Origin: a cyanobacterium endosymbiont of Rhopalodia gibberula
GTDB taxonomy: Bacteria > Cyanobacteriota > Cyanobacteriia > Cyanobacteriales > Microcystaceae
Direction of reading: 5' to 3'
DNA length: 64,000 nt
Assembly: GCF_003574135.1 (NCBI RefSeq)
Contig: NZ_AP018341.1
Span: 62,001-126,000 of the forward strand
The notes beneath the pieces were generated by a model. It saw only the letters and a program-made list of their open reading frames with translations. It made no database searches and was not told where the DNA came from. The position numbers and the translations under genes are program-made. The first letter of the stretch is position 1, and every line of letters begins with the position of its first letter. Shown one piece after another: positions 1 through 64,000 of this stretch.

Positions 1-599
1 CACTTTTTAACTTGATGAAGTTGAAACGGCTCAATTAAGTCAGTTTTAGTTAACAATACTAAATCTGCACAAATTAACTGATTTTTAAATAACTCCTCAA
101 TTGAAGTTTCATGTTCTAGGCTGGGATCGGCCTGTCGTTGCGCTTCTAAGGCAGCTGAATTTTTCACTAAAGTCCCTGAAACTAGAGCTTGAGTATCTAC
201 CACTGTTACCACCCCATCTACAGTAGCGCTGTTACGGATTTCTGGCCACTGAAAGGCTTGAACTAAAGGCTTTGGTAATGCCAATCCAGAGGTCTCAATT
301 AGCACAAAATCAATTGTCTCACGCCTTTCCAATAATTTTTTCATAGTCGGAAAAAATTCTTCTTGGACGGTACAACACAAACACCCATTGGTTAATTCAA
401 CAATATTAGTATTTGAGTTTCCATCCTCATCGCAAATCTGACAATCTCGCAAAAGTTCCCCATCTATTCCTACTTCCCCAAATTCGTTAACCAAAACAGC
501 AATTCGTCTTTGTTGATTATGTTGTAGTAGATGACGAACTAATGTTGTCTTACCTGCTCCGAGAAAGCCAGTAATAACCGTAACAGGGATCTTATGCAT
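1..599 (-). CDS. CobW/YjiA-type G3E GTPase (metallochaperone), 3' part outside window
   Basis: The reading frame opens with ATG at 599 and runs off the left edge with no stop in about 199 visible codons. The N-terminus has a P-loop (GFLGAGKTT, residues ~10-18), then the G3E-type ELTNGCLCCTV segment, whose CxCC motif binds metal in this family, then an IETSGLALP switch segment and the TKTD guanine-specificity motif near the edge. These are the standard marks of COG0523/CobW P-loop GTPases, which deliver metals such as zinc or cobalt to target enzymes. The target cannot be told from this fragment. The gene lies 146 bp downstream of uppP on the same strand and could be cotranscribed. I am sure of the family, not of the substrate. 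Confidence 0.9.
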   Translation of the reverse strand, partial: MHKIPVTVITGFLGAGKTTLVRHLLQHNQQRRIAVLVNEFGEVGIDGELLRDCQICDEDGNSNTNIVELTNGCLCCTVQEEFFPTMKKLLERRETIDFVLIETSGLALPKPLVQAFQWPEIRNSATVDGVVTVVDTQALVSGTLVKNSAALEAQRQADPSLEHETSIEELFKNQLICADLVLLTKTDLIEPFQLHQVKK

Positions 600-745
600 A
601 GTAAATTCCAGCACACCGTTAGATGACGTTGTTATCAACAGTTACCTTTGAAAAACTCTAAAAAATATCAAAGAAGTTTATCAATTCTCAGTCACATTTT
701 TTATGGTACCATCTTAGCTCCAAAATAGCGTAACTATATTTCAAT

Positions 746-1708
746 TTAATTAAGATTAAACACAAGAGATACTAAAATTAAGACACCAAATCCTAAACGA
801 TACCAAACAAAAATCCAAGTATCACGATTTTGTAAATAGCTGGTTAACCAAGCAATAGCTAAATAGGAAAAAATTGCTGAAGAGATAACTCCGATAATAA
901 CAGGAAATAAAATTTCTTTAGAAGAGCCTAGAACTAAAACTTCTTTAAATTCTGCAAATCCTGCTATAGTAATGGCTGGAATTCCTAGTAGAAAAGAAAA
1001 CTTGGCTGCTGTTGCCCGTTCTAAATTCATAAATAATCCGGCCGTCATAGTAGAACCTGAACGAGAAACTCCTGGAATTAAAGCAAGAGTTTGGGCTAAT
1101 CCAATTAATATCCCATCTTGTAATGTTAGTTCTCTAAAATCTCGTTTATGAGTTCCTAACCTTTCTGATAAAGCTAACAATACAGCCATCACAATTGAAG
1201 CAATTGCAATTGCCCCTACACTTCGTAATGGAGAATTATCTAAATCAACAACCAACAATTTCCACAATAATCCAAAAAATACAATTGGTAAAGTTCCTAA
1301 CGCAATACCCGCTGCCAGTCGAAAATCATAAGATTTATAATCCGAGATACAAATAGCTTTTACCATCCCATCAATAATCTCTGTTAAATCTGACCAAAAA
1401 TACCATATCACTGCAGTAATACTTCCTAGTTGAATCACTGCTGTAAAAGATACTCCAGGATCACCCCATCCTAAAGCCAAGGGGATAACTTTTAAATGGG
1501 CCGTACTACTAATGGGCAAAAATTCTGTCAATCCTTGTACCATTCCTAACACAATAGCCTGAAGCCAGTTAAATTGAAAAATGGGAGTATCAGAAACTTT
1601 TAGGGAAGTAGATTGGACAGTTGCTGTAAAACCTAAAAATAGGCTTAATCCACTACTAAAAGCAAAAAAAATAGCTAATTTTAATGGTTTGTGTTTCGGT
1701 TTAGTCAT
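746..1708 (-). CDS. uppP: Undecaprenyl-diphosphatase (BacA/UppP)
   Basis: This 320-residue polytopic membrane protein dephosphorylates undecaprenyl pyrophosphate so that the lipid carrier can be reused in peptidoglycan and polysaccharide synthesis. Two family motifs are intact: the glutamate-rich motif in GLTEFLPISSTAHL (residues ~60-73) and the PGxSRSxxT motif in LIPGVSRSGSTMTAG (~210-224). Family members are usually 260-280 residues. The extra ~45 N-terminal residues hold one more hydrophobic segment (AIFFAFSSGLSLFLGF), which may be a leader or extra helix, so the true start could be internal. The stop is 146 bp before the downstream G3E GTPase on the same strand. The function call is secure. 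Confidence 0.93.
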   Translation of the reverse strand: MTKPKHKPLKLAIFFAFSSGLSLFLGFTATVQSTSLKVSDTPIFQFNWLQAIVLGMVQGLTEFLPISSTAHLKVIPLALGWGDPGVSFTAVIQLGSITAVIWYFWSDLTEIIDGMVKAICISDYKSYDFRLAAGIALGTLPIVFFGLLWKLLVVDLDNSPLRSVGAIAIASIVMAVLLALSERLGTHKRDFRELTLQDGILIGLAQTLALIPGVSRSGSTMTAGLFMNLERATAAKFSFLLGIPAITIAGFAEFKEVLVLGSSKEILFPVIIGVISSAIFSYLAIAWLTSYLQNRDTWIFVWYRLGFGVLILVSLVFNLN

Positions 1709-2335
1709 AGGAATTGAGAGATTTATATAAAATTAGAGGATAAAAGTTTCAGCAATTTTATCAATAAATACTTGATGTCTAAAACTTTTTTGGGAAAATT
1801 TAGAGAACTAGAAATTTATCCCCTAATAATCCATAAATCTAAGCTTAATTATTCATTAAAAAACTAGGTCTTGGAAAAATTTATCAGAGTCATCTAAATT
1901 TGTACACGAGAAACTGCTCATTTATGTTAATTCTTTTAAATATTTCAAAATTAAAGATAACCACCGGTATTTTGATAAAATATTCAGAATAATGGCAAAA
2001 ATCAATCTTAACTTATTTACCTTAAACGTACAGTTTTAGAAAAGAAAGTTTAAATTTTAGAATTTCTCCTGAGTCTCCCGTATCAGTTTCCTATGAACTT
2101 AAAGTTGTTTCTGTACTTTCCGAATCCTTCTCTTATCCTTGTTCTAAAAATTTGTTTTCAAAATAATTATCGTTGATAAAACTTGGTAAATGATCTAACT
2201 TTGAAGAAAGCTTAATTTTTTATAAATTTTTTTTGTGAATGGACTCAGATTAGACCTAGTAAAAATCCCTGGGCAAGATTTTCTAATGTAATTATCCCTT
2301 ACTCATCTCAGGAGTTAAGTTTTAGAAAGCCCTCA

Positions 2336-2355
2336 ACCGTAAAGTAATTTACCTA
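2336..2355. repeat. 20-bp direct repeat, copy 1
   Basis: The sequence accgtaaagtaatttaccta occurs here and again at 2705-2724. The core GTAAA-gtaa-TTTAC is itself a 5-bp inverted repeat. The copies bracket about 350 bp that contain a possible fossil reading frame. Confidence 0.8.
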
Positions 2356-2704
2356 ATTAAGTTGCCATTAAGGATTTCTTTTTGTATAAATTTACTACCA
2401 CTCAAGCTTAATGCTCTATTGTTACTAATCTTACTAAAATTAAACAGGATATTTATTCTTATCCAGGAAATTTTTAAAGTAGCGATCATCCAGTAGAATA
2501 AGTTTTCTAGTTTGATGCAGTAGGATTTTACGATTACTTTTTCCAAAAAAGCCAACAACTTTACCGATTTCTAAATGAGTCTTAGTGAGAATGTACCTGT
2601 CGCACTGGTACTACTTCTTTATTCAATCTTAGTCCAATTTTAACAGACAATTTAGTAAACTTTATGGCTAAACACATCTTATAGAAATGAGATAGCGATA
2701 GAAT

Positions 2705-2724
2705 ACCGTAAAGTAATTTACCTA
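2705..2724. repeat. 20-bp direct repeat, copy 2
   Basis: This is identical over 20 bases to 2336-2355. The flanks differ, so only the core is shared. It may be a target duplication, a small dispersed repeat, or the scar of a past duplication. Confidence 0.8.
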
Positions 2725-2851
2725 GCTATTTTGAAAATATTCAATTTCTTATCTAAACTTTTCTGTATACTACTCCTGTTAATTTTATACAAAAGTTACT
2801 CACCTTCATAAAAAACCACTTGTTATCTAGGTTTATAAAGTATTTGAAATC

Positions 2852-2905
2852 ACTCGTTATTTATCTAAATTATTAATTAGTAAATAATTCAGATAAATAA
2901 CGAGT
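2852..2905. repeat. Hairpin, 23-bp stem with one mismatch
   Basis: The arms are 2852-2874 and 2883-2905, separated by 8 nt, and begin ACTCGTTATTTATCT. There is a single A/G difference in 23 positions. No gene lies within 1 kb on either side and no clear T-tract follows, so a simple gene terminator is not obvious. Confidence 0.8.
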
Positions 2906-3120
2906 TAAATTTAATTTTTAAAAATCAAATCTGAGAATATCTAAGTAGTAAACCTGTAATAATAAAATCTTAATTACAACTTATTTTTTAAAAAAATAAG
3001 AATATAAATCAATGGTTAATAACCTCTCTAATGTTTATTGTTACTGTATTTGTACATTACAGCTGAATTAGAAATTCTGTAAGGTTTTTATTGTCGAGTA
3101 ATAATTTCAAAATTTAAATA

Positions 3121-3174
3121 AACATAAAATCATTATTTTTTAAAATAAAATTTAAAAAATAATGATTTTATGTT
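3121..3174. repeat. Hairpin, perfect 24-bp stem, 6-nt loop
   Basis: The arms 3121-3144 and 3151-3174 are exact reverse complements around the loop ataaaa. The stem is AT-rich and begins AACATAAAATCATTATTT. It has no adjacent gene. Confidence 0.85.
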
Positions 3175-3397
3175 ACTATCTGCATTGTTTATCTCTTTAT
3201 TCCTAAACTAGATTAGAAATATTAATTAATCAGTCAACTTTACCTAAAAATCATTACTAATTTCTGATAATCTAGGCTACTTTACTTTTTTGATTAACAC
3301 AATAAAACTCTAGTATTAGATTGAGTGATTTGTTTATAAGACAACAAGAAAATACAAAACTAATTTAAATATTGACGTTAATTTTAGTTAATCATAT

Positions 3398-3442
3398 TAG
3401 AAATTTTGATGTATCTATCTATTAAATACATCAAAATTTCTA
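3398..3442. repeat. Hairpin, perfect 17-bp stem, 11-nt loop
   Basis: The arms TAGAAATTTTGATGTAT (3398-3414) and its exact reverse complement (3426-3442) are present. A run of seven T follows about 8 nt later (aaacaggcttttttt), so on the plus strand this resembles an intrinsic terminator of an unidentified short transcript. Confidence 0.75.
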
Positions 3443-3912
3443 AACAGGCTTTTTTTGACTTAAAAGATTAATTTTTTTGAGATTTAAATTTTTTAGAGAA
3501 ATACTATGACTATATGAAAAAATATGACTTATATATTAATGTAGTTTAATTGCTACCTTTAATAATTTCTGTATTTTTATATTCATATCTATAAAATATT
3601 TTATCATTAAAACAATTTTTTTCATGAATTATGTCTAAATCTAATATTTCTAGAGTAGCTATTATACTATATTGTTCGATAGAGATAAATAATTAAACCT
3701 AACGTAAATTCAAAAAAAATTGACAGAGTCTTCTTGATTAAGATAATTTTTGTATGATTTGCTAGTAGTTATTTTAACCTAATTTAATTAGTGAACTTTA
3801 AAGTGCAAAACACAAACTTAACAACTTTAATTAAGTTATTAAGTATCAATTAAAGAATAGGTTTAGCTATTCTACATTTTGAATAAAAAATTATACTTTA
3901 TGAGGTGTATTT

Positions 3913-3950
3913 ACTGTAAACTATATTTTTACTAAAAAATAGTTTACAGT
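3913..3950. repeat. Hairpin, ACTGTAAACTAT arms
   Basis: The 12-base arms at 3913-3924 and 3939-3950 are exact reverse complements. The A and T runs between them can extend the stem with one bulge. It lies 960 bp upstream of dxs with no gene next to it. Confidence 0.7.
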
Positions 3951-4908
3951 TATCTATTTAATAAAAATTTAAAGTTAATTAAAAAAAATAATTATTTATA
4001 ACAAGAAAAAATAAGGATTTATATTAAGGTTTATTTTTTAATTCAAGAGAGTTTAAAAAATAATTATATGAGGTTTTTTTAAAGTTTATGCATTGAATAT
4101 ATACGAATATTGCTTATTATTAACAAGTTTTTAGTTATACTAAATCCAAAGAATGGAGTAATTTATTAAAACTTAAAATAGTAAAATATAGTTTTGTTTA
4201 ATAACAAATATTTTTTGTTAAAAACTTTAAGTAAAATTTAAACCTAATAAAAACGTAAATATTTATATATATAGCACTTACCTTTAACTTATTTAAGTAA
4301 TACTTAGATTGTCATATTTAGGTTTCATTTAATAAATTTTATTGGCTTGCTTTGTATTATCTAGATAAAAAAAAGAAAATTGGCATAATATTATCTAGTA
4401 ATAAGAAAATTTATAAAAAGCATTTAAAACTTTTTGCAAATTGTAAATATAGCTATTCTAGACTTTTTGTGGTAATTTTTTGAGAAAAAAGCTCATGTTT
4501 TAATTGCACAAAAATTTTAAGAATACAGACTTTTTTTATAAAAAATAAAAAATACAGAATAAAAATCATAGAAATTATCGCTTAATAGCTTAGTTTACTA
4601 AAACTATAAAGATCATTGTATATCAATTCAAAAAAATATAAAATATATTATTTATTTGATTTAGACCAAAATAAATTAAATAAAATATTGAGATTTTAAA
4701 TAACGTAAAAATACGTTAATTTTTTGAAAATATTTTAAAAAAAAAATAAAAATAATTTATCACTTTATTAAAAATATATATGGAGATAATGAGATGATTA
4801 ATAGTCAGAGTTTCTATAACTAATGATGAGCCAATAATAAACCAAAGTCAGAAAATCAATTAAAGTGTGAGATAGCGCGTTAATCAAAATGGTAGAGAAA
4901 CATACAGC

Positions 4909-6819
4909 ATGCACATAAGTGAAATCACTCATCCCAACCAGTTACATGGTTTATCACTCCGACAACTAGAAGATATTAGTCGTCAAATTCGAGAAAAGCA
5001 TTTACAAACGATCGCCGCTAGTGGAGGACATCTAGGTCCTGGGTTAGGAGTAGTAGAACTCACTGTCGCTCTTTATCAAACCCTAGATTTGGATCGGGAT
5101 AAAGTTACCTGGGATGTAGGACACCAAGCTTACCCCCATAAAATGTTAACTGGTCGTTATAATCGTTTCCACACCCTAAGGCAAAAAGACGGTATTGCCG
5201 GATATCTAAAACGTTGCGAAAGTCAATTCGATCATTTTGGAGCCGGACACGCTTCTACAAGTATTTCTGCCGCTTTAGGTATGGCATTAGCCAGAGATGC
5301 TCAAGGGGAAAATCATAAAGTTGTAGCAGTGATTGGAGATGGAGCATTAACTGGAGGAATGGCCTTAGAAGCTATCAACCATGCTGGACATTTACCCAAC
5401 ACAAATCTTATGGTTGTACTCAACGACAATGAAATGTCTATTTCTCCAAACGTGGGAGCTATTTCTCGCTACCTCAACAAGGTACGTTTGAGTGATCCCG
5501 TTCAATTTCTCTCAGACAACCTCGAAGAACAATTTAAACAATTTCCTTTCTTTGGGGAATCTTTTACCCCCGAAATGGAAAGGGTTAAAGAAGGAATAAA
5601 ACGTCTAGCAGTTCCTAAAGTGGGTGCAGTAATTGAAGAATTAGGCTTTAAATATTTTGGTCCAATTGACGGACACAATTTAGAAGAGTTAATTGGCACC
5701 TTCAAACAGGCCCACAAAGTCTCCGGTCCAGTTCTTGTTCATGTTGCTACTGTCAAAGGAAAAGGTTATGACTTAGCTGAAAAAGACCAGGTAGGCTACC
5801 ATGCTCAAAGTCCCTTTAACTTAGCTACTGGCAAGGCTCATCCATCCAGTAAACCTAAACCTCCCAGTTATTCTAAAGTTTTTGCTCATACTCTCACTAA
5901 ACTAGCTGAAAACAATCCTAAAATTATTGGAATTACTGCAGCTATGGCTACGGGAACAGGATTAGCTAAACTTTATGCTAAACTTCCTAAACAATACATT
6001 GATGTAGGAATCGCTGAACAACATGCCGTCACCTTAGCTGCTGGTCTTGCTTGTGAAGGAATGCGTCCCGTTGTAGCTATTTACTCAACATTTTTGCAAA
6101 GAGCTTACGACCAAGTTCTTCATGATGTTTGTATTCAAAACCTTCCCGTTTTCTTGTGTCTTGATCGCGCTGGAATTGTCGGCGCAGATGGACCTACTCA
6201 CCAAGGAATGTACGACATCGCCTATCTACGGTGTATTCCTAACTTGACTATCATGGCTCCCAAAGACGAAGCGGAATTACAACGAATGGTAGTGACAGGA
6301 GTCTATCACACTGATGGACCGATCGCTATGCGTTATCCTCGTGGTAGCGGTATTGGAGTTCCTTTAATGGAAGAAGGTTGGGAACCCTTATCCATAGGTA
6401 AAGGAGAAATTCTCCGTACTGGAGATGATGTTTTACTTTTAGGTTATGGCTCCATGGTAAATACAGCCTTACAAGTAGCAGAAATTCTTGGAGAATATGG
6501 CATTGAAGCAACAGTAGTTAATGCCCGTTTTGTTAAACCCTTAGATACGGAATTAATCTTTCCCCTCGCTCGACGCATTGGAAGAATAGCTACCTTAGAA
6601 GAAGGTTGTCTCATCGGTGGTTTCGGTTCAGCAGTAGCTGAAGTCTTGTCTGATAATGGCATCCTAATTCCCTTGAAACGATTTGGTGTGAGCGATCATC
6701 TAGTTGATCATGCCACCCCTGATCAATCCAAAGCAGATTTAGGGTTAACCAGTCCTCAAATTGTCGAACAAATTCTACAGGTTTTTTTTAAAAGTCCCCA
6801 ACCTTCCGTAATTAGTTAA
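4909..6819 (+). CDS. dxs: 1-deoxy-D-xylulose-5-phosphate synthase
   Basis: Dxs condenses pyruvate with glyceraldehyde 3-phosphate in the first step of the MEP isoprenoid pathway, using thiamine diphosphate. At 636 residues it has the usual full length. Visible marks are the N-terminal [10 protein letters not shown] segment with its conserved histidine (~41), the thiamine-binding GDG...N motif (GDGALTGG at ~143-150, with N172 in VLNDNEMS), the GIAEQHAV segment of the pyrimidine domain, and the C-terminal transketolase domain. The ATG at 4909 follows a 3.2-kb empty leader, and a long hairpin follows the stop at 6941. The gene stands alone. Its GC content is clearly above that of the flanks, as expected for a gene under selection in a decaying background. 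Confidence 0.97.
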
Positions 6820-6940
6820 GACAATTGAGTAAATGGGTATTATTGAACAATAGGGAAGTTTGTCGTTGAACTCTAGTCCTTAACAACATTCTCAAGTATA
6901 ACAACCAATTATTTTTAATGTGTTTATGCCGAGCTAATTA

Positions 6941-6990
6941 AACTAACAACTTATGGAGGCTTAATAGTAAGCCTCCATAAGTTGTTAGTT
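6941..6990 (+). terminator. dxs terminator-like hairpin, perfect 23-bp stem
   Basis: The arms 6941-6963 and 6968-6990 are exact reverse complements with a 4-nt loop (atag). The stem carries the GC-rich block TTATGGAGGCTTA. It lies about 120 bp after the dxs stop and is followed by tttaac, a weak T-tract. Position and strength suggest transcription termination or 3'-end protection. Confidence 0.75.
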
Positions 6991-7855
6991 TTTAACTAAA
7001 ATTTTAGAGTTATTGAATCTCTATCACAATACTTAACTTTCTTTAAAAGAGATTATTCTGTAGAATATTTTATATTCTTCTAGATTAAATATAATAGGGC
7101 AATAAAAAATATCAGCCTGATAGAATCATTTTGCTAAAATAATCAAAGTAAGTTAAATTGTAAGCATATTTTTATGATTAATTTAATCAAGATTAAATTG
7201 AACTAATACCTTGAATTGATATTTGAATTGTCAATTCAAGATATTTTATAATTAAATATTAATACTTTTACTTTTTTTTGAGTTGTTTATTGCTCAGAAT
7301 AGACAATACTTTTTCCAGTATTATATCTAATTCTTTCATGGTCTTTCAGACACAATGATTAGATTTTCTAAGATTAATTAGCTAACTTTAATCAAATGAA
7401 CTGATGTCTAGTTCTATTTCTATCTTAGAATATCTTAATTTTTTAAAAAATATATTTACTATGATTTAATCATAACGTATTTTTCTTTTTTAAGAAGTAA
7501 TTTTAAATACTATTTAAAACATCTACTTTAATTATTTAATGGACTATTAACTTATTATATTAAGCAAAATTTATCTGCTATTATTTTGGCTTGTAACGTA
7601 AATTTTTTAACAAAATTTTTGTAGTATTTTCTAATATATATGTCCATCTTTTAAATCTTAATCATAATTTTTTTTCCCAAGCTTTTACCTATTTTGCTAT
7701 TCTTTAAAGTTTTTTTATTTCTATAAGTCTTACTCTCACTTCTTTATCTAAATTGACTGGAGCACTACGGAAAACTATTAGGATAGTTTCTTTCTTAGAA
7801 AAGAATTAAATGAATAGTCGAGTCAACGCTATTTTTTCGTTAAAATTAGTGATAG

Positions 7856-7887
7856 TATTTTAGTTTTTTTATTAAAAAACTAAAATA
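7856..7887. repeat. AT-only hairpin, 14-bp stem
   Basis: The arms TATTTTAGTTTTTT (7856-7869) and its reverse complement (7874-7887) are separated by 4 nt. No gene is adjacent. With such low complexity it may be chance. Confidence 0.5.
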
Positions 7888-8359
7888 AATATAAAATAAT
7901 ACCGCAGTCAATCATATACGGAAAAGTATAGCAATATTGAGGGGAAATAAAAAATAAGGTTTTTTAAAATAAAGTAGGCTAAGAATCAAACAAAATAGAT
8001 CAATCATATAGAAACAATATTACTCAGTTGCAATATACATTGCATGTCCTAAAAAGGAAAAATAACAAAAAAATATATATATTAAAAAATAAATTAATTA
8101 GAGTGAGTAAGAGTTTTTAAAAAACAGATAAAAACAGATTTAACAATAAAAAAACTATTTATATAACTATAATTATAGGACAGAAAAATACTAGAATATA
8201 AAACTTAATAACAAAAGGGATTTAATTAGTTAAATAGGTATTTTTATATAGACAATAATCTATAGTAATCTAACTATTCATAGTAGTTATTGTAGAGATC
8301 TACTTAAATCTTAGTTATATCAAAGTTTAGTTTATTCATAAAGGTATGAATTACCATAG

Positions 8360-8571
8360 ATGATAATGATAATGTTTACCTTTATGAAGAAAAAACTTTT
8401 ATAAAAAAATTAAAAGAAGCTGAATGCAAACTATGATATCTACTACTTAACTCTCCAAACTTAAACAAGATTGAGAATTAATAGTCTGTTGTAAAAAATG
8501 TGTAGACTCTGCATCTAAAAAATATCATAATGCTGTATATTAAGTTATGTAACTGCATAATAGCTTGCTTT
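8360..8571 (+). pseudogene. IS630-type transposase C-terminal fossil
   Basis: One plus-strand frame, broken by several stops but not by frameshifts, reads FIKKLKEAECKL, stop, YLLLNSPNLNKIEN, then VVKNV and LHLKNIIMLYIKLCN. This matches the C-terminal part of IS630/Tc1-family DDE transposases, whose consensus is KEAGCKLLYLPPYSPDLNPIE, the segment carrying the last acidic catalytic residue (the E of NKIE here). The upstream VMDNASFH-like segment is reduced to DNVYLYEE. Neither the N-terminal half nor terminal inverted repeats can be recognised. It is dead, and evidence that insertion sequences were once active here. Confidence 0.72.
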
Positions 8572-9040
8572 TTTATTACTAATAAAAATTGTATTATTTG
8601 CCAATATTTGATGTGGTTGCTCTATTTTTTAAATAAATTGTACGGATATGAGTTCATCTCAATCGATAATATTTGATTTTTTGAAAGAAATACTTAGTTA
8701 TCACTTGATATAAATCTCTAATTATATACGGGCAATTATGATAAACTTCATTGATTATATTATTGAGTTCCTAATATAATTTTTTTTTTGTTAAAACAAT
8801 AACAATTAGATTTTCCTAAATACTTCTAAATTTGCTCTGCTCTAATATATAAGTTTCTCTTCATTCTATAAACCTGATTTTCTAAAATGTTAAATATTTA
8901 AATAAAATCACATTTATCTCTTATAAGACCTTAGCTTAGTAGGGACAGACACAACTACTGTTATGCGAAATATCCCTACCTAAAATATTTAAATTTCTAA
9001 AAAAATCCAAACTATACTATTTTCGAAATCATATGATGTC

Positions 9041-9307
9041 TTAAACTGTTTTATTTAAGAGAGAATCCAATTTATTCGTTGATTCCAAGAAATATAATTC
9101 ATCACATCCGCCAATAGGCTGATTATTAATAAAAATTTGTGGAAGACTGCTACGACCTTCAGCCCTTTGTTTCATTTTTTCCCTTGTCTCATAATCTCCA
9201 TCGATACGATATTCAGTGTACTTTACTCCCTTTTTATTGAGTAAGGCTTTAGCCTGAATACAGAAAGGACAAGCACCCCAAGTATAAATTTCAACGTTAG
9301 CAGTCAT
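9041..9307 (-). CDS. grxC: Glutaredoxin 3 (GrxC type)
   Basis: This is an 88-residue dithiol glutaredoxin that reduces disulfides and glutathione mixed disulfides in the cytoplasm. The redox motif CPFC is at residues 13-16, and the glutathione-binding cis-proline segment LPQIFINNQPIGG follows in the second half. Length and motifs match the bacterial Grx3 class. The gene is divergent from the subtilase gene, with a ~165-bp shared spacer that presumably holds both promoters. Confidence 0.93.
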   Translation of the reverse strand: MTANVEIYTWGACPFCIQAKALLNKKGVKYTEYRIDGDYETREKMKQRAEGRSSLPQIFINNQPIGGCDELYFLESTNKLDSLLNKTV

Positions 9308-9483
9308 TGTGATCCTGAATCTAAGTTTTGAGTCTAAAATTTATATTGTACTAAAATTTAACCCAACATTAATTAACCATTACCCAAAAACTAAGTCATA
9401 AGAATATCTCAATTGAGAATTAAAGACTTAGATAGACTATTCTAAGATTTAGACTGGTACGTGCTGTAACGTTGGTCAAGTTT

Positions 9484-11250
9484 ATGAAAAAGTTATTATT
9501 CCTCGGTTTATTTATTATCGGGCTTTGGATAGCCTTACATAACTTCAAAGGACTAGCAAATCAAGGCGAATTTGATTCGATAGTCATTAATTTCCGTGAA
9601 GATGTCCCTACCTCAGTTATCAGTAAACAATTAGGAGTGATTACTAAACAATATGGAAAGACTGTTAGTCTCAACAGTATTTTTTCTGCTGATGAACACA
9701 TCTACACTGTGTCAGGGGATAAAACGTTCCTTAACCTTATAAAACAGTCTTCTATCAAAAAATATATTGAATACTCCGAACCCAATTATATTTATAATGC
9801 TTTAGAAGTACCCAACGATCCCGACTATAGCAAGCAATGGAACTTGCATAGTATTCATGTTGAAAAAGCTTGGGAAAATAGCAAAGGGGAAGGAATAACT
9901 GTTGCCGTCATTGACACAGGTGTTAGTAGAATCCCTGATTTACGACAGACAGAATTTGTTGAAGGTTACGATTTCGTTAACGATCACACCGATGCTTCTG
10001 ATGATAATGGTCATGGAACTCATATTGCCGGAACCATCGCCCAATCGACAAACAATAAGTATGGAGTAGCTGGTATTGCCTACCATGCCAAAATTATGCC
10101 TCTCAAGGTTCTCGCTGATGAAGGTGGAGGAACTGTTGCCGATATTGCTGAAGCCATTCGTTTTGCTGCTGATCATAATGCCGATGTGATTAATTTAAGT
10201 CTTGGGGGAGGTGGTGAAAGTCAAATTATGAAAGATGCTATTGACTATGCTTACTTAAAAGATGTTGTTATTATTGCTGCCGCGGGAAATTCCAATCAAA
10301 ATGCCGCTTCCTATCCTGCTCGTTATCCTAAAGTGATTAGTGTCTCTGCTTTAAATGCGGCCGGTCAAAAGACAACCTATTCTAATTATGGAGCTGGAAT
10401 TGATATTTCTGCCCCTGGCGGTAGTGAAGAAGGGAAAATTATTCAAGAAACGATTGACCCTCAGACAGGAGAATCGATTTTTGTCGGGTTCCAGGGGACG
10501 AGTATGGCCGCTCCTCACGTCGCGGGCGTAGCGGCTTTAATTAAGGCTTCTGGTATTAAAGAACCATCCAAGGTATTAGCTATCCTTAAACAGTCCTCTC
10601 GTAATGTTCAAGAAGATCCTTTTAACCACTATGGGGCAGGACAATTAGATGCAGGGGAAGCAGTTACCTTAGCTTTCAAGGGTCAAATTACCTTCCGTGA
10701 CTTTTTTCGATGGATGCGCGATAACGGACATCTTGACCCTCGTTTTTGGATTGATGACGGTGTAGTGGTGTTAGTTCCTAAATTATTAATGCTTGTAGGG
10801 TCTTATTTGTTGGCTTGGTTCCTAAAGGTCTATTTTCCTTTTACCTGGACTGTCCCTCTGAATTTAGGGTTGATTTTAGGAAGTTCAGGATTGTTTTTCC
10901 TCCAAGGAATCTACATTTTTGATTTACCTCAATGGCCATTCCGAGTTATGGGGAGTTCTATTCCAGAATTGGCTAATTCTATTCGGGGAACTTCTTTGCT
11001 AAATCCCTTTTTAGCTAGTATTTTAGTTCCTTTTACTTTGATAGTTTTGTTATTAAGTTATGAACCAGGAAAATTATTTGCGTCGGGAATTTCTTTAGGA
11101 GTAGCTTCCTGTTTAACAGTTCATGCTTTCATGAATACTGCAGTATTGGGAATGCCTTCAGTGGATATTTCTAGAATTTTTTTAGGAGTTAATGCCATCT
11201 TGTGTTTTGGCTTAATTTGGTTAACAATTAAAAAAAATAAAGCTGTATAA
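9484..11250 (+). CDS. Membrane-anchored subtilisin-like (S8) serine protease
   Basis: This is an S8 peptidase with an export signal (hydrophobic LLFLGLFIIGLWIAL at the start), an inhibitor-type propeptide region, and the complete triad: Asp in AVIDTG (~144), His in NGHGTHIAG (~177) and Ser in GTSMAAPH (~340). The oxyanion Asn is in AAAGNS (~269). After the catalytic domain comes a ~170-residue C-terminal region with four to five hydrophobic helices, so the enzyme is probably held in the membrane with its active site outside. The frame is also open from a TTG at 9472, but ATG AAA AAG at 9484 gives a normal signal peptide. Substrate unknown. Similar proteases with a membrane tail are, to my knowledge, typical of cyanobacteria. 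Confidence 0.9.
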   Translation: MKKLLFLGLFIIGLWIALHNFKGLANQGEFDSIVINFREDVPTSVISKQLGVITKQYGKTVSLNSIFSADEHIYTVSGDKTFLNLIKQSSIKKYIEYSEPNYIYNALEVPNDPDYSKQWNLHSIHVEKAWENSKGEGITVAVIDTGVSRIPDLRQTEFVEGYDFVNDHTDASDDNGHGTHIAGTIAQSTNNKYGVAGIAYHAKIMPLKVLADEGGGTVADIAEAIRFAADHNADVINLSLGGGGESQIMKDAIDYAYLKDVVIIAAAGNSNQNAASYPARYPKVISVSALNAAGQKTTYSNYGAGIDISAPGGSEEGKIIQETIDPQTGESIFVGFQGTSMAAPHVAGVAALIKASGIKEPSKVLAILKQSSRNVQEDPFNHYGAGQLDAGEAVTLAFKGQITFRDFFRWMRDNGHLDPRFWIDDGVVVLVPKLLMLVGSYLLAWFLKVYFPFTWTVPLNLGLILGSSGLFFLQGIYIFDLPQWPFRVMGSSIPELANSIRGTSLLNPFLASILVPFTLIVLLLSYEPGKLFASGISLGVASCLTVHAFMNTAVLGMPSVDISRIFLGVNAILCFGLIWLTIKKNKAV

Positions 11251-12403
11251 TTACAGCATAAAAAAGCTAAAAAATGATTGCTAAAATCTATTTTTTTTCT
11301 AAAATTTATTTATTTTTTAGATTGTAGCCGGTTAATCATGTAGAACTTACTCTTGTAATGCCAAGTTAAAAAACTTAGGAAGTTGTAATTAACAGAGTTT
11401 TTAAATTCATAGATTTTTATTATTAATTAACTTTAATTTATTATTAATCCCTGCTACTATTTTTCTAGTTATTCCTTGATTAAAATTGGCAATTTTTTCC
11501 AGAAAAAATACCTAATTATTTCGAAGCTTTCTACTATAATTAATAAATCTTTCTACGCCAATTAGCTAATTTCAATAGTCCTCATGCCCAGCCTGTTTTT
11601 TTATCAAAGATTTTCTAAATTCTTCTTTTGAAGAGTGTACCTTTGAAAGAACTGGTAATTTTTAAAAAATTTTAGTTAAATTTCAACTTTTTGTTTCTGT
11701 TTAAATCTTCTAAATTCTTAATAAAAATATATTGTTCCTTATTTAACTAAGACGGTTTTTTCTTTTTATAAAAATTTTTAGATCCTTTAACTTCTCATTT
11801 AAAAGTTTTACTTTTGAGTGTTAGGTTATTTCAATATATACAATCTATCTGCTACTATTTAAACTTGCGATATTAACTTATTTACAAAATAATTATAGAG
11901 TTTTATCAAAATTAATATTTTTTTAATTTTGATAGAAATATTATAATAAACTTATTGTTGTCTAATCACAAAAACTTTAATATATAAGTTTCTTAATCTG
12001 TATTTTGCGATGTAAATCTTTGAGCCTTATTTTTATTTATTGTTCATTCATTCCATTCTTTCTAGCTACATTTTTATATATGATTATTTAAGATTTATTC
12101 ATTAATTTTTATCTTAATTCTTTCAGTCTATACTCTTTTTTGAACTTAATCCTTCTGCAAACTTATTTCCATATTGATTGGATCTCGTTTAACGATAGTC
12201 TGTCTTAAAATAGACATTAGCTTTCTCTATCTAAGAGAAATTTTCAACAGTTAATTTACTGTTCTGATTAAGTTTTTTAGTAGCTAAACTATAATAAATA
12301 TAAGTTACCAAGAAAGAACATAATCAGCCCCTTCGAACAGTAAAATTTTTTTATTTTCTCAACCTAGGAAAAAAACAGAAAATAAATAGATATTTTTTCC
12401 TAC
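11251..12403. other. 1.15-kb AT-rich spacer between convergent genes
   Basis: No gene is visible. There is a hairpin with 12-bp arms TATCAAAATTAA (11904-11915/11923-11934) and, against the FIST gene stop, a terminator hairpin at 12365-12402. The remainder is decayed sequence with no recognisable protein segment. Confidence 0.7.
12365..12402 (-). terminator. Terminator of the FIST gene
   Basis: The arms TAGGAAAAAA (12365-12374) and its reverse complement (12393-12402) form a 10-bp stem starting 2 nt after the minus-strand stop codon. It contains runs of T on the transcript strand. Confidence 0.5.
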
Positions 12404-13663
12404 TTAATTTGGTTGACAAAAAAGTGCAAAAACAGAAGTATAACCATGTAAAAAAGTTTGTCCCCCTACTGGTCCAATTTCTCCGTTACAGAAAAATCCT
12501 CCCAAAGGTAATTGGGGCAAATAATGATGGAACAGTCCTGAATCAAAATTCGGCTGATTATAAAGAGCCTCTCCACGCCCTAAACATGAAAACATTAACG
12601 CTCCCTGAACCTTTTTATCTAGTTCACCAGCAGTGACATAAGTCCTGAGAAGAAGTTCCAAATCATCTGCCGAAGTTTTAGCGTCGCGCAGATGAAATTG
12701 AACCCGTTGACCTGGACGAACGCGATTGCCAATAGCAATCGCCCCTACTCGCGGATCAACTCCAACCAAATTACGAATCAAAAAATCTCCAGGTTGCAAA
12801 TTGTATTTAAATTCATCGCTGACAACCCCAATAAACAGGGAATGTTCTGCTAATTGACGATCGTCTTTATTCAACGTTTTAATCAACTCTCTAAGAGATT
12901 CTAAAGGAGAACTATTAACTATGGGTTGAGTCATATTTTCCAGTTTTCCTAACTGTAAAATAACATTGCGTCCCCCTTGCGTAATTTGGTAGGGCTGGCC
13001 AATAGGACGACACCCTTGAGCAACAATAGATTCAACTATAATATTTCCATTCAAGGCTATTCCTACAGTCCCCTGATTACATAGCCTAAGTTCTGAAGGT
13101 TCTGAAGTATAGTAAAATAGAGTACTTTGAACATTCATAATCCCTGTACTCGCTAATCCCCCGATTTTTACCGAATCTGGGTAAGCAAAATCAAGTCCAG
13201 CTAATAAATCATTAATTCCTGGGAAAAAGGGATCAGACAAAAGAATAAAATGGGGGTGTTGTTGAGGAGGAACACCTACCAGTTGACTCCAAGCATCGGG
13301 GGAACTATCGGGATTGGGTAGATTTTCAGGAGTAAGATAGAAGGGTTGAACATCGACTTCTGGTAGGCTAGCAACAGTAAGACTTAGAACAGGTCCACTC
13401 TCGACTTCGATAATTTGGGTAGAATTTTCCATGCCAATTGCCCCTCCCCCACTACAGCCAATAAGAATGGGTAAAGATAACTTTTCTAGAATCAGAGGAA
13501 TTAATCTAGAGTAATCGCTGGCATAGGCTGAAGAAATGAACAAGATACCCAAATCAGGGGACTGAGGTAAAGATTTTTTAACTCCGTCTACAACTTCTAT
13601 TACTGCCCCTTCTAGTGATGGACGGATAGATAAAGCATTAACCCACTGCATCTGATTGACCAT
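12404..13663 (-). CDS. FIST-domain sensory protein
   Basis: The 419-residue protein has the two-part FIST architecture: FIST_N over about residues 25-225 (ending near STLFYYTSEPSELRLCNQGTVG) and FIST_C over about 230-400. Typical segments are LFISSAYASDY, GCSGGGAIG near residue 70 and FFCNGEIGPVGGQTFLHGYTS at the C-terminus. FIST domains are predicted small-ligand sensors found alone or fused to kinases and chemoreceptors. Here there is no output domain, so it would act through a partner. No partner gene is adjacent; CP12 is divergent upstream. I am sure of the family, and the ligand is unknown. Confidence 0.85.
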   Translation of the reverse strand: MVNQMQWVNALSIRPSLEGAVIEVVDGVKKSLPQSPDLGILFISSAYASDYSRLIPLILEKLSLPILIGCSGGGAIGMENSTQIIEVESGPVLSLTVASLPEVDVQPFYLTPENLPNPDSSPDAWSQLVGVPPQQHPHFILLSDPFFPGINDLLAGLDFAYPDSVKIGGLASTGIMNVQSTLFYYTSEPSELRLCNQGTVGIALNGNIIVESIVAQGCRPIGQPYQITQGGRNVILQLGKLENMTQPIVNSSPLESLRELIKTLNKDDRQLAEHSLFIGVVSDEFKYNLQPGDFLIRNLVGVDPRVGAIAIGNRVRPGQRVQFHLRDAKTSADDLELLLRTYVTAGELDKKVQGALMFSCLGRGEALYNQPNFDSGLFHHYLPQLPLGGFFCNGEIGPVGGQTFLHGYTSVFALFCQPN

Positions 13664-13983
13664 AGAAAATTCACAAAATTACAAAACAACGAGTAATTAT
13701 AGAACAACAAAAAAAATTATTAGTTAATAAATATAGACGAGATAGAATCACTTCAATAATTATGTCTTAAGAAATCAAGTAGAGACGGAGAGACTTTGCG
13801 ATTCAGTCAATTCTTAAGATACACTCTTCCTGGGAGAAGATTTGGAACTAATCATAATATGAGTGGGTATGGAGAGAAGTTTTATATATACCATGACACG
13901 AGTCATGACACAGATAAATCCGTTAGGATAAACTGGAATCTCGATACCTATAAAATTAAAGTTAAGAAGATCAACGAGGAGTC
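13664..13983. other. Divergent control region between the FIST gene and cp12
   Basis: This 320-bp spacer serves two divergent genes. It contains the palindrome CATGAC-acga-GTCATG and an AT box (tttatatata, 13881-13890). An open frame runs across it into cp12 in another phase but looks like chance. Confidence 0.6.
13892..13907. promoter_or_regulatory. Operator-like palindrome upstream of cp12
   Basis: CATGAC (13892-13897) and GTCATG (13902-13907) form a perfect 6-bp dyad with a 4-nt spacer. ATGACAC is also directly repeated at 13893 and 13905. It lies about 77 bp before the cp12 start. A regulator cannot be named from sequence alone. Confidence 0.35.
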
Positions 13984-14208
13984 ATGGGTAACATCGAAAA
14001 TCAAATTGAACGAGAGAAACAAAACGCTAAAATCGTTTGCAGTATTGAAGGAGATAGCTCTGAGGATTGTGCTGCCGCTTGGGATGCCGTCGAAGAGTTG
14101 CAAGCAGAGGCCTCTCACCAAAGACAAAAACGACTTACCAAAACCCCTTTTGAGGCCTATTGTGATAATAATCCTGATGCGGTTGAATGTCGAGTTTATG
14201 AAGACTAG
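13984..14208 (+). CDS. cp12: CP12 Calvin-cycle regulatory protein
   Basis: This is a 74-residue intrinsically flexible protein that, in its oxidised state, ties GAPDH and phosphoribulokinase into an inactive complex. Both redox pairs are present: C19/C29 around the conserved EDCAAAWDAVEEL core and C60/C69 in the C-terminal YCDNNPDAVECRVYED loop, which enters the GAPDH active site. The ATG at 13984 is preceded by gaggag, a good ribosome-binding site. Codon pattern and GC content support this frame over the longer overlapping one. An intact CP12 suggests that GAPDH/PRK regulation is still under selection, or was until recently, even though the genome is heavily reduced. Confidence 0.95.
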   Translation: MGNIENQIEREKQNAKIVCSIEGDSSEDCAAAWDAVEELQAEASHQRQKRLTKTPFEAYCDNNPDAVECRVYED

Positions 14209-14265
14209 GGATTAAGACACCGACAAGTACTGTCTGTTACCTATTTATCGATATCATAACCTATC

Positions 14266-14299
14266 AGCAGTGACAATCTAACTGCAAATTATCACTGCT
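14266..14299 (+). terminator. Weak hairpin after cp12
   Basis: The arms AGCAGTGA (14266-14273) and its reverse complement (14292-14299) form an 8-bp stem with an 18-nt loop, 58 bp after the cp12 stop. There is no strong T-tract. It may attenuate read-through into the next gene. Confidence 0.35.
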
Positions 14300-14362
14300 A
14301 TTCTGGGTGTAGAAACATTCCTTTAAAAGGATTAAAGCGTTTTTTGAGGAACTTGAAACAAA

Positions 14363-14992
14363 ATGGAAGAACTATGGTTTCGGCCTTTAGTTTGGACTGA
14401 TTATCGATTAGCGATGTCATTCGCTGTTATAATCCCCACAATTTTGATTATCTGGTCTCTAGTTCGACAAGCAGAAGCCATTAGTCGTCTTCTTATTATT
14501 TATTGGCGAGTGGCTAGTTTATTAATGATCACGATCTATTTGTTGGTCCCAGCATGGGGGGTCGAAAATTCCGCTTTTGAAAATCTTTGTGGGCAAATTG
14601 GTTTTATCACGGCCTTGATTGCTCGTGTTCTTATTCCCATTGCTCTTTGGTTTTGGGTGGATCTCAACGACGAAATCAAGGATTTACCTCCGAGTTTTCT
14701 GAAGTTGATGGTTGTCTCCTGGCGTTGGGCAATGACAGTTTACTGTAGCTTAGGAGTAATCGCTAGTGTTCCTTTTTTGTCCTGTGCGTTTTCCCTAGAC
14801 TTACTTTCAAGTCCCTTCTGTCAAGTTTGGATTGAAGCTCCTTTGGGATATCGTTCTATTATTCATAGCGATGCTACTCAAGGATTTATCGGATTCTTAG
14901 GCTTGTTAGGATTGTCGGTCTATGTTCTTTATTTTGGTTATTTCCTTTTAATTAGACTTGGTAAGCAAGGACGTTTAGCCCTTGAACAGTAA
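14363..14992 (+). CDS. DUF3177-like integral membrane protein
   Basis: This is a 209-residue hydrophobic protein with about five predicted membrane helices (for example AMSFAVIIPTILIIWSLV at ~19-36 and GFIGFLGLLGLSVYVLYFGY near the C-terminus). From memory it belongs to the cyanobacterial family DUF3177, whose members begin with a similar LWFRPLVWTDYRLA segment; its function is not known. It lies 154 bp after cp12 on the same strand, though a hairpin separates them. A hairpin with a 13-bp stem follows at 15021-15059. I have not verified the family name by search. Confidence 0.7.
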   Translation: MEELWFRPLVWTDYRLAMSFAVIIPTILIIWSLVRQAEAISRLLIIYWRVASLLMITIYLLVPAWGVENSAFENLCGQIGFITALIARVLIPIALWFWVDLNDEIKDLPPSFLKLMVVSWRWAMTVYCSLGVIASVPFLSCAFSLDLLSSPFCQVWIEAPLGYRSIIHSDATQGFIGFLGLLGLSVYVLYFGYFLLIRLGKQGRLALEQ

Positions 14993-15742
14993 AATAAGGT
15001 GAAAGTGGTACAAATTTAGAATAGAAAATTCAGAAACAATAGTCACCTGAACTTTCTATTAAAAATAATAATAAACTTAAACCTTTATTTTTTATTCTAA
15101 ATAGTATTTTTTTTCTATTTTTAGATAAATGAACTTATACCCTCCAAAGTCAACAAAAAGTCATGCTAGTAGACAATAGAGAATTAAAAAAACTACGATT
15201 TTAATGATAATTTTTAGAAATTTTTCTAGCTCTTTGATAAGAACAACATAGTTCGAAGTTGGAGTTACTCTAATTTCAAAATTCGCTATTATTATTGCCA
15301 TTGATTATTTATTTAATCCTTACATACTAAAACAGTACTCAGTGTTTATAACAAGGATTCACTTAGAAACAAATAGAAAATTTTAGGGGCAATAGCAATT
15401 CAATTATTAATAAATTTCGGTGATACTCCCTCAGACAAATTGTGCAAGCTTACAGCACGAGTTTCCCTGTTTCATAATTAAGATATTACCGTATCATCGG
15501 TCTTTTCTAAATAGCAAAATTTGCTATTTAGAAAAGACCGATGATATACTCTCGAAGTCAATACCACAAACTATCTATCAGCTAAAATATATCGTTTTTT
15601 AACCAAATATTTTTCCAGAAATCTATTAGACTTGTTCTAAAATATAGTTTTTTTAGCTTCGTCGTTTAACCTTGACTTTATTTTTATACCAATACATCTA
15701 CATCTAACATTGTGAGTACTACTGCAACGTTCAATAACGCAC
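14993..15742. other. 750-bp spacer with two hairpins
   Basis: It holds a terminator-like hairpin after the DUF3177 gene (arms ATAGAAAATTCAG at 15021-15033 and its near complement at 15047-15059) and the 55-nt palindrome at 15492-15546. I see no gene. Confidence 0.7.
15492..15546. repeat. 55-nt perfect palindrome, 27-bp arms with one central base
   Basis: The arm 15492-15518 (TATCATCGGTCTTTTCTAAA...) is the exact reverse complement of 15520-15546, leaving only A15519 between. It is the longest and most symmetrical repeat in the window. It sits about 200 bp beyond the 3' end of the arsR-type gene and 500 bp after the DUF3177 gene, so it could be a shared two-way terminator, but T-tracts are lacking. 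Confidence 0.85.
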
Positions 15743-16150
15743 CTAGAATGATTGTTGAAAGACTTTTAGGGACTCTAGATGTTGATTTTTTTGTTGTAAT
15801 TGGGTGGCGATTGAGTTGCAAACTAAATCACATAAAGAAAAAACTAAAGGGTTGGCGATTGCATAAACTACATTAACCCCCTGTTGGGTTCGCGTTACGA
15901 TTCCTGCTTGGGTGAGAAGTTTTAGGTGTTTAGATACATTTGCTTGTCCTAAACCCGTAATTTCAATAATCTCAGAGACATTTTTTTCCCCTCTTTTAAG
16001 AGTGCAGACGATCTGTAATCGACTGACTTCAGATAAAACTTTAAAAAAATCCGCAATCATACCCAAAACAGCTGGAGATAAGTTGAAGGTCTCAGAGTCT
16101 ACCGATAATGCTATCTCTATTACTGATCGTGAGTTAGAGCTTTGAACCAT
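15743..16150 (-). CDS. ArsR-family winged-helix repressor
   Basis: The 135-residue protein has an ArsR/SmtB-type winged helix at about residues 30-110: FKVLSEVSRLQIVCTLKRGEKNVSEI, then the recognition helix region LGQANVSKHLKLLTQAGIV, then the wing VTRTQQGVNVVYAI. ArsR proteins release DNA on binding metals or on redox change. The classic metal-binding ELCVCDL motif is not present. Cysteines occur at ~47 (IVCTL) and in SLCDLVC near ~105-110, so a thiol-based signal is possible. It stands alone: a pentapeptide-repeat pseudogene lies across the divergent spacer and may be its lost target. Family sure, effector unknown. Confidence 0.88.
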   Translation of the reverse strand: MVQSSNSRSVIEIALSVDSETFNLSPAVLGMIADFFKVLSEVSRLQIVCTLKRGEKNVSEIIEITGLGQANVSKHLKLLTQAGIVTRTQQGVNVVYAIANPLVFSLCDLVCNSIATQLQQKNQHLESLKVFQQSF

Positions 16151-16304
16151 ATTGCTATAAAGTCTACTAGTTTAATAGTTATATTGATTTTTTGTAGTAT
16201 AGCTTGATTTACAGCTAATTTGCCATATTACTAAATAGTAGTAGATTAAGGTGAGCGTCAAGATAGGAGGATAAAAACTTAAAGTATTGTGGAGTAAATC
16301 TTCT

Positions 16305-16955
16305 ATGGAAATAGTTGGTACAGGAGGATAATAAGAAAGATTATTAGAATTAACAAAACAAACAGAAAATCATTTTAGATAATTCTTTTTAAAAAAACTG
16401 TAAAAAATAGATTCAATTAATATTGATTTTATGGGATTCAATTTAAGTAAAGCTACTTTAAAATAATTAGATCTGAATGAAGTAATTTTGTGGAAAAATA
16501 ATTTAATAAAAAGTAATTTATATTCTGTAAATTTACGGGATTATAATCTTACTGGAGGTTAATTAAAACCGATTAAACCGCGGCTTAATTTATGCAGAGT
16601 AAATTTATATAGAGCTGACTTAATCAGTTTAGAATTAACTAATAGTAATTTATTTATACTGATTTATATCTAAATTTTAAATAATAAACTAATTTTATAA
16701 AAACAGATTTAGGCTGTGCATATTTATGTTATACAAGCCTTGACTTCTCTTTAGATTATAAAGAATAATTTAGTAGGTTTTAAATTGTGTCGAGTGAAAC
16801 TAAGTTAAAAAAACTATCGTTGTTATTTTCAAATTTAACTGAAGTTAATCTAAGAAATGCAAATTTAAGCTACGTAACTTTAATTAAAGTTAACAGATTT
16901 AACAAGAGCTAATTTACAAGAAACGATTTCATCTAAAATAAATGCGAGTAGACGG
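16305..16955 (+). pseudogene. Pentapeptide-repeat protein, decayed
   Basis: Reading the plus strand across frames gives a series of A(D/N)LXX-type pentapeptides broken by stops and frameshifts: NLSKATLK, stop, LDLNEVIL; SNLYSVNLRDYNLTGG; NLCRVNLYRADLISLELTNSNLF; and NLTEVNLRNANLSYVTLIKVN. The regular five-residue spacing of leucines is the hallmark of the right-handed beta-helix pentapeptide-repeat family common in cyanobacteria. An ATG at 16305 may be the old start, but stops follow within nine codons. The boundaries are approximate. It is followed by a perfect hairpin (16975-17023) that may have been its terminator. Confidence 0.75.
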
Positions 16956-16974
16956 TTATGCTGAGCAGAATAGT

Positions 16975-17023
16975 TTTAAACAAAAATCCATTGATGATCT
17001 ATATCAATGGATTTTTGTTTAAA
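16975..17023 (+). terminator. Hairpin with perfect 21-bp stem after the pentapeptide pseudogene
   Basis: The arms 16975-16995 and 17003-17023 are exact reverse complements around gatctat. The stem contains CAAAAATCCATTGAT. It sits between the dead gene and the next plus-strand operon. The T-rich right arm ends in TTTTTGTTT, so it may terminate transcription. Confidence 0.6.
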
Positions 17024-17075
17024 AAAATATCCGTTATGGTAGAGTAATGAAACCATCCATGCGAATTTAATAGCA

Positions 17076-17255
17076 ATGACAACCCATTTTATTACTGCTG
17101 AAGTAAGCCTTCAAGAAAATCCCTTAAGATTACAAAAAAAGATTGAAGCTGAACTTAAAAAACAAGGAGAACCTCTTCGGTGGGCGATCACAGAAGTAAA
17201 CACTAAAAAACAAACTGTTTATATAGAGGGAATTATTACAAATAGCAATAAGTAA
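17076..17255 (+). CDS. 59-residue conserved-looking small protein, function unknown
   Basis: The ATG at 17076 opens a 59-residue frame starting MTTHFITAEVSLQENP and ending in TVYIEGIITNSNK with TAA. It ends 11 bp before the DUF3326 gene on the same strand, its codons are GC-richer than the upstream spacer, and the peptide (charged helix QKKIEAELKKQGEPLRWAI followed by beta-like VYIEGII) looks like a folded small domain. I do not recognise a named family. The tight spacing suggests cotranslation with the DUF3326 protein. Confidence 0.7.
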   Translation: MTTHFITAEVSLQENPLRLQKKIEAELKKQGEPLRWAITEVNTKKQTVYIEGIITNSNK

Positions 17256-17266
17256 AATTTACTATA

Positions 17267-18358
17267 GTGGTTCATCTTCCTTACACCGTCGTTTTAATTG
17301 TTCCCACCGGAATTGGAGCTGCTATTGGAGGTTATGCGGGAGATGCCCTTCCTGTTGCCCGTGCCATTTCCCAAGTGTGTGACTGCTTGATCACACACCC
17401 CAATGTTCTTAATGGAGCACAACTCTACTGGAATCTTCCCAACACCTTTTACGTTGAAGGATATGGACTTGATCGCTTTGCTCGAGGAGATTGGGGACTG
17501 CACCCAGTTCATCAAAATCGAATTGGTTTAATTTTAGACCAAGGCATCGAACCAGAATTACAAACACGTCATTTACAAGTTGTTGATGCTACGAGAACCA
17601 CTCTAGGACTAGACATAACCGATTATATCCTTACCGATACTCCTCTAAACATTGAACTACGTATCGCTCCCTCTGGAACGAGTTGGGGAACTATTAGCAA
17701 CCCAGATAGTTTACTCAGAGCAGCAGAGACATTGATCACCCAAGCTAAAGTCCAGGCAATTGCAGTTGTTGTCCGTTTTCCCGATGATATTGACAGTCTA
17801 ACTCTAGATAACTACCGTCATGGTCGAGGAGTTGATCCCTTAGCGGGAGCAGAAGCAGTTATTTCCCACCTGATTGTCCGTCAATTTGGTATTCCCGCTG
17901 CTCATGCTCCCGCTTTAATGCCTTTACCCCTTGAGCCAAATCTTTCCCCCCGTGCCGCAGCTGAAGAACTTGGCTATACTTTTTTACCTTGCGTTTTAGT
18001 GGGGTTGAGTCGCGCACCTCAATTTGTTTACATAGGGAAAGTAGATTTTAATTCAACACTTGTAAATCCTGTAATTTGGAAAAATCAAGTCGATGCAGTG
18101 ATTGTTCCGGAGACTGCTTGTGGAGGGAGTGCTATCCTTAGTTTCAGCCAGTGCAACACCCGTACCCGTATTATTACAGTTGCAGAAAATCAAACCAAAT
18201 TACAAGTTACCCCAGACTCCCTCGGAATTCAGGCGATTAAGGTAAACTCTTATTTAGAGGCTTTAGGTGTTTTAGTCGCTCATCGTGCTGGAATCAGTGT
18301 TAGTGTCTTGCATCCTACTGTCTCATCCCTTAATTGTTTCTCTAAAACTCGTGACTAA
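17267..18358 (+). CDS. DUF3326 domain protein
   Basis: The 363-residue soluble protein fits the cyanobacterial/plastid family DUF3326. Typical parts are the N-terminal VVLIVPTGIGAAIGGYAGDA, the internal HGRGVDPLAGAEAVISHL and the ETACGGSAILSF segment near residue ~290. Biochemical function is unknown. The start is GTG at 17267, 11 bp after the small upstream ORF. It ends 16 bp before the CPBP protease gene, forming a compact four-gene plus-strand run. Retention of this run in a shrinking genome suggests an important role. Confidence 0.85.
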   Translation: MVHLPYTVVLIVPTGIGAAIGGYAGDALPVARAISQVCDCLITHPNVLNGAQLYWNLPNTFYVEGYGLDRFARGDWGLHPVHQNRIGLILDQGIEPELQTRHLQVVDATRTTLGLDITDYILTDTPLNIELRIAPSGTSWGTISNPDSLLRAAETLITQAKVQAIAVVVRFPDDIDSLTLDNYRHGRGVDPLAGAEAVISHLIVRQFGIPAAHAPALMPLPLEPNLSPRAAAEELGYTFLPCVLVGLSRAPQFVYIGKVDFNSTLVNPVIWKNQVDAVIVPETACGGSAILSFSQCNTRTRIITVAENQTKLQVTPDSLGIQAIKVNSYLEALGVLVAHRAGISVSVLHPTVSSLNCFSKTRD

Positions 18359-18374
18359 TCCTAAATCGTCTGAC

Positions 18375-18944
18375 ATGGAACCGTTAACTCGTGAGCAAAT
18401 TTTAGTAGTAATGGGGGTAACAGCAGTTATTCTCTTAATTATTGCTAAAGTTTGGCAGAAAATATGGTCCGTTACCCTAATGGATGTTCAATTAACCTCC
18501 AATGCTATTTTAGGTGGTTTAGGGGTGGCAGGGGGGATTATTGTTGCTAGTAGCATTATTTATCATCTCTGTCCAGCCTATCGTCAAAGTGCAGATATTT
18601 ACTTTAAATTGATAATTAGACCATTAATTTGGTCAGATTTAATCTGGCTAGGATTATTACCAGGTTTAAGTGAAGAACTGTTGTTTCGTGGAATAATGTT
18701 GCCCGCATTGGGATTAAATTTACTGGCAGTGATTCTGTCAAGTGTTATCTTTGGAGTGCTTCATTCAAGTGGGGCGCAACAGTGGCCTTATGTAGTTTGG
18801 GCAACGATAGTAGGATTTGTCTTAGGTTATAGTGCTTTGGTGACAGGGAATTTAGTGGTCCCTATTATAGCCCACATTATTACTAATTTAGTATCGAGTA
18901 GCTTGTGGAAAATTAGTAAGTCGATGGAAATGCATTCTAATTAA
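18375..18944 (+). CDS. CPBP-family intramembrane glutamic protease
   Basis: The 189-residue membrane protein has the CPBP/CAAX-protease motifs: SEELLFRG with the paired glutamates (~98-105), FGVLHSS (~130) and AHIITN (~174) with the catalytic histidines. About five hydrophobic helices are visible. The frame is open further upstream from 18285, inside the DUF3326 gene, but the ATG at 18375 gives a normal N-terminus. Family members in bacteria process or mature membrane proteins and peptides; the substrate here is unknown. It is cotranscribed in all likelihood with the genes on either side. Confidence 0.85.
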   Translation: MEPLTREQILVVMGVTAVILLIIAKVWQKIWSVTLMDVQLTSNAILGGLGVAGGIIVASSIIYHLCPAYRQSADIYFKLIIRPLIWSDLIWLGLLPGLSEELLFRGIMLPALGLNLLAVILSSVIFGVLHSSGAQQWPYVVWATIVGFVLGYSALVTGNLVVPIIAHIITNLVSSSLWKISKSMEMHSN

Positions 18945-18961
18945 CAGTTGATAGTTAATAT

Positions 18962-19408
18962 ATGAAAATTCAATTTCGAGAATTTAATCCTTTTGATCTA
19001 TGGATTTGGTTAGAGTTTAAAACTATTCCTTCATCCATGGAAAAGCAATATATAGAGGAAGTATTTGATTCCTGGTTTTATTTAGGAAAGTTGGGGGCAT
19101 TTAACGCTGAAAACTTACAAGTGCAAGATCAGGGAATTGATATTAGTTATATGGAATATGAGATAGGTACAACTAACAGTGTTATGATGGCTCCCATGCA
19201 CAATATGACAGAGTTTCAATATCAAGGAATTTGGGGACGCTGTTGGTTTGATTTGGGCACTAGTGATTTAATTGCTTTGGATATTTTGATTAATGCTTTA
19301 GATCAGTTAAGTAAAGAGTATGTCGCTATCAACAGGTTGATTATTGGTGGTGAAAATAAAGATTGGAAAGCCGACGATAAAGATCAATCAATGTTTATTG
19401 AAAACTAA
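18962..19408 (+). CDS. DUF3531 family protein
   Basis: The 148-residue soluble acidic protein begins MKIQFREFNPFDLWIWLEF and carries the MMAPMHNMTEFQYQG and RCWFDLGTSDLIALDILINAL segments that I associate with cyanobacterial/plastid DUF3531. Function unknown. It is 17 bp after the CPBP protease and is the last gene of the compact run. The family call is from memory, not from a search. Confidence 0.78.
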   Translation: MKIQFREFNPFDLWIWLEFKTIPSSMEKQYIEEVFDSWFYLGKLGAFNAENLQVQDQGIDISYMEYEIGTTNSVMMAPMHNMTEFQYQGIWGRCWFDLGTSDLIALDILINALDQLSKEYVAINRLIIGGENKDWKADDKDQSMFIEN

Positions 19409-19634
19409 GTCTTAAAATTTATTTTATTTTTTTGAAATTTAATATTTATTTTTTAAAAAATAGAATTGGCTAAGAAGGGAAGTTGAAAAACTATATAACT
19501 ATCATTATTTCATTTCAATAAGTTTGGTGACTCTTCCACAGGTTTGATAGGTTGATTTCAATACAGCCAAGTTATGCCGAAAATAATGGAAAATTTTTAA
19601 AAAAAAATCTAAATAGGTATTTAAAGACAAGCAC

Positions 19635-21380
19635 ATGGCAACGTCACGACTTCGACAACTGGGTAAATATTTATATCCTCACTGGAAACAAGTGTTGTGG
19701 GGAACAGGCACATTATTTGTTGTTAACGCTCTAGGGGTTTATATTCCCTTACTAATTCGAGATAGTATCGACGATTTGCGTCAGGCATTTAGTTTTGATC
19801 AAGTATTATTATATGTTGTCCTAATGTTAATTCTAGCGACTATTATGTGGATAGTTCGCATGATCTCGCGCCTTATAATTTTTGGAGTGGGTCGTCAGGT
19901 AGAATTTGATCTTAAACAAAGGATATTCGAACATTTACTCACCCTAGAACCTGCCTATTTTTCCACTAATACCGGCGGCGATTTAATTAACCGTGCCACC
20001 AGTGATGTAGATAATATTCGTCGTTTGGTGGGCTTCGCAGTATTGAGTTTAATTAATATAATTTTTGCTTACGCTCTGACTCTTCCGGCGATGTTGTCTA
20101 TCCACGTTCCCTTAAGTTTATTGGCTATTGCTGTCTATCCAGTAATTCTGTTTACAGTACAAATATTCAGTAGACATTTACAAAATCAACAATTTAAGGT
20201 GCAAGAAGGACTGTCTGAGATTAGTGAGTTAATCCAAGAAGATATCGGTGGCATGGCTTTAATTAAAATTTATGCCCAAGAAGCTAATGAAATTCGTGCT
20301 TTTGATCAACTAAACCAAGAACTGCTAAAGGCTAACTTAAAACTCGCCAAAATTCGTAATTTTCTTTTCCCTATCATTGAAGGACTATCATATATCAGCC
20401 TATTACTGCTGTTAACTTTTGGAACTCAAGCAATCACTGAAGGAACCATCAGTATCGGAGATTTTGTTGCTCTAATTATTTTAGTAGAACAATTAGTGTT
20501 TCCCACGGCCTTGCTGGGATTTACAATGACTGCCTATCAACGGGGAGAAGTGAGTATTGATCGAATAGCAGCCATCTTTCAAGCACAACCGAGAGTTCAC
20601 GATCAATACCAACTTAAATCTATCTCCCCATCAGAGATTAAAGGTAAATTGGTTGCCCTTAACCTCAGCTATACTTATCCTGGGGCGAAAAAACCAGCTT
20701 TGAATAAAGTTAACATGACGATCAATCCTGGAGAAACGGTAGCCATTGTTGGTCCAATTGGTTGCGGAAAATCAACCTTAGCCAATACTTTACCCCGTTT
20801 ACTTGAAATTGCGCCAGGACAATTATTTTTAGATGATTATGATGTCACCGAGTTACCTTTAGCCCAATTACGGAGGGCAATCGCCTATGTTCCTCAGGAT
20901 AGCTTCTTGTTTAATACTTCTATTGAAAACAATATTCGTTACGGAGATCATCTTAAGGAACGATATGAAGTAGAATGGGCAGCTAAACAAAGCCAGATTC
21001 ATCAAGAGATTATGAATCTACCTCAAAAATATGATACTCTCGTTGGAGAAAGGGGTATTATTCTTTCAGGTGGTCAACGACAACGTACTGCTCTAGCTAG
21101 AGCTTTATTGATGGATGCTTCAATACTAATCTTAGACGATGCTCTATCAAGTGTTGATAATAAAACTGCTACCCAGATTCTAAATAGTCTTTATAAGGAA
21201 CAGGGTAAGACTATTATTTTTATTTCTCATCATTTACCAGCTGCAGCGCAAGCAGACCGTATTTTAGTTATGGATAAAGGAAGAATTGTTCAGATGGGAA
21301 CCCATAAAACCTTGTTGCAACAACCTGGATTGTATCAGTCTCTTTGGAATCAACATCAATTAGAGAAAATGTGCAACTAG
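19635..21380 (+). CDS. ABC exporter half-transporter (MsbA/MdlB type)
   Basis: The 581-residue half-transporter has an N-terminal six-helix ABC membrane domain (~15-310) fused to a nucleotide-binding domain (~335-575). Visible are Walker A GPIGCGKST (~373-381), Q-loop YVPQDS, signature LSGGQRQRTALARALL, Walker B SILILDDALSSVD and the H-switch FISHH. The residue after the Walker B Asp is Asp, not the usual catalytic Glu (LDDALSSVD). That is known in some exporter subfamilies, often in one half of a heterodimer, so a second half-transporter elsewhere is possible. Substrate unknown; lipid, peptide or drug export are all conceivable. It stands alone before a 2.5-kb decayed spacer. Confidence 0.9.
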   Translation: MATSRLRQLGKYLYPHWKQVLWGTGTLFVVNALGVYIPLLIRDSIDDLRQAFSFDQVLLYVVLMLILATIMWIVRMISRLIIFGVGRQVEFDLKQRIFEHLLTLEPAYFSTNTGGDLINRATSDVDNIRRLVGFAVLSLINIIFAYALTLPAMLSIHVPLSLLAIAVYPVILFTVQIFSRHLQNQQFKVQEGLSEISELIQEDIGGMALIKIYAQEANEIRAFDQLNQELLKANLKLAKIRNFLFPIIEGLSYISLLLLLTFGTQAITEGTISIGDFVALIILVEQLVFPTALLGFTMTAYQRGEVSIDRIAAIFQAQPRVHDQYQLKSISPSEIKGKLVALNLSYTYPGAKKPALNKVNMTINPGETVAIVGPIGCGKSTLANTLPRLLEIAPGQLFLDDYDVTELPLAQLRRAIAYVPQDSFLFNTSIENNIRYGDHLKERYEVEWAAKQSQIHQEIMNLPQKYDTLVGERGIILSGGQRQRTALARALLMDASILILDDALSSVDNKTATQILNSLYKEQGKTIIFISHHLPAAAQADRILVMDKGRIVQMGTHKTLLQQPGLYQSLWNQHQLEKMCN

Positions 21381-23845
21381 AATTTTTTAATTTTTTAAAA
21401 GTTAGCTAAAGAAAAGAACTAAGAGAGAAAAATAATAAAATTTGACGCTTACTTACCTCAATATAACTGTAAATTGTTTAGCTATTTAGTCTTATTGCAC
21501 TGATGTAAGCTTTAAGTATAACTTAAAGATAAAAATCTTTGGACAAATTTAATTATCAGTTTTACTTGATTACATTCTCATGAATATGAGAACTACCCTT
21601 AACTATCAATTTTAATTTTGTTATAACTCCAAAGTTCATCACGAATGAACTCCATTAATGTCAATATAAATAAACCTTGATGAATTATGCCATTGAAGAA
21701 TTAAACTTGCTTCCCAAGCAGCTTAAATTAGAGGAATAACTCATTCTTCTCAGTCTACTCAATAAATAACTCAATAAATAATTTTAGTATAAACTACCGC
21801 CGCTTCATAGATTTAGTAATCAGCCGGACAAAACTTACAATGGAAAGCTTAAACATGGAGTTAATTTGTAAATTTATTAACGTAAATAACTTATTTTTAG
21901 GCAGAATATAAATTACTATAAACTACTAAAGAAAAATTTTATTTAAATAACTTAAGAGAGGTTTAAAAAATAACTTTATGAGTTTAACACAATTATGATT
22001 AAATCAATTATTATATTAACTAGTAAAAAAATAATCTTATTAAGTTAAGATAAATGCTTTTTATGAAAGAAGATATATATAATGTTAACGATAACAGCAA
22101 ATTAATTCTAATACATTGCAAATACAAAGATTAGAAAAAATTTATAATTTTATAGTAGACTATTATTCGAAATCTTACAGTTTGTAGAAAGTTTATTTAT
22201 AGTGTTGTAATATTTATTTAACTTTTTTTTTAAAAATCTTTTCTGTAAAAGTAAGCAAAGTGTATCTCTAGCCTATTTTAGTAAAGTTACTTCCACTTTA
22301 CACTCTAGTATTTTAACTACTCTTGATGTAGACAGTTAGAATAAAAGTAACTTTGCTGCAACTTAAGGACAACTCTCTGTTTGAGAGATTATGAAAAAAT
22401 ACTAAATCTAACCCAAATCAATCTATAGATAATCTCTCAAACTTTGATAATAAAAATTATTTTGCTTATAGCCTAATGTTTTTAGTGAAGTTCAAGTAAA
22501 AAAAATTCTAAAAATAACCTCTAAAAATATTATTTTTTAGAGCTAAAATAAAACTAATTTCTAGATAATTAAATGAAAAATATAAAAATTATTTATAGAG
22601 TATTTTGTCGATTTTAACACCCCACATTCTTAGGAGTTATATTTATTTTTTTTTATTTATAAAAAACACAATACAGCCCAGTTATGCTAATATTACAATC
22701 CAGTTGTGCTAATATTGCAATGTAAAATTACCTAATAAAATGCCAAATATAAAAACTCATTAGTTAAAACTTGCTAATTTTTTAAATAAATTAAGTTCTC
22801 CTTTTTATTAACTTCAATTTATTATTAATACCTTCCATTATTACTATATTGAAGTAGGTAATAACTACTCTGACTGAAGGACTATGTTAGGTTACAGTTT
22901 TCCAGCTATAGTAAATAATTATTTAATGCTAATTAACTAATTTAAATACTTTTGATACTTGGTCCAATTTTTTAGAAAAAAATTCTAAATTTATATTTTT
23001 ATTAGTGTTTTTTAAGAAAACTAATTGTGTCTTGTACATCTGTTTTAATTTAGTATTTTTTACCTAAATCTTCTTTTTTTTGATAGAAAACTTTTTTTAT
23101 CTAAAAAATAGATATCTTACTATGTTCTCTAACATAGACTTATAGTACATAACAATTAACCTCTTTTTTAAGAAAAAGAAACTTTTATCAACTGCCAATC
23201 GTTCTAGTGTGTAAAGGTTTTTATATTTATCATGATAATTGTTTTTCAACTATTAAGTAAATATGTTTTACTAAAAGGTTAGTTTGTCAAAAATAAAGTA
23301 ACTATTTTATAGGTTGTGTTATTTTATAATTTATAAAAATAACACTTTAATTAATTTTTAAATTTCCTATTAGCTATGAATTTAATTTATTGGTATTATT
23401 GTTATTTTTTATAATTTAATTATTAATTAATACAGACTATAGCTTAGTTTTTTCACTTAAAATTTACAAAAATTACTACCAGGAAAACCAGATATAATAT
23501 TTAAATAGACTCTTTAATAAAAGATTTTTAAGTAATTACGGAGTAATTTGAATTAAAGTAAATATTTATAAAATAAGTCTTAAATTTTCAATAAATACAA
23601 CATAAATATTTCGATATTCAGCCAAGATTTATTTTTATTTAAAATATTTTCTTCGCGTCATTAACTGACAACTTTTATAATTTTTTTATAGTAACTTCTT
23701 ATTATAAGTCAATTTTTTTTTAAAGAAACCTAAAAAGTATTGTATCTAAACACCTCATTCTAGACTAATTTATGAAATTTAAACTTAAAGGTACAAAAAT
23801 TTAGATCAACAAAATTTTTTACGTTAATATTTTATTATTTTAGAT
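21381..23845. other. 2.5-kb gene-free AT-rich spacer
   Basis: I find no gene or protein fossil that I can name. It contains a hairpin with 14-bp arms GTTTGAGAGATTAT (22379-22392) and its complement (22429-22442), and one with GTGTTATTTT arms near 23316-23345. Pieces probably represent genes decayed past recognition. Confidence 0.65.
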
Positions 23846-24919
23846 ATGCCTCTATTTATTGTTTTTAACCGTTTTTCACGGCTAGCACTGATTAATATTC
23901 TATTCTGATCTGATGGTTCTCTTTGCAGAATTCTTTAATGTTGCCTTTTAGGGCTATCTAGAAGCTATTCATCATTTAGCTGGTGGAACTCTAGCTACAG
24001 TTATTTTCAACTATCTTTACCGCGTCTTGGGATTTCTTCGCAGGGGAACAACAGAGTTAACTACCCAAGCTGTCGAATGTAATGCTAAATGATGATGTGC
24101 TGCTGGACTTACTAAGAAATGAACCATTAGCCTTAGTTTCAAGATTAGGAATTATTCTTTTACAATATCTCTTAAAGATGTTAGGATTTTCCCTCCTTAA
24201 TAGAGTTTCAACGATTAAAGCATCTGCCCAAGCTTACTACAATACACAAATTTTAGGTGCACCAGTGGGTTTTCTTGATTTTGTCTTTATTGGTTGGTTT
24301 TTAGGACAGAAACAAAGTGAAAAAAATTTATCAAATTATAGGAAATAGGGCTAATATTATCTCAGATAATCTATTTATTTTCTCTATTTACCAATTTAAG
24401 TGCAGGGATAGAAACAAATATCTTAACCGAAAATATTCTGTTTTTATAGATATTTCACTTAGGAGTGTGTTTAATTGATGGGTTAGCTTTTACTACCGAA
24501 TCCCTAGCTGAAAATTTCAAAGAAAAAGTGGCTAAACAAGGCTTATTTCCTCTGTTAGAACTAGCAGAAATAATTGGTTTAAGTGTAGGACTAATATTGG
24601 CTATAGCTTTTGTGGGGTTTCCTCAACCTTTATTGACTTTACTAACTAACCATCAGGAAATATTTCCTGATGGTTAGTTCTTGTCTTTATTGGCTTTTAC
24701 CTGTACTAGGATTCGGTTCTATTGCCTGTATTTTAGATAGCTATTTTCTGGGACTAGTTGAAAAAGCAATCTTACGTTATACAGCTTTGATTTCTATTTT
24801 TTTTGTTTATTCTTTTAGCTATTATTGCTTGGCAGTTGAACAATAATGATTTATTGTGGTTTAATTTAAATTACTTCATGGGACTTAGAGCTGTTTTACT
24901 CAGTTTAAAAGTTCTCTAA
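23846..24919 (+). pseudogene. MATE-family (DinF-like) multidrug efflux pump, decayed
   Basis: Across frames the plus strand spells a MATE transporter in order: MPLFIVFNRFSRLALINIL at the start, then LEAIHHLAGGTLATVIFNY, LYRVLGFLRRGTTELTTQAV, FLDFVFIGWFLGQKQSEKN, CLIDGLAFTTESLAENFK and LILAIAFVGFPQPLLTLL. Several stops and at least three frameshifts break it, for instance in FNVAF, stop, GYLEAIHH and after ECNAK. Two fragments stay open (24082-24348 and 24465-24677) but neither can be a working pump. The dead gene ends 28 bp before recJ. Sodium- or proton-driven drug export has been lost. Confidence 0.85.
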
Positions 24920-24947
24920 ACATTAAAAGACAAAGTTTTTATTTAAA

Positions 24948-27287
24948 ATGGATATTTTACAAGATAAATGGCGAATAGCACCTTCTACATTGATTCCTCA
25001 GTGGTTTCTAGCAATTATTAAATCCTATACTCCTAATTCTGACGGAAAACATGTTGCTAAAATCTTATGGCAACGAGGAATTAAAAATAGAGATCAACTG
25101 ATGGCTTTCATTGATCCTGATATCTATCATCCAACTGATCCTTTTATTTTTGGAAAAGAAATGAAGTGGGCAGTTAAACGTCTTAAAAAGGCTTATAGAA
25201 ATCAAGAAAAAGTCACTATATGGGGAGACTTCGATGCTGATGGAATTACCTCAACTAGCGTTCTTTGGGAAGGATTAGGACAATTTTTTCTTCCTTATTT
25301 ACAACTTAATTATTATATTCCTAATCGTATTACAGAATCACATGGATTAAATAGTCAAGGAATCGAAAAATTAGCAGTATCAGGAACTCGGTTAGTTGTG
25401 ACTTGTGATACAGGAAGTACCAATTTAACTGAAATTGACTATGCTAATGAGCTGGACATTGACATAATTATCACCGATCATCATACTTTACCAAATGATC
25501 GTCCTCCTGTTACTGCTATTATCAATCCTCACTATTTTAGCACTGATCATTCCCTATTTAACCTATCAGGTGTAGCAGTAGCCTATAAATTAGTCGAAGC
25601 ATTTTATCAAGAATTACCTGATGTTCCTCAAAAACCATTAGAACAATTATTAGATTTGGTTGCTATTGGGTTAATTTCTGACTTAGTTGAGTTAAAAGGA
25701 GACTGTCGTTATTTAGCACAAAAAGGTATTCAACGGCTACAAAAACAGCGACAATTTGCAACTCGTCCAGGAGTTGCTAAATTATTGGAATTATGTCAGA
25801 AAACCGGTGATAGACCTACTGATATTTCCTATGGTATTGGACCAAGGATTAATGCTATTAGTCGTATTTATGGAGATGCTACATTTGGGGTTGAATTATT
25901 AACCAGTCGTGACACACAACTTTGTCATAAACTCGCTTTAAAAACTGAATTAGCTAATGCAAGACGCAAAGAAATACAACAAAGAGTTTATAAAGATGTT
26001 AAAAAGAAACTATCTCAAATTGACTTATCAACCATGAGAGTTATTGTTTTAGAAGATTCCCAATGGGACAGCGGAGTTTTAGGATTAGTTGCCGGAAAAA
26101 TTGCTCAAGAATATAGTCGTCCAACAGTTTTATTAACCAGACAAGAAACAGACAGTGAAGACCAAGTTAAAGTCATAAAAATGCTTAGAGGTTCGGCGCG
26201 CTCAGTTAATCAAATAGATTTATATAAATTACTGGATTCTCAAAAAAAATTGTTATATCGTTTTGGAGGACATCCTTTTGCTGCAGGGCTAACTTTATAT
26301 CTAAAAAATTTAACTTTATTCAGAGAAGGTATTAATCAACAATTTAGACAAAAAATAGACGATATTAATTATATCCAAACAACAATTGAAGTAGATTTAG
26401 TTGTTACTGTTATTGATCTAGGACAGGATCTATTTCGAGAACTGAAATTATTAGAACCTTGTGGAATAGGTAATTCTACTCCTAAGATCTTAATAAGAAA
26501 TTGCTGGTTTGATAAGATTTGGAATAAGAATATTAAGGATATAAAAAAAAATAAAATACAATATATAAAGACAAATTTTGAAATTCACGATTTTTCTACT
26601 AACAAAGGATTTCCTGGAGTTTGGTGGGAACATTATAAAGATGAACTTCCTTTTGGTAAACCCCAAGATGCTATCGTTGAATTATACTTTAATTCTTATT
26701 ATAAACGTTATGAAGTTAGATTGATTGCCATTAGAGATTATGTAGCTAATTTTGAAATTAATCAAAATATTAATAATGATAATTATTTGTTAGATTGGCG
26801 TAATGAAAAATCTGTAGAAAAAGTAGATACTCAAATTCAAGTATTACAAGAGTGTCCTAATAGTTGGGATCAACTTTTAAAAATATATTATCAAACTCAA
26901 CAGAGAAAACTTAAACTTGCTCTTGCTTATAATTCACCAAAATATTTAAACTCTACACAAGTTTGGCAACAATTATTAGGTATTGCAAAATATTACAGTC
27001 GTACTCATACGATTATCAAAATAGAACAAATAAAAATAAAATTAGAACTAAGTGATTATACTTTAAAACTTGGATTAGAAACTTTATATGAATTAGGATT
27101 TGATTGCGATAGAATAGAAGAAAAATTAAAGTTTAGATGGACAAAGAAAATTGCTAATGATGCTCATGAAAAAGTAATTTACTTTTTAGAAGTGGTTGAA
27201 GAAGAACAATTTCAGCATAAATATTTTCATGAGATTTCTCTTGATTGCATTCAAGAAAGAATATTTGGAGACAATAAAAAAAAATGA
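24948..27287 (+). CDS. recJ: Single-stranded-DNA-specific exonuclease RecJ
   Basis: The 779-residue protein has the DHH phosphoesterase core: DFDADGITS (94-102), CDTG (~153), ITDHHT (~175-180), then the DHHA1 domain with GGHPFAAG (~440-447), and an OB-like region after it. The C-terminal ~200 residues form the long extension typical of cyanobacterial RecJ, which is bigger than the ~577-residue E. coli enzyme. RecJ digests single strands 5' to 3' in recombination and mismatch repair. It starts 28 bp after the MATE pseudogene. The C-terminal third is rich in Lys/Asn/Ile with very AT-rich codons, suggesting relaxed constraint there. Confidence 0.93.
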   Translation: MDILQDKWRIAPSTLIPQWFLAIIKSYTPNSDGKHVAKILWQRGIKNRDQLMAFIDPDIYHPTDPFIFGKEMKWAVKRLKKAYRNQEKVTIWGDFDADGITSTSVLWEGLGQFFLPYLQLNYYIPNRITESHGLNSQGIEKLAVSGTRLVVTCDTGSTNLTEIDYANELDIDIIITDHHTLPNDRPPVTAIINPHYFSTDHSLFNLSGVAVAYKLVEAFYQELPDVPQKPLEQLLDLVAIGLISDLVELKGDCRYLAQKGIQRLQKQRQFATRPGVAKLLELCQKTGDRPTDISYGIGPRINAISRIYGDATFGVELLTSRDTQLCHKLALKTELANARRKEIQQRVYKDVKKKLSQIDLSTMRVIVLEDSQWDSGVLGLVAGKIAQEYSRPTVLLTRQETDSEDQVKVIKMLRGSARSVNQIDLYKLLDSQKKLLYRFGGHPFAAGLTLYLKNLTLFREGINQQFRQKIDDINYIQTTIEVDLVVTVIDLGQDLFRELKLLEPCGIGNSTPKILIRNCWFDKIWNKNIKDIKKNKIQYIKTNFEIHDFSTNKGFPGVWWEHYKDELPFGKPQDAIVELYFNSYYKRYEVRLIAIRDYVANFEINQNINNDNYLLDWRNEKSVEKVDTQIQVLQECPNSWDQLLKIYYQTQQRKLKLALAYNSPKYLNSTQVWQQLLGIAKYYSRTHTIIKIEQIKIKLELSDYTLKLGLETLYELGFDCDRIEEKLKFRWTKKIANDAHEKVIYFLEVVEEEQFQHKYFHEISLDCIQERIFGDNKKK

Positions 27288-27357
27288 ATATGACTTTTTC
27301 TTAAAAGTAAAATCCATAAGATAATATAATAGAAATTGTGTATAGATTCATAAAATC

Positions 27358-27630
27358 ATGAAATTTTTAACTTATTTAATAACTATGATAATAGTTGCTT
27401 TCTGGTTAGCAATAATCGCTATTTTTTCCATTCAAAATATTACTGAAATTTCTTTAAAGTTTTTAGTTTTTAAATCTATTAAATTTCCTATTGGGGTATT
27501 ATTATCTTTCTGTTTGGGGGGAGGGATGGTTTCGGGGTCACTAGCTACTCTATTATGGGAATATCCTAAATCTTTACCTCAAAGAGGTTCAAGAAGAAAT
27601 TCTAAGAAAGTTAATGATTTTTCACTTTGA
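27358..27630 (+). CDS. LapA-domain (DUF1049) small membrane protein
   Basis: The 90-residue protein has two hydrophobic helices (about 5-25 and 42-65) flanking FSIQNITEISLKFLVFKSI, the arrangement of the lipopolysaccharide-assembly LapA/DUF1049 domain. The tail is short and basic. In E. coli LapA works with LapB in controlling LPS synthesis; the cyanobacterial role is untested. It lies 70 bp after recJ. Confidence 0.75.
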   Translation: MKFLTYLITMIIVAFWLAIIAIFSIQNITEISLKFLVFKSIKFPIGVLLSFCLGGGMVSGSLATLLWEYPKSLPQRGSRRNSKKVNDFSL

Positions 27631-28295
27631 TTAAATCAATATACATGTTAGGCTACTGTTCGATTATAAGTCACATAATTGCGTTAGATAATTAAATCGT
27701 TATAATAGCCATATTGAAGTTGGTTGTTGATGCTGTCATTAAAACAAAAATAGAAAAGTTAATTTAAAATAGTCAAAACTTTAATATAAAATTAAAGATA
27801 AAGTAGAGAAAAAACTAAATAAGACAACTTTAACACATTTGAATTTGAGTTTAATAAATAAAATTTTTGAAGGGTTTAGAACAAGAAAATATCTCTGTTT
27901 TATAAGTTTTTAATCAATTTATTTGCTAAGTGTCGGTATTTCTATAAATTTTTTTGAGGAAAAGTATATCTAAGACAACAATAATAACTCTTTTGGAAGA
28001 GAACTAAAAATAACTAATCGCTAATATTAATTTTACTTAAATCAAATTTATATTAGCGATTAGTTGATAATATTTTGACTTAGTAAAACTAAGAAAATTA
28101 GTGATATAGAATTTGTTATAGTTCTTAAAAAAAATTTTTAGGGAAAGATTTAGTCTTAATCAAGAGAATAAAGACAAGAAAATGTTTTTTTGATAGCTAG
28201 ACAATAGCAATATTTCTGTTGCTTTGATTCAAGCAAGCAGAATTTATGTTAAATTTAATAGATTTTTTTTACTTGTTGACTCTCTCATTTCAACT
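27631..28295. other. 665-bp spacer between convergent genes
   Basis: No gene is visible. It contains a terminator-like hairpin at 28012-28065. The rest is AT-rich, with no protein segment I can recognise. Confidence 0.7.
28012..28065. terminator. Hairpin with 16-bp stem
   Basis: The arms AACTAATCGCTAATAT (28012-28027) and its exact reverse complement (28050-28065) are separated by 22 nt. It lies between the convergent LapA-type and rsmD genes and could serve both strands. Confidence 0.5.
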
Positions 28296-28832
28296 TTATT
28301 GAGATACATAAAATGTTATCGCATTATTTCCATAATATTTTTCTTGACGAATTTTCAACTCATTGATCGCCATTGATTGCCATAATTTAGGATTATGTTC
28401 TACTGCAATTTCTCCGTCTTTTCTCAAAAGTTTATGAGTTATTATTGCTTCCAAAACAGGTTGATACAATTTACTAGTATAGGGCGGATCAAAATAGATA
28501 TGATTAAATTGTTGTCCTTCCAGTGTTTTTAGCATTTTAAGAACATCACCTTTAATGACTTTAAAGTTCTGATTTTTCCTGGCAAATTTTTGCCAATTTT
28601 GCTTAATAACTTTACACGCTTTCCCGTATGTTTCAATCCCTATTACTTCCTTTGCACCACGACATAAAGCTTCTGCACCCATTGAACCATTTCCTGCACA
28701 TAAATCTAGCCAACAACATTCGATAATTGAACCTTGCCAAATGTTAAATAATGCTTCTCTAACTTTAGCAGATGTAGGACGGGTTAATTGTCCAGGTAAA
28801 GTGGTTAATAATCGATTTCCATAAATCCGCAT
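28296..28832 (-). CDS. rsmD: 16S rRNA (guanine-966-N2)-methyltransferase
   Basis: The 178-residue Rossmann-fold methyltransferase begins MRIYGNRLLTTLPGQLTRPT, the RsmD N-terminal signature that binds rRNA. It has the SAM-binding segment LDLCAGNGSMGAEALCRGA (~42-60) and the catalytic DPPY motif in YFDPPYTS (~118). It methylates G966 near the 30S P site. The length matches the family. It stands alone, minus strand, 271 bp before hisH in the same direction of reading. Confidence 0.93.
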   Translation of the reverse strand: MRIYGNRLLTTLPGQLTRPTSAKVREALFNIWQGSIIECCWLDLCAGNGSMGAEALCRGAKEVIGIETYGKACKVIKQNWQKFARKNQNFKVIKGDVLKMLKTLEGQQFNHIYFDPPYTSKLYQPVLEAIITHKLLRKDGEIAVEHNPKLWQSMAINELKIRQEKYYGNNAITFYVSQ

Positions 28833-29103
28833 TCTAGTTAATAGTTAATTATAGAGATATTGATCAGAAACTACCGACAAATCCAAAAAGTTTAGCTAAA
28901 CTACAACCATATATTATTTTCTCTGATTTTATTTGTCCTAATTATAAAAACGCTAAAATGTAAATTAATCTTATCCATTTTGAATACAATTTCATCTAAA
29001 AAACTATTGATTGTCTTTAAGATATCTTTAAGTGAATAAGTGACTGCAATTAAAATCTGATCCATTGCTTTTAATGATCTATTTAGATAATTAATAATTT
29101 TAT

Positions 29104-29742
29104 TTATTTATAGAAGTATATTTTTTTAACTGAACTAACAAAATTGGATAGGCTTTTTAAGCCATAATCTGAAGATTTTTCAGGGTGAAATTGTACTGCT
29201 GTTAAGTTATCAAAAGCAATTGCTGCTGTTACTGTTTGACTGCCATGAGTAACTGTTGCTGCTGTAACAGTTAAATCAACTGGATCAACATAATAAGAGT
29301 GAACAAAATACACATAAGGATTAGGGGGTAAACCTTGCCATAAACTTAAATTAGGTTGAGTAAATTCCAATTGATTCCAACCCATGTGAGGAATGGTAAG
29401 ATTAGGTTCGGAACGAAAACGACGGACCTTCCCAGGAATAATTCCTAACCCTGGTTCTTTTCCTTCTTCAGAAGCATCAAAAAGAATTTGTAACCCTAAA
29501 CAAATTCCTAAAAAAGGTTTTTTATCAGCAATCGCCTGGTTAATAGGATTAACTAAATGGCGCGCCCGCAGTTGTTGAACTGCTGGATCAAAAGATCCTA
29601 CCCCAGGTAGAACAATACCAGCAGCTTTAGCAATTTCATTAGGAGAATCAGTTATTTTTGGGGTTATCCCTGCTTTTTCGATTGCCTTACAAACAGAGTG
29701 TAGATTTCCCATGTCATAGTCAATAACTGCAATAAAGTCCAT
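29104..29742 (-). CDS. hisH: Imidazole glycerol-phosphate synthase glutaminase subunit
   Basis: HisH releases ammonia from glutamine for HisF in histidine synthesis. The 212-residue class I glutaminase shows the nucleophile in GICLGLQILF (~80), and the His and Glu of the triad in QFHPEKS (~185-190). The frame is open 19 codons upstream to 29799, but the ATG at 29742 (MDFIAVIDYDMGNLHSV) matches the family N-terminus. HisF is not nearby, as is common in cyanobacteria, where his genes are scattered. Retention suggests the cell still makes its own histidine. Confidence 0.94.
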   Translation of the reverse strand: MDFIAVIDYDMGNLHSVCKAIEKAGITPKITDSPNEIAKAAGIVLPGVGSFDPAVQQLRARHLVNPINQAIADKKPFLGICLGLQILFDASEEGKEPGLGIIPGKVRRFRSEPNLTIPHMGWNQLEFTQPNLSLWQGLPPNPYVYFVHSYYVDPVDLTVTAATVTHGSQTVTAAIAFDNLTAVQFHPEKSSDYGLKSLSNFVSSVKKIYFYK

Positions 29743-30569
29743 GTTGCAATATTTAATAAAATAGATACTTGAATTCCATTTTAGGGTATAAGAAATCATG
29801 ATTAGGATTATCTTAACTTTACTTTATTTTAAATTTAGCTATCTAATCAACTTTCTAGTTTATCGAAGGTTATTTGAAGATATATATAAAACTAAGCTAT
29901 TGAAGGAGTGTTTGTCCAAATACTTTTTCAAGCAGTAGTTTTTAGTATAATGGCTGAATCGCACTAATAATTAATAGTAAAATTGGATATTAGAAGAGAA
30001 TGGGACAAATTTGAAACCACAATTAACGTAGAAAAGACAGTTCCCTGTAGTTATGAATAAATCAACCATCCTCAATTTCATGAACAACTTTCAATTTACT
30101 GTATACAAGCTGATTTATTATTGTTAATTGTCCCTGCTTTTGATCCGTATTTAGAAATAGATGTTAATCTCTCCAATACTGTTAAATCTGAAAAAATATA
30201 CATACCGATCATAGTGCGCAAGTGTACTGTGATCGGTAATCAATGTAGTTTATCTATCATTAGTTAATTCTTGATTCAGAGACTGTTTCTAAACGAAACT
30301 TTAAGTAAAATATATTCGTAAGATACAGTTCTTTAGGTGATTTCTCTCTTTTTTCGCTTTAAACTACTTGAATAGTTTTTTCAGGATGTTAATTAAGTAC
30401 AAGAACACACCATATAGTCATTTTCAGGTAAATATTATAAATAGTCTTCTCTACAAATTTCTTTAGATAAAGAACAAATTTACTAATTTGCTGATCTTAT
30501 CATTTTTCTCAAATTCAGAGAAAAATTGATTAAACCTAAAAAATTAGAATTATTAACTTTATTCATTGT
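29743..30569. other. 827-bp spacer with possible gene fossil
   Basis: On the plus strand around 30003-30175 one frame reads KFETTINVEKTVPCSYE, stop, then HPQFHEQLSIYCIQADLLLL and VPAFDPYLEIDVNLSN. It looks like former coding sequence, but I cannot name the family. A terminator-like hairpin follows at 30203-30238, consistent with the 3' end of a dead gene. The remainder shows nothing. Confidence 0.45.
30203..30238. terminator. Hairpin with GC-rich 13-bp stem
   Basis: The arms TACCGATCATAGT (30203-30215) and ACTGTGATCGGTA (30226-30238) pair with one T-G wobble around a 10-nt loop. It directly follows the unidentified fossil frame. Confidence 0.55.
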
Positions 30570-31811
30570 TTATCTAAGTAATTGAGGCATTTTCCCAAGT
30601 AATCCTGTCATTAATTGCAAAGAAAAACGTTTAACTAAAGGAAAAGTGTTAATCAACCACAATCCTAACCGACGCAGGATCATTAATAACCACCACTGAT
30701 TAGAAAATAAGCGATTCAAAAAGTCAGTGAACCCTAATATAACCCAATTCTCGTTTCTGCGCCAGCGTTCATAACGTTTTAAAACCTTCAAACTTCCGAT
30801 ATCCTCTCCTTGTTGATGAGCTTTTTGTAAAACCTCTGCCAAAGCCGCTACATCTCGGATTCCTAAGTTTAATCCTTGTCCCCCCAAAGGATGACAGCAG
30901 TGTGCAGCATCCCCTACTAGAGCGAGTCTATGGTCTGTATAGCGTTCACTCTGCATTAACTGAACTGGAAATATAAAGCGATCGCTGACTAATTCTAATT
31001 CTCCTAAAAGTCCTCCAGTACGTCGCTGTAGCTGACTCAAAAACTCTGTTTCGTCTAATTCTTTAATTGTTTTTGCTTGGTCGTGAGGGGCTGTCCAAAC
31101 AATTTGACAACGATTTCCAGGAAGAGGTAAAATCCCCATTGGTCCCGAATACCAAAACCGTTCAAACGCCATGTCATTGCTCGGGGCGTTATGTTTAACG
31201 GTAAAAGTAACACAAGACTGCCAATATTTCCACCCTTGAGTTTTAATACCCACCCCTAAACGTATTGGTGATCGCGCTCCGTCAGCTCCTATCACTAATT
31301 TACTACGAATTTGCTGTAATTGCCCCTCCACTTCAACTTTTATTACGGCCTCCGTATCTTGGTAGTCCACGGCTATCACTTCAGCCGGACATAACCATCG
31401 AATTTCAGAGGAGTCGGCAATCGCTGTTTGTAGGGTTTCTAGGAGTACTTGATGTTCTCCCACATAGCCCAAATAATCTTTTCCAATATCGGTCTTTTGG
31501 AACTCAACCACCTGTGGATAATCGGCATCAGAAAGGCGAATGGAGTTAAATTTTCCAACTTTAGGAAGTATTTTCTCCCAGATCCCAATTGCATCTAAAA
31601 TACGCACGGACAGTAGTGAAAGAGCATAAGCTTGAGGTTTGCTGGAGAACTTTACCTGGACCTGAGCCTCAATAATAACGATTTTTAACCCAGATGTTTT
31701 GAGAGCTGTAGCTAAAGTAGTACCAACAATTCCTCCCCCCACAATAGTAAGATCGTAGTCTGCAGTGTGGTTAGAAAGTGAAATAGAGGAGCTTAGCTGA
31801 TCGACAGTCAT
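30570..31811 (-). CDS. UbiH/VisC-type FAD-dependent hydroxylase
   Basis: The 413-residue flavoprotein monooxygenase has the dinucleotide-binding GGGIVGTTLA near the N-terminus, the middle motif VIGADGARSPIR (~170) and the second FAD motif LVGDAAHCCHPLGGQGLN (~295). This is the UbiH/UbiF/VisC group that hydroxylates aromatic quinone precursors. In cyanobacteria the exact role is not settled. The frame is open to 31892, but ATG at 31811 (MTVDQLSSS) gives the shorter N-terminus usual for the family. A HIP1-type octamer GCGATCGC lies inside it at 30978. Confidence 0.88.
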   Translation of the reverse strand: MTVDQLSSSISLSNHTADYDLTIVGGGIVGTTLATALKTSGLKIVIIEAQVQVKFSSKPQAYALSLLSVRILDAIGIWEKILPKVGKFNSIRLSDADYPQVVEFQKTDIGKDYLGYVGEHQVLLETLQTAIADSSEIRWLCPAEVIAVDYQDTEAVIKVEVEGQLQQIRSKLVIGADGARSPIRLGVGIKTQGWKYWQSCVTFTVKHNAPSNDMAFERFWYSGPMGILPLPGNRCQIVWTAPHDQAKTIKELDETEFLSQLQRRTGGLLGELELVSDRFIFPVQLMQSERYTDHRLALVGDAAHCCHPLGGQGLNLGIRDVAALAEVLQKAHQQGEDIGSLKVLKRYERWRRNENWVILGFTDFLNRLFSNQWWLLMILRRLGLWLINTFPLVKRFSLQLMTGLLGKMPQLLR

Positions 31812-32445
31812 TTTTAAGTATTTCTTCAGAAAAGTATTAAAAAACATACACTTCTTAATTGTGACGTGAATTTTCTGAGTACGCAAGGTCACTAGTCTGC
31901 ATTTTTATTGAGAACGAAGTATTTGGGCATTATATCCGTCAGGTTAGAATCTAACTGACCATAGGGGATTAATGTCTGATGTTTGACGCCTGACTTTTAC
32001 CAAATTAGCTACTCCGATTCTCCAAAATAACCCTACCAAAGTCTCCAAACTAACATTCTGGACCAATTTTGGAACAGTAGAGGCCTTTTCTACTTCAGGG
32101 GGAATAATGAGCTGCTAAGAAGCTATTTTTTGTTAATAGACTTTATAGTGTATTTTTTGGAAAGTAGTCAGGAGATGAGTAAGAAGATTATTGTTTATAG
32201 TCAATTTTTGCTGTGAGTTATTATAATTGCGGATAAAAATAGATATTTTTTGTATTTAGTGTTAAAAACTTTATATTTCTTTGGTAATAGCCATCTTTTT
32301 CTAACGATCAAATCTCAACTTAGTTTGCTATCTCGATAAATTGCTGCGGAAGGGACAAATGTAAGTTACTAGGAGATACCCCAAGATAATCTGGATTAAT
32401 CCCTTAGTTTACCAATAGAAACTTCGTCAATAAATAGAGGAAATT
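31812..32445. other. 634-bp spacer with short open minus-strand segment
   Basis: On the minus strand, about 32113 down to 31944, a stop-to-stop frame of some 55 codons reads IIPPEVEKASTVPKL, then LETLVGLFWRIGVANLV and KVRRQTSDINPLWSVRF. Its codons look like coding sequence but there is no ATG start. It may be the end of a lost gene; I cannot identify it. Nothing else is seen. Confidence 0.4.
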
Positions 32446-33366
32446 TTAATTATAGCTCATGAGAATTTTCAACATCTTCTCCCCTAATATTTCCGGTTGT
32501 TCTATCATAGACATATGACCACAATTAGCTAGTTCAATAACATTACTCCCCTGAACCTCAAAAAGAGGATGAAAACTAGCTAAATAGCGAACATATTTAG
32601 GCTCCATTACTGTGTCTTTGTCCCCAGCCAAAAAATAAACAGGTTGTTGCAGACGAGACACTATTTGGGGGAGTAGGTGAACTCCGATCTCTGTTGTAGA
32701 ATCAAGTAAAGATCCCAAAGCGGCCTGAGGATCTGCTTTAAGCAAATCTAGAACCCGTTGTCGTCTCCAACGTCTTTCTAAAGGACGGGCTATCATAAGG
32801 CGAGAAAAAAGTATATCAATCAGAGGCACATAGGATAGCCAACTTGGTCTACGTTTGATTAACTGTTCTCCAGCTGAGCGAAATCGTTCGAATTCCTCCT
32901 TGAGGTAAATTCCACCCCCTGAATTAAGACAAATAACTCCCTGAACAGTTTCAGGACAAACATCAGCCCCCCATAAGGCAATGCTACCCCCCAGAGAATG
33001 TCCAATAAGCCAAGCTCTCTCAATAGAAAATTTTTGTAGTAGAACACTTAAGTCTTGAGCATAAGCTCCTAAGCCGTAAGGAGAACTATCATTAGTTAAA
33101 CTAGAGTTTGCTCGCTGAAATGAAGTTCCCCAATCGATTACTCTATCTCGATTCAAAGCTTTTCGAACTTGCTGAGAGTCACCGAACCCTCGGAGATCAT
33201 AAATTAGACAAGGATAGTTAGGTGCTAATTGCTCAATTAACGGAAGCCAATATTGACGGCTCAATAACCATCCATGAATAAAAATAAGTACAGGGGTAGA
33301 TGGTTGAAAAGACGGGGATGTGAACTCATAGGCGTGAGGAACTCCCAAAATGTCGATAGTTGGCAT
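32446..33366 (-). CDS. Alpha/beta-fold hydrolase
   Basis: The 306-residue protein has the alpha/beta-hydrolase oxyanion segment FIHGWLLSRQYW (~28-39), the nucleophile elbow GHSLGGS (~120-126), the acid in AGDKDTVMEP (~250) and the His in NCGHMSMIEQPE (~282). This complete triad suggests an active esterase, lipase-like or C-C hydrolase; the substrate is not predictable. Divergent from the GNAT gene with 147 bp between. Confidence 0.88.
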   Translation of the reverse strand: MPTIDILGVPHAYEFTSPSFQPSTPVLIFIHGWLLSRQYWLPLIEQLAPNYPCLIYDLRGFGDSQQVRKALNRDRVIDWGTSFQRANSSLTNDSSPYGLGAYAQDLSVLLQKFSIERAWLIGHSLGGSIALWGADVCPETVQGVICLNSGGGIYLKEEFERFRSAGEQLIKRRPSWLSYVPLIDILFSRLMIARPLERRWRRQRVLDLLKADPQAALGSLLDSTTEIGVHLLPQIVSRLQQPVYFLAGDKDTVMEPKYVRYLASFHPLFEVQGSNVIELANCGHMSMIEQPEILGEKMLKILMSYN

Positions 33367-33513
33367 GTTTTTATCCTAACCTGATGAGAAGGCCTTTTGT
33401 ATCGATATAATGATTTGAGAAAAAATTTACGGTTTGGTGTTTACTTAAAAACTACACAGATAGCCTAAATACAGTATAAATTAAAGAGAACATCAAAGCT
33501 TAGCCGTGTCGGC

Positions 33514-34041
33514 ATGGTCTTTTGGAAACGATTGTTTAGTAACTCTTCTGACTCAGTCACCTCTGCTCTAAATTCGAATTTTAAAGGAGAATTCCTAGAT
33601 ATAGAAGGCGAGACAAACAGTCAACGGCGCATTTTCTTAAGTACCGAACGGGACATTAATCTCTACGAACTCGAAGAATTATGTGATGCTGTTGGCTGGG
33701 CGCGTCGTCCCCTACGGAAGGTGAAACAGGCCTTAAATCATAGTTTTCTTGTAGTCTCTATGTGGGAAGTTGAGAAAAATCAGAGGCGTTTGGTTGGATT
33801 TGCCCGTGCAACTTCCGACCACGCTTTTAACGCCACGGTTTGGGACGTGGTTGTTCACCCAAGTTGCCAAAATAAGGGGCTTGGAAAAGCCCTAATCAAA
33901 TATATGATTCACCAACTTAGGAATAAGGATATTAGTAATATTACTCTGTTTGCTGATCCTCAGGTAATAGATTTTTATCGTCGTTTGGGATTTGTTTTAG
34001 ACCCTGAGGGCATCAAAGGGATGTTTTGGTATCCCAATTAG
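33514..34041 (+). CDS. GNAT-family N-acetyltransferase
   Basis: The 175-residue protein has a ~60-residue N-terminal extension and then a GNAT fold. The acetyl-CoA-binding loop is [20 protein letters not shown] (Q/RxxGxG/A type), and [22 protein letters not shown] is the C-terminal strand pair. Related plastid/cyanobacterial GNATs acetylate protein N-termini or small amines; the substrate here is unknown. The start is ATG at 33514. The tRNA-Pro gene follows 113 bp downstream on the same strand. Confidence 0.87.
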
Positions 34042-34154
34042 ACATCTTCAAAAATTGAGATTTAGCTCTGATAATCTAAGGATCTTAAGTTAATCTCTTG
34101 TAGAGATCTATTGATGATTTTTGAGTATCTAGGCTATAATAAATAAGCGCGATA

Positions 34155-34228
34155 CGGGATGTAGCGCAGCTTGGTAGCGCGCCTGCTTTGGGAGCAGGAT
34201 GTCGCAGGTTCGAATCCTGTCATCCCGA
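34155..34228 (+). tRNA. trnP-UGG: tRNA-Pro (anticodon UGG)
   Basis: The cloverleaf is complete over 74 nt: acceptor CGGGATG/CATCCCG, D arm GCGC/GCGC with AGCTTGGTA, anticodon arm CCTGC-TTTGGGA-GCAGG with TGG anticodon, T arm GCAGG-TTCGAAT-CCTGT, discriminator A. CCA is not encoded. The variable loop is normal (ATGTC). Confidence 0.97.
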
Positions 34229-34540
34229 CTTTAACCGGATTACCCGCAACTGCACTGCCTTTGATGTTCCATTACCTCTATAAATATAAGTTTGTTATGA
34301 TGAGATGAAACTGGGTAGGAACTCGGTTTTAGCGAAGTCCGTCCTACTCTGAGTAGAGGTCCGGTTGTGTGTCGAAAAACTTCTAAATCTCAATTACCTC
34401 GAGTAGCAAAGCCACTATGAAAACAACAGATTTGTAAGAGATAAATCTTCTAAACCTAAACTTGTGCCAAAAAAGTTAGTTAATTTTTGTCGGTTATTAA
34501 GTATACGTATAGTCAATTATAAAATTTGAGGTTAACTTCT
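34229..34540. other. 312-bp spacer with structured GC-rich island
   Basis: The spacer between tRNA-Pro and the first tic22-like gene holds the candidate small RNA at about 34308-34375, and a ribosome-binding site gagg (34528-34531) for the next gene. Confidence 0.5.
34308..34375 (+). ncRNA. Candidate small RNA or structured leader
   Basis: A GC-rich island stands out from its AT-rich flanks. It has a GTAGGA (34315-34320)/TCCTAC (34342-34347) stem closing an inner ACTCG...CGAAGT hairpin, followed by a CTACTC/GAGTAG hairpin. A -10-like TATGAT (34296-34301) sits just upstream. No open frame fits it. It could be an independent sRNA or the leader of the tic22-like mRNA. I do not recognise an Rfam family. 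Confidence 0.3.
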
Positions 34541-35305
34541 ATGAAATCATTCATCCGTAGCAGTGTCACTCTAGGATTAGTTGGAAGTTCTGTGATGATT
34601 TATTCTTTGTTAAATTCTAGTCTGAGTGTTTTGGCATTAACTCCAGAACAAATTGTACAGAAACTTAATCAAGTTCCTGTATTTACTATTGGTAACAGTA
34701 AAGAAATACTATTGTCTACCGACAATAACAAAAAAACATTTGTCACTTATCTGAGTCATCAAGATGCTCAGCAGGTTGTTGAGCAAATCACTAAAGAAAA
34801 TCCTGGAAGTAAGGCAGAAGTAATTACTATTCCTTTAGGTAAGGTTTATGAATTACTAAAAAGTAAGGAAAAAAGCAAATCCCAAGAACCTCCTGATCTA
34901 TTTACCTTTATTCCTTTAAAAAAGGAACTTCCCTCAGCTTTATCAATTCTTAAACAAGAAGATCCTAGTGCTAAAAATTTCCCTGGAATCCCTTTGTTTT
35001 ATGGGATGATAAAAGTTGATGAACAGGAGACTTTTTTGTCTATAAAAGATGGAAAGAAAAGTTTTACTCCTTTTTACTTTGAGAGAGAATCTCTACAAAA
35101 ATTAATTGACAATATTAAACTACAACAACCCAAATTTGCTTCATCTATAGAGGTTAAAGTCACTCCATTGGGAGGAATTGTTTCGGCTTTTGAAAGTGAT
35201 GACAAACAACAAGAAGACTTCGTAAAAAGTGTGGTCCTTGTCCCTTCCCAAGAATCAGCAAAGAAACTATTAGAAACATTCAAACAAAATCAGCAAACAG
35301 AGTAG
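34541..35305 (+). CDS. Tic22-like protein, first of a tandem pair
   Basis: This 254-residue exported protein resembles cyanobacterial Tic22 (Synechocystis Slr0924 type), a periplasmic chaperone-like protein tied to outer-membrane biogenesis and related to the plastid import factor. A signal peptide spans residues 1-~32 (hydrophobic core LGLVGSSVMIYSLLN, cut near VLALTPEQ). Two repeated halves follow, marked by VPVFTIGNSKEILLS and GIPLFYGMIKVDEQETFLS. The ATG at 34541 has gagg 10 bp upstream; a TTG six codons earlier is unlikely. A paralogue follows 92 bp downstream on the same strand. Confidence 0.87.
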   Translation: MKSFIRSSVTLGLVGSSVMIYSLLNSSLSVLALTPEQIVQKLNQVPVFTIGNSKEILLSTDNNKKTFVTYLSHQDAQQVVEQITKENPGSKAEVITIPLGKVYELLKSKEKSKSQEPPDLFTFIPLKKELPSALSILKQEDPSAKNFPGIPLFYGMIKVDEQETFLSIKDGKKSFTPFYFERESLQKLIDNIKLQQPKFASSIEVKVTPLGGIVSAFESDDKQQEDFVKSVVLVPSQESAKKLLETFKQNQQTE

Positions 35306-35397
35306 AAATAAAAAATCCAGTAATGCCATTAATTTATTAACATAAAGGACGATTTTCCATCAGTTTTTAATAAAAAGTATTAAATTGTTATAAAAAT

Positions 35398-36126
35398 ATG
35401 AAAACTTTGATTCGTTGGGGTGCCACTCTAGGATTAGTCACTAGTACAGTTTTGTATTTTTGCTTGAATCAGCCGCGTTCTGCTTTTGCCTTGCCTCAAG
35501 AAGAAATTTTCAAGTTACTCCGTGGAATTCCCGTATTCATGTTAGTAGACGACAAAAATGTCCCTTTGGGAGGAAAAGTAGATGAAAAAACAGTGTTTAC
35601 TAACGTTTTTATGAGCAAACAGAATGCTCATGAATTTTTGATTCAACTTGGAAAAGACAAGCCCTCTATTGCTGATCAATATAAAGTAGAACTCATCTCT
35701 TTAGGTGCAATCTATGAAGTTTCTCAAAAAAATTCTAATGAATCCCAACGATTAGCACTTCAATATATTCCTACCAAAACTGAAGTTGAGGCTGCTAAAC
35801 CTATTCTAAGTGAAGATGGGAAGGAATATAGAGGGGGCGTTCCCCTATATATCCTTAAAGGAGGACCTGATCAAAACTATCTAACAATCAAACAAGATGG
35901 GGAAACTATTGTTCCTCTATTTTTTGAAAAAAATACACTTCAACAAGTTATTGATAACCTAAAACAACAGGAATCTGATCAAGTTTCTAATATCAAAATA
36001 GAAGTAATTTTACTAGGAAATTTAATTGGTACCCTGGAAAAAGAAGATAATGAGTTTTTCAGGAAGATTCGGTTATGGCCATCTGAGGAAATGATGAGAA
36101 TCATTCAAGAAAATCGCCAGAATTAA
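35398..36126 (+). CDS. Tic22-like protein, second of a tandem pair
   Basis: The 242-residue paralogue of the preceding gene shares the N-terminal pattern (RWGATLGLVTSTVLYF signal peptide, then FALPQEEIFKLLRGIPVFMLVDD) and the second-half motif GVPLYILKGGPDQNYLTIKQ. The overall similarity between the two is moderate, so the duplication is old. The stop is 2 bp before prmC, so these two are very likely cotranscribed. Signal peptide and family indicate periplasmic or lumenal location. Confidence 0.85.
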   Translation: MKTLIRWGATLGLVTSTVLYFCLNQPRSAFALPQEEIFKLLRGIPVFMLVDDKNVPLGGKVDEKTVFTNVFMSKQNAHEFLIQLGKDKPSIADQYKVELISLGAIYEVSQKNSNESQRLALQYIPTKTEVEAAKPILSEDGKEYRGGVPLYILKGGPDQNYLTIKQDGETIVPLFFEKNTLQQVIDNLKQQESDQVSNIKIEVILLGNLIGTLEKEDNEFFRKIRLWPSEEMMRIIQENRQN

Positions 36127-36128
36127 CG

Positions 36129-37058
36129 ATGGTAATAGAAAACTTGACTGAAGACAGTCAAAAAACTGCCGTATCGGGATTAGACCTAGCAACTTGGCGA
36201 GGTTGGGCTAAAACTGAATCAATAGCCGCCAACATCTCTCCTCAAGAAGTAGACTGGTTCCTTCAAGAAGTGGCAGAGTTAGACAGACTTTCATTGAAAT
36301 TAGAGTCATTTCGGGAGCGATCACAGATTTTCCTGAAATTTCCCTTATCTCACTTGAACCAATTATGGCAGCATCGTCTAAAAGATAGGGTTCCTATTCA
36401 ATATCTTGTCGGTGTAACTCCTTGGCGTAACTTCTCACTAAAAGTTGCTCGTGGAGTTCTTATTCCTCGTCCTGAGACTGAGTTAATCATCGATTTGGCT
36501 GTTCAAGCAGTCCAAAAGAGTTCTGTCCCTAACTTAAACTTAGGACATTGGGTCGATTTGGGGACTGGTAGTGGTGCAATTTCATTTGGATTAAGTATGA
36601 TGTTTCCAGAAGCAAAAATCCACTCTGTTGACTATAGTAAAGTTGCCTTAGCTATTGCCAAAGAAAATGCTGAAAACTTAGGACTTTCTTCAAAAATCCA
36701 ATTTTATGAAGGATCATGGTGGACTCCCCTGGAAAAATTGAAAGGTCAAATTAGTGGGTTGGTTTCTAACCCTCCTTATATTCCTACAGGGATACTGTCT
36801 CAACTTCAACCCGAAGTGAAGTATCATGAACCCTATTTAGCCTTAGATGGAGGCAAAGACGGTTTAGAGGCAATCCGCTATTTAGTAGATAGATCCCCTA
36901 ATTATCTTCAGTCTGGGGGAATTTGGTTAGTTGAAATGATGGCAGGACAGGGAGAAAGTGTAGCTAAATTGTTAGAAGATTCTTCTGATTATCGCTCTAT
37001 TAAAATATTGTCGGATCTAGCAGGAATTCAACGTTTTGCTTTAGCTTATCGTACTTAA
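36129..37058 (+). CDS. prmC: Release-factor glutamine N5-methyltransferase
   Basis: PrmC methylates the GGQ glutamine of RF1/RF2. The 309-residue protein has the helical N-terminal domain, IPRPETELIIDLAV (~118), the SAM-binding VDLGTGSGAISFGLS (~142) and the catalytic SNPPYIP (~213-219). It begins 2 bp after the second tic22-like gene and overlaps the convergent ArnT-like gene by 4 bp at its 3' end. Confidence 0.95.
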   Translation: MVIENLTEDSQKTAVSGLDLATWRGWAKTESIAANISPQEVDWFLQEVAELDRLSLKLESFRERSQIFLKFPLSHLNQLWQHRLKDRVPIQYLVGVTPWRNFSLKVARGVLIPRPETELIIDLAVQAVQKSSVPNLNLGHWVDLGTGSGAISFGLSMMFPEAKIHSVDYSKVALAIAKENAENLGLSSKIQFYEGSWWTPLEKLKGQISGLVSNPPYIPTGILSQLQPEVKYHEPYLALDGGKDGLEAIRYLVDRSPNYLQSGGIWLVEMMAGQGESVAKLLEDSSDYRSIKILSDLAGIQRFALAYRT

Positions 37059-38953
37059 TTAGACTGTTTAATCAATACTTGTCTATCCAAAATTATTTGT
37101 GTTTTTATCCTAATTAATTGATAAGCAATACCTTCCCCAATAACTTGATAATCAGACGGTTTTAAAGCTAACTGTTCAAAATATCTAGGTTTAGCCACTA
37201 TCAAGATAGTCGATGACATATTTTGATGATTGGCTTGCTCATTAAAATATTCAATTGCTCTACCACTATAAATATCAGTTTCAGTAATGGAATCAATGGT
37301 TTGTTGAGCATAATAAGTCATACTCGGACGCATAAAACCAATAAAAACTAATTTTTCTCCTGGTTTTTGTTCTTGTTTTACCAAGGTTCCAAGTTCTCTT
37401 AGAGGAAGTTGCCGTTGACTGTCAACAATCGGAGCAATAGGGAGTACAACCCAACTAAAAAAAGCAATAAACCCTAACAAATTTGCTGCCCAAATCCAGT
37501 GTCGATGATGTTTCCAAAATAGCAAAATTAAAATACCTAAAGCAGAAAATGACAAGATAATTCCACTATGGATGGGTGCACCTGATTCCTTTAATAACTC
37601 TCTAAACTGAGGCATCATTGGATCATAACCAATAAGTCTAGGGCTCATGAAACTTGCAACAGCTAATCCACTTAAAATTCCTACATTAGCTAATCCACTG
37701 AGCCAAAATAAAATTGTCCAAAGTCCTGACCATTTTTTTCCTTTTGTTGCCATTTGTTCACTCCAAAACAGTGTAATCATAATGGCTGCAGCTGGTATTA
37801 AAGGAAGAACATAACCAGCTAACTTAGTGACTGAACTTGAAAAAAATAAAAATATAATGACAAACCAAACGAAAGCGAATAAACCTAGTTGGTTTGAACG
37901 ATGGGAGGAAACCCAAAGTCTCCGTTTCCAAAAACGTAAACGAGCAATGGCTAGTGGTAAGAAAATTGACCAGGGAACTAATCCAACTAAAACCACAAAA
38001 AAGTAATAATACCATGCCCCAGGATGACGACTAACAACACTAGTAAATCTTTGTATATTGTGCAATCCAAAAAAAGTCTTAATATATTCTTGTCCATGTT
38101 TTAAAGTAATAAGAATAAACCAAGGAACAGTAATAGCAATAAAGCTCCCAAGTCCCAATAACCAAGGAGTCTCTTTTACCACTTCAACTAAGCGATCAAC
38201 AAACAATAGAAATGTAATAACGATAATCCCCGGAAGGACAATTGCTACGGGACCTTTAGCTAAAACACCTAAAGCCATAAATACCCAATATCCTACATAC
38301 CACCAATTTGTAATGGATAATCCTAATCGCTTAGTAGAATTATTTTTAGGATGAGCATAACCAATAAAAAATGACAGTAATGCTAACCCAATATTGCTAG
38401 ATAAGAACATATCAGAAACTGCTGTTCTTCCCCACGCAATCCAGAAAGGATTAAAAGCAACAATAGCTGCTCCTAAATTAGCTGAAAACCATAATTGATA
38501 TGGATCGGACTGTACTTTCTCTTTTGTGGAAGTGTGAAAGGGTTTAAGGCTAAGAAATCCAAAATTGTGTAAACTATAAAAACTCAAACCTACTAAAGCA
38601 ATCGCAAATAAAGCTGAGGGAAAACGAGCCGCCCATTCACTCACTCCAAATAGTTTAAAAGATAAAGAGATTAGCCAATAAGTTAAAGGCGGTTTATCAA
38701 AGCGAGTTTCGCCATTCCAATAGGGAGTTAACCAATCTCCTGTCATATGCATATGACGAGATGCGTCAACAAACATAGGTTCTGTTTTATCAATTAACCC
38801 AATAGTTCCTAAATCCCATAAAAAAGCGATCCAGCTGATTAATACCAGCCATAGAATAGAAAATGTCCAGAGTATTTTAGGAGATTTTCTTAAAAGGTTA
38901 TATTTAGTTATAATCTGTTTATGCGCGTCCATTTTATCCATAAGAACATCCAA
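37055..38953 (-). CDS. ArnT-like membrane glycosyltransferase (GT83/PMT superfamily)
   Basis: The 632-residue polytopic protein has about 12 hydrophobic helices and the PMT/ArnT first-loop signature: acidic DKTEPMFVDASRHM (~51-64) and FDKPPLTYWLISL (~84-96). Such enzymes move a sugar from a polyprenyl-phosphate donor to lipid A, protein or another envelope acceptor; the donor and acceptor are unknown here. ATG codons at 38953, 38941 and 38932 are all possible starts. It overlaps prmC by 4 bp at the 3' end and is followed upstream by a PAP2 phosphatase on the same strand, a plausible lipid-carrier partner. Confidence 0.87.
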   Translation of the reverse strand: MDVLMDKMDAHKQIITKYNLLRKSPKILWTFSILWLVLISWIAFLWDLGTIGLIDKTEPMFVDASRHMHMTGDWLTPYWNGETRFDKPPLTYWLISLSFKLFGVSEWAARFPSALFAIALVGLSFYSLHNFGFLSLKPFHTSTKEKVQSDPYQLWFSANLGAAIVAFNPFWIAWGRTAVSDMFLSSNIGLALLSFFIGYAHPKNNSTKRLGLSITNWWYVGYWVFMALGVLAKGPVAIVLPGIIVITFLLFVDRLVEVVKETPWLLGLGSFIAITVPWFILITLKHGQEYIKTFFGLHNIQRFTSVVSRHPGAWYYYFFVVLVGLVPWSIFLPLAIARLRFWKRRLWVSSHRSNQLGLFAFVWFVIIFLFFSSSVTKLAGYVLPLIPAAAIMITLFWSEQMATKGKKWSGLWTILFWLSGLANVGILSGLAVASFMSPRLIGYDPMMPQFRELLKESGAPIHSGIILSFSALGILILLFWKHHRHWIWAANLLGFIAFFSWVVLPIAPIVDSQRQLPLRELGTLVKQEQKPGEKLVFIGFMRPSMTYYAQQTIDSITETDIYSGRAIEYFNEQANHQNMSSTILIVAKPRYFEQLALKPSDYQVIGEGIAYQLIRIKTQIILDRQVLIKQSN

Positions 38954-38980
38954 TATAAATATTTTTAATAACTGAAATGA

Positions 38981-39649
38981 CTAAAAACTACGATATTTTG
39001 TATCAACAGTCTTCAAAAGAAAAATAGATAAGGTAAAGGCGAGATAACCAACACAAAAACCAGCAATAACATCTGTTGCCCAATGAACGTGTAAATAAAG
39101 ACTCGCCCAACCCATAAAAAAAATCAAAATAGTTGATATACTATACAGGTAAATAGTTAGTTTAGGAAACTTGAATGAAATCAAATAAGAAATGTATAAA
39201 TATAGCATGAAGTTACCAGAAATGTGACCACTAGGGTAACTGTTTCCGTGAACATCAATTAATCCTGGAGCAGGACGAATTCGAGCAAATAAGGGCTTTA
39301 GAAACTTGTCAATTAAAATAATAATTCCCAGAGAAGAAACTGCTAAAACTTGGGCTTCTTTTAAGCAACGTTTCCAGAATAAAAAACCTAAACCACCTAA
39401 AATAAGAAAAATAACAACTTCAGCTTCTCCCGACAGATAAGAGACTTGCGCAAATTCAAGTAAACCAGGTTGACGAAAGTTGCGAACCCATTGTATAAAA
39501 GCTTCATCCCAAGCATCAAGATTTCCCTGAACAACCTCTTGATTCAGCCATAGTAATAGTAATAATACGCTCACAAATGACGCTAAACTCTTATTTATTA
39601 TTGCTTTGCCAATCTTCTCCATCACACTCTTTCTTAGCTTTAGCTTCAT
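38981..39649 (-). CDS. PAP2-family membrane phosphatase with altered third motif
   Basis: This is a 222-residue protein with about six membrane helices. Motif 1 is KPLFARIRP (KX6RP), motif 2 YPSGH, and motif 3 reads SLYLHVHWATD, where the family normally has R-x5-H-x3-D. The His and Asp are kept but the expected Arg aligns with Ser (AGT). Phosphate binding may therefore be weakened. The family includes lipid phosphatases acting on phosphatidic acid or undecaprenyl pyrophosphate. It lies 27 bp upstream of the ArnT-like gene and is probably cotranscribed with it. Confidence 0.85.
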   Translation of the reverse strand: MKLKLRKSVMEKIGKAIINKSLASFVSVLLLLLWLNQEVVQGNLDAWDEAFIQWVRNFRQPGLLEFAQVSYLSGEAEVVIFLILGGLGFLFWKRCLKEAQVLAVSSLGIIILIDKFLKPLFARIRPAPGLIDVHGNSYPSGHISGNFMLYLYISYLISFKFPKLTIYLYSISTILIFFMGWASLYLHVHWATDVIAGFCVGYLAFTLSIFLLKTVDTKYRSF

Positions 39650-40835
39650 ATCTAGTTAGAGGTTAAAATTTGAGTAAGTATCACCATATAATAACACTCG
39701 GATTTATAAACGGCTTCGCCACTGACTTAATCTGAGATTACTATGATCCTTTCTAAGGATTAATCATCAATAACCCTATAAGAACAAGTTATCTTAAGAT
39801 GAATATAGCGAGGTTAAACTTTTTTCATGAAATCTATGAAACTAGCACTTATGCGGTATTTTTGTTGTGTAATATATATGAAAGATTAGAGACCTCTACC
39901 AATTTACTATTAAGATCTCCAGGACCTCAAAATTCGGGTGGAACAATTTCTAATAGACAAATTTTTTTGAACCAAGAGAATTTATTAAGTCTTGTTTTAA
40001 TGGACAAATGAAGTAAATAAGCGAATATCGTCTCAATTAATTTGCACTCTAAGTTTAGATTTTATCATTCAATTAACTATTGAAGTTAGAATTTGAAGAA
40101 ATGAAGGAACAGTTAGTTATCTGTAAAATTGTTAAGAGGATTAACCTATCGTATTTTGATTCATGCCTTTATTACCGCAACCAAAATACTAGGCAGTATA
40201 GTTCGTGACTCCCGTCTTAATTGTGCCGAAGCCGGTGATGTTGTTAATGTTGAATACATTCTCATTAAAGTGATAAAAATCTCGGATAGAATTGCTCAAG
40301 ATGAGGGAGATATTGAATTTTCTAACGCACTTCCCGGTCCAAAATCAATTGCACCCAAGCTTAAAAATGATCTCCAAGCCTAAAGTTGCGCTCTTGGTTG
40401 TTTTTAATAAATCTTAAACTTGTAGCACACCGTCACCTTTAACAAGATCAGATAATACCTCTTCATTAGTTTCTATAAATTTTTCTTCTGTTCCCTAATT
40501 ATTGTTAATTTACATGAAAAAGTTTGTCGTCGTCCTGATTTAATTTAGGTCCTAGTTTTTTTATTAATCAAACGAGGCAATCTATTCTTTTAAAGAGTCA
40601 GTCAAGTAAGCTTAAATCTATTCGATTCTAGGCAACTTGACTTTACCTAGGGAAGCTATTTTATATCTTGATACACTATCAATTTACGCCCAAAAACCCT
40701 TATAACTAACTTTTAAAGATTTACTAATTTAGTTAATAACTATTAATGAATAAGCAAAAAAACAAGTAAGTCTAAATAAACTTAAAACAGAAAAAGTAGT
40801 TAAACAAAAGTGACCAGGCTAATGTTATTAGTAGT
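39650..40835. other. 1.2-kb spacer with unidentified coding remnants
   Basis: It contains the unidentified frame at 40129-40383. A minus-strand segment near 40490-40413 reads TEEKFIETNEEVLSDLVKGD and then GVLQV before a stop, which resembles the C-terminus of a lost gene. The remainder shows nothing I can name. Confidence 0.45.
40129..40383 (+). pseudogene. Unidentified coding remnant, possibly a small or truncated gene
   Basis: An 84-codon frame with GC-richer, coding-like codons than its surroundings begins with TTG and contains YRILIHAFITATKILGSI, then RDSRLNCAEAGDVVNVEYIL and SNALPGPKSIAPKLKNDLQA. The peptide looks like the helical C-terminal part of a real protein, but no ATG start or ribosome-binding site is visible, so I favour a truncated gene. 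I do not recognise the family. Confidence 0.4.
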
Positions 40836-41039
40836 AAGATTTTAAGTTTCTATTACGACGAATAACTGCATAGAAGGTACAAGTATATTTTTGACAAAGA
40901 TTTAGTTACCAATTTAGCTAAAGAATCAATAAAAACAGGGTAGATATTCAACGTAGGAATTCGATAAAAATTTTCAACTCTTGCTTCTTTAGCAATTTCC
41001 CAATATTCGATATCAATTTCTTGAAGAGTTTCAATATGT
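40836..41039 (-). repeat. Tandem duplicate of the hemH 3' end (copy B, decayed)
   Basis: About 204 bp match 41055-41257 at roughly 85% by eye, offset by 218-219 bp. In another frame it still encodes [20 protein letters not shown] and then [15 protein letters not shown], the C-terminal part of ferrochelatase. It is out of frame with the gene by two bases and contains an indel. The hemH frame runs 92 bp into it and stops at 40948. Confidence 0.9.
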
Positions 41040-42078
41040 AATGTTTTTGAGTGCAAGATTTTAAGTTTCTATTAGGACGAATAACCGTATCAAAAGTACA
41101 AGGAGGTTCTTGAAGAGATTTAGTCACTAATTTAGCTAAAGAATTAATAAAAATGGGGTGGGTATTCAACGCAGGAACTCGATAAAAATTTTTAATTCCT
41201 GCTTCTTTAGCAACTTCCCGATATTCGATATCAATTTCTTGAAGAGTTTCAATATGTTCCGAAACAAAACTGATAGGAACTACTAATAAGTCTTTGACTC
41301 CTTTTTTCCCTAACTCTTTTAAAGAATCTTCCGTGTAAGGTTTAAGCCACTCCACCGGACCAACTCGACTTTGATAAGCTAAAGTGAAATCATTTGGTCG
41401 ATTGAGGGTTTTCATGATTAGGTGAGTACAAGCTTCAATTTCTGCTTGATAGGGATCTCCGGCTTTATCAACATAACTTTGAGGGACTCCATGAGCACTG
41501 AAGAAGATATGGATATGACAAGGATTTTCACATTTATCTAATTCTCGAGTAATTAAATCGGCCATTGCTGTTAAATAATCTGGATGATCATACCAAGAGG
41601 GAATCAAAGTATAGTTAATCCGTGTGAGATCACTATCAGATTGCCACATTTCCTCAAGCACTCGGAAACTAGAGCCACTTGTGCTAATAGAAAATTGGGG
41701 ATATAGAGGAAAAATGACTAGACGCTCTATGCTGTCTTGTTTAATGTGATTGATTGCCTCTTCAGTAAAGGGGTGCCAATAACGCATCCCAATATAAATT
41801 TGAGCATCTTGACCAATCTCTGCTAATTTTTTCCCTAGAGCTTTCCCCTGAGCTTCAGTAATCCTTCTTAAAGGGGAACCTCCCCCAATTTGTTCATAAT
41901 TTTTCTTGGATTTTTCGCTTCTCAACCGAGAAATTAACCAAGCTAAGGGCTTTTGTAACCAAGGGAAAGGTAATCGAATGATTTCTGGGTCAGAAAATAG
42001 ATTAAACAAAAAGGGGCGAACATCTTGTAATTGTTCCGGTCCCCCTAAATTTAGTAGTAAAACCCCGACACGATCCAT
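40948..42078 (-). CDS. hemH: Ferrochelatase with lost CAB-like tail
   Basis: HemH inserts iron into protoporphyrin IX to make haem. The 376-residue frame has the full catalytic core: [11 protein letters not shown] at the start, [11 protein letters not shown], the active-site His in [12 protein letters not shown] and the conserved Glu in [12 protein letters not shown]. After the core comes the cyanobacterial linker [18 protein letters not shown]. Cyanobacterial enzymes then carry a chlorophyll-binding-like (CAB/LIL) helix with a WNGRLAMLGF-type motif. Here it is absent: a 15-nt junction and an out-of-frame duplicate give an unrelated Lys-rich tail ending IFIEFLR. The start ATG at 42078 fits the family; the frame is open to 42141. 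Catalysis is probably intact. Confidence 0.92.
41055..41257 (-). repeat. Tandem repeat copy A inside hemH
   Basis: This is the in-frame copy, encoding [20 protein letters not shown] through [10 protein letters not shown]. It is separated from copy B by 15 nt (41040-41054). Confidence 0.9.
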
Positions 42079-42206
42079 AATTTTATGTAGATAAATAACA
42101 TTTTCAGATTCTTTGTTAAGTTTAACAATATATAGGCTCACTATTGAGATTTCAGTGACAGAATACTCAATAATCTAGTGAGTTACATAAGTCAGGAGGT
42201 GACGAG

Positions 42207-42825
42207 TTGATCACAATTTTAAGAACCTGGAGTTATCAATATCCTTGATTACATAGCACTCTTTCTCGTTTAGCATCTCTGAATGTTGAAGGTGAAAGAG
42301 AGTTTTGTCATTTTACCATTGAAAATGTTCCTCTGAAGTCTGATACTAGGATTTGATATTTCTGCTATGGCAGAAGTCAAACCACTCACTTTCTACTGAA
42401 ACAACTTGACTCAACGTCTTATTGACTTCCCTTTGTCGGACAGTTAAAGCTGTTTTTGAAGCCAATCATGTTAACGAGTGAGCTAAACAAATGCTTTTTG
42501 CTCAATCAAAATTTGCTTGAGTTCATACCAGGTTTGTTCTTGTTGCTCTCCACAAAATGGAAACTAAGCAACTTGAGGAAATTTTTAAAAAGTTTATCAG
42601 GTTCCTAATTCTGGAGAAGTTTTTGTTGTAATTGATTTATACAAGCCGATTAACCGTTTATTTTGTCAACCTTTAACTATTTTCGTGTGAACATTTGAAG
42701 TGAAGATAGCTTAGAAGTTACTAAACACTGACTTAGTGACAAAGTTAACTTCAGTAGGTTTTTGAGATTGTCAACAACGACTTTATGGAGAAGGAAATTT
42801 GCAAGTAATTCAAGTGAAGAAATAA
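42207..42825 (+). pseudogene. UbiE-like class I SAM methyltransferase, decayed
   Basis: Across frames the plus strand reads ITILRTWSYQYP, LSRLASLNVEGERE, FTIENVPLKSDTRI, a damaged glycine loop (CYGRSQTTHFLLKQL), AKQMLFAQSKFA, then VALHKMETKQLEEIFKKF, LTVYFVNL and YGEGNLQVIQVKK with the final stop. These correspond in order to a class I methyltransferase of the UbiE type, with its conserved C-terminal GGGSLQVIQ-like end. Many stops and shifts make it dead. It ends 42 bp before yqeG. The family is clear; the substrate of the ancestor is not known. Confidence 0.78.
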
Positions 42826-42867
42826 GATTAAAAATGACCCCTCCATCATATTGAGGTAAATAAACGA

Positions 42868-43428
42868 ATGTCCAAGACCAAATTATTACAACCTGATTTA
42901 GTTTTGGGAGATACTATTCTCGGTTTAACACCAGAAATTCTCACCCATTATCACATTAAAGGATTAGTCTTGGATGTAGACGAAACCTTGGTTCCCCTCC
43001 AACAAAGTCAAGTCTCCCAAGAACTTGAGCAGTGGATAGAAACTATTAGACAAATAGCTCCTATTTGGCTAGTCAGTAATAACTTAAGTGAAGGTCGCAT
43101 TAGGAGAATTGCCAACACCTTAGCTTTACCCTACCTATTAGGGGCTATAAAACCTTCTCGACGCAAATTACGGCAGGCTGTCCAGGCAATGGAACTCCCG
43201 GTTGATGGTGTGGCTATGGTGGGTGATCGTTTATTTACCGATGTTCTGGCTGGTAATCGTTTGGGAATGTTCACCATCCTCGTAAAACCCATAACAGATG
43301 ATACTACTGTAGCTGAGCGTTACCACCCAATTCACAATTTCGAAATCTGGCTATCTCGAATCTTAGGAGTATCTTTGATAGTTTCACAACATGAATTTAC
43401 TAAAAATGATCGATCTTTAAAAGGTTAA
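42868..43428 (+). CDS. YqeG-family HAD-IIIA phosphatase
   Basis: The 186-residue protein has the HAD nucleophile motif LVLDVDETLVPL (~32-43), LVSNNLSEGR (~70), the lysine in AIKPSRRKLR and the acidic GDRLFTDVLAGNRLGM (~115-130). These are intact and typical of YqeG, whose homologues include phosphatidylglycerophosphate phosphatases of the PTPMT-like or Gep4 type. A role in phosphatidylglycerol synthesis is therefore possible; this is family inference. The ATG at 42868 follows a methyltransferase pseudogene. Confidence 0.88.
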   Translation: MSKTKLLQPDLVLGDTILGLTPEILTHYHIKGLVLDVDETLVPLQQSQVSQELEQWIETIRQIAPIWLVSNNLSEGRIRRIANTLALPYLLGAIKPSRRKLRQAVQAMELPVDGVAMVGDRLFTDVLAGNRLGMFTILVKPITDDTTVAERYHPIHNFEIWLSRILGVSLIVSQHEFTKNDRSLKG

Positions 43429-44440
43429 TTCTGAAAAACTTGATTTCCTACTTTAGGTCAGTCTTCTCGAGAAGAATTTAACTAAACTATCTTCAAATAC
43501 TAACCCTTACTTTAAATGGTCTTAATACCATTTTATGATAATGTTGAATGTGATATAAGCACTATAAAATTCTCTCGTTTGAAAAAGTGCTTTTTTCCGA
43601 TAAATATAGTATGCGAGATACAATGTCTATATCCATTTTGTAGTACAAACAGATTTCATTTACAATAAAAGTAGGCAAGTTAATGTCTATTGCTAACGCG
43701 TCACGTATTTTTGGTCAAACCAATAAGTGTCTTAGTTTTGTCAAAGTCTTAGTTCTGTCAAATTTTTTTCAAAAGTTTCTTTTTAGATTTTCTAAATTTT
43801 TATGGGGCAATTCTCATGCTTCTAAAATGTTAAGTATAATTTAAATATTTATCAAAATTCTTATGAACAAATTCAAAGATTTTTTCGCTTTCGCAAGTAT
43901 GTATTCTTTTCCGAAAATAAAACGCGATTCATCAATAGATAATACTTTTCAGTAGATCATTTTTATATCTCCTAAAAGCCTTCTAATTAAGACTTTCAAG
44001 TCGCTGTCGTTACAATGTTTTTCAATTTTGTTGACTATAAGAACCTGTTATTATCCATCTCAACGATTGAAGATAATTAATTGCTATTCTCTAACAAATG
44101 TGTGTATTGTAATCCCTTTAATGGAAATATGACCACAAGTTTCCGTCCTCGTTACGGTTGTGATATTCCTAGTATCACATTAAGTTAATTTTAGCTGTTA
44201 GTATCTCTTTTTGAATGTTTTGACAATGGCATAGGGTAAATAAAGGGCAAAAATTCATTCCCAGGATAAACTTAAAAATGTTTATTTATGAATGATTATT
44301 GGACTGTATATATATTTCATATGGACACAGACAGTTGATGTTGGTTATCTATAAAATATCTCTGTGGTTAGAAATATTTTAAAAAGTGTAGAGATATTTA
44401 ATCAAATGTCTCTACACTAAATTGTTAGTAAAAAAATCTT
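43429..44440. other. 1.0-kb spacer between convergent genes
   Basis: No intact gene. A minus-strand frame around 43940-43880 reads SIDESRFIFGKEYIL, loosely like an IS630 transposase segment, but it is too short to claim. A terminator hairpin for the kinase gene is at 44385-44418. Confidence 0.6.
44385..44418 (-). terminator. Terminator of the PfkB kinase gene
   Basis: The arms AGTGTAGAGATATTT (44385-44399) and AAATGTCTCTACACT (44404-44418) pair over 15 bp with one T-G wobble and a 4-nt loop, 23 bp past the stop. On the minus strand it is followed by a T-run (TTTTTAAAA), the classic intrinsic terminator shape. Confidence 0.75.
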
Positions 44441-45430
44441 TTAACTTGTTAGTAAAGATTTTAACTTCTCAGTAGTTAAACGAGGTCCATAACTAGTAAC
44501 AATACGAGAAGAAGCCCGTGAAGCGAGATCACCAGCTTGTCTATAGGTCATCCCGTGGGTGATCCCATAAAGAAATGCTCCTGCATACATATCTCCTGCG
44601 CCAACAGTATCAACAGCCTGGACGGGATAAGGAGCAATTTCAATTAATCCCTGACCATCAAAAACTAATGATCCCTTCGATCCACGTGTGATAGCAAACC
44701 CCTGAGCTATACTTTTTAAGTAGGCGATCATCTCAGAAAAATCTTCCGTATTAGATATTTTTGCGGCTTCTACTTCATTAGCAAAAATGAAATCTAATTT
44801 AGAGCCAATTATCTTTAATAACCCATTCTTAAAAAACTCCACTATGTTTGGATCAGATAAGGACAAGGTGGTTTTTACCCCTGAGCTTTCTGCAATTTCT
44901 CTAGCTTTAATAGCTGCTGCTTGAGAAGTTGGTGAAGTGACTAAATATCCTTCCAAGTAAAGATATTCAGAGTCAGAAATTGCTTCGAAGACTAATTCTT
45001 GTTCGGACAAATTGCCCGAAATACCTAAAAATGTGTTCATGGTGCGATCAGCATCAGGAGTCACCATAACTAGGCATTTTCCGGTGGTTCCCTCTTCGCC
45101 ATCACTATTGTGTTCATTGGTGTCTAACCCACACTGGCGTAGATCTTCCAAATAAAATTTTCCTGCCTCATCTGCCGCCACTTTACAAGAATAAAACCCG
45201 TTACCACCAAACTGACTAATAGCTATCATGGTATTAGCAGCAGAGCCTCCACTACTTTGTTTACATGGTTGTCCATTCAGCTTTTTTATTAACTCCTCTT
45301 GACGGACTTCATCCACGAGAGTCATAACACCTTTATCAATGTTTAATACTTGAAGTAATTCTGGTGAAACTTTAAATTCTATATCTACTAAAGCGTTACC
45401 AGCACCATAAACATGATACTTTTTCTCCAT
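44441..45430 (-). CDS. PfkB-family sugar/nucleoside kinase (adenosine kinase-like)
   Basis: The 329-residue kinase has the PfkB N-terminal signature region [22 protein letters not shown]-like (GGSAANT at ~67) and the C-terminal signature with catalytic Asp, [16 protein letters not shown] (~275-290). The first glycine-rich stretch [12 protein letters not shown] matches the cyanobacterial proteins usually called adenosine kinase. Substrate specificity is not proven by sequence. The frame is open to 45475, but the ATG at 45430 ([16 protein letters not shown]) fits the family. Confidence 0.85.
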
Positions 45431-45903
45431 GAATGCTTTCTTGTCTGACGACAAACCTCTAAAATGTTCAATCATATTCTAGGCTAACATAGAGTATTTT
45501 CATTACAATTTTGGTTATTTTAGCAATAAACAAAATTTTAGATGAGTTAATGATTAATCTTAATAAGATTTATTTTTACAATGTAAATTGATATGAATCA
45601 TCGAAAAAATCGAAGTTATTTAACTATTTATCTTTAATTAATTTTTTAACCCTAGCTTTATCAATATGAAGAGTTACTAGAATCAAAAAATAATAATAAC
45701 TAAATCTTAAATAACCAAAAAAAACTATAATTTTAAATGTAACTAGATTTTATTATTATTTTTTTACTGTAAAAATAATCTAAGATAGTTTCGATTTCAA
45801 GACTAGCTTAATTGATGATATAAATCACCATATTAGGGGTATATGGCTAAACAATAAATTTTTTAAAAGTTTAACTACGGACATAAAGTTAATATATCCT
45901 AAT

Positions 45904-45950
45904 TAATTATAATAGATTTTTTAAAAAAATAAGAAAATCTATTATAATTA
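45904..45950. repeat. Hairpin, perfect 17-bp stem, 13-nt loop
   Basis: The arms TAATTATAATAGATTTT (45904-45920) and its exact reverse complement (45934-45950) are AT-rich and have no adjacent gene. Confidence 0.7.
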
Positions 45951-46705
45951 TGCTTGTTGTTTCAATAAGCAATCTTAATTGTGTATGTATAGTAATTTTT
46001 TTTATAAATACTGATTTAATCATGATAATTATTTTATCTTAAATTCGTTGCGTAATTGGTTAATAAGTCTTAAAAAATACATAAAAGAAATAATAATTGA
46101 ACTATTACAAGAACTAATTTAAATCACTTTTTACCTAAAAATACTTAATATATTAAATACTTTAAGCTGTTTTTTATAACAAATAAAAACTTAATTTAAA
46201 ATTAAAAAAATACTTAAATCAATAAAAGTATTTATACTAAAAAGTTTTAAAAAATCTTCAAATCAAAAGATAATAACAATCTAACTGGGAAGTCTTTATT
46301 CTATAGACCAAATGTGATCTTAGAAAGGTGATAATACTCGCCAATAAAAATTCTGACATGCGAGATAAAATATAGATACTTTTACTAAAAAATAGATATC
46401 AATACTAACTACAAAGTAAGTTAAAGTATAACAATAGCAGCTAAGTAGGACTAATGTGGTTTTGATAGTACTGTCAATAAACTAAGTTAAACTTTCTATT
46501 ACTGTTGACAAGGCTATTTTGATTAAAGATAATGATAATCTCATTATTTCTAGTTTATAAGAGCTAAAACCATCAAAAGATTGTCACTGTTTTTAGGTAT
46601 GAAGATTGCTCGTTCTTTGATTCAAGGTTTATTCCTCACGGAAACTACGGTTATTTAATAGACTTAATAATAGCTGCTCCTGTTTATCTATAATTCAAAA
46701 ACAAA

Positions 46706-46743
46706 GGAGAAAAAACAGATATTATAATCTTTGTTTTTTCTCC
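46706..46743 (-). terminator. Terminator of the ctpA-type gene
   Basis: The arms GGAGAAAAAACA (46706-46717) and its reverse complement (46732-46743) form a 12-bp stem 71 bp after the minus-strand stop. Confidence 0.6.
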
Positions 46744-46813
46744 CCATTTAAGTCTTAAGTGACCTAAGGCTACTAAATAATATTAATTTTTACTACCAGA
46801 TGCTTAAACAATG

Positions 46814-48124
46814 TTATTGACCTATGGCCTGGACATTGGTTTCTTTAGAGTTCGTTATTTGCTGCTTAAGTACTTCAAACGCTTTATCGAACTGGGGATC
46901 ACCAAAACTCCCAATTCGCTCGCGATCTTGTTGGAGAGCTTTGCGTTCGTCATCGCTCAATTCAAATATGACATCAGGATCAATACCTTGTTTATTAATA
47001 TCTCGGCCATTGGGAGTGAGATACTTAGCAATGGTAACAGCTAACCCAGAGCCGTCCCCTAATCCTCGCACCGACTGCACTAGACCTTTACCAAAGGTCT
47101 GTGTTCCTACAATCATAGCACGTCTATGATCTTGTAAGGCCCCTGATAAAATTTCACTAGCACTCGCTGAGCCGCCATCAACTAATACCACTAGGGGTTT
47201 ATCTGTTAAGGCACGGTTACTGGCCCGTTGTTGTTCTTCTTGTCCACCACGATTAACTGTTGAGACAATTTTTCCTTCATCGAGCCACATACGAGCGATT
47301 TCGATGCTTGAATATAGCAGACCTCCAGGGTTAGAACGAAGGTCTAAAATATAGCCGTTAACCTGTTCGGCCTCTAAATTTTTAATAGCTTCTCGCATTT
47401 CTTGACCAGCTTGACTACTAAATTGAGTTAGACGAATATAGCCAATCAACCCGATAGGAGTTTTTTGAGAACGAGAGCGAACAGGGTTTAATTCTATGCG
47501 CGCCCTAATAAGAGAATAATCAGTTTCTTCAGCACTACGGCGAATTGTTAAAGTCACTTCACTACCTGGTTTACCCCGAATTAACTTAACGGCATCTCCA
47601 ACGTCCATACCCTTAGTAATTTTGCCATTAATTTTTGTGATGATATCTTTAGACAAAATCCCGGCTTTAAACGCTGGGGTATTTTCAATGGGAGCAACCA
47701 CCATCAATTCGTTAGTTTCTTCATCCTTGGTAATTTGAATACCTACTCCAGTTAATTCTCCTGAAGTATCAATTTGCATATTTTTGAATTCTTCAGGATC
47801 CATAAATCGGGTATATGGATCTTCAAGCCTTTCGAGCATTTCCCGAATCGCCTTATAAGCGTCCTTCTTGTCAATATAAGGACGTTTTAAATATTCTTGA
47901 CGAATAGCTCGCCAATCTACCTGATTAAACGTTGCGTCAACATAGGTTCGGTTAATGATCTGCCAGACTTCATCAACCAATTCTTTTGGATTATCTTGAA
48001 AAAAAGCTTGACTCTGGGAGAAGCGGAGTCCTCCGCCTGTGACTGCAACCGCAGTCAAGACAGCCGCAGTCGCGCCGAGAATTAGTCCGCGTTTTTGATT
48101 AACCATAAGCCTAAATTTATGCAA
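46814..48124 (-). CDS. Carboxyl-terminal processing protease (S41, PDZ)
   Basis: The 436-residue exported S41A peptidase has a signal anchor at about residues 13-35, a PDZ domain at ~110-200 (SGELTGVGIQITKDEE through IRGKPGSEVTLTIRR) and the protease core with nucleophile Ser in DGGSASASEILSGAL (~318) and Lys in FGKGLVQSV (~344). The three cyanobacterial paralogues CtpA, CtpB and CtpC cannot be told apart safely here; CtpA matures photosystem II D1. ATGs at 48124 and 48106 are both possible starts, the latter (MVNQKRGLILG) giving a more usual leader. It is divergent from ftsQ. Confidence 0.92.
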   Translation of the reverse strand: MHKFRLMVNQKRGLILGATAAVLTAVAVTGGGLRFSQSQAFFQDNPKELVDEVWQIINRTYVDATFNQVDWRAIRQEYLKRPYIDKKDAYKAIREMLERLEDPYTRFMDPEEFKNMQIDTSGELTGVGIQITKDEETNELMVVAPIENTPAFKAGILSKDIITKINGKITKGMDVGDAVKLIRGKPGSEVTLTIRRSAEETDYSLIRARIELNPVRSRSQKTPIGLIGYIRLTQFSSQAGQEMREAIKNLEAEQVNGYILDLRSNPGGLLYSSIEIARMWLDEGKIVSTVNRGGQEEQQRASNRALTDKPLVVLVDGGSASASEILSGALQDHRRAMIVGTQTFGKGLVQSVRGLGDGSGLAVTIAKYLTPNGRDINKQGIDPDVIFELSDDERKALQQDRERIGSFGDPQFDKAFEVLKQQITNSKETNVQAIGQ

Positions 48125-48310
48125 AGATAAATGGGTAAAGAGATTTTTTGCTAACTACGTGTCAACTGTGACACTTGGACCTGATAGTGCAACTCGGTAT
48201 ATCTTCTACTATTGAGTTGTTTACTTCATAGAGACAGACAATCAGTTATTTTCTGATTAGAGTACTTTCCTCTAGTTATAACATCTTTTGAAAGTAGGTA
48301 CAGTCATCCT

Positions 48311-49090
48311 ATGATGAATAACATACCAGTTGATACTGATTCGTTAAAAAGTAGACGACAAACTTTACGTTTTCAGCGAAGATTAAAGGCATGGCAAGGG
48401 GTCTGGCGCTTTTTCGCCCTCTCGGGAATGGTGGGGGGATTAGTCTGGATAGTTAGTTGGCCTCATTGGGTGATCAGAGATAAATCACAAATTAAGATTG
48501 TAGGAAATCGACTATTGTCTTCAGAGAAAATTCGACAGCTTCTTCAGATATCTTATCCTCAGTCTATCTGGCAACTACCCCTTCATCAATTGACCCAACA
48601 ATTGAAGGCAGAACCCCCATTGAAAGATATTCATCTTACTCGTCAACTTTTTCCAACTCAGATAATTATTACTGTTAAGGAACGACAACCTATTGCTATG
48701 GGTACTTCTTCTCAAGGGGACGGCTATCTTGATGCTACTGGAGTTTGGATTCCTAAGAAATTCTATCAAAAGGATACAAAAGTTGAGACAGAACAGAACC
48801 TCACGGTACTCGGTTTTGAGCCTCAATATCGTTCCCATTGGCTTGAAATATATCACCTAATTCTTCAGTCTTCCATAAACGTTATGACAGTGGATTGGCG
48901 AGACCCAAGTAATCTTATTTTAAAAACTGAATTGGGAACCGTTTATTGTGGTCCTTATGGTGATCGCTTTCGGGAACAATTGCAAGTTTTAGCTAAAATG
49001 AGAAAACTTTCGTCCCGTGTTCCTCCAAACCGTATTTTTTACTTAGATGTGACCAATCCTCGGTCTCCTTCCGTTCGTCTAGCTCCTTAG
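48311..49090 (+). CDS. ftsQ: Cell-division protein FtsQ/DivIB
   Basis: The 259-residue protein has a cytoplasmic basic N-terminus (RRQTLRFQRRLKAWQG), one membrane helix (~35-55), then a POTRA domain starting IKIVGNRLLSSEKIRQLL and the FtsQ beta domain (YLDATGVWIPKKF, later GTVYCGPYGDRF). FtsQ links the early and late divisome. It lies 292 bp before ftsZ on the same strand, the conserved cyanobacterial ftsQ-ftsZ order. Confidence 0.9.
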   Translation: MMNNIPVDTDSLKSRRQTLRFQRRLKAWQGVWRFFALSGMVGGLVWIVSWPHWVIRDKSQIKIVGNRLLSSEKIRQLLQISYPQSIWQLPLHQLTQQLKAEPPLKDIHLTRQLFPTQIIITVKERQPIAMGTSSQGDGYLDATGVWIPKKFYQKDTKVETEQNLTVLGFEPQYRSHWLEIYHLILQSSINVMTVDWRDPSNLILKTELGTVYCGPYGDRFREQLQVLAKMRKLSSRVPPNRIFYLDVTNPRSPSVRLAP

Positions 49091-49382
49091 TCTAATTTTC
49101 TAATTAATGCGCCAATTTTCAACTATTTATTTACGATTTCTAACTTTACTTTTAATAAAAATAATTATGCTCATAACGTAAAAAGATTGACAAAGTCTCA
49201 TTAGATTTTTAGTGTATAAGTTGAGACAGGTACGTATAAATAGTAAGCTCTTATATATAAGTGGATATTCAATCCATTACATAAGTGTACTAAGTCCAAA
49301 ATTAATTAGCTATGTTTTAGACTAATCAAACGGACTGTGATCTAATTGTTTTTTAACTGTTCTTAATCAATCGTCAATCAAA
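49091..49382. promoter_or_regulatory. ftsQ-ftsZ intergenic region
   Basis: The 292-bp spacer has TTGACA at 49187-49192 and TATAAG at 49215-49220. The spacing of 22 is too long for a standard promoter but could work with an activator. GTCTCA/TGAGAC form a dyad around it. It suggests ftsZ has its own promoter. Confidence 0.3.
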
Positions 49383-50642
49383 ATGACCTCTAGTGAAAAA
49401 TTGATTTCTAGTAATTCGAGTCTTAGTAACACTCAATCTTCCGAAATGTCAAATACAATGGACGATTGTCATGTTCACAATAACAGTCTATTCTTACCTC
49501 AATTGAACGATCCTTCAGAATCTCTTATAGAAGACACCAGGAGCAACAGGATAGTGCCAAATAACGTTGCTAAAATAAAGGTCATTGGCGTTGGTGGCGG
49601 TGGATGTAATGCGGTTAACCGTATGATTGAAAGTTCCTTAACCGGAATTGAGTTTTGGGCCATCAACACTGATGCTCAAGCCCTTGCTCAATCAGCAGCT
49701 CCTCAACGTTTACAAATTGGACAAAAATTGACTAGAGGTCTAGGAGCCGGTGGAAATCCATCTATTGGGACTCAAGCTGCTGAGGAGTCTCGGGATGAAA
49801 TTGCTCACGCTTTAGAAAATACTGACCTTGTCTTTATTACAGCTGGTATGGGCGGGGGAACTGGGACAGGAGCAGCTCCTATCGTTGCTGAGGTAGCAAA
49901 GGAAATGGGTTGTCTAACGGTGGGTGTTGTTACCCGTCCTTTTACCTTTGAGGGACGACGGCGTACTACTCAGGCGGCAGAAGGAGTTAATAATCTACAA
50001 AACAACGTTGATACTCTGATTGTTATTCCTAATAACCAGTTACTACAAGTCATTCCTCCGGATACTCCTTTGCAAGAAGCATTTTTGACAGCTGATAATA
50101 TTCTACGACAGGGGGTACAAGGAATTTCAGATATTATTACAATTCCTGGTTTAGTTAATGTAGATTTTGCGGATGTTAGAGCAGTGATGGCTGACGCAGG
50201 ATCAGCATTAATGGGACTAGGAACAGGTTCAGGGAAGTCCCGTGCTAATGATGCGGCAGTACAGGCGATTTCTTCTCCTCTATTAGAACATTCGATTAAG
50301 GGGGCTAAAGGGGTTGTTTTTAACATTACTGGAGGTAGTGATCTCACCCTTCATGAAGTAACAACAGCCGCTGAAACCATTTTTGAGGTGGTTGATCCCG
50401 AGGCCAATATTATTTTTGGAGCAGTTATCGATTCAGTTTTACAAGGAGAAGTAATAATCACGGTAATTGCGACAGGCTTTAGTGGAGAATCTGACAATGC
50501 AGTTTCAAAAACAGTAAAGAGTACTTCTACACGAAAAGTAAACAACACCTCGACTACCAAAGCTCCTGAGTCAGAATCTCCTAAACCCACAGGGTTAGAT
50601 ATTCCAGACTTTCTTCAACAACGTCGTTTTCCAAAACGTTAG
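49383..50642 (+). CDS. ftsZ: Cell-division GTPase FtsZ
   Basis: The 419-residue tubulin homologue forms the division ring. After a ~60-residue Ser/Asn-rich N-terminal extension typical of cyanobacteria come [15 protein letters not shown] (~71-85), the GTP signature [10 protein letters not shown] (~158-167), the T7 loop with catalytic Asp in [11 protein letters not shown], and the C-terminal linker with the conserved [11 protein letters not shown] peptide that binds partners such as SepF/ZipN. All key residues are present, so the cell keeps its own division ring. Confidence 0.97.
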
Positions 50643-53600
50643 TTGCTCTATAAGTGTACTTTGAATGACTTTTATCAAAAGCAATATAATAGCTCCTTTG
50701 AAGTCAATCTTAGAAATATAAAAATTTTAGAAATTTTGGGTCACGTCATAAGTTCACTCTTGCAAAAGATTAACCTAATTAACTTTGTTAAGAAAATTTT
50801 ATTTTTTGCTGCAAAGTCTTCGTGGCTTTACAGATTATTCAGGACTAATTATCTCAACCTTGAGTCGAAAAGGAATAGTAAGAAAGATTAATAATCAATC
50901 AAAGTTGATTAAAAGAAGAATTTATAGATTTGTAAATTTTCAACTACAGGTTTTTTAAACTTGGTATTCTATTGGTTGATTTCATATTATAAGTTCGGTA
51001 TGATCGAAGATTTTTTTGATAGAGAAGATATGTAAAATATCTAATTTTATTAATCTAGAACAGATGATAATATTAGACCGTCTTAGATTTTGAAGATAGA
51101 GTCTTTAAAACTTGACAGTTGTTTTCCTTGAAGAAAAAATAAAGCTGATGTTTAAATGTTGATCAATGTTGTTAAATTTTAGTAATTACTGAGAATAGTT
51201 AGCTTTCTTAAAGCTAAAGTAGGAGTTGCTGACTTTATTTTGAAAATAGCAAATAAATCTAGAAGTATCTAGAAGTCCAGAAACATAAAAAAATTTACTC
51301 GTAATACTTTGTAAGTGATCATTGTCCTCTTGCAAGATTATAGTCAAGATCTCTTTGAGTTTAGTATACAATTTGACATTTGCCAAAAAGTTGGAAATAG
51401 TTTAAACCTTTTAAGGAGTCAAGACTACCAAATTGTTCAAAAAATATACTAATTGTAATAGTTGGCGAAAAGAAGAGAAATGGCAAAGAGATAACTAGGA
51501 TAATTAGGATTATAGTTTGTCTATAACTGTGGGGTATTTGTTTGTTGCTCGATTAGTATTTCTATTACTGAGACTGTTGTCATAGAACGTTTAGATCGTC
51601 GTATTATTTTTATAATAAGTAATTACGAATAGAACAAAAAATTTAAAGACTACAATAACAAACTAAAACAAAACTAGAATACTTTTCCTAATTATTAACG
51701 ATACTATCAGTTATTTTTTAATTTTTCTTTAAGTTAATTAATAAAAATATAATAGTTTAGCAAAAAATACTTAACTTGATCAATTAGTATGAGATGTTTA
51801 TTAATTTAAAGTTCATATATTATATATAGACATATATTAACACTTAAAATTTTTATTCTGACTCTAATTATGGAAAAAAATATTTTTATTTTTTACTATT
51901 ATTTTATTTATCACTATCTATTTTTAATAAATTTTTTAGAGATTTCTAAAGATATAGCTTAATATTCATCAAATAAATCAAGTTATTTTGTGTTTACCAT
52001 TAAACTTTAATGTAATTAAAGTTTAATCATTAGTAGTTTAACATATCTGTAGATATGTAGCCATTAATAGCCCTAACTTTTTATAGCAGTTTATCTTCTT
52101 TTGATATAATTCTATTTTTTTCTAATTAGCTTCAATTTAACTATTTTTTAGTGAAAAACTATATATCTGTCTCGATTTTTAAAAATCTTTTCTCTAACTT
52201 TTTTAATTTTTAACATAAATAGAAAATAATAAGCTCTTATTTTCTAGATTTTATCTTTAACTCTAATAAGAGTATCTAAACTTTTTTAACACATTTTTAT
52301 TTCTCTGTCCAATAAGCAACTTTCAATTCTATATATATTCGCTCATATACTGATATTTATTTTAATTTATGATCTAATTTCTTAAATATCTTATCAGTTA
52401 ATAAATTTTCTCTTTACTTTAAATTATGATTATTGAGATTTTTATCTATATTCTCTTATGATTTACTAGATTTTTTGATAATTTCTATAGTATAGATGTA
52501 ATGTATTATTACACTAAGTTAACTCTTTTTAAGACTCCATCCCTGATTTTATTTAAAAAATAACATTTTAACTTCTTATGTATTCACTTTTTGTTTTAAA
52601 CAAATTAAGTTATTCAACTAAATAAAGTTTTATAGATATAGTTTTGATATAGATCATTTCTTTTTTGTTAAGAATTAGTACTTTTATAACTAGATTGAGT
52701 CTAATTTATTATTGCTAGTTTTTAAACAATTTTATCATAATTAATATAGATAATATAAATCAGACTCTTCCTATCTTATTTAAGATATAAAAATAAGGAA
52801 TAGTTGGTTATTATAAATCCAAATTTTCATTTTTTATTTATTAAATTAAATTTAGTATTTTATATTACAATCACAAATTAAATCAAAATACTAAATATAG
52901 AATAACTTAATTAAAATATAAGATTTAAAATAAAAATACCTATATAAAAACTATAAATTTTAACAATTAAACAACATTATCAACGATAAAATCTGTGTTT
53001 ATATTGTTCTTGTCTACATAAGTATCAAGTATAGTTAGATAAATTAATTTTTTTCATATTTAAAATATTTTATTATAAATATATATGCTTTATTACATAA
53101 ATAATATAAATTTAGTCGAATAAACAAACTCATAGTTATGAAATGGTGATTTAATTTTGTCATATATTTATTGGTTTGTATCAGGTTAAAGTCAACAAAG
53201 ACTAAAAATTTTATCTCTAATTGAGATAGAATACAGATGTGATTATCTCTTGACTCCAATTATCGTTCTATATTAGAGCATTCAAGTTAAAATTTAGGAT
53301 CTTTTTTATCTAAAAAATATATTCATTCATTATTGATATAATTTTAGTTGGTATAGTATATATCGATAATTTTATTTATTCTAAATAATTCATGTGTAAA
53401 ATAATTTTTATTTATTAAATTTCTTCTAAGAAAAAAGCGTATATATAAGGAAATAATTAACAATACAAAAGATGTAGTAAGTTTTAACTGCGTTTTGTTG
53501 ACAATTATCAAGAAGTTATAATAATAATATTTTTCTTTAAAACCTTTTACTTACTATAGTTTAGATAGTCAAATAAGACTAGGATATAAACTACTTAATT

Positions 53601-54225
53601 AAATTTTAAAGTAGCATTTGATAGCTACAGTGTGCCTGTCAATGGAGATAATTTTATCGATGTAGTGCAACAGGGTGTTTATAACAGTTTATTTTTTCTG
53701 GACTCTGCAGATAATTGTTTAGAACCTTAATAAGATCCATATTTAATTGAATCTATTTATATTAAAAACACGTAATTTTAATTAAAAATTAAAAAAATAA
53801 AGTAAGTTAGCAATTCTATGCTAGAAGCAGCATCTCTTAAGGTTTGATGCTATGAATATAAAATAGTGTTTTAATACTTACCAAATTATTTTATACCATA
53901 AATTATTTTCATTAAAGATTTAAAAAATATTGTTATCGAACTTAAAAATTTAAAATACTAATTATAAAATACTATACGAGTCCTCTTTTAAAGATGGTAA
54001 AGATAATTAATATTATTACTTTTACTACTCAAATAACAAGTAGAAGTATTATATATAATACTTCTACTTGTTTTGTTGTCATCCCTAAAAACTGCTTTGT
54101 AAATTCTTTCATACTAAAGTCTTAGATATATTTTGTCAGTTAATTAATTGTTAACTAGTAAATATTGAGTCAGTTTATGTTAGCTTAGATAGTCTACTAA
54201 ATAAAAAAATATTTTTGTAAAAACT
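50643..54225. other. 3.6-kb gene-free spacer, the largest in the window
   Basis: I find no intact gene. An 82-codon frame directly after the ftsZ stop (TTG start) has no family likeness. A plus-strand segment at about 53618-53731 reads FDSYSVPVNGDNFIDVVQQG and then NSLFFLDSADNCLEP before TAA, a probable unidentified gene end. Hairpins occur at 51999-52027 (13-bp arms ATTAAACTTTAAT), 52851-52895 (11-bp arms) and the 38-bp palindrome at 54036-54073. Confidence 0.65.
54036..54073. repeat. 38-bp perfect palindrome, no spacer
   Basis: The arm AACAAGTAGAAGTATTATA (54036-54054) is followed directly by its exact reverse complement (54055-54073), 153 bp before rsmB. Without any loop bases it would form a cruciform or a hairpin with a 4-nt turn. 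Role unknown: terminator for a lost upstream gene or a protein-binding site. Confidence 0.85.
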
Positions 54226-55587
54226 ATGAAAATTTCATCTGAAGGGAGCACAAATTGTCGTCAATTAGCCCTATTAATTCTAAAGGAAATTGAACAACGA
54301 GGAGCTTATACTGATATTGTCCTTGACCACGCTTTTAACCAAACTAATTTCAATCCAAGTGATCGCGCCTTGATCACAGAATTGGTTTACGGCATTGTCC
54401 GACGACGGCGCACCTTAGATGCTTTAATAGATCAGCTAGGCAAAAAATTTGCTCATCAACAACCTCCAAATCTTCGTTTAATACTACATCTTGGCCTCTA
54501 TCAATTGCGCTATCTTAGTCATATTCCCTTATCAGCAGCTGTTAATACCAGTGTTGATCTGGCTAAAGAAAATCAATTACGACCCCTTTCAGGGGTCGTT
54601 AATGGTATTTTGCGTAACTATATCCGTCTGAGTGAGACTAAAATTGATCCTTTGACCTTACCTAATCACCCTGTTGAAAAATTAGGTGTTCTCTATAGTT
54701 TTCCTAATGAGATCATCGAACCTTGGTTGCAGCAATTCGGGGAAGATACTACCGCACAACTGTGTGAATGGTTTAATCAACCTCCTCATCTTGATCTGCG
54801 GATCAATCCTTTGACAACCACTTTAGAAACTGTTGAAGTGCATTTGAAACAAGCTGACATTAAAGTGATGAATCTAAAAGATATTTGTCAAGGATTAAGA
54901 TTAACTGGTAAAATTGGAGCTATTAAAGAATTACCAGGGTTTAAAGAAGGATGGTGGACTGTACAAGACAGCAGTGCGCAATTAGTAACCCATTTACTTG
55001 ATCCTCAACCCTCAGAAGTAATTATTGATGCCTGTGCTGCCCCTGGAGGAAAAACTACCCATATCGCTGAATTAATGCAAGATCAAGGGATAATTTTTGC
55101 TTGTGATCGTACTCCATCAAGATTGAATAAACTACAAGCTAATGCCCAACGATTACACCTAAAGTCTATTAGGATCGTTGCAGGGGATAGTCGTCAATTC
55201 GATCAATTCACTGCAATGGCTGATCGGGTTTTGTTAGATGCTCCCTGTTCAGGACTAGGAACCTTGCATAGACATCCTGACATTCGTTGGCGACATAATC
55301 CCGAAAAAGTCAAAAAACTATCGAAATTACAGCAAGAGTTATTAGAAAAAACGGCAACTTGGGTAAAACCCCGGGGAGTTTTAGTTTATGCTACTTGTAC
55401 CCTTAATTGTTTAGAAAATGAATTGATTATCAAACAGTTTCTTGATACTCATACGACTTGGTATATTGAACCACCATTACCCCATTCGCCTTTGTGTAAT
55501 TGGGTAACCTCATTAGGATGGATAAAAATTTTGCCTCATCAGCATCAAATGGATGGCTTTTTTCTGGTGAAGTTAAAGAAAGGTTGA
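54226..55587 (+). CDS. rsmB: 16S rRNA (cytosine-967-C5)-methyltransferase
   Basis: The 453-residue protein joins an N-terminal NusB-like RNA-binding domain (~10-140, with LVYGIVRRRRTLDALIDQL) to a Rossmann methyltransferase domain. SAM-binding ACAAPGGKTTHIAELM (~272), the DAPCSGLGTLHRHPDIRW motif with one conserved Cys, and YATCTL with the catalytic Cys are all present. It modifies C967 of 16S rRNA. A TerB-domain gene follows 70 bp downstream. Confidence 0.95.
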   Translation: MKISSEGSTNCRQLALLILKEIEQRGAYTDIVLDHAFNQTNFNPSDRALITELVYGIVRRRRTLDALIDQLGKKFAHQQPPNLRLILHLGLYQLRYLSHIPLSAAVNTSVDLAKENQLRPLSGVVNGILRNYIRLSETKIDPLTLPNHPVEKLGVLYSFPNEIIEPWLQQFGEDTTAQLCEWFNQPPHLDLRINPLTTTLETVEVHLKQADIKVMNLKDICQGLRLTGKIGAIKELPGFKEGWWTVQDSSAQLVTHLLDPQPSEVIIDACAAPGGKTTHIAELMQDQGIIFACDRTPSRLNKLQANAQRLHLKSIRIVAGDSRQFDQFTAMADRVLLDAPCSGLGTLHRHPDIRWRHNPEKVKKLSKLQQELLEKTATWVKPRGVLVYATCTLNCLENELIIKQFLDTHTTWYIEPPLPHSPLCNWVTSLGWIKILPHQHQMDGFFLVKLKKG

Positions 55588-55657
55588 AGAACCTGCATGT
55601 ACTTGCAAAGTCCTTCATTATAGGAATAGAAAAAACTGAAAACAATTGTAATTGACC

Positions 55658-56071
55658 ATGAAAAGTGTTCAGAAAAAGAAACAACTCCTCAAGATTTTGA
55701 TTGGTGCTGCTTGGATTGACGGATTAATCCAAAAAGAAGAACGTGATTATTTAAACAAAATGATAGCTGCTCAGGGTCTTGCTGATGATCAAGAAATTGC
55801 TGCTCTTTTATCTGAACTTAAGCCAGTTCAACCAAGTCAATGTTACCAATGGTTAGAAGAATATTTAGGAGGTAATCCTACTACTAAAGATTATCAAAAA
55901 TTACTTGAATCTATTAGTGGTTTAATTTACAGCGATGGTGATGTACAGATACAAGAAGCTCAATTGTTAACTAAATTACAATTGCTGGATCCGTCCCAAG
56001 ATTCTTATAAATCTTCTTTTGAGAAGATACTAAAAACTATTCAAAAATTATATAAAAAGGCTATTAGTTAA
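55658..56071 (+). CDS. TerB-domain protein
   Basis: The 137-residue helical protein resembles the TerB/DjlA-N fold: KKKQLLKILIGAAWIDGLIQKEERDYLNKM at the start and SGLIYSDGDVQIQEAQLLTKL (~88-108) as the second acidic-helix pair, with the D-G-x(2-4)-E spacing typical of this domain. TerB domains are linked to metal binding and membrane stress, but this class in cyanobacteria is uncharacterised. The frame is open from TTG two codons earlier; ATG at 55658 is preferred. Likely cotranscribed with rsmB. Confidence 0.75.
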   Translation: MKSVQKKKQLLKILIGAAWIDGLIQKEERDYLNKMIAAQGLADDQEIAALLSELKPVQPSQCYQWLEEYLGGNPTTKDYQKLLESISGLIYSDGDVQIQEAQLLTKLQLLDPSQDSYKSSFEKILKTIQKLYKKAIS

Positions 56072-58193
56072 AAATTAATTAAGAGTGAAAACTATCGATT
56101 AACAATCTTATTACCGATTATGAAATAAATTTCTTGACTAGAAAAACAACAACTACAGTCTATTAATTTTAATAAAGCTCCATTTTAAACATAATGAAGT
56201 TAACAATTCTCCCAAGTGGTAACCGTTAATATTTAAGACTATAATTGTTGTTTAAAACATCAGGAAATAAAGCCAATTTATTCTTTTAACTCTCTTTTAA
56301 TTTTAGGTTAAAAGAGAGACTTCTATTGGCAATCAGTTGAGAAAATTGTTAGTAGATACAGTTCCAAATATTTCGATTTATCAAATGTTCAGTTTAATAA
56401 ATATTTTTGAGTTGATCGTTAATTGTTTTCATCCAAAAACACTTATAGAAGTTAAATCCTGTTAATCAGTTTCACTAACTTTTACTTTATTTTCTGTTGA
56501 CAATAAGTAATTATCTATATTTTCCGAAAATTGAAAATTTATTACTTAAATTTTTGCATAAGCTTAGAAACAATTTTACGGTTGAATGTATTCTCTGAGG
56601 TTAATTTAAAAACCAATAATTTACTGCAATTGTTTATAATTAGATTTGACTCAAATTATTAACACTATTACACAAGATTTTGGACTTATCCAATCTAAGT
56701 CTTTAAAAACTCGGTAGGCTTTACTACAAGACTGATAAAAAATCTCTATCGAAGTAGAAATTATAAAAATAATTCGTCCTAATTCATGTAATTTTTTCTT
56801 GCCAAAAATATAAACTTCACAAAATGATTGTCATTGACTAGATTAGGAAATTCTTTTATATATGTAACATGTTAAATCTTTTAAAGATCCGATATTATCG
56901 CCAATAAAAATTAATTATAATTGACATATATTCACTCATTTTTAAACAAAAATTGTAACTTTTTTTAAAAATTTTTATTGGAAATAAAATAACATAATGA
57001 CAACGCTATTGTAATTTTTGATATAAGTACTCTAACGTATCAAACACTTTGGTAATTTTAAGATAAAACTTTATATCTAAAATATTAAATATAAACAAAA
57101 ACTGTTTTTAGTATATAGCTTTTAGAGCCATTTTACCATCTTTTAGATAGTTTAATTATCGAGATAATTTGCAATATTGATAATTTATCTATCTATTAGA
57201 TGACGACTTTGGGGAAAGAATTAATAAGTAATTTCTGTCTATTCTAGAGATTTATAGACAAAATAATTACTTATTGTTTGAGAATTAAAAATATCTTTTA
57301 CCTTCTTTTTTATCTGATATATCTTTTCGAAGACTAGGAATACTTTTACAACTTTCTTTATCTTAACTTTTTCTTTTAGAAAATATCTTTACCGTGGCTT
57401 ATATCGGCTAGGTTTTTATCTATTGTTCCTTTATGTTTAAGTTTTCTGTTGCTCTTTTTTTCCCTTTATAGTCTAACTTCTTATTAATCTGTTTCATGAC
57501 ATAAGATATGTACGCTACTATTTAAGTATTAAGAAGTATTTTCTTTATAAGATATTTATACAGCATCTGCAAATTTATACTGATTTATTTAAATCCAAGC
57601 TAGAAGATCTACTATTACTTCTTCATTTTTTTAAAAAACTATAGATTCTTGACTTCAAATATCCATAGCACAACGCGAGAATATCAGTACAGTTTTACAA
57701 TTAAATAAGAAGTAGTAATATATTTAAGTAAGTGCTATCTTCTTACATTAAGACTTTATACTTATAACTTATGTTAAAAAGTCATGAGCATAACATAAAA
57801 AAAGATACAAAAATATGAGATTGCATGTATCTAAGCTAACAACAATCTACACTCAACGCTAATAGAATGAGGATTAGCCACTTTTACATCGTAAATATTA
57901 ATCACTTGAGTGATAAAATAAAGTGATGAACTAAGTAAAATTTATTAAAAATTTTTAATCGCCATTATTATATGTTCTCTGTAGTAAAATAATTTTTAGT
58001 TTTTTCTAAAAAAAATATTTTATATTGTAATTTTATGAGAGATAATCTGGACTTAGATTAATTAAATTTTTATTGTTTTTTTAGATAAAATCTAAGAGAA
58101 CTATTATTATTTATAATAAAAATTTACTATTTCACTATCCTTGTCATTCTTAAGTGAAAAAAATCTAGAAAGTTAATCTAAACTAAATTATAT
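56072..58193. other. 2.1-kb spacer with faint fossil
   Basis: A 10-bp hairpin (TCTCTTTTAA, 56291-56300/56308-56317) may terminate the TerB gene. Around 56646-56795 the plus strand reads DLTQIINTITQDFGLIQSKS, then LKTR, stop, ALLQD and SIEVEIIKIIRPNSC, a probable dead gene I cannot name. A hairpin at 57223-57275 has AATAAGTAATT arms and an ATAGACA inner stem. The rest shows nothing. Confidence 0.5.
57223..57275. repeat. Hairpin with interrupted ~20-bp stem
   Basis: Left arm 57223-57242 (AATAAGTAATTTCTGTCTAT) pairs with right arm 57254-57275 with a small bulge. No gene lies within 900 bp. Confidence 0.6.
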
Positions 58194-59336
58194 ATGACTA
58201 AATTTCATCCCTCTGATCCTAAACTACTGCACAAACTTAATTTAGAAGAGGAAGATTATTTTGACTACTTCTATGATAAACCGGGTAGTGAACCAGGTAC
58301 CCTTAACATTGAACCAAATGCCAAACCATCGCGTATTGTTTTAATAGACTATGACAAAATCCATGCTGTTCACAAGGTAGATGTCATTCCCAAAGCTCTA
58401 ATTCCTTATTTAGGTAGTAATACAGTTTCTTGGATGGATGTTCAAGGATTAGGCAGCGAAATAATTCTTAAACAAGTCGGAAAAATTTTTAAACTTCATC
58501 CTCTGCTACTTGAAGATGTAGTAAATGTTCCCCAACGCCCCAAAGTAGAAGACTATAATGGGCAATTAATGATTATCGCTCAAATGGTATTTTCTAAACC
58601 TAGTGAAGAAGGATTTGCAAGTGAACAAGTGGGATTTGTTTTAGGACAAGGCTATCTTTTAACTTTTCAAGAAACACAAATTGAAGATTGTTTTGATATA
58701 GTTCGTAATCGTATTTATACCAATCAAGGAAAAGTTCGTCAGACCGGACCTGATTATTTGACTTATTTGTTATTAGATTCGATTATAGATAGTTATTTTC
58801 CTGTCTTAGAAAAATATGGTGATCGCATAGAAGCTTTAGAAGATCAACTGGTTGTAAGACCTCAAAGTAGTTATTTAGAAGAAATATATGCTGTGCGACG
58901 GGAATTATTAGCCTTGCGGCGAGCTATTTGGCCTTTACGTAATGTTACAGATTTATTAGTAAGAGGAGAGAGTTCTTTAATTCAACCAGAGATAAAAATC
59001 TATTTCCGCGATTGTTACGATCACGTTATTCAACTACTCGATATTGTAGAGACTTATCGGGAACTTGCCTCAAGTTTAATGGATGTTTATTTATCCTCGA
59101 TGAGCAATAGAATGAACGAAATAATGCAAGTTTTAACAGTTATTTCTACGATTTTTATTCCTCTAACTTTTATTGCAGGAGTTTATGGTATGAACTTTGA
59201 ATATATGCCAGAACTTAATTGGCGTTGGAGTTATATTACTTGTCTAGGTTTGATGGTAACTGTTGCGACAAGTTTAGTCTTTTTCTTTTGGCGGCGGGGA
59301 TGGTTTGACTCATTTTATAATTTTAAAAAAGATTAA
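58194..59336 (+). CDS. corA: CorA-type magnesium/cobalt channel
   Basis: The 380-residue protein has a large cytoplasmic N-terminal domain, a long stalk helix (from ~205 on, containing EKYGDRIEALEDQLV) and two C-terminal membrane helices (~318-338 and ~350-370). The selectivity motif YGMNF lies between them, followed by an acidic MPELNW loop. CorA pentamers admit Mg2+ and related ions. The gene stands alone between two empty spacers. Confidence 0.95.
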   Translation: MTKFHPSDPKLLHKLNLEEEDYFDYFYDKPGSEPGTLNIEPNAKPSRIVLIDYDKIHAVHKVDVIPKALIPYLGSNTVSWMDVQGLGSEIILKQVGKIFKLHPLLLEDVVNVPQRPKVEDYNGQLMIIAQMVFSKPSEEGFASEQVGFVLGQGYLLTFQETQIEDCFDIVRNRIYTNQGKVRQTGPDYLTYLLLDSIIDSYFPVLEKYGDRIEALEDQLVVRPQSSYLEEIYAVRRELLALRRAIWPLRNVTDLLVRGESSLIQPEIKIYFRDCYDHVIQLLDIVETYRELASSLMDVYLSSMSNRMNEIMQVLTVISTIFIPLTFIAGVYGMNFEYMPELNWRWSYITCLGLMVTVATSLVFFFWRRGWFDSFYNFKKD

Positions 59337-59649
59337 ATCAATTGATATAAATAAACAATAAAGTCTATTTAATCATTACAGCTATATTTTTTTAGCTAAA
59401 TATTGGTGACTCCTTAATGCTTCTAGACAATACTAAGTTATATAAATTTAAATAAATTTAAAATATAAAAGTGTTTGCCAAAGGGTAATCGCTAGATGAT
59501 GGTATTTTATCTAAAAATTTATAAAACAGAATTAGAAGAGAGAAAAATATTGAAGTTAACTAACAATCCATAATTTTTTTCACGACAAAAATAAAAGTAA
59601 CAACACTATATTACAAGTTCAAAAGAATGAAAAGTTGATAAAATTGCAT

Positions 59650-59699
59650 ATCTGGTATTATTTTTATAATGAAATCATTTTATAAAAAAAATACCAGAT
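59650..59699. repeat. Hairpin, 20-bp stem with one mismatch
   Basis: The arms 59650-59669 (ATCTGGTATTATTTTTATAA) and 59680-59699 pair with one mismatch around a 10-nt loop, 314 bp after the corA stop. It could be a late corA terminator. Confidence 0.65.
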
Positions 59700-59730
59700 A
59701 AATAATCTAGAAAAGAAAAAGATTGTAGTA

Positions 59731-59754
59731 GTTGTCTAGTTGTCTAGTTGTCTA
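59731..59754. repeat. Triple tandem octamer gttgtcta
   Basis: Three exact head-to-tail copies of gttgtcta are present. Such short tandem repeats change copy number by slippage. Confidence 0.85.
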
Positions 59755-60001
59755 AAAGTTGAATAAAAATAACTTGGAAAACAACAATAAAGAACTTTAA
59801 AAATTTTTCAAAACAAGGTTTAATAAACATTAACTATCTAAAAATTTTTAAAGTGTGCTATAAATAAAATGCTGAAAATAGAAAAAGATAAAAGTTAACA
59901 CAATAATCATCCATATACTAAAAAGAATAAATTAATACTTTAATTCTTTTTTAAAAAAATCTGTTCATACTAAGTATGTTAGTTAAAGCTATATCAAAAC
60001 A

Positions 60002-60193
60002 GTGAGAAAAAAAGATTATCTCTGTAGAAAATGGTGTAGAACAGAAGTTTGTGAAATCGCCGGAAAAATATTTGAAGATAAAAATGATTTAGCCAAGGCA
60101 GTCAAACAAAATCCTACTCGAAAAAGTTATCCTAAAAAATCTAAATTAGAGCAATACAAATTTAGCTCTGCTTTTAAAAAGATAGAGCTATAA
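60002..60193 (+). CDS. Small basic ORF of doubtful reality
   Basis: A 63-codon frame with GTG start encodes a Lys-rich peptide containing CRKWCRTEVCEIAGKIF and NDLAKAVKQNPTRKSYPKK. Codons look a little more coding-like than the flanks. No family is recognised and there is no good ribosome-binding site. It may be the end of a lost gene. Confidence 0.25.
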   Translation: MRKKDYLCRKWCRTEVCEIAGKIFEDKNDLAKAVKQNPTRKSYPKKSKLEQYKFSSAFKKIEL

Positions 60194-60262
60194 AATAATT
60201 AACGTTTATTCAAAGTCACTTAACTATTTATTCACAACGAAAACTTTATAACTAAAAAATAG

Positions 60263-60268
60263 TACACT
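60263..60268 (+). promoter_or_regulatory. -10 box of rnpB
   Basis: TACACT lies 7 nt before the predicted 5' end of the RNase P RNA at 60276. No convincing -35 hexamer is present. Confidence 0.4.
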
Positions 60269-60275
60269 AAACATA

Positions 60276-60662
60276 GGAAAGAGTTAGCGAGGGAGTTGCG
60301 GATTCGTTCTTGAGGCGAATTCGAGGAAAGTCCGGGCTTCCTAAAGACCAAACTTGCTGGGTAATTCCCAGTACGCGTGAGCGTGAGGATAGTGCCACAG
60401 AAAAATACCGCATTTTTTGGGTTTCATCTAAAAAATGTAAGGGTGCAAAGGTGCGGTAAGAGCGCACCAGCAGCATCGTGAGATGCTGGCTCGGTAAACC
60501 CCGGTAGGAAGCAAGGTCGGAGGAACTAAGGTTGGTCTTTTCCCCGTTCCGTTATTGGAGAACCGCTTGAGGCGTTTGGTAACAAGTGTCCCAGATAGAT
60601 AACTCCCCCTATAGGACCAATATTCTATAGGAACAGAACCCGGCTTATGTCTAACTCTTTCC
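60276..60662 (+). ncRNA. rnpB: RNase P RNA (M1-like, type A)
   Basis: This is the catalytic RNA that trims tRNA 5' leaders. The ends pair as helix P1 (GGAAAGAGTTAG 60276-60287 with CTAACTCTTTCC 60651-60662). The conserved core elements gaggaaagtccgggct (CR I, ~60322), cagtgccacagaaa-like agtgccacagaaaaa (CR II-III, ~60390), ggtaaaccccggtagga (~60493) and agaacccggcttat (CR V, ~60635) are all present. The length of ~387 nt is normal for cyanobacteria. It converges with mfd. Confidence 0.96.
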
Positions 60663-60747
60663 TCTTTCCTTCATCCCTATTTAGGGTCCATTATGAATAG
60701 GTGGCGCAGTAAAGAATTACCGCCTTTAAAAGGTTTACCTGAGGACA

Positions 60748-63700
60748 TCAATTAGCAATTTCTATTCCCTCTCGGGCTAACGCTCCTTTCATCTTTCCCA
60801 ACCACTCAATCAAACTCTCTAATTGTTTTTGGGGTTTTGATAGTCCTAAGCCCCTAACAGTTACTTTTTTAGGACTATAAACAAACCGCGATTGCAGATA
60901 ATGAGGTAAGTTTTCTTGTAATAATTTCCAAGCAGGTTCTTCCATTGGAGTCTCTAAAATGATATGTTGTTTGCCATCAGTCTTAATGCGAGAAAAACCT
61001 AAAGATTTGCCAATTTGTTTTAATTCTATTACCTGAAGTAGTTGTCTCACAGGGGCGGGTATTTCTCCATAGCGGTCTGTCCAAACTATCATAATTTGCT
61101 CTAAATCTTCTTTAGAATTTGCCGTTGCTACTGCTCGATAAGCATCCATTTTTTGTTGGGTATCAGCAATATAACTAGTAGGAATAAAAGCAGTTAACTG
61201 TAAATCAACTTGGGTTTCATCAACTTGAGGTATTTCCTGTCCTTGAATCTCTTTAATTGCTTCTTGTAACATTTCCATGTACAGTTCAAATCCAATAGCC
61301 GTCATTTGACCTGACTGTTCAGCTCCTAATAGGTTTCCTACTCCCCGGATTTCCATGTCACGAGTTGCTAATTGATACCCTGAGCCCAGTTGGCTGAATT
61401 CTTGCAAGGACCTCAATCTTTTTCGGGCCGTTTCTGTTAATTCTCCTTTACTGGGATATAATAACCAAGCATGAGCTTGTATTCCAGATCGTCCGACTCT
61501 TCCTCTCAACTGATAGAGTTGAGATAGTCCAAATTTTTGGGAATCTTCAACAATAATCGTATTAACTCTTGGGATGTCCAATCCTGATTCAATAATCGTT
61601 GTACAAACCAAAATATCTCCCATCCCACCGTTGAATTCTAACATAGTTATTTCTAACTCATTAACATTCATTTGTCCATGAGCAACCATAATTCTTGCAC
61701 TGGAAATCATTCGTTTCAATTTTTCCGCTACTTCTTCAATTCCTTCAACTCTAGGAACAACATAGAAGATTTGTCCTCCCCGATCTAATTCGTTACGAAT
61801 AGCAGTTCTAATAACATCGGGATTATACTTAGATAAGTGGGTTTTGATGGGACGACGAGAGGGTGGAGGGGTAGTTATTAAACTCATTTCTCGAATACCC
61901 GACAAGGACATATATAAGGTTCGAGGAATAGGAGTAGCACTTAAGGCAAGAACATCAACTTGAGTTTTTAACTCTTTAATTTTTTCTTTTTGATTAACCC
62001 CAAATCGTTGTTCTTCGTCAATAACTAACAATCCTAAGTTTTTGAACTTAACAGTTTTTCCTAAGATTTGATGAGTTCCTACAACGATATCTAACTCTCC
62101 TGTGGCTAACCGTTGTACGATATCCTTTTTCTCTGAAGTGGTACGGAAACGATTCAGTAGTCCAATATTAATTGGATAGGGTGCAAATCTTTCTTTAAGA
62201 GTATGATAATGTTGTTGCGTTAAAATCGTAGTTGGTGCAAGCAATGCAACCTGTTTATTTCCACCGGTAACGGCTTTAAAAATTGCTCTGACAGCAACTT
62301 CTGTTTTACCAAACCCTACATCTCCACAAACTAATCTATCCATAGGGCGATCACTTTCTAAATCAACTTTTACATCTTGAACTGCTTTCAGTTGATCGGG
62401 TGTCGGTTGATAGGGAAAAGAACCCTCTAATTCTTCTTGCCAAGGGGTATCAGGAGGGTAGATAAACCCTGATTGTTTAGAGCGTTTAGCATAGAGATTC
62501 AATAAATCAACTGCTAATTTTCTAATTGTTTTACGAACTCTCTGTTTAGTTTTTGCCCAGGTTTTTCCTGTCATTTTGTGTAGTTCTGGGGGACTATTTT
62601 CGGTTTGACAGTAGCGGGATAAACTATCCACAGAATCTGCTGGTATTCTTAACAAACCATCATAATATTGAATAACTAAATACTCACGAGTTGCTAAGCT
62701 TTCTAGCTTTAGAAATCTGCCAACTCCATGACTTTTATGAACAACATAATCTCCTGGAAGTAGTCGCTCCAAGTTTATTTGTTTAGAGGCAGATCGATGA
62801 CGTTTTCGAACATATCCTGTTGGAGCTAAAATATGCTGTCCAAAAAACTCCTTATCGGTAATAACGACAACCCGAAAAGTAGGTAGAATAAACCCTTTTA
62901 ATTCTGCTAAACCTGAATACTTTAAAGCTACTGCTACCCCTTGAGTATGATACTTTTCAACTCCTGGGTAATCACGAGGATTTGGAATAAACTGAGCTGG
63001 ACAGTCATGTTCTTCTAGTAAAGAAACTGTTCTAGAAGGTTGAGCAGAAACCAACCAAGTTGAATATTTATTCAGAGAAATACCACTGTAAATCTCTCGT
63101 TTTCCTCGTAATATTTCTGCTAGTTTAGAAAACTGATGAGGAACACTAGGAATCGGACGACTTGATAAATCTAACGCAGTTTTATCCGTGCTTTCTGATA
63201 ACTCTGAGAGATAAATAATAGGAAGTTTTTTGGCTAAATTTACAGAGGTTTTGAAAGAACGATGAATCTTCGGTAAAAGTGATCCTAATTCCTGCCAGTT
63301 ATCTTCTATATATTCTAACCAGCGATTGCTATGGGACTCACATTGTTCTAATTCATCAAAAATACAAATGGTGTTGTCGTCTAAATAATCTATTAATGAA
63401 GCGGGCTTTTCAAAAGCTATTCCTAAAAAACGTCCTATTCCCTCGGGATAATTATTGTCCTCTAATGCCTCTATTTCTTCGATAGATAAATAAGTCTTTA
63501 AAGATTGATGTCGTTCATTAAGAGTGTGAGCAATGATAGGATCAAAACTTGTAGGAGTTAGAAAAACTTGATCAAGTTTCTCTAAAGAACGTTGAGTTGA
63601 TGGATCTAATTCTCGAATTTTCTCTAATTTATCTCCAAACCATTCTAATCGAATAGGTAATTCTAAGGAAACTGGAAAAATATCAACAATATTTCCTCTT

Positions 63701-63999
63701 CTACTCCACTGACCCTCATTTTCTACTAAAGAAACTCTTTCATAACCTAATTTAGTTAATAATTGATTAATTTCTTGAGATGATTGAGTTATTCCTGTTT
63801 GTAAATTTAAACAATAAGACCAAAAAATATCAGGAGGTGGTAAGTGGGGTTGTAAAACTTTTTCTGTAGTAACGATGGCTAATTTATTGTCTATTGACAA
63901 TAAATTATTTATACTTGATAAAACCTGCATTTGTCCCCAAATCATTTCTGATTCAGCGTTAAATGACTCATAAGGAGACGCTTCTGAAGTTGGATAAAA
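60748..63999 (-). CDS. mfd: Transcription-repair coupling factor Mfd, 5' end outside window
   Basis: Mfd removes RNA polymerase stalled at DNA damage and recruits UvrA. The frame runs off the right edge (1084 visible codons; first ATG inside is at 63945, but [18 protein letters not shown] precedes it in frame), so about the first 80 residues are missing. Visible are the UvrB-like module, the polymerase-binding Tudor domain ([20 protein letters not shown]), Walker [12 protein letters not shown] (~540 from 63945), the Walker B DEEQRFGV, helicase motifs III-VI ([24 protein letters not shown]) and the C-terminal TRCF domain. All motifs are intact. It is the last gene in the window and convergent with rnpB. 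Confidence 0.96.
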
Positions 64000-64000
64000 A

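Follow-up and report, generated by a model that had tools for sequence, protein, structure and literature searches.

According to the consulted sections of PMC3563542, the Synechocystis ferrochelatase FeCh has a kcat of 3.4-3.7 per min without its CAB domain, against 0.66-0.78 per min with it, and the authors think that the CAB domain favours the chlorophyll branch in Synechocystis. The same sections state that no direct pigment binding by the CAB domain was seen in that study, and refer to other work in which the recombinant enzyme was inactive once the linker had been removed as well. For the endosymbionts of diatoms, the consulted passages of PMC12903740 (2026) describe the C-terminal extension of HemH in the spheroid body of Rhopalodia gibberula (RgSB) as dissimilar to that of Synechocystis. 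The extension is given there as conserved in EpSB and absent from EtSB, EaSB and RaSB, and that of RgSB is noted in a discussion of a possible regulatory role of chlorophyllide; these passages do not mention a duplication. Among the literature matches listed, PMC12903740 is the only one that joins hemH with spheroid bodies, and none joins ferrochelatase with them. This study adds a tandem duplication at the 3' end of hemH and its occurrence in EtSB, together with an order for the events and an origin of the RgSB tail from DNA read in the wrong phase. EcSB (from E. clementina), EtSB and EpSB (from E. pelagica) denote related diatom endosymbionts throughout; EaSB and RaSB are said to be near relatives of RgSB and EtSB.

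The window analyzed here is a 64-kb stretch of the RgSB genome, which consists of a single contig of 3,020,309 bp. The hemH product scores 428.7 bits against the NCBIfam model TIGR00109 hemH, with a cut-off of 124.6, and possesses the whole catalytic domain (Table 1). The positions H200 and E278 (columns of alignment A1) are invariant across 39 sequences, and RgSB HemH has His and Glu there; we take them to be the conserved active-site His and Glu of ferrochelatase. Substitution rates in the catalytic part are dN 0.015 and dS 0.243 between RgSB and EcSB, and dN 0.024 and dS 0.326 between RgSB and EtSB, with dN/dS of about 0.06-0.07 in these comparisons. At the sequence level the catalytic domain is under constraint, and its completeness agrees with the view of an earlier note, made from the DNA letters, that catalysis would be kept. 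The linker is changed, with SCTQKHY in RgSB where EcSB has IYPQEHW. No RNA family scored above its gathering score within 39600-42600, and scans for promoters and terminators gave matches at about the level of shuffled sequences.

Table 1. Features of the hemH locus of RgSB; positions refer to the window.
Feature	Position	Strand	Details
hemH ORF, ending in the out-of-frame tail	40948..42141	minus	397 aa, GTG start as listed
Complete ferrochelatase catalytic domain	41116..42069	minus	PF00762 profile 2-316 of 317, 404 bits
First copy (copy B of the earlier note), in hemH frame	41039..41256	minus	Repeat comparison
Second copy (copy A of the earlier note), decayed, 1-nt insertion near 40895	40820..41038	minus	Repeat comparison
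New C-terminal tail of 36 codons: 7 altered-linker codons, then 29 wrong-phase codons of the second copy	40951..41058	minus	Frame comparison
Helix-less 3' sequence after the second copy, homologous to the EcSB sequence following hemH	40604..40824	minus	70.5% over 224 columns, E 3e-21

Other sequences were observed around hemH and among its homologs. An open frame of 84 aa downstream of hemH (40129-40383) has no match in Pfam or NCBIfam, and the region 39979-40146, touching its start, is conserved with EcSB; this may be a gene remnant. Of 29 genomes compared, 22 encode a further protein that resembles ferrochelatase but scores low against PF00762 (about 125-146 bits), for example at L031:1501-2475, where it is below the NCBIfam hemH cut-off; the seven genomes in which it was not found are those of the four diatom endosymbionts, the UCYN-A-sized one, G010 and G011.

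The 3' end of hemH is present in two direct copies, 86.4% identical over 220 nt by BLASTN (E 6e-72), which bears out the tandem repeat of about 85% identity described in the earlier note. The copies are spaced 218-219 nt and comprise an ungapped core of 142 nt at 90% identity and less similar edges of 75 nt at 79%. Once these edges are included the two copies abut, and the 15-nt spacer that had been reported between them arises from stricter limits. The reading of the frame through VIRPNRNLK into 36 further residues stands, as does their description as a Lys, Leu and Ile-rich end translated in the wrong phase, which the frame comparison confirms; the order of copy A followed by copy B is reversed, since hemH lies on the minus strand and copy B comes first. 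The unit of duplication is not a multiple of three and the hemH ORF crosses the copy junction. Thirty residues of the tail correspond to an alternate frame of EcSB hemH at 93%, and the second copy retains a frame of 67 aa that still matches the Ferrochelatase profile from 270 to 316. A gapless scan of the window (seed 12, minimum 60 nt) gave no further close tandem pairs with an identity above 70%. Elsewhere in the window, the neighbouring genes 34523-35302 and 35374-36123 have in common a repeat of 70 nt (70%) close to the 5' end of each, and they match EtSB at 92% and 90% against 81% for EcSB, a gap larger than that for their neighbours.

The CAB-type motif (ExxNxRxA) was present at 100 of 109 hemH loci, several species being counted twice. 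The nine loci without it are RgSB, two records of EtSB, two records of EcSB, L125, whose motif looks normal except that the frame stops within it, and three loci (L099, L130 and L131) for which the search pattern gave no frame. The helix is kept in EpSB (EVWNTRLAI) and in the UCYN-A-sized genome G013 (EVWNGRLAM). The earlier note had stated that RgSB HemH lacks the CAB helix, and no C-terminal ExxNxR motif was indeed found in it; the comparison that it proposed with other spheroid bodies and free-living relatives places EpSB and PCC 8801 on the side with the helix, and EcSB, EtSB and RgSB on the side without. Relaxed selection on the EpSB helix was not apparent, as 27 of its 37 residues are the same as in PCC 8801, about as many as in the UCYN-A-sized genome (26 of 37). 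The HLIP profile PF00504 is insensitive here, giving no match at E 0.001 in the helix-bearing proteins of PCC 8801 and EpSB. Outside the window, an HLIP-like PF00504 match with an in-frame TAG was observed in RgSB (C1:992471-992596); its counterpart in EcSB (C1:999105-999224) is open, which agrees with the ScpB ortholog that the consulted passages of PMC12903740 report for EcSB.

A search in all frames downstream, also proposed earlier, found no convincing remnant of the helix in the 500 nt starting near the copy ends (both copies of RgSB, EcSB and the second copy of EtSB; two helix queries). The best score downstream in RgSB was 32, reached by 2 of 100 shuffles, against 135-180 in the EpSB and UCYN-A-sized controls; this match covers the back half of the helix about 360 nt past the second copy and has no ExxNxR motif. 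In view of these scores, a helix encoded downstream in another frame was not accepted.

The hemH gene of EcSB has one copy of the segment and ends in EHWRGCSFLTTVLFLVYLSSLTYLLAN without a CAB motif. Over the 110 nt from the linker end, taken after the second copy in RgSB and EtSB, the sequences of EcSB, RgSB and EtSB are 67-73% identical to each other; they are 39-46% identical to EpSB and 43-57% to PCC 8801, where the value of 57% covers 87 aligned of 133 columns. Because these three endosymbionts have one common helix-less 3' sequence, the helix was most likely lost before they split, with the duplication following later. When the origin of this 3' sequence was sought by BLASTN of the EcSB flank against 80-kb regions of EpSB and PCC 8801, the matches were short and weak, with best E values of 2e-5 and 0.003.

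The same arrangement was found in EtSB, where the second copy is more decayed and HemH terminates, without a tail, at a stop codon immediately ahead of the junction; beyond this stop, EtSB reads on in the phase of the RgSB tail. A tree of 25 genes of the region (10,070 columns) separates RgSB and EtSB from EcSB and EpSB with a bootstrap of 100, the three groupings having 129, 83 and 65 sites. These are 25 of the 30 long ORFs, hemH being excluded and four others dropped for missing or incomplete matches. Taken singly, 14 of the 25 genes favour RgSB with EtSB, seven RgSB with EcSB and two EcSB with EtSB, and two are tied. The species tree of four taxa was rooted on EpSB from the published statement, in the consulted passages of PMC12903740, that it is the most distant lineage. 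With EpSB taken as the outside lineage, the duplication would be placed on the stem of RgSB and EtSB.

Several other histories of the locus were weighed. The earlier note had proposed that the duplication itself removed and replaced the helix, and the stop that ends HemH does fall before the second copy in EtSB and within it in RgSB; however, EcSB is helix-less with a single copy and shares its helix-less 3' sequence with the other two, so that this proposal is largely contradicted and we regard it as improbable. An alternative to an early loss of the helix is that EcSB formerly had the second copy and then lost it. The tree of the copies themselves is ambiguous as to whether there was one event or two. 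Among the four copies, nine sites group them by species, seven support a shared duplication and four are crossed; their tree groups them by species with a support of 68, and in the duplicated segment the first copy of RgSB is nearer to EcSB (91.6%) than to the first copy of EtSB (87.4%). Such a pattern would need gene conversion, parallel change, two independent duplications or the loss of a copy in EcSB. Both the grouping by species and the nearness to EcSB speak for independent duplications of one segment in RgSB and EtSB at a hot spot, which we nevertheless consider unlikely. The junctions of the two genomes have an identical left end and right ends within about 2 nt (by eye), the obvious short repeat GAACAT would yield a unit of 213 nt with a different junction (by eye), and gene conversion between adjacent copies accounts for the species-specific sites that they share. 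An assembly artefact is hardly credible and was rejected, with copies about 14% apart and the decayed version present in the separately published EtSB genome.

The tail has a hydrophobic moment of 0.78, a value reached in none of 2000 shuffles of the tail. The long ORFs of the window were scanned in 543 stretches of 29 aa, 387 of them in frame and 156 in alternate frames. Only the tail and the first hemH copy, read in its alternate frame, attain this value, and the tail is the most amphipathic of the 387 in-frame stretches. The alternate frame is likewise amphipathic in EcSB, EtSB and the UCYN-A-sized genome (moment 0.72-0.83), where it is unused. An AlphaFold2 model of RgSB HemH has a mean pLDDT of 80.4 overall and draws the tail as two helices with a pLDDT of 42-45.

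In the 29 tail codons from the second copy there are eight differences from the majority ancestor, of which seven are silent in the tail frame; the majority ancestor was used in place of EcSB alone, with which the count was 5/5 silent. Site 63 (silent) is rather a change of the first copy and site 68 (not silent) is common to both copies, and both were dropped in a strict count. This leaves six clear second-copy changes, each of which is silent in the tail frame and alters the old hemH frame. Two of the six are also found in EtSB, site 36 in its second copy and site 42 in its first. The matching untranslated stretch of EtSB, with sites unfiltered for ambiguity, has 7/17 silent changes, one new stop and a 1-nt indel, giving a Fisher P of 0.017 (strict) or 0.038 (loose) between the two genomes in a test chosen after the data were seen. 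The strict count has P of 0.0008-0.08 under three mutation models (0.005 with the empirical spectrum, 0.08 with G:C to A:T transitions only) and the loose count 9e-5 to 0.18 under four. Mutations mostly hit G and C, which are concentrated at exactly the relevant codon position, and the second-copy changes beyond the tail favour the tail phase as well (5/8). The excess of silent changes may be a hint that the tail is more than a by-product, and composition explains part of it.

One rival reading is that the wrong-phase tail has acquired a function of its own: as a cationic amphipathic helix kept by purifying selection, it would hold HemH to the surface of the membrane instead of the transmembrane helix that was lost. 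The rarity of its moment among shuffles and stretches, the two stretches that reach it both coming from hemH, the silent changes set against those of EtSB and the two helices drawn by AlphaFold are in line with such a role. We consider it doubtful, since G/C-biased mutation alone gives P of 0.08 for 6/6 and 0.18 for 7/8, the same phase is favoured past the tail, and the comparison with EtSB is post hoc, with unfiltered sites and two of the six changes recurring in its copies. Moreover, the tail is lost in EtSB, its pLDDT is low, and relatives already have the amphipathic pattern in an alternate frame that they leave unused. More speculative still is the idea that the duplication overprinted the end of this housekeeping enzyme with a ready-made cationic amphipathic helix, latent in its own alternate frame, which in RgSB now serves instead of the CAB-type membrane helix that was lost, and is maintained by selection. 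If true, a new membrane anchor would have been born in one step during organelle-like reduction; a selected tail would be a membrane-binding helix born from the gene's own alternate frame, with the starting sequence still readable in relatives. The mention of the extension beside possible chlorophyllide regulation, in the consulted passages of PMC12903740, suggests that it might be a C-terminus that senses chlorophyll(ide) in divergent form; this is very improbable, the extension being out-of-phase hemH DNA without an ExxNxR motif. Rather than sensing chlorophyll, the RgSB tail is most likely a by-product that is tolerated.

The genes of photosynthesis and chlorophyll synthesis give the setting of the helix loss. 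PsaA and PsaB are fragmented in RgSB and EcSB and were not detected in EtSB or EpSB. An open ChlG remains in RgSB, EcSB and EpSB, and EtSB has a broken one. None of the four endosymbionts yielded an intact ChlP, the RgSB gene being broken; it is present in PCC 8801 and in the UCYN-A-sized genome, which also has intact PsaA/B and keeps the helix. The fragments of PsaA/PsaB and the broken ChlP of RgSB fit the earlier description of an endosymbiont with reduced photosynthesis from which the helix is gone; RgSB is a nitrogen-fixing endosymbiont that is no longer photosynthetic. In the consulted part of PMC5638926, nine of ten chlorophyll a genes looked intact in RgSB. As removal of the helix raises the kcat of the Synechocystis enzyme, and the CAB domain is thought to favour chlorophyll there, its loss in RgSB should favour haem.

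We propose a degenerative remodelling of hemH in two steps, loss of the CAB helix and then a frame-shifting tandem duplication, to which we give a probability of about 0.7. The ancestor of EcSB, RgSB and EtSB, after its split from the EpSB lineage, would have lost the CAB/HLIP-like helix, as the comparison of the 3' ends indicates. The ancestor of RgSB and EtSB would then have duplicated in tandem a segment of about 220 bp that reaches from the last part of the catalytic domain through the linker, probably in a single event. In RgSB the gene runs out of phase from the first copy into the second, because the length of the unit is not divisible by three, and ends in the 36-residue tail; in EtSB the protein is ended by the stop just before the junction. 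The second copy is decaying, and HemH presumably stays a working ferrochelatase, freed of the helix.

This proposal puts in order the steps by which diatom endosymbionts dismantled their control of chlorophyll: RgSB and EcSB have lost the ferrochelatase helix although both still have an open ChlG. The 'dissimilar' extension of RgSB is likewise accounted for, as wrong-phase DNA, which weakens the support that this extension lends to regulation by chlorophyllide. The change in RgSB is real but degenerative, in a known enzyme, and is better explained than before.

Compared with known systems, RgSB HemH is most readily set beside the CAB-bearing type II (ScpA-fused) ferrochelatases, such as FeCh of Synechocystis 6803 and HemH of PCC 8801, which it resembles in the gene, the catalytic domain and the start of the linker. 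It differs from them in the absence of the CAB/HLIP-like helix and in its linker, which is changed in the QERWQWG part and leads into the out-of-phase tail. The engineered Synechocystis FeCh delta347, as presented in the consulted sections of PMC3563542, likewise has a catalytic domain without the helix; it is a laboratory truncation of the CAB part only, whereas RgSB combines a natural loss with a new tail. Among the relatives, EtSB HemH shares the helix loss and the duplication but stops before the junction, and EcSB HemH shares the helix loss but differs in its single copy and its short tail. In outline, RgSB can also be likened to the frameshift-producing tandem repeats in proteins (PMC12871928), in which a frame-shifting repeat yields new sequence as it does here.
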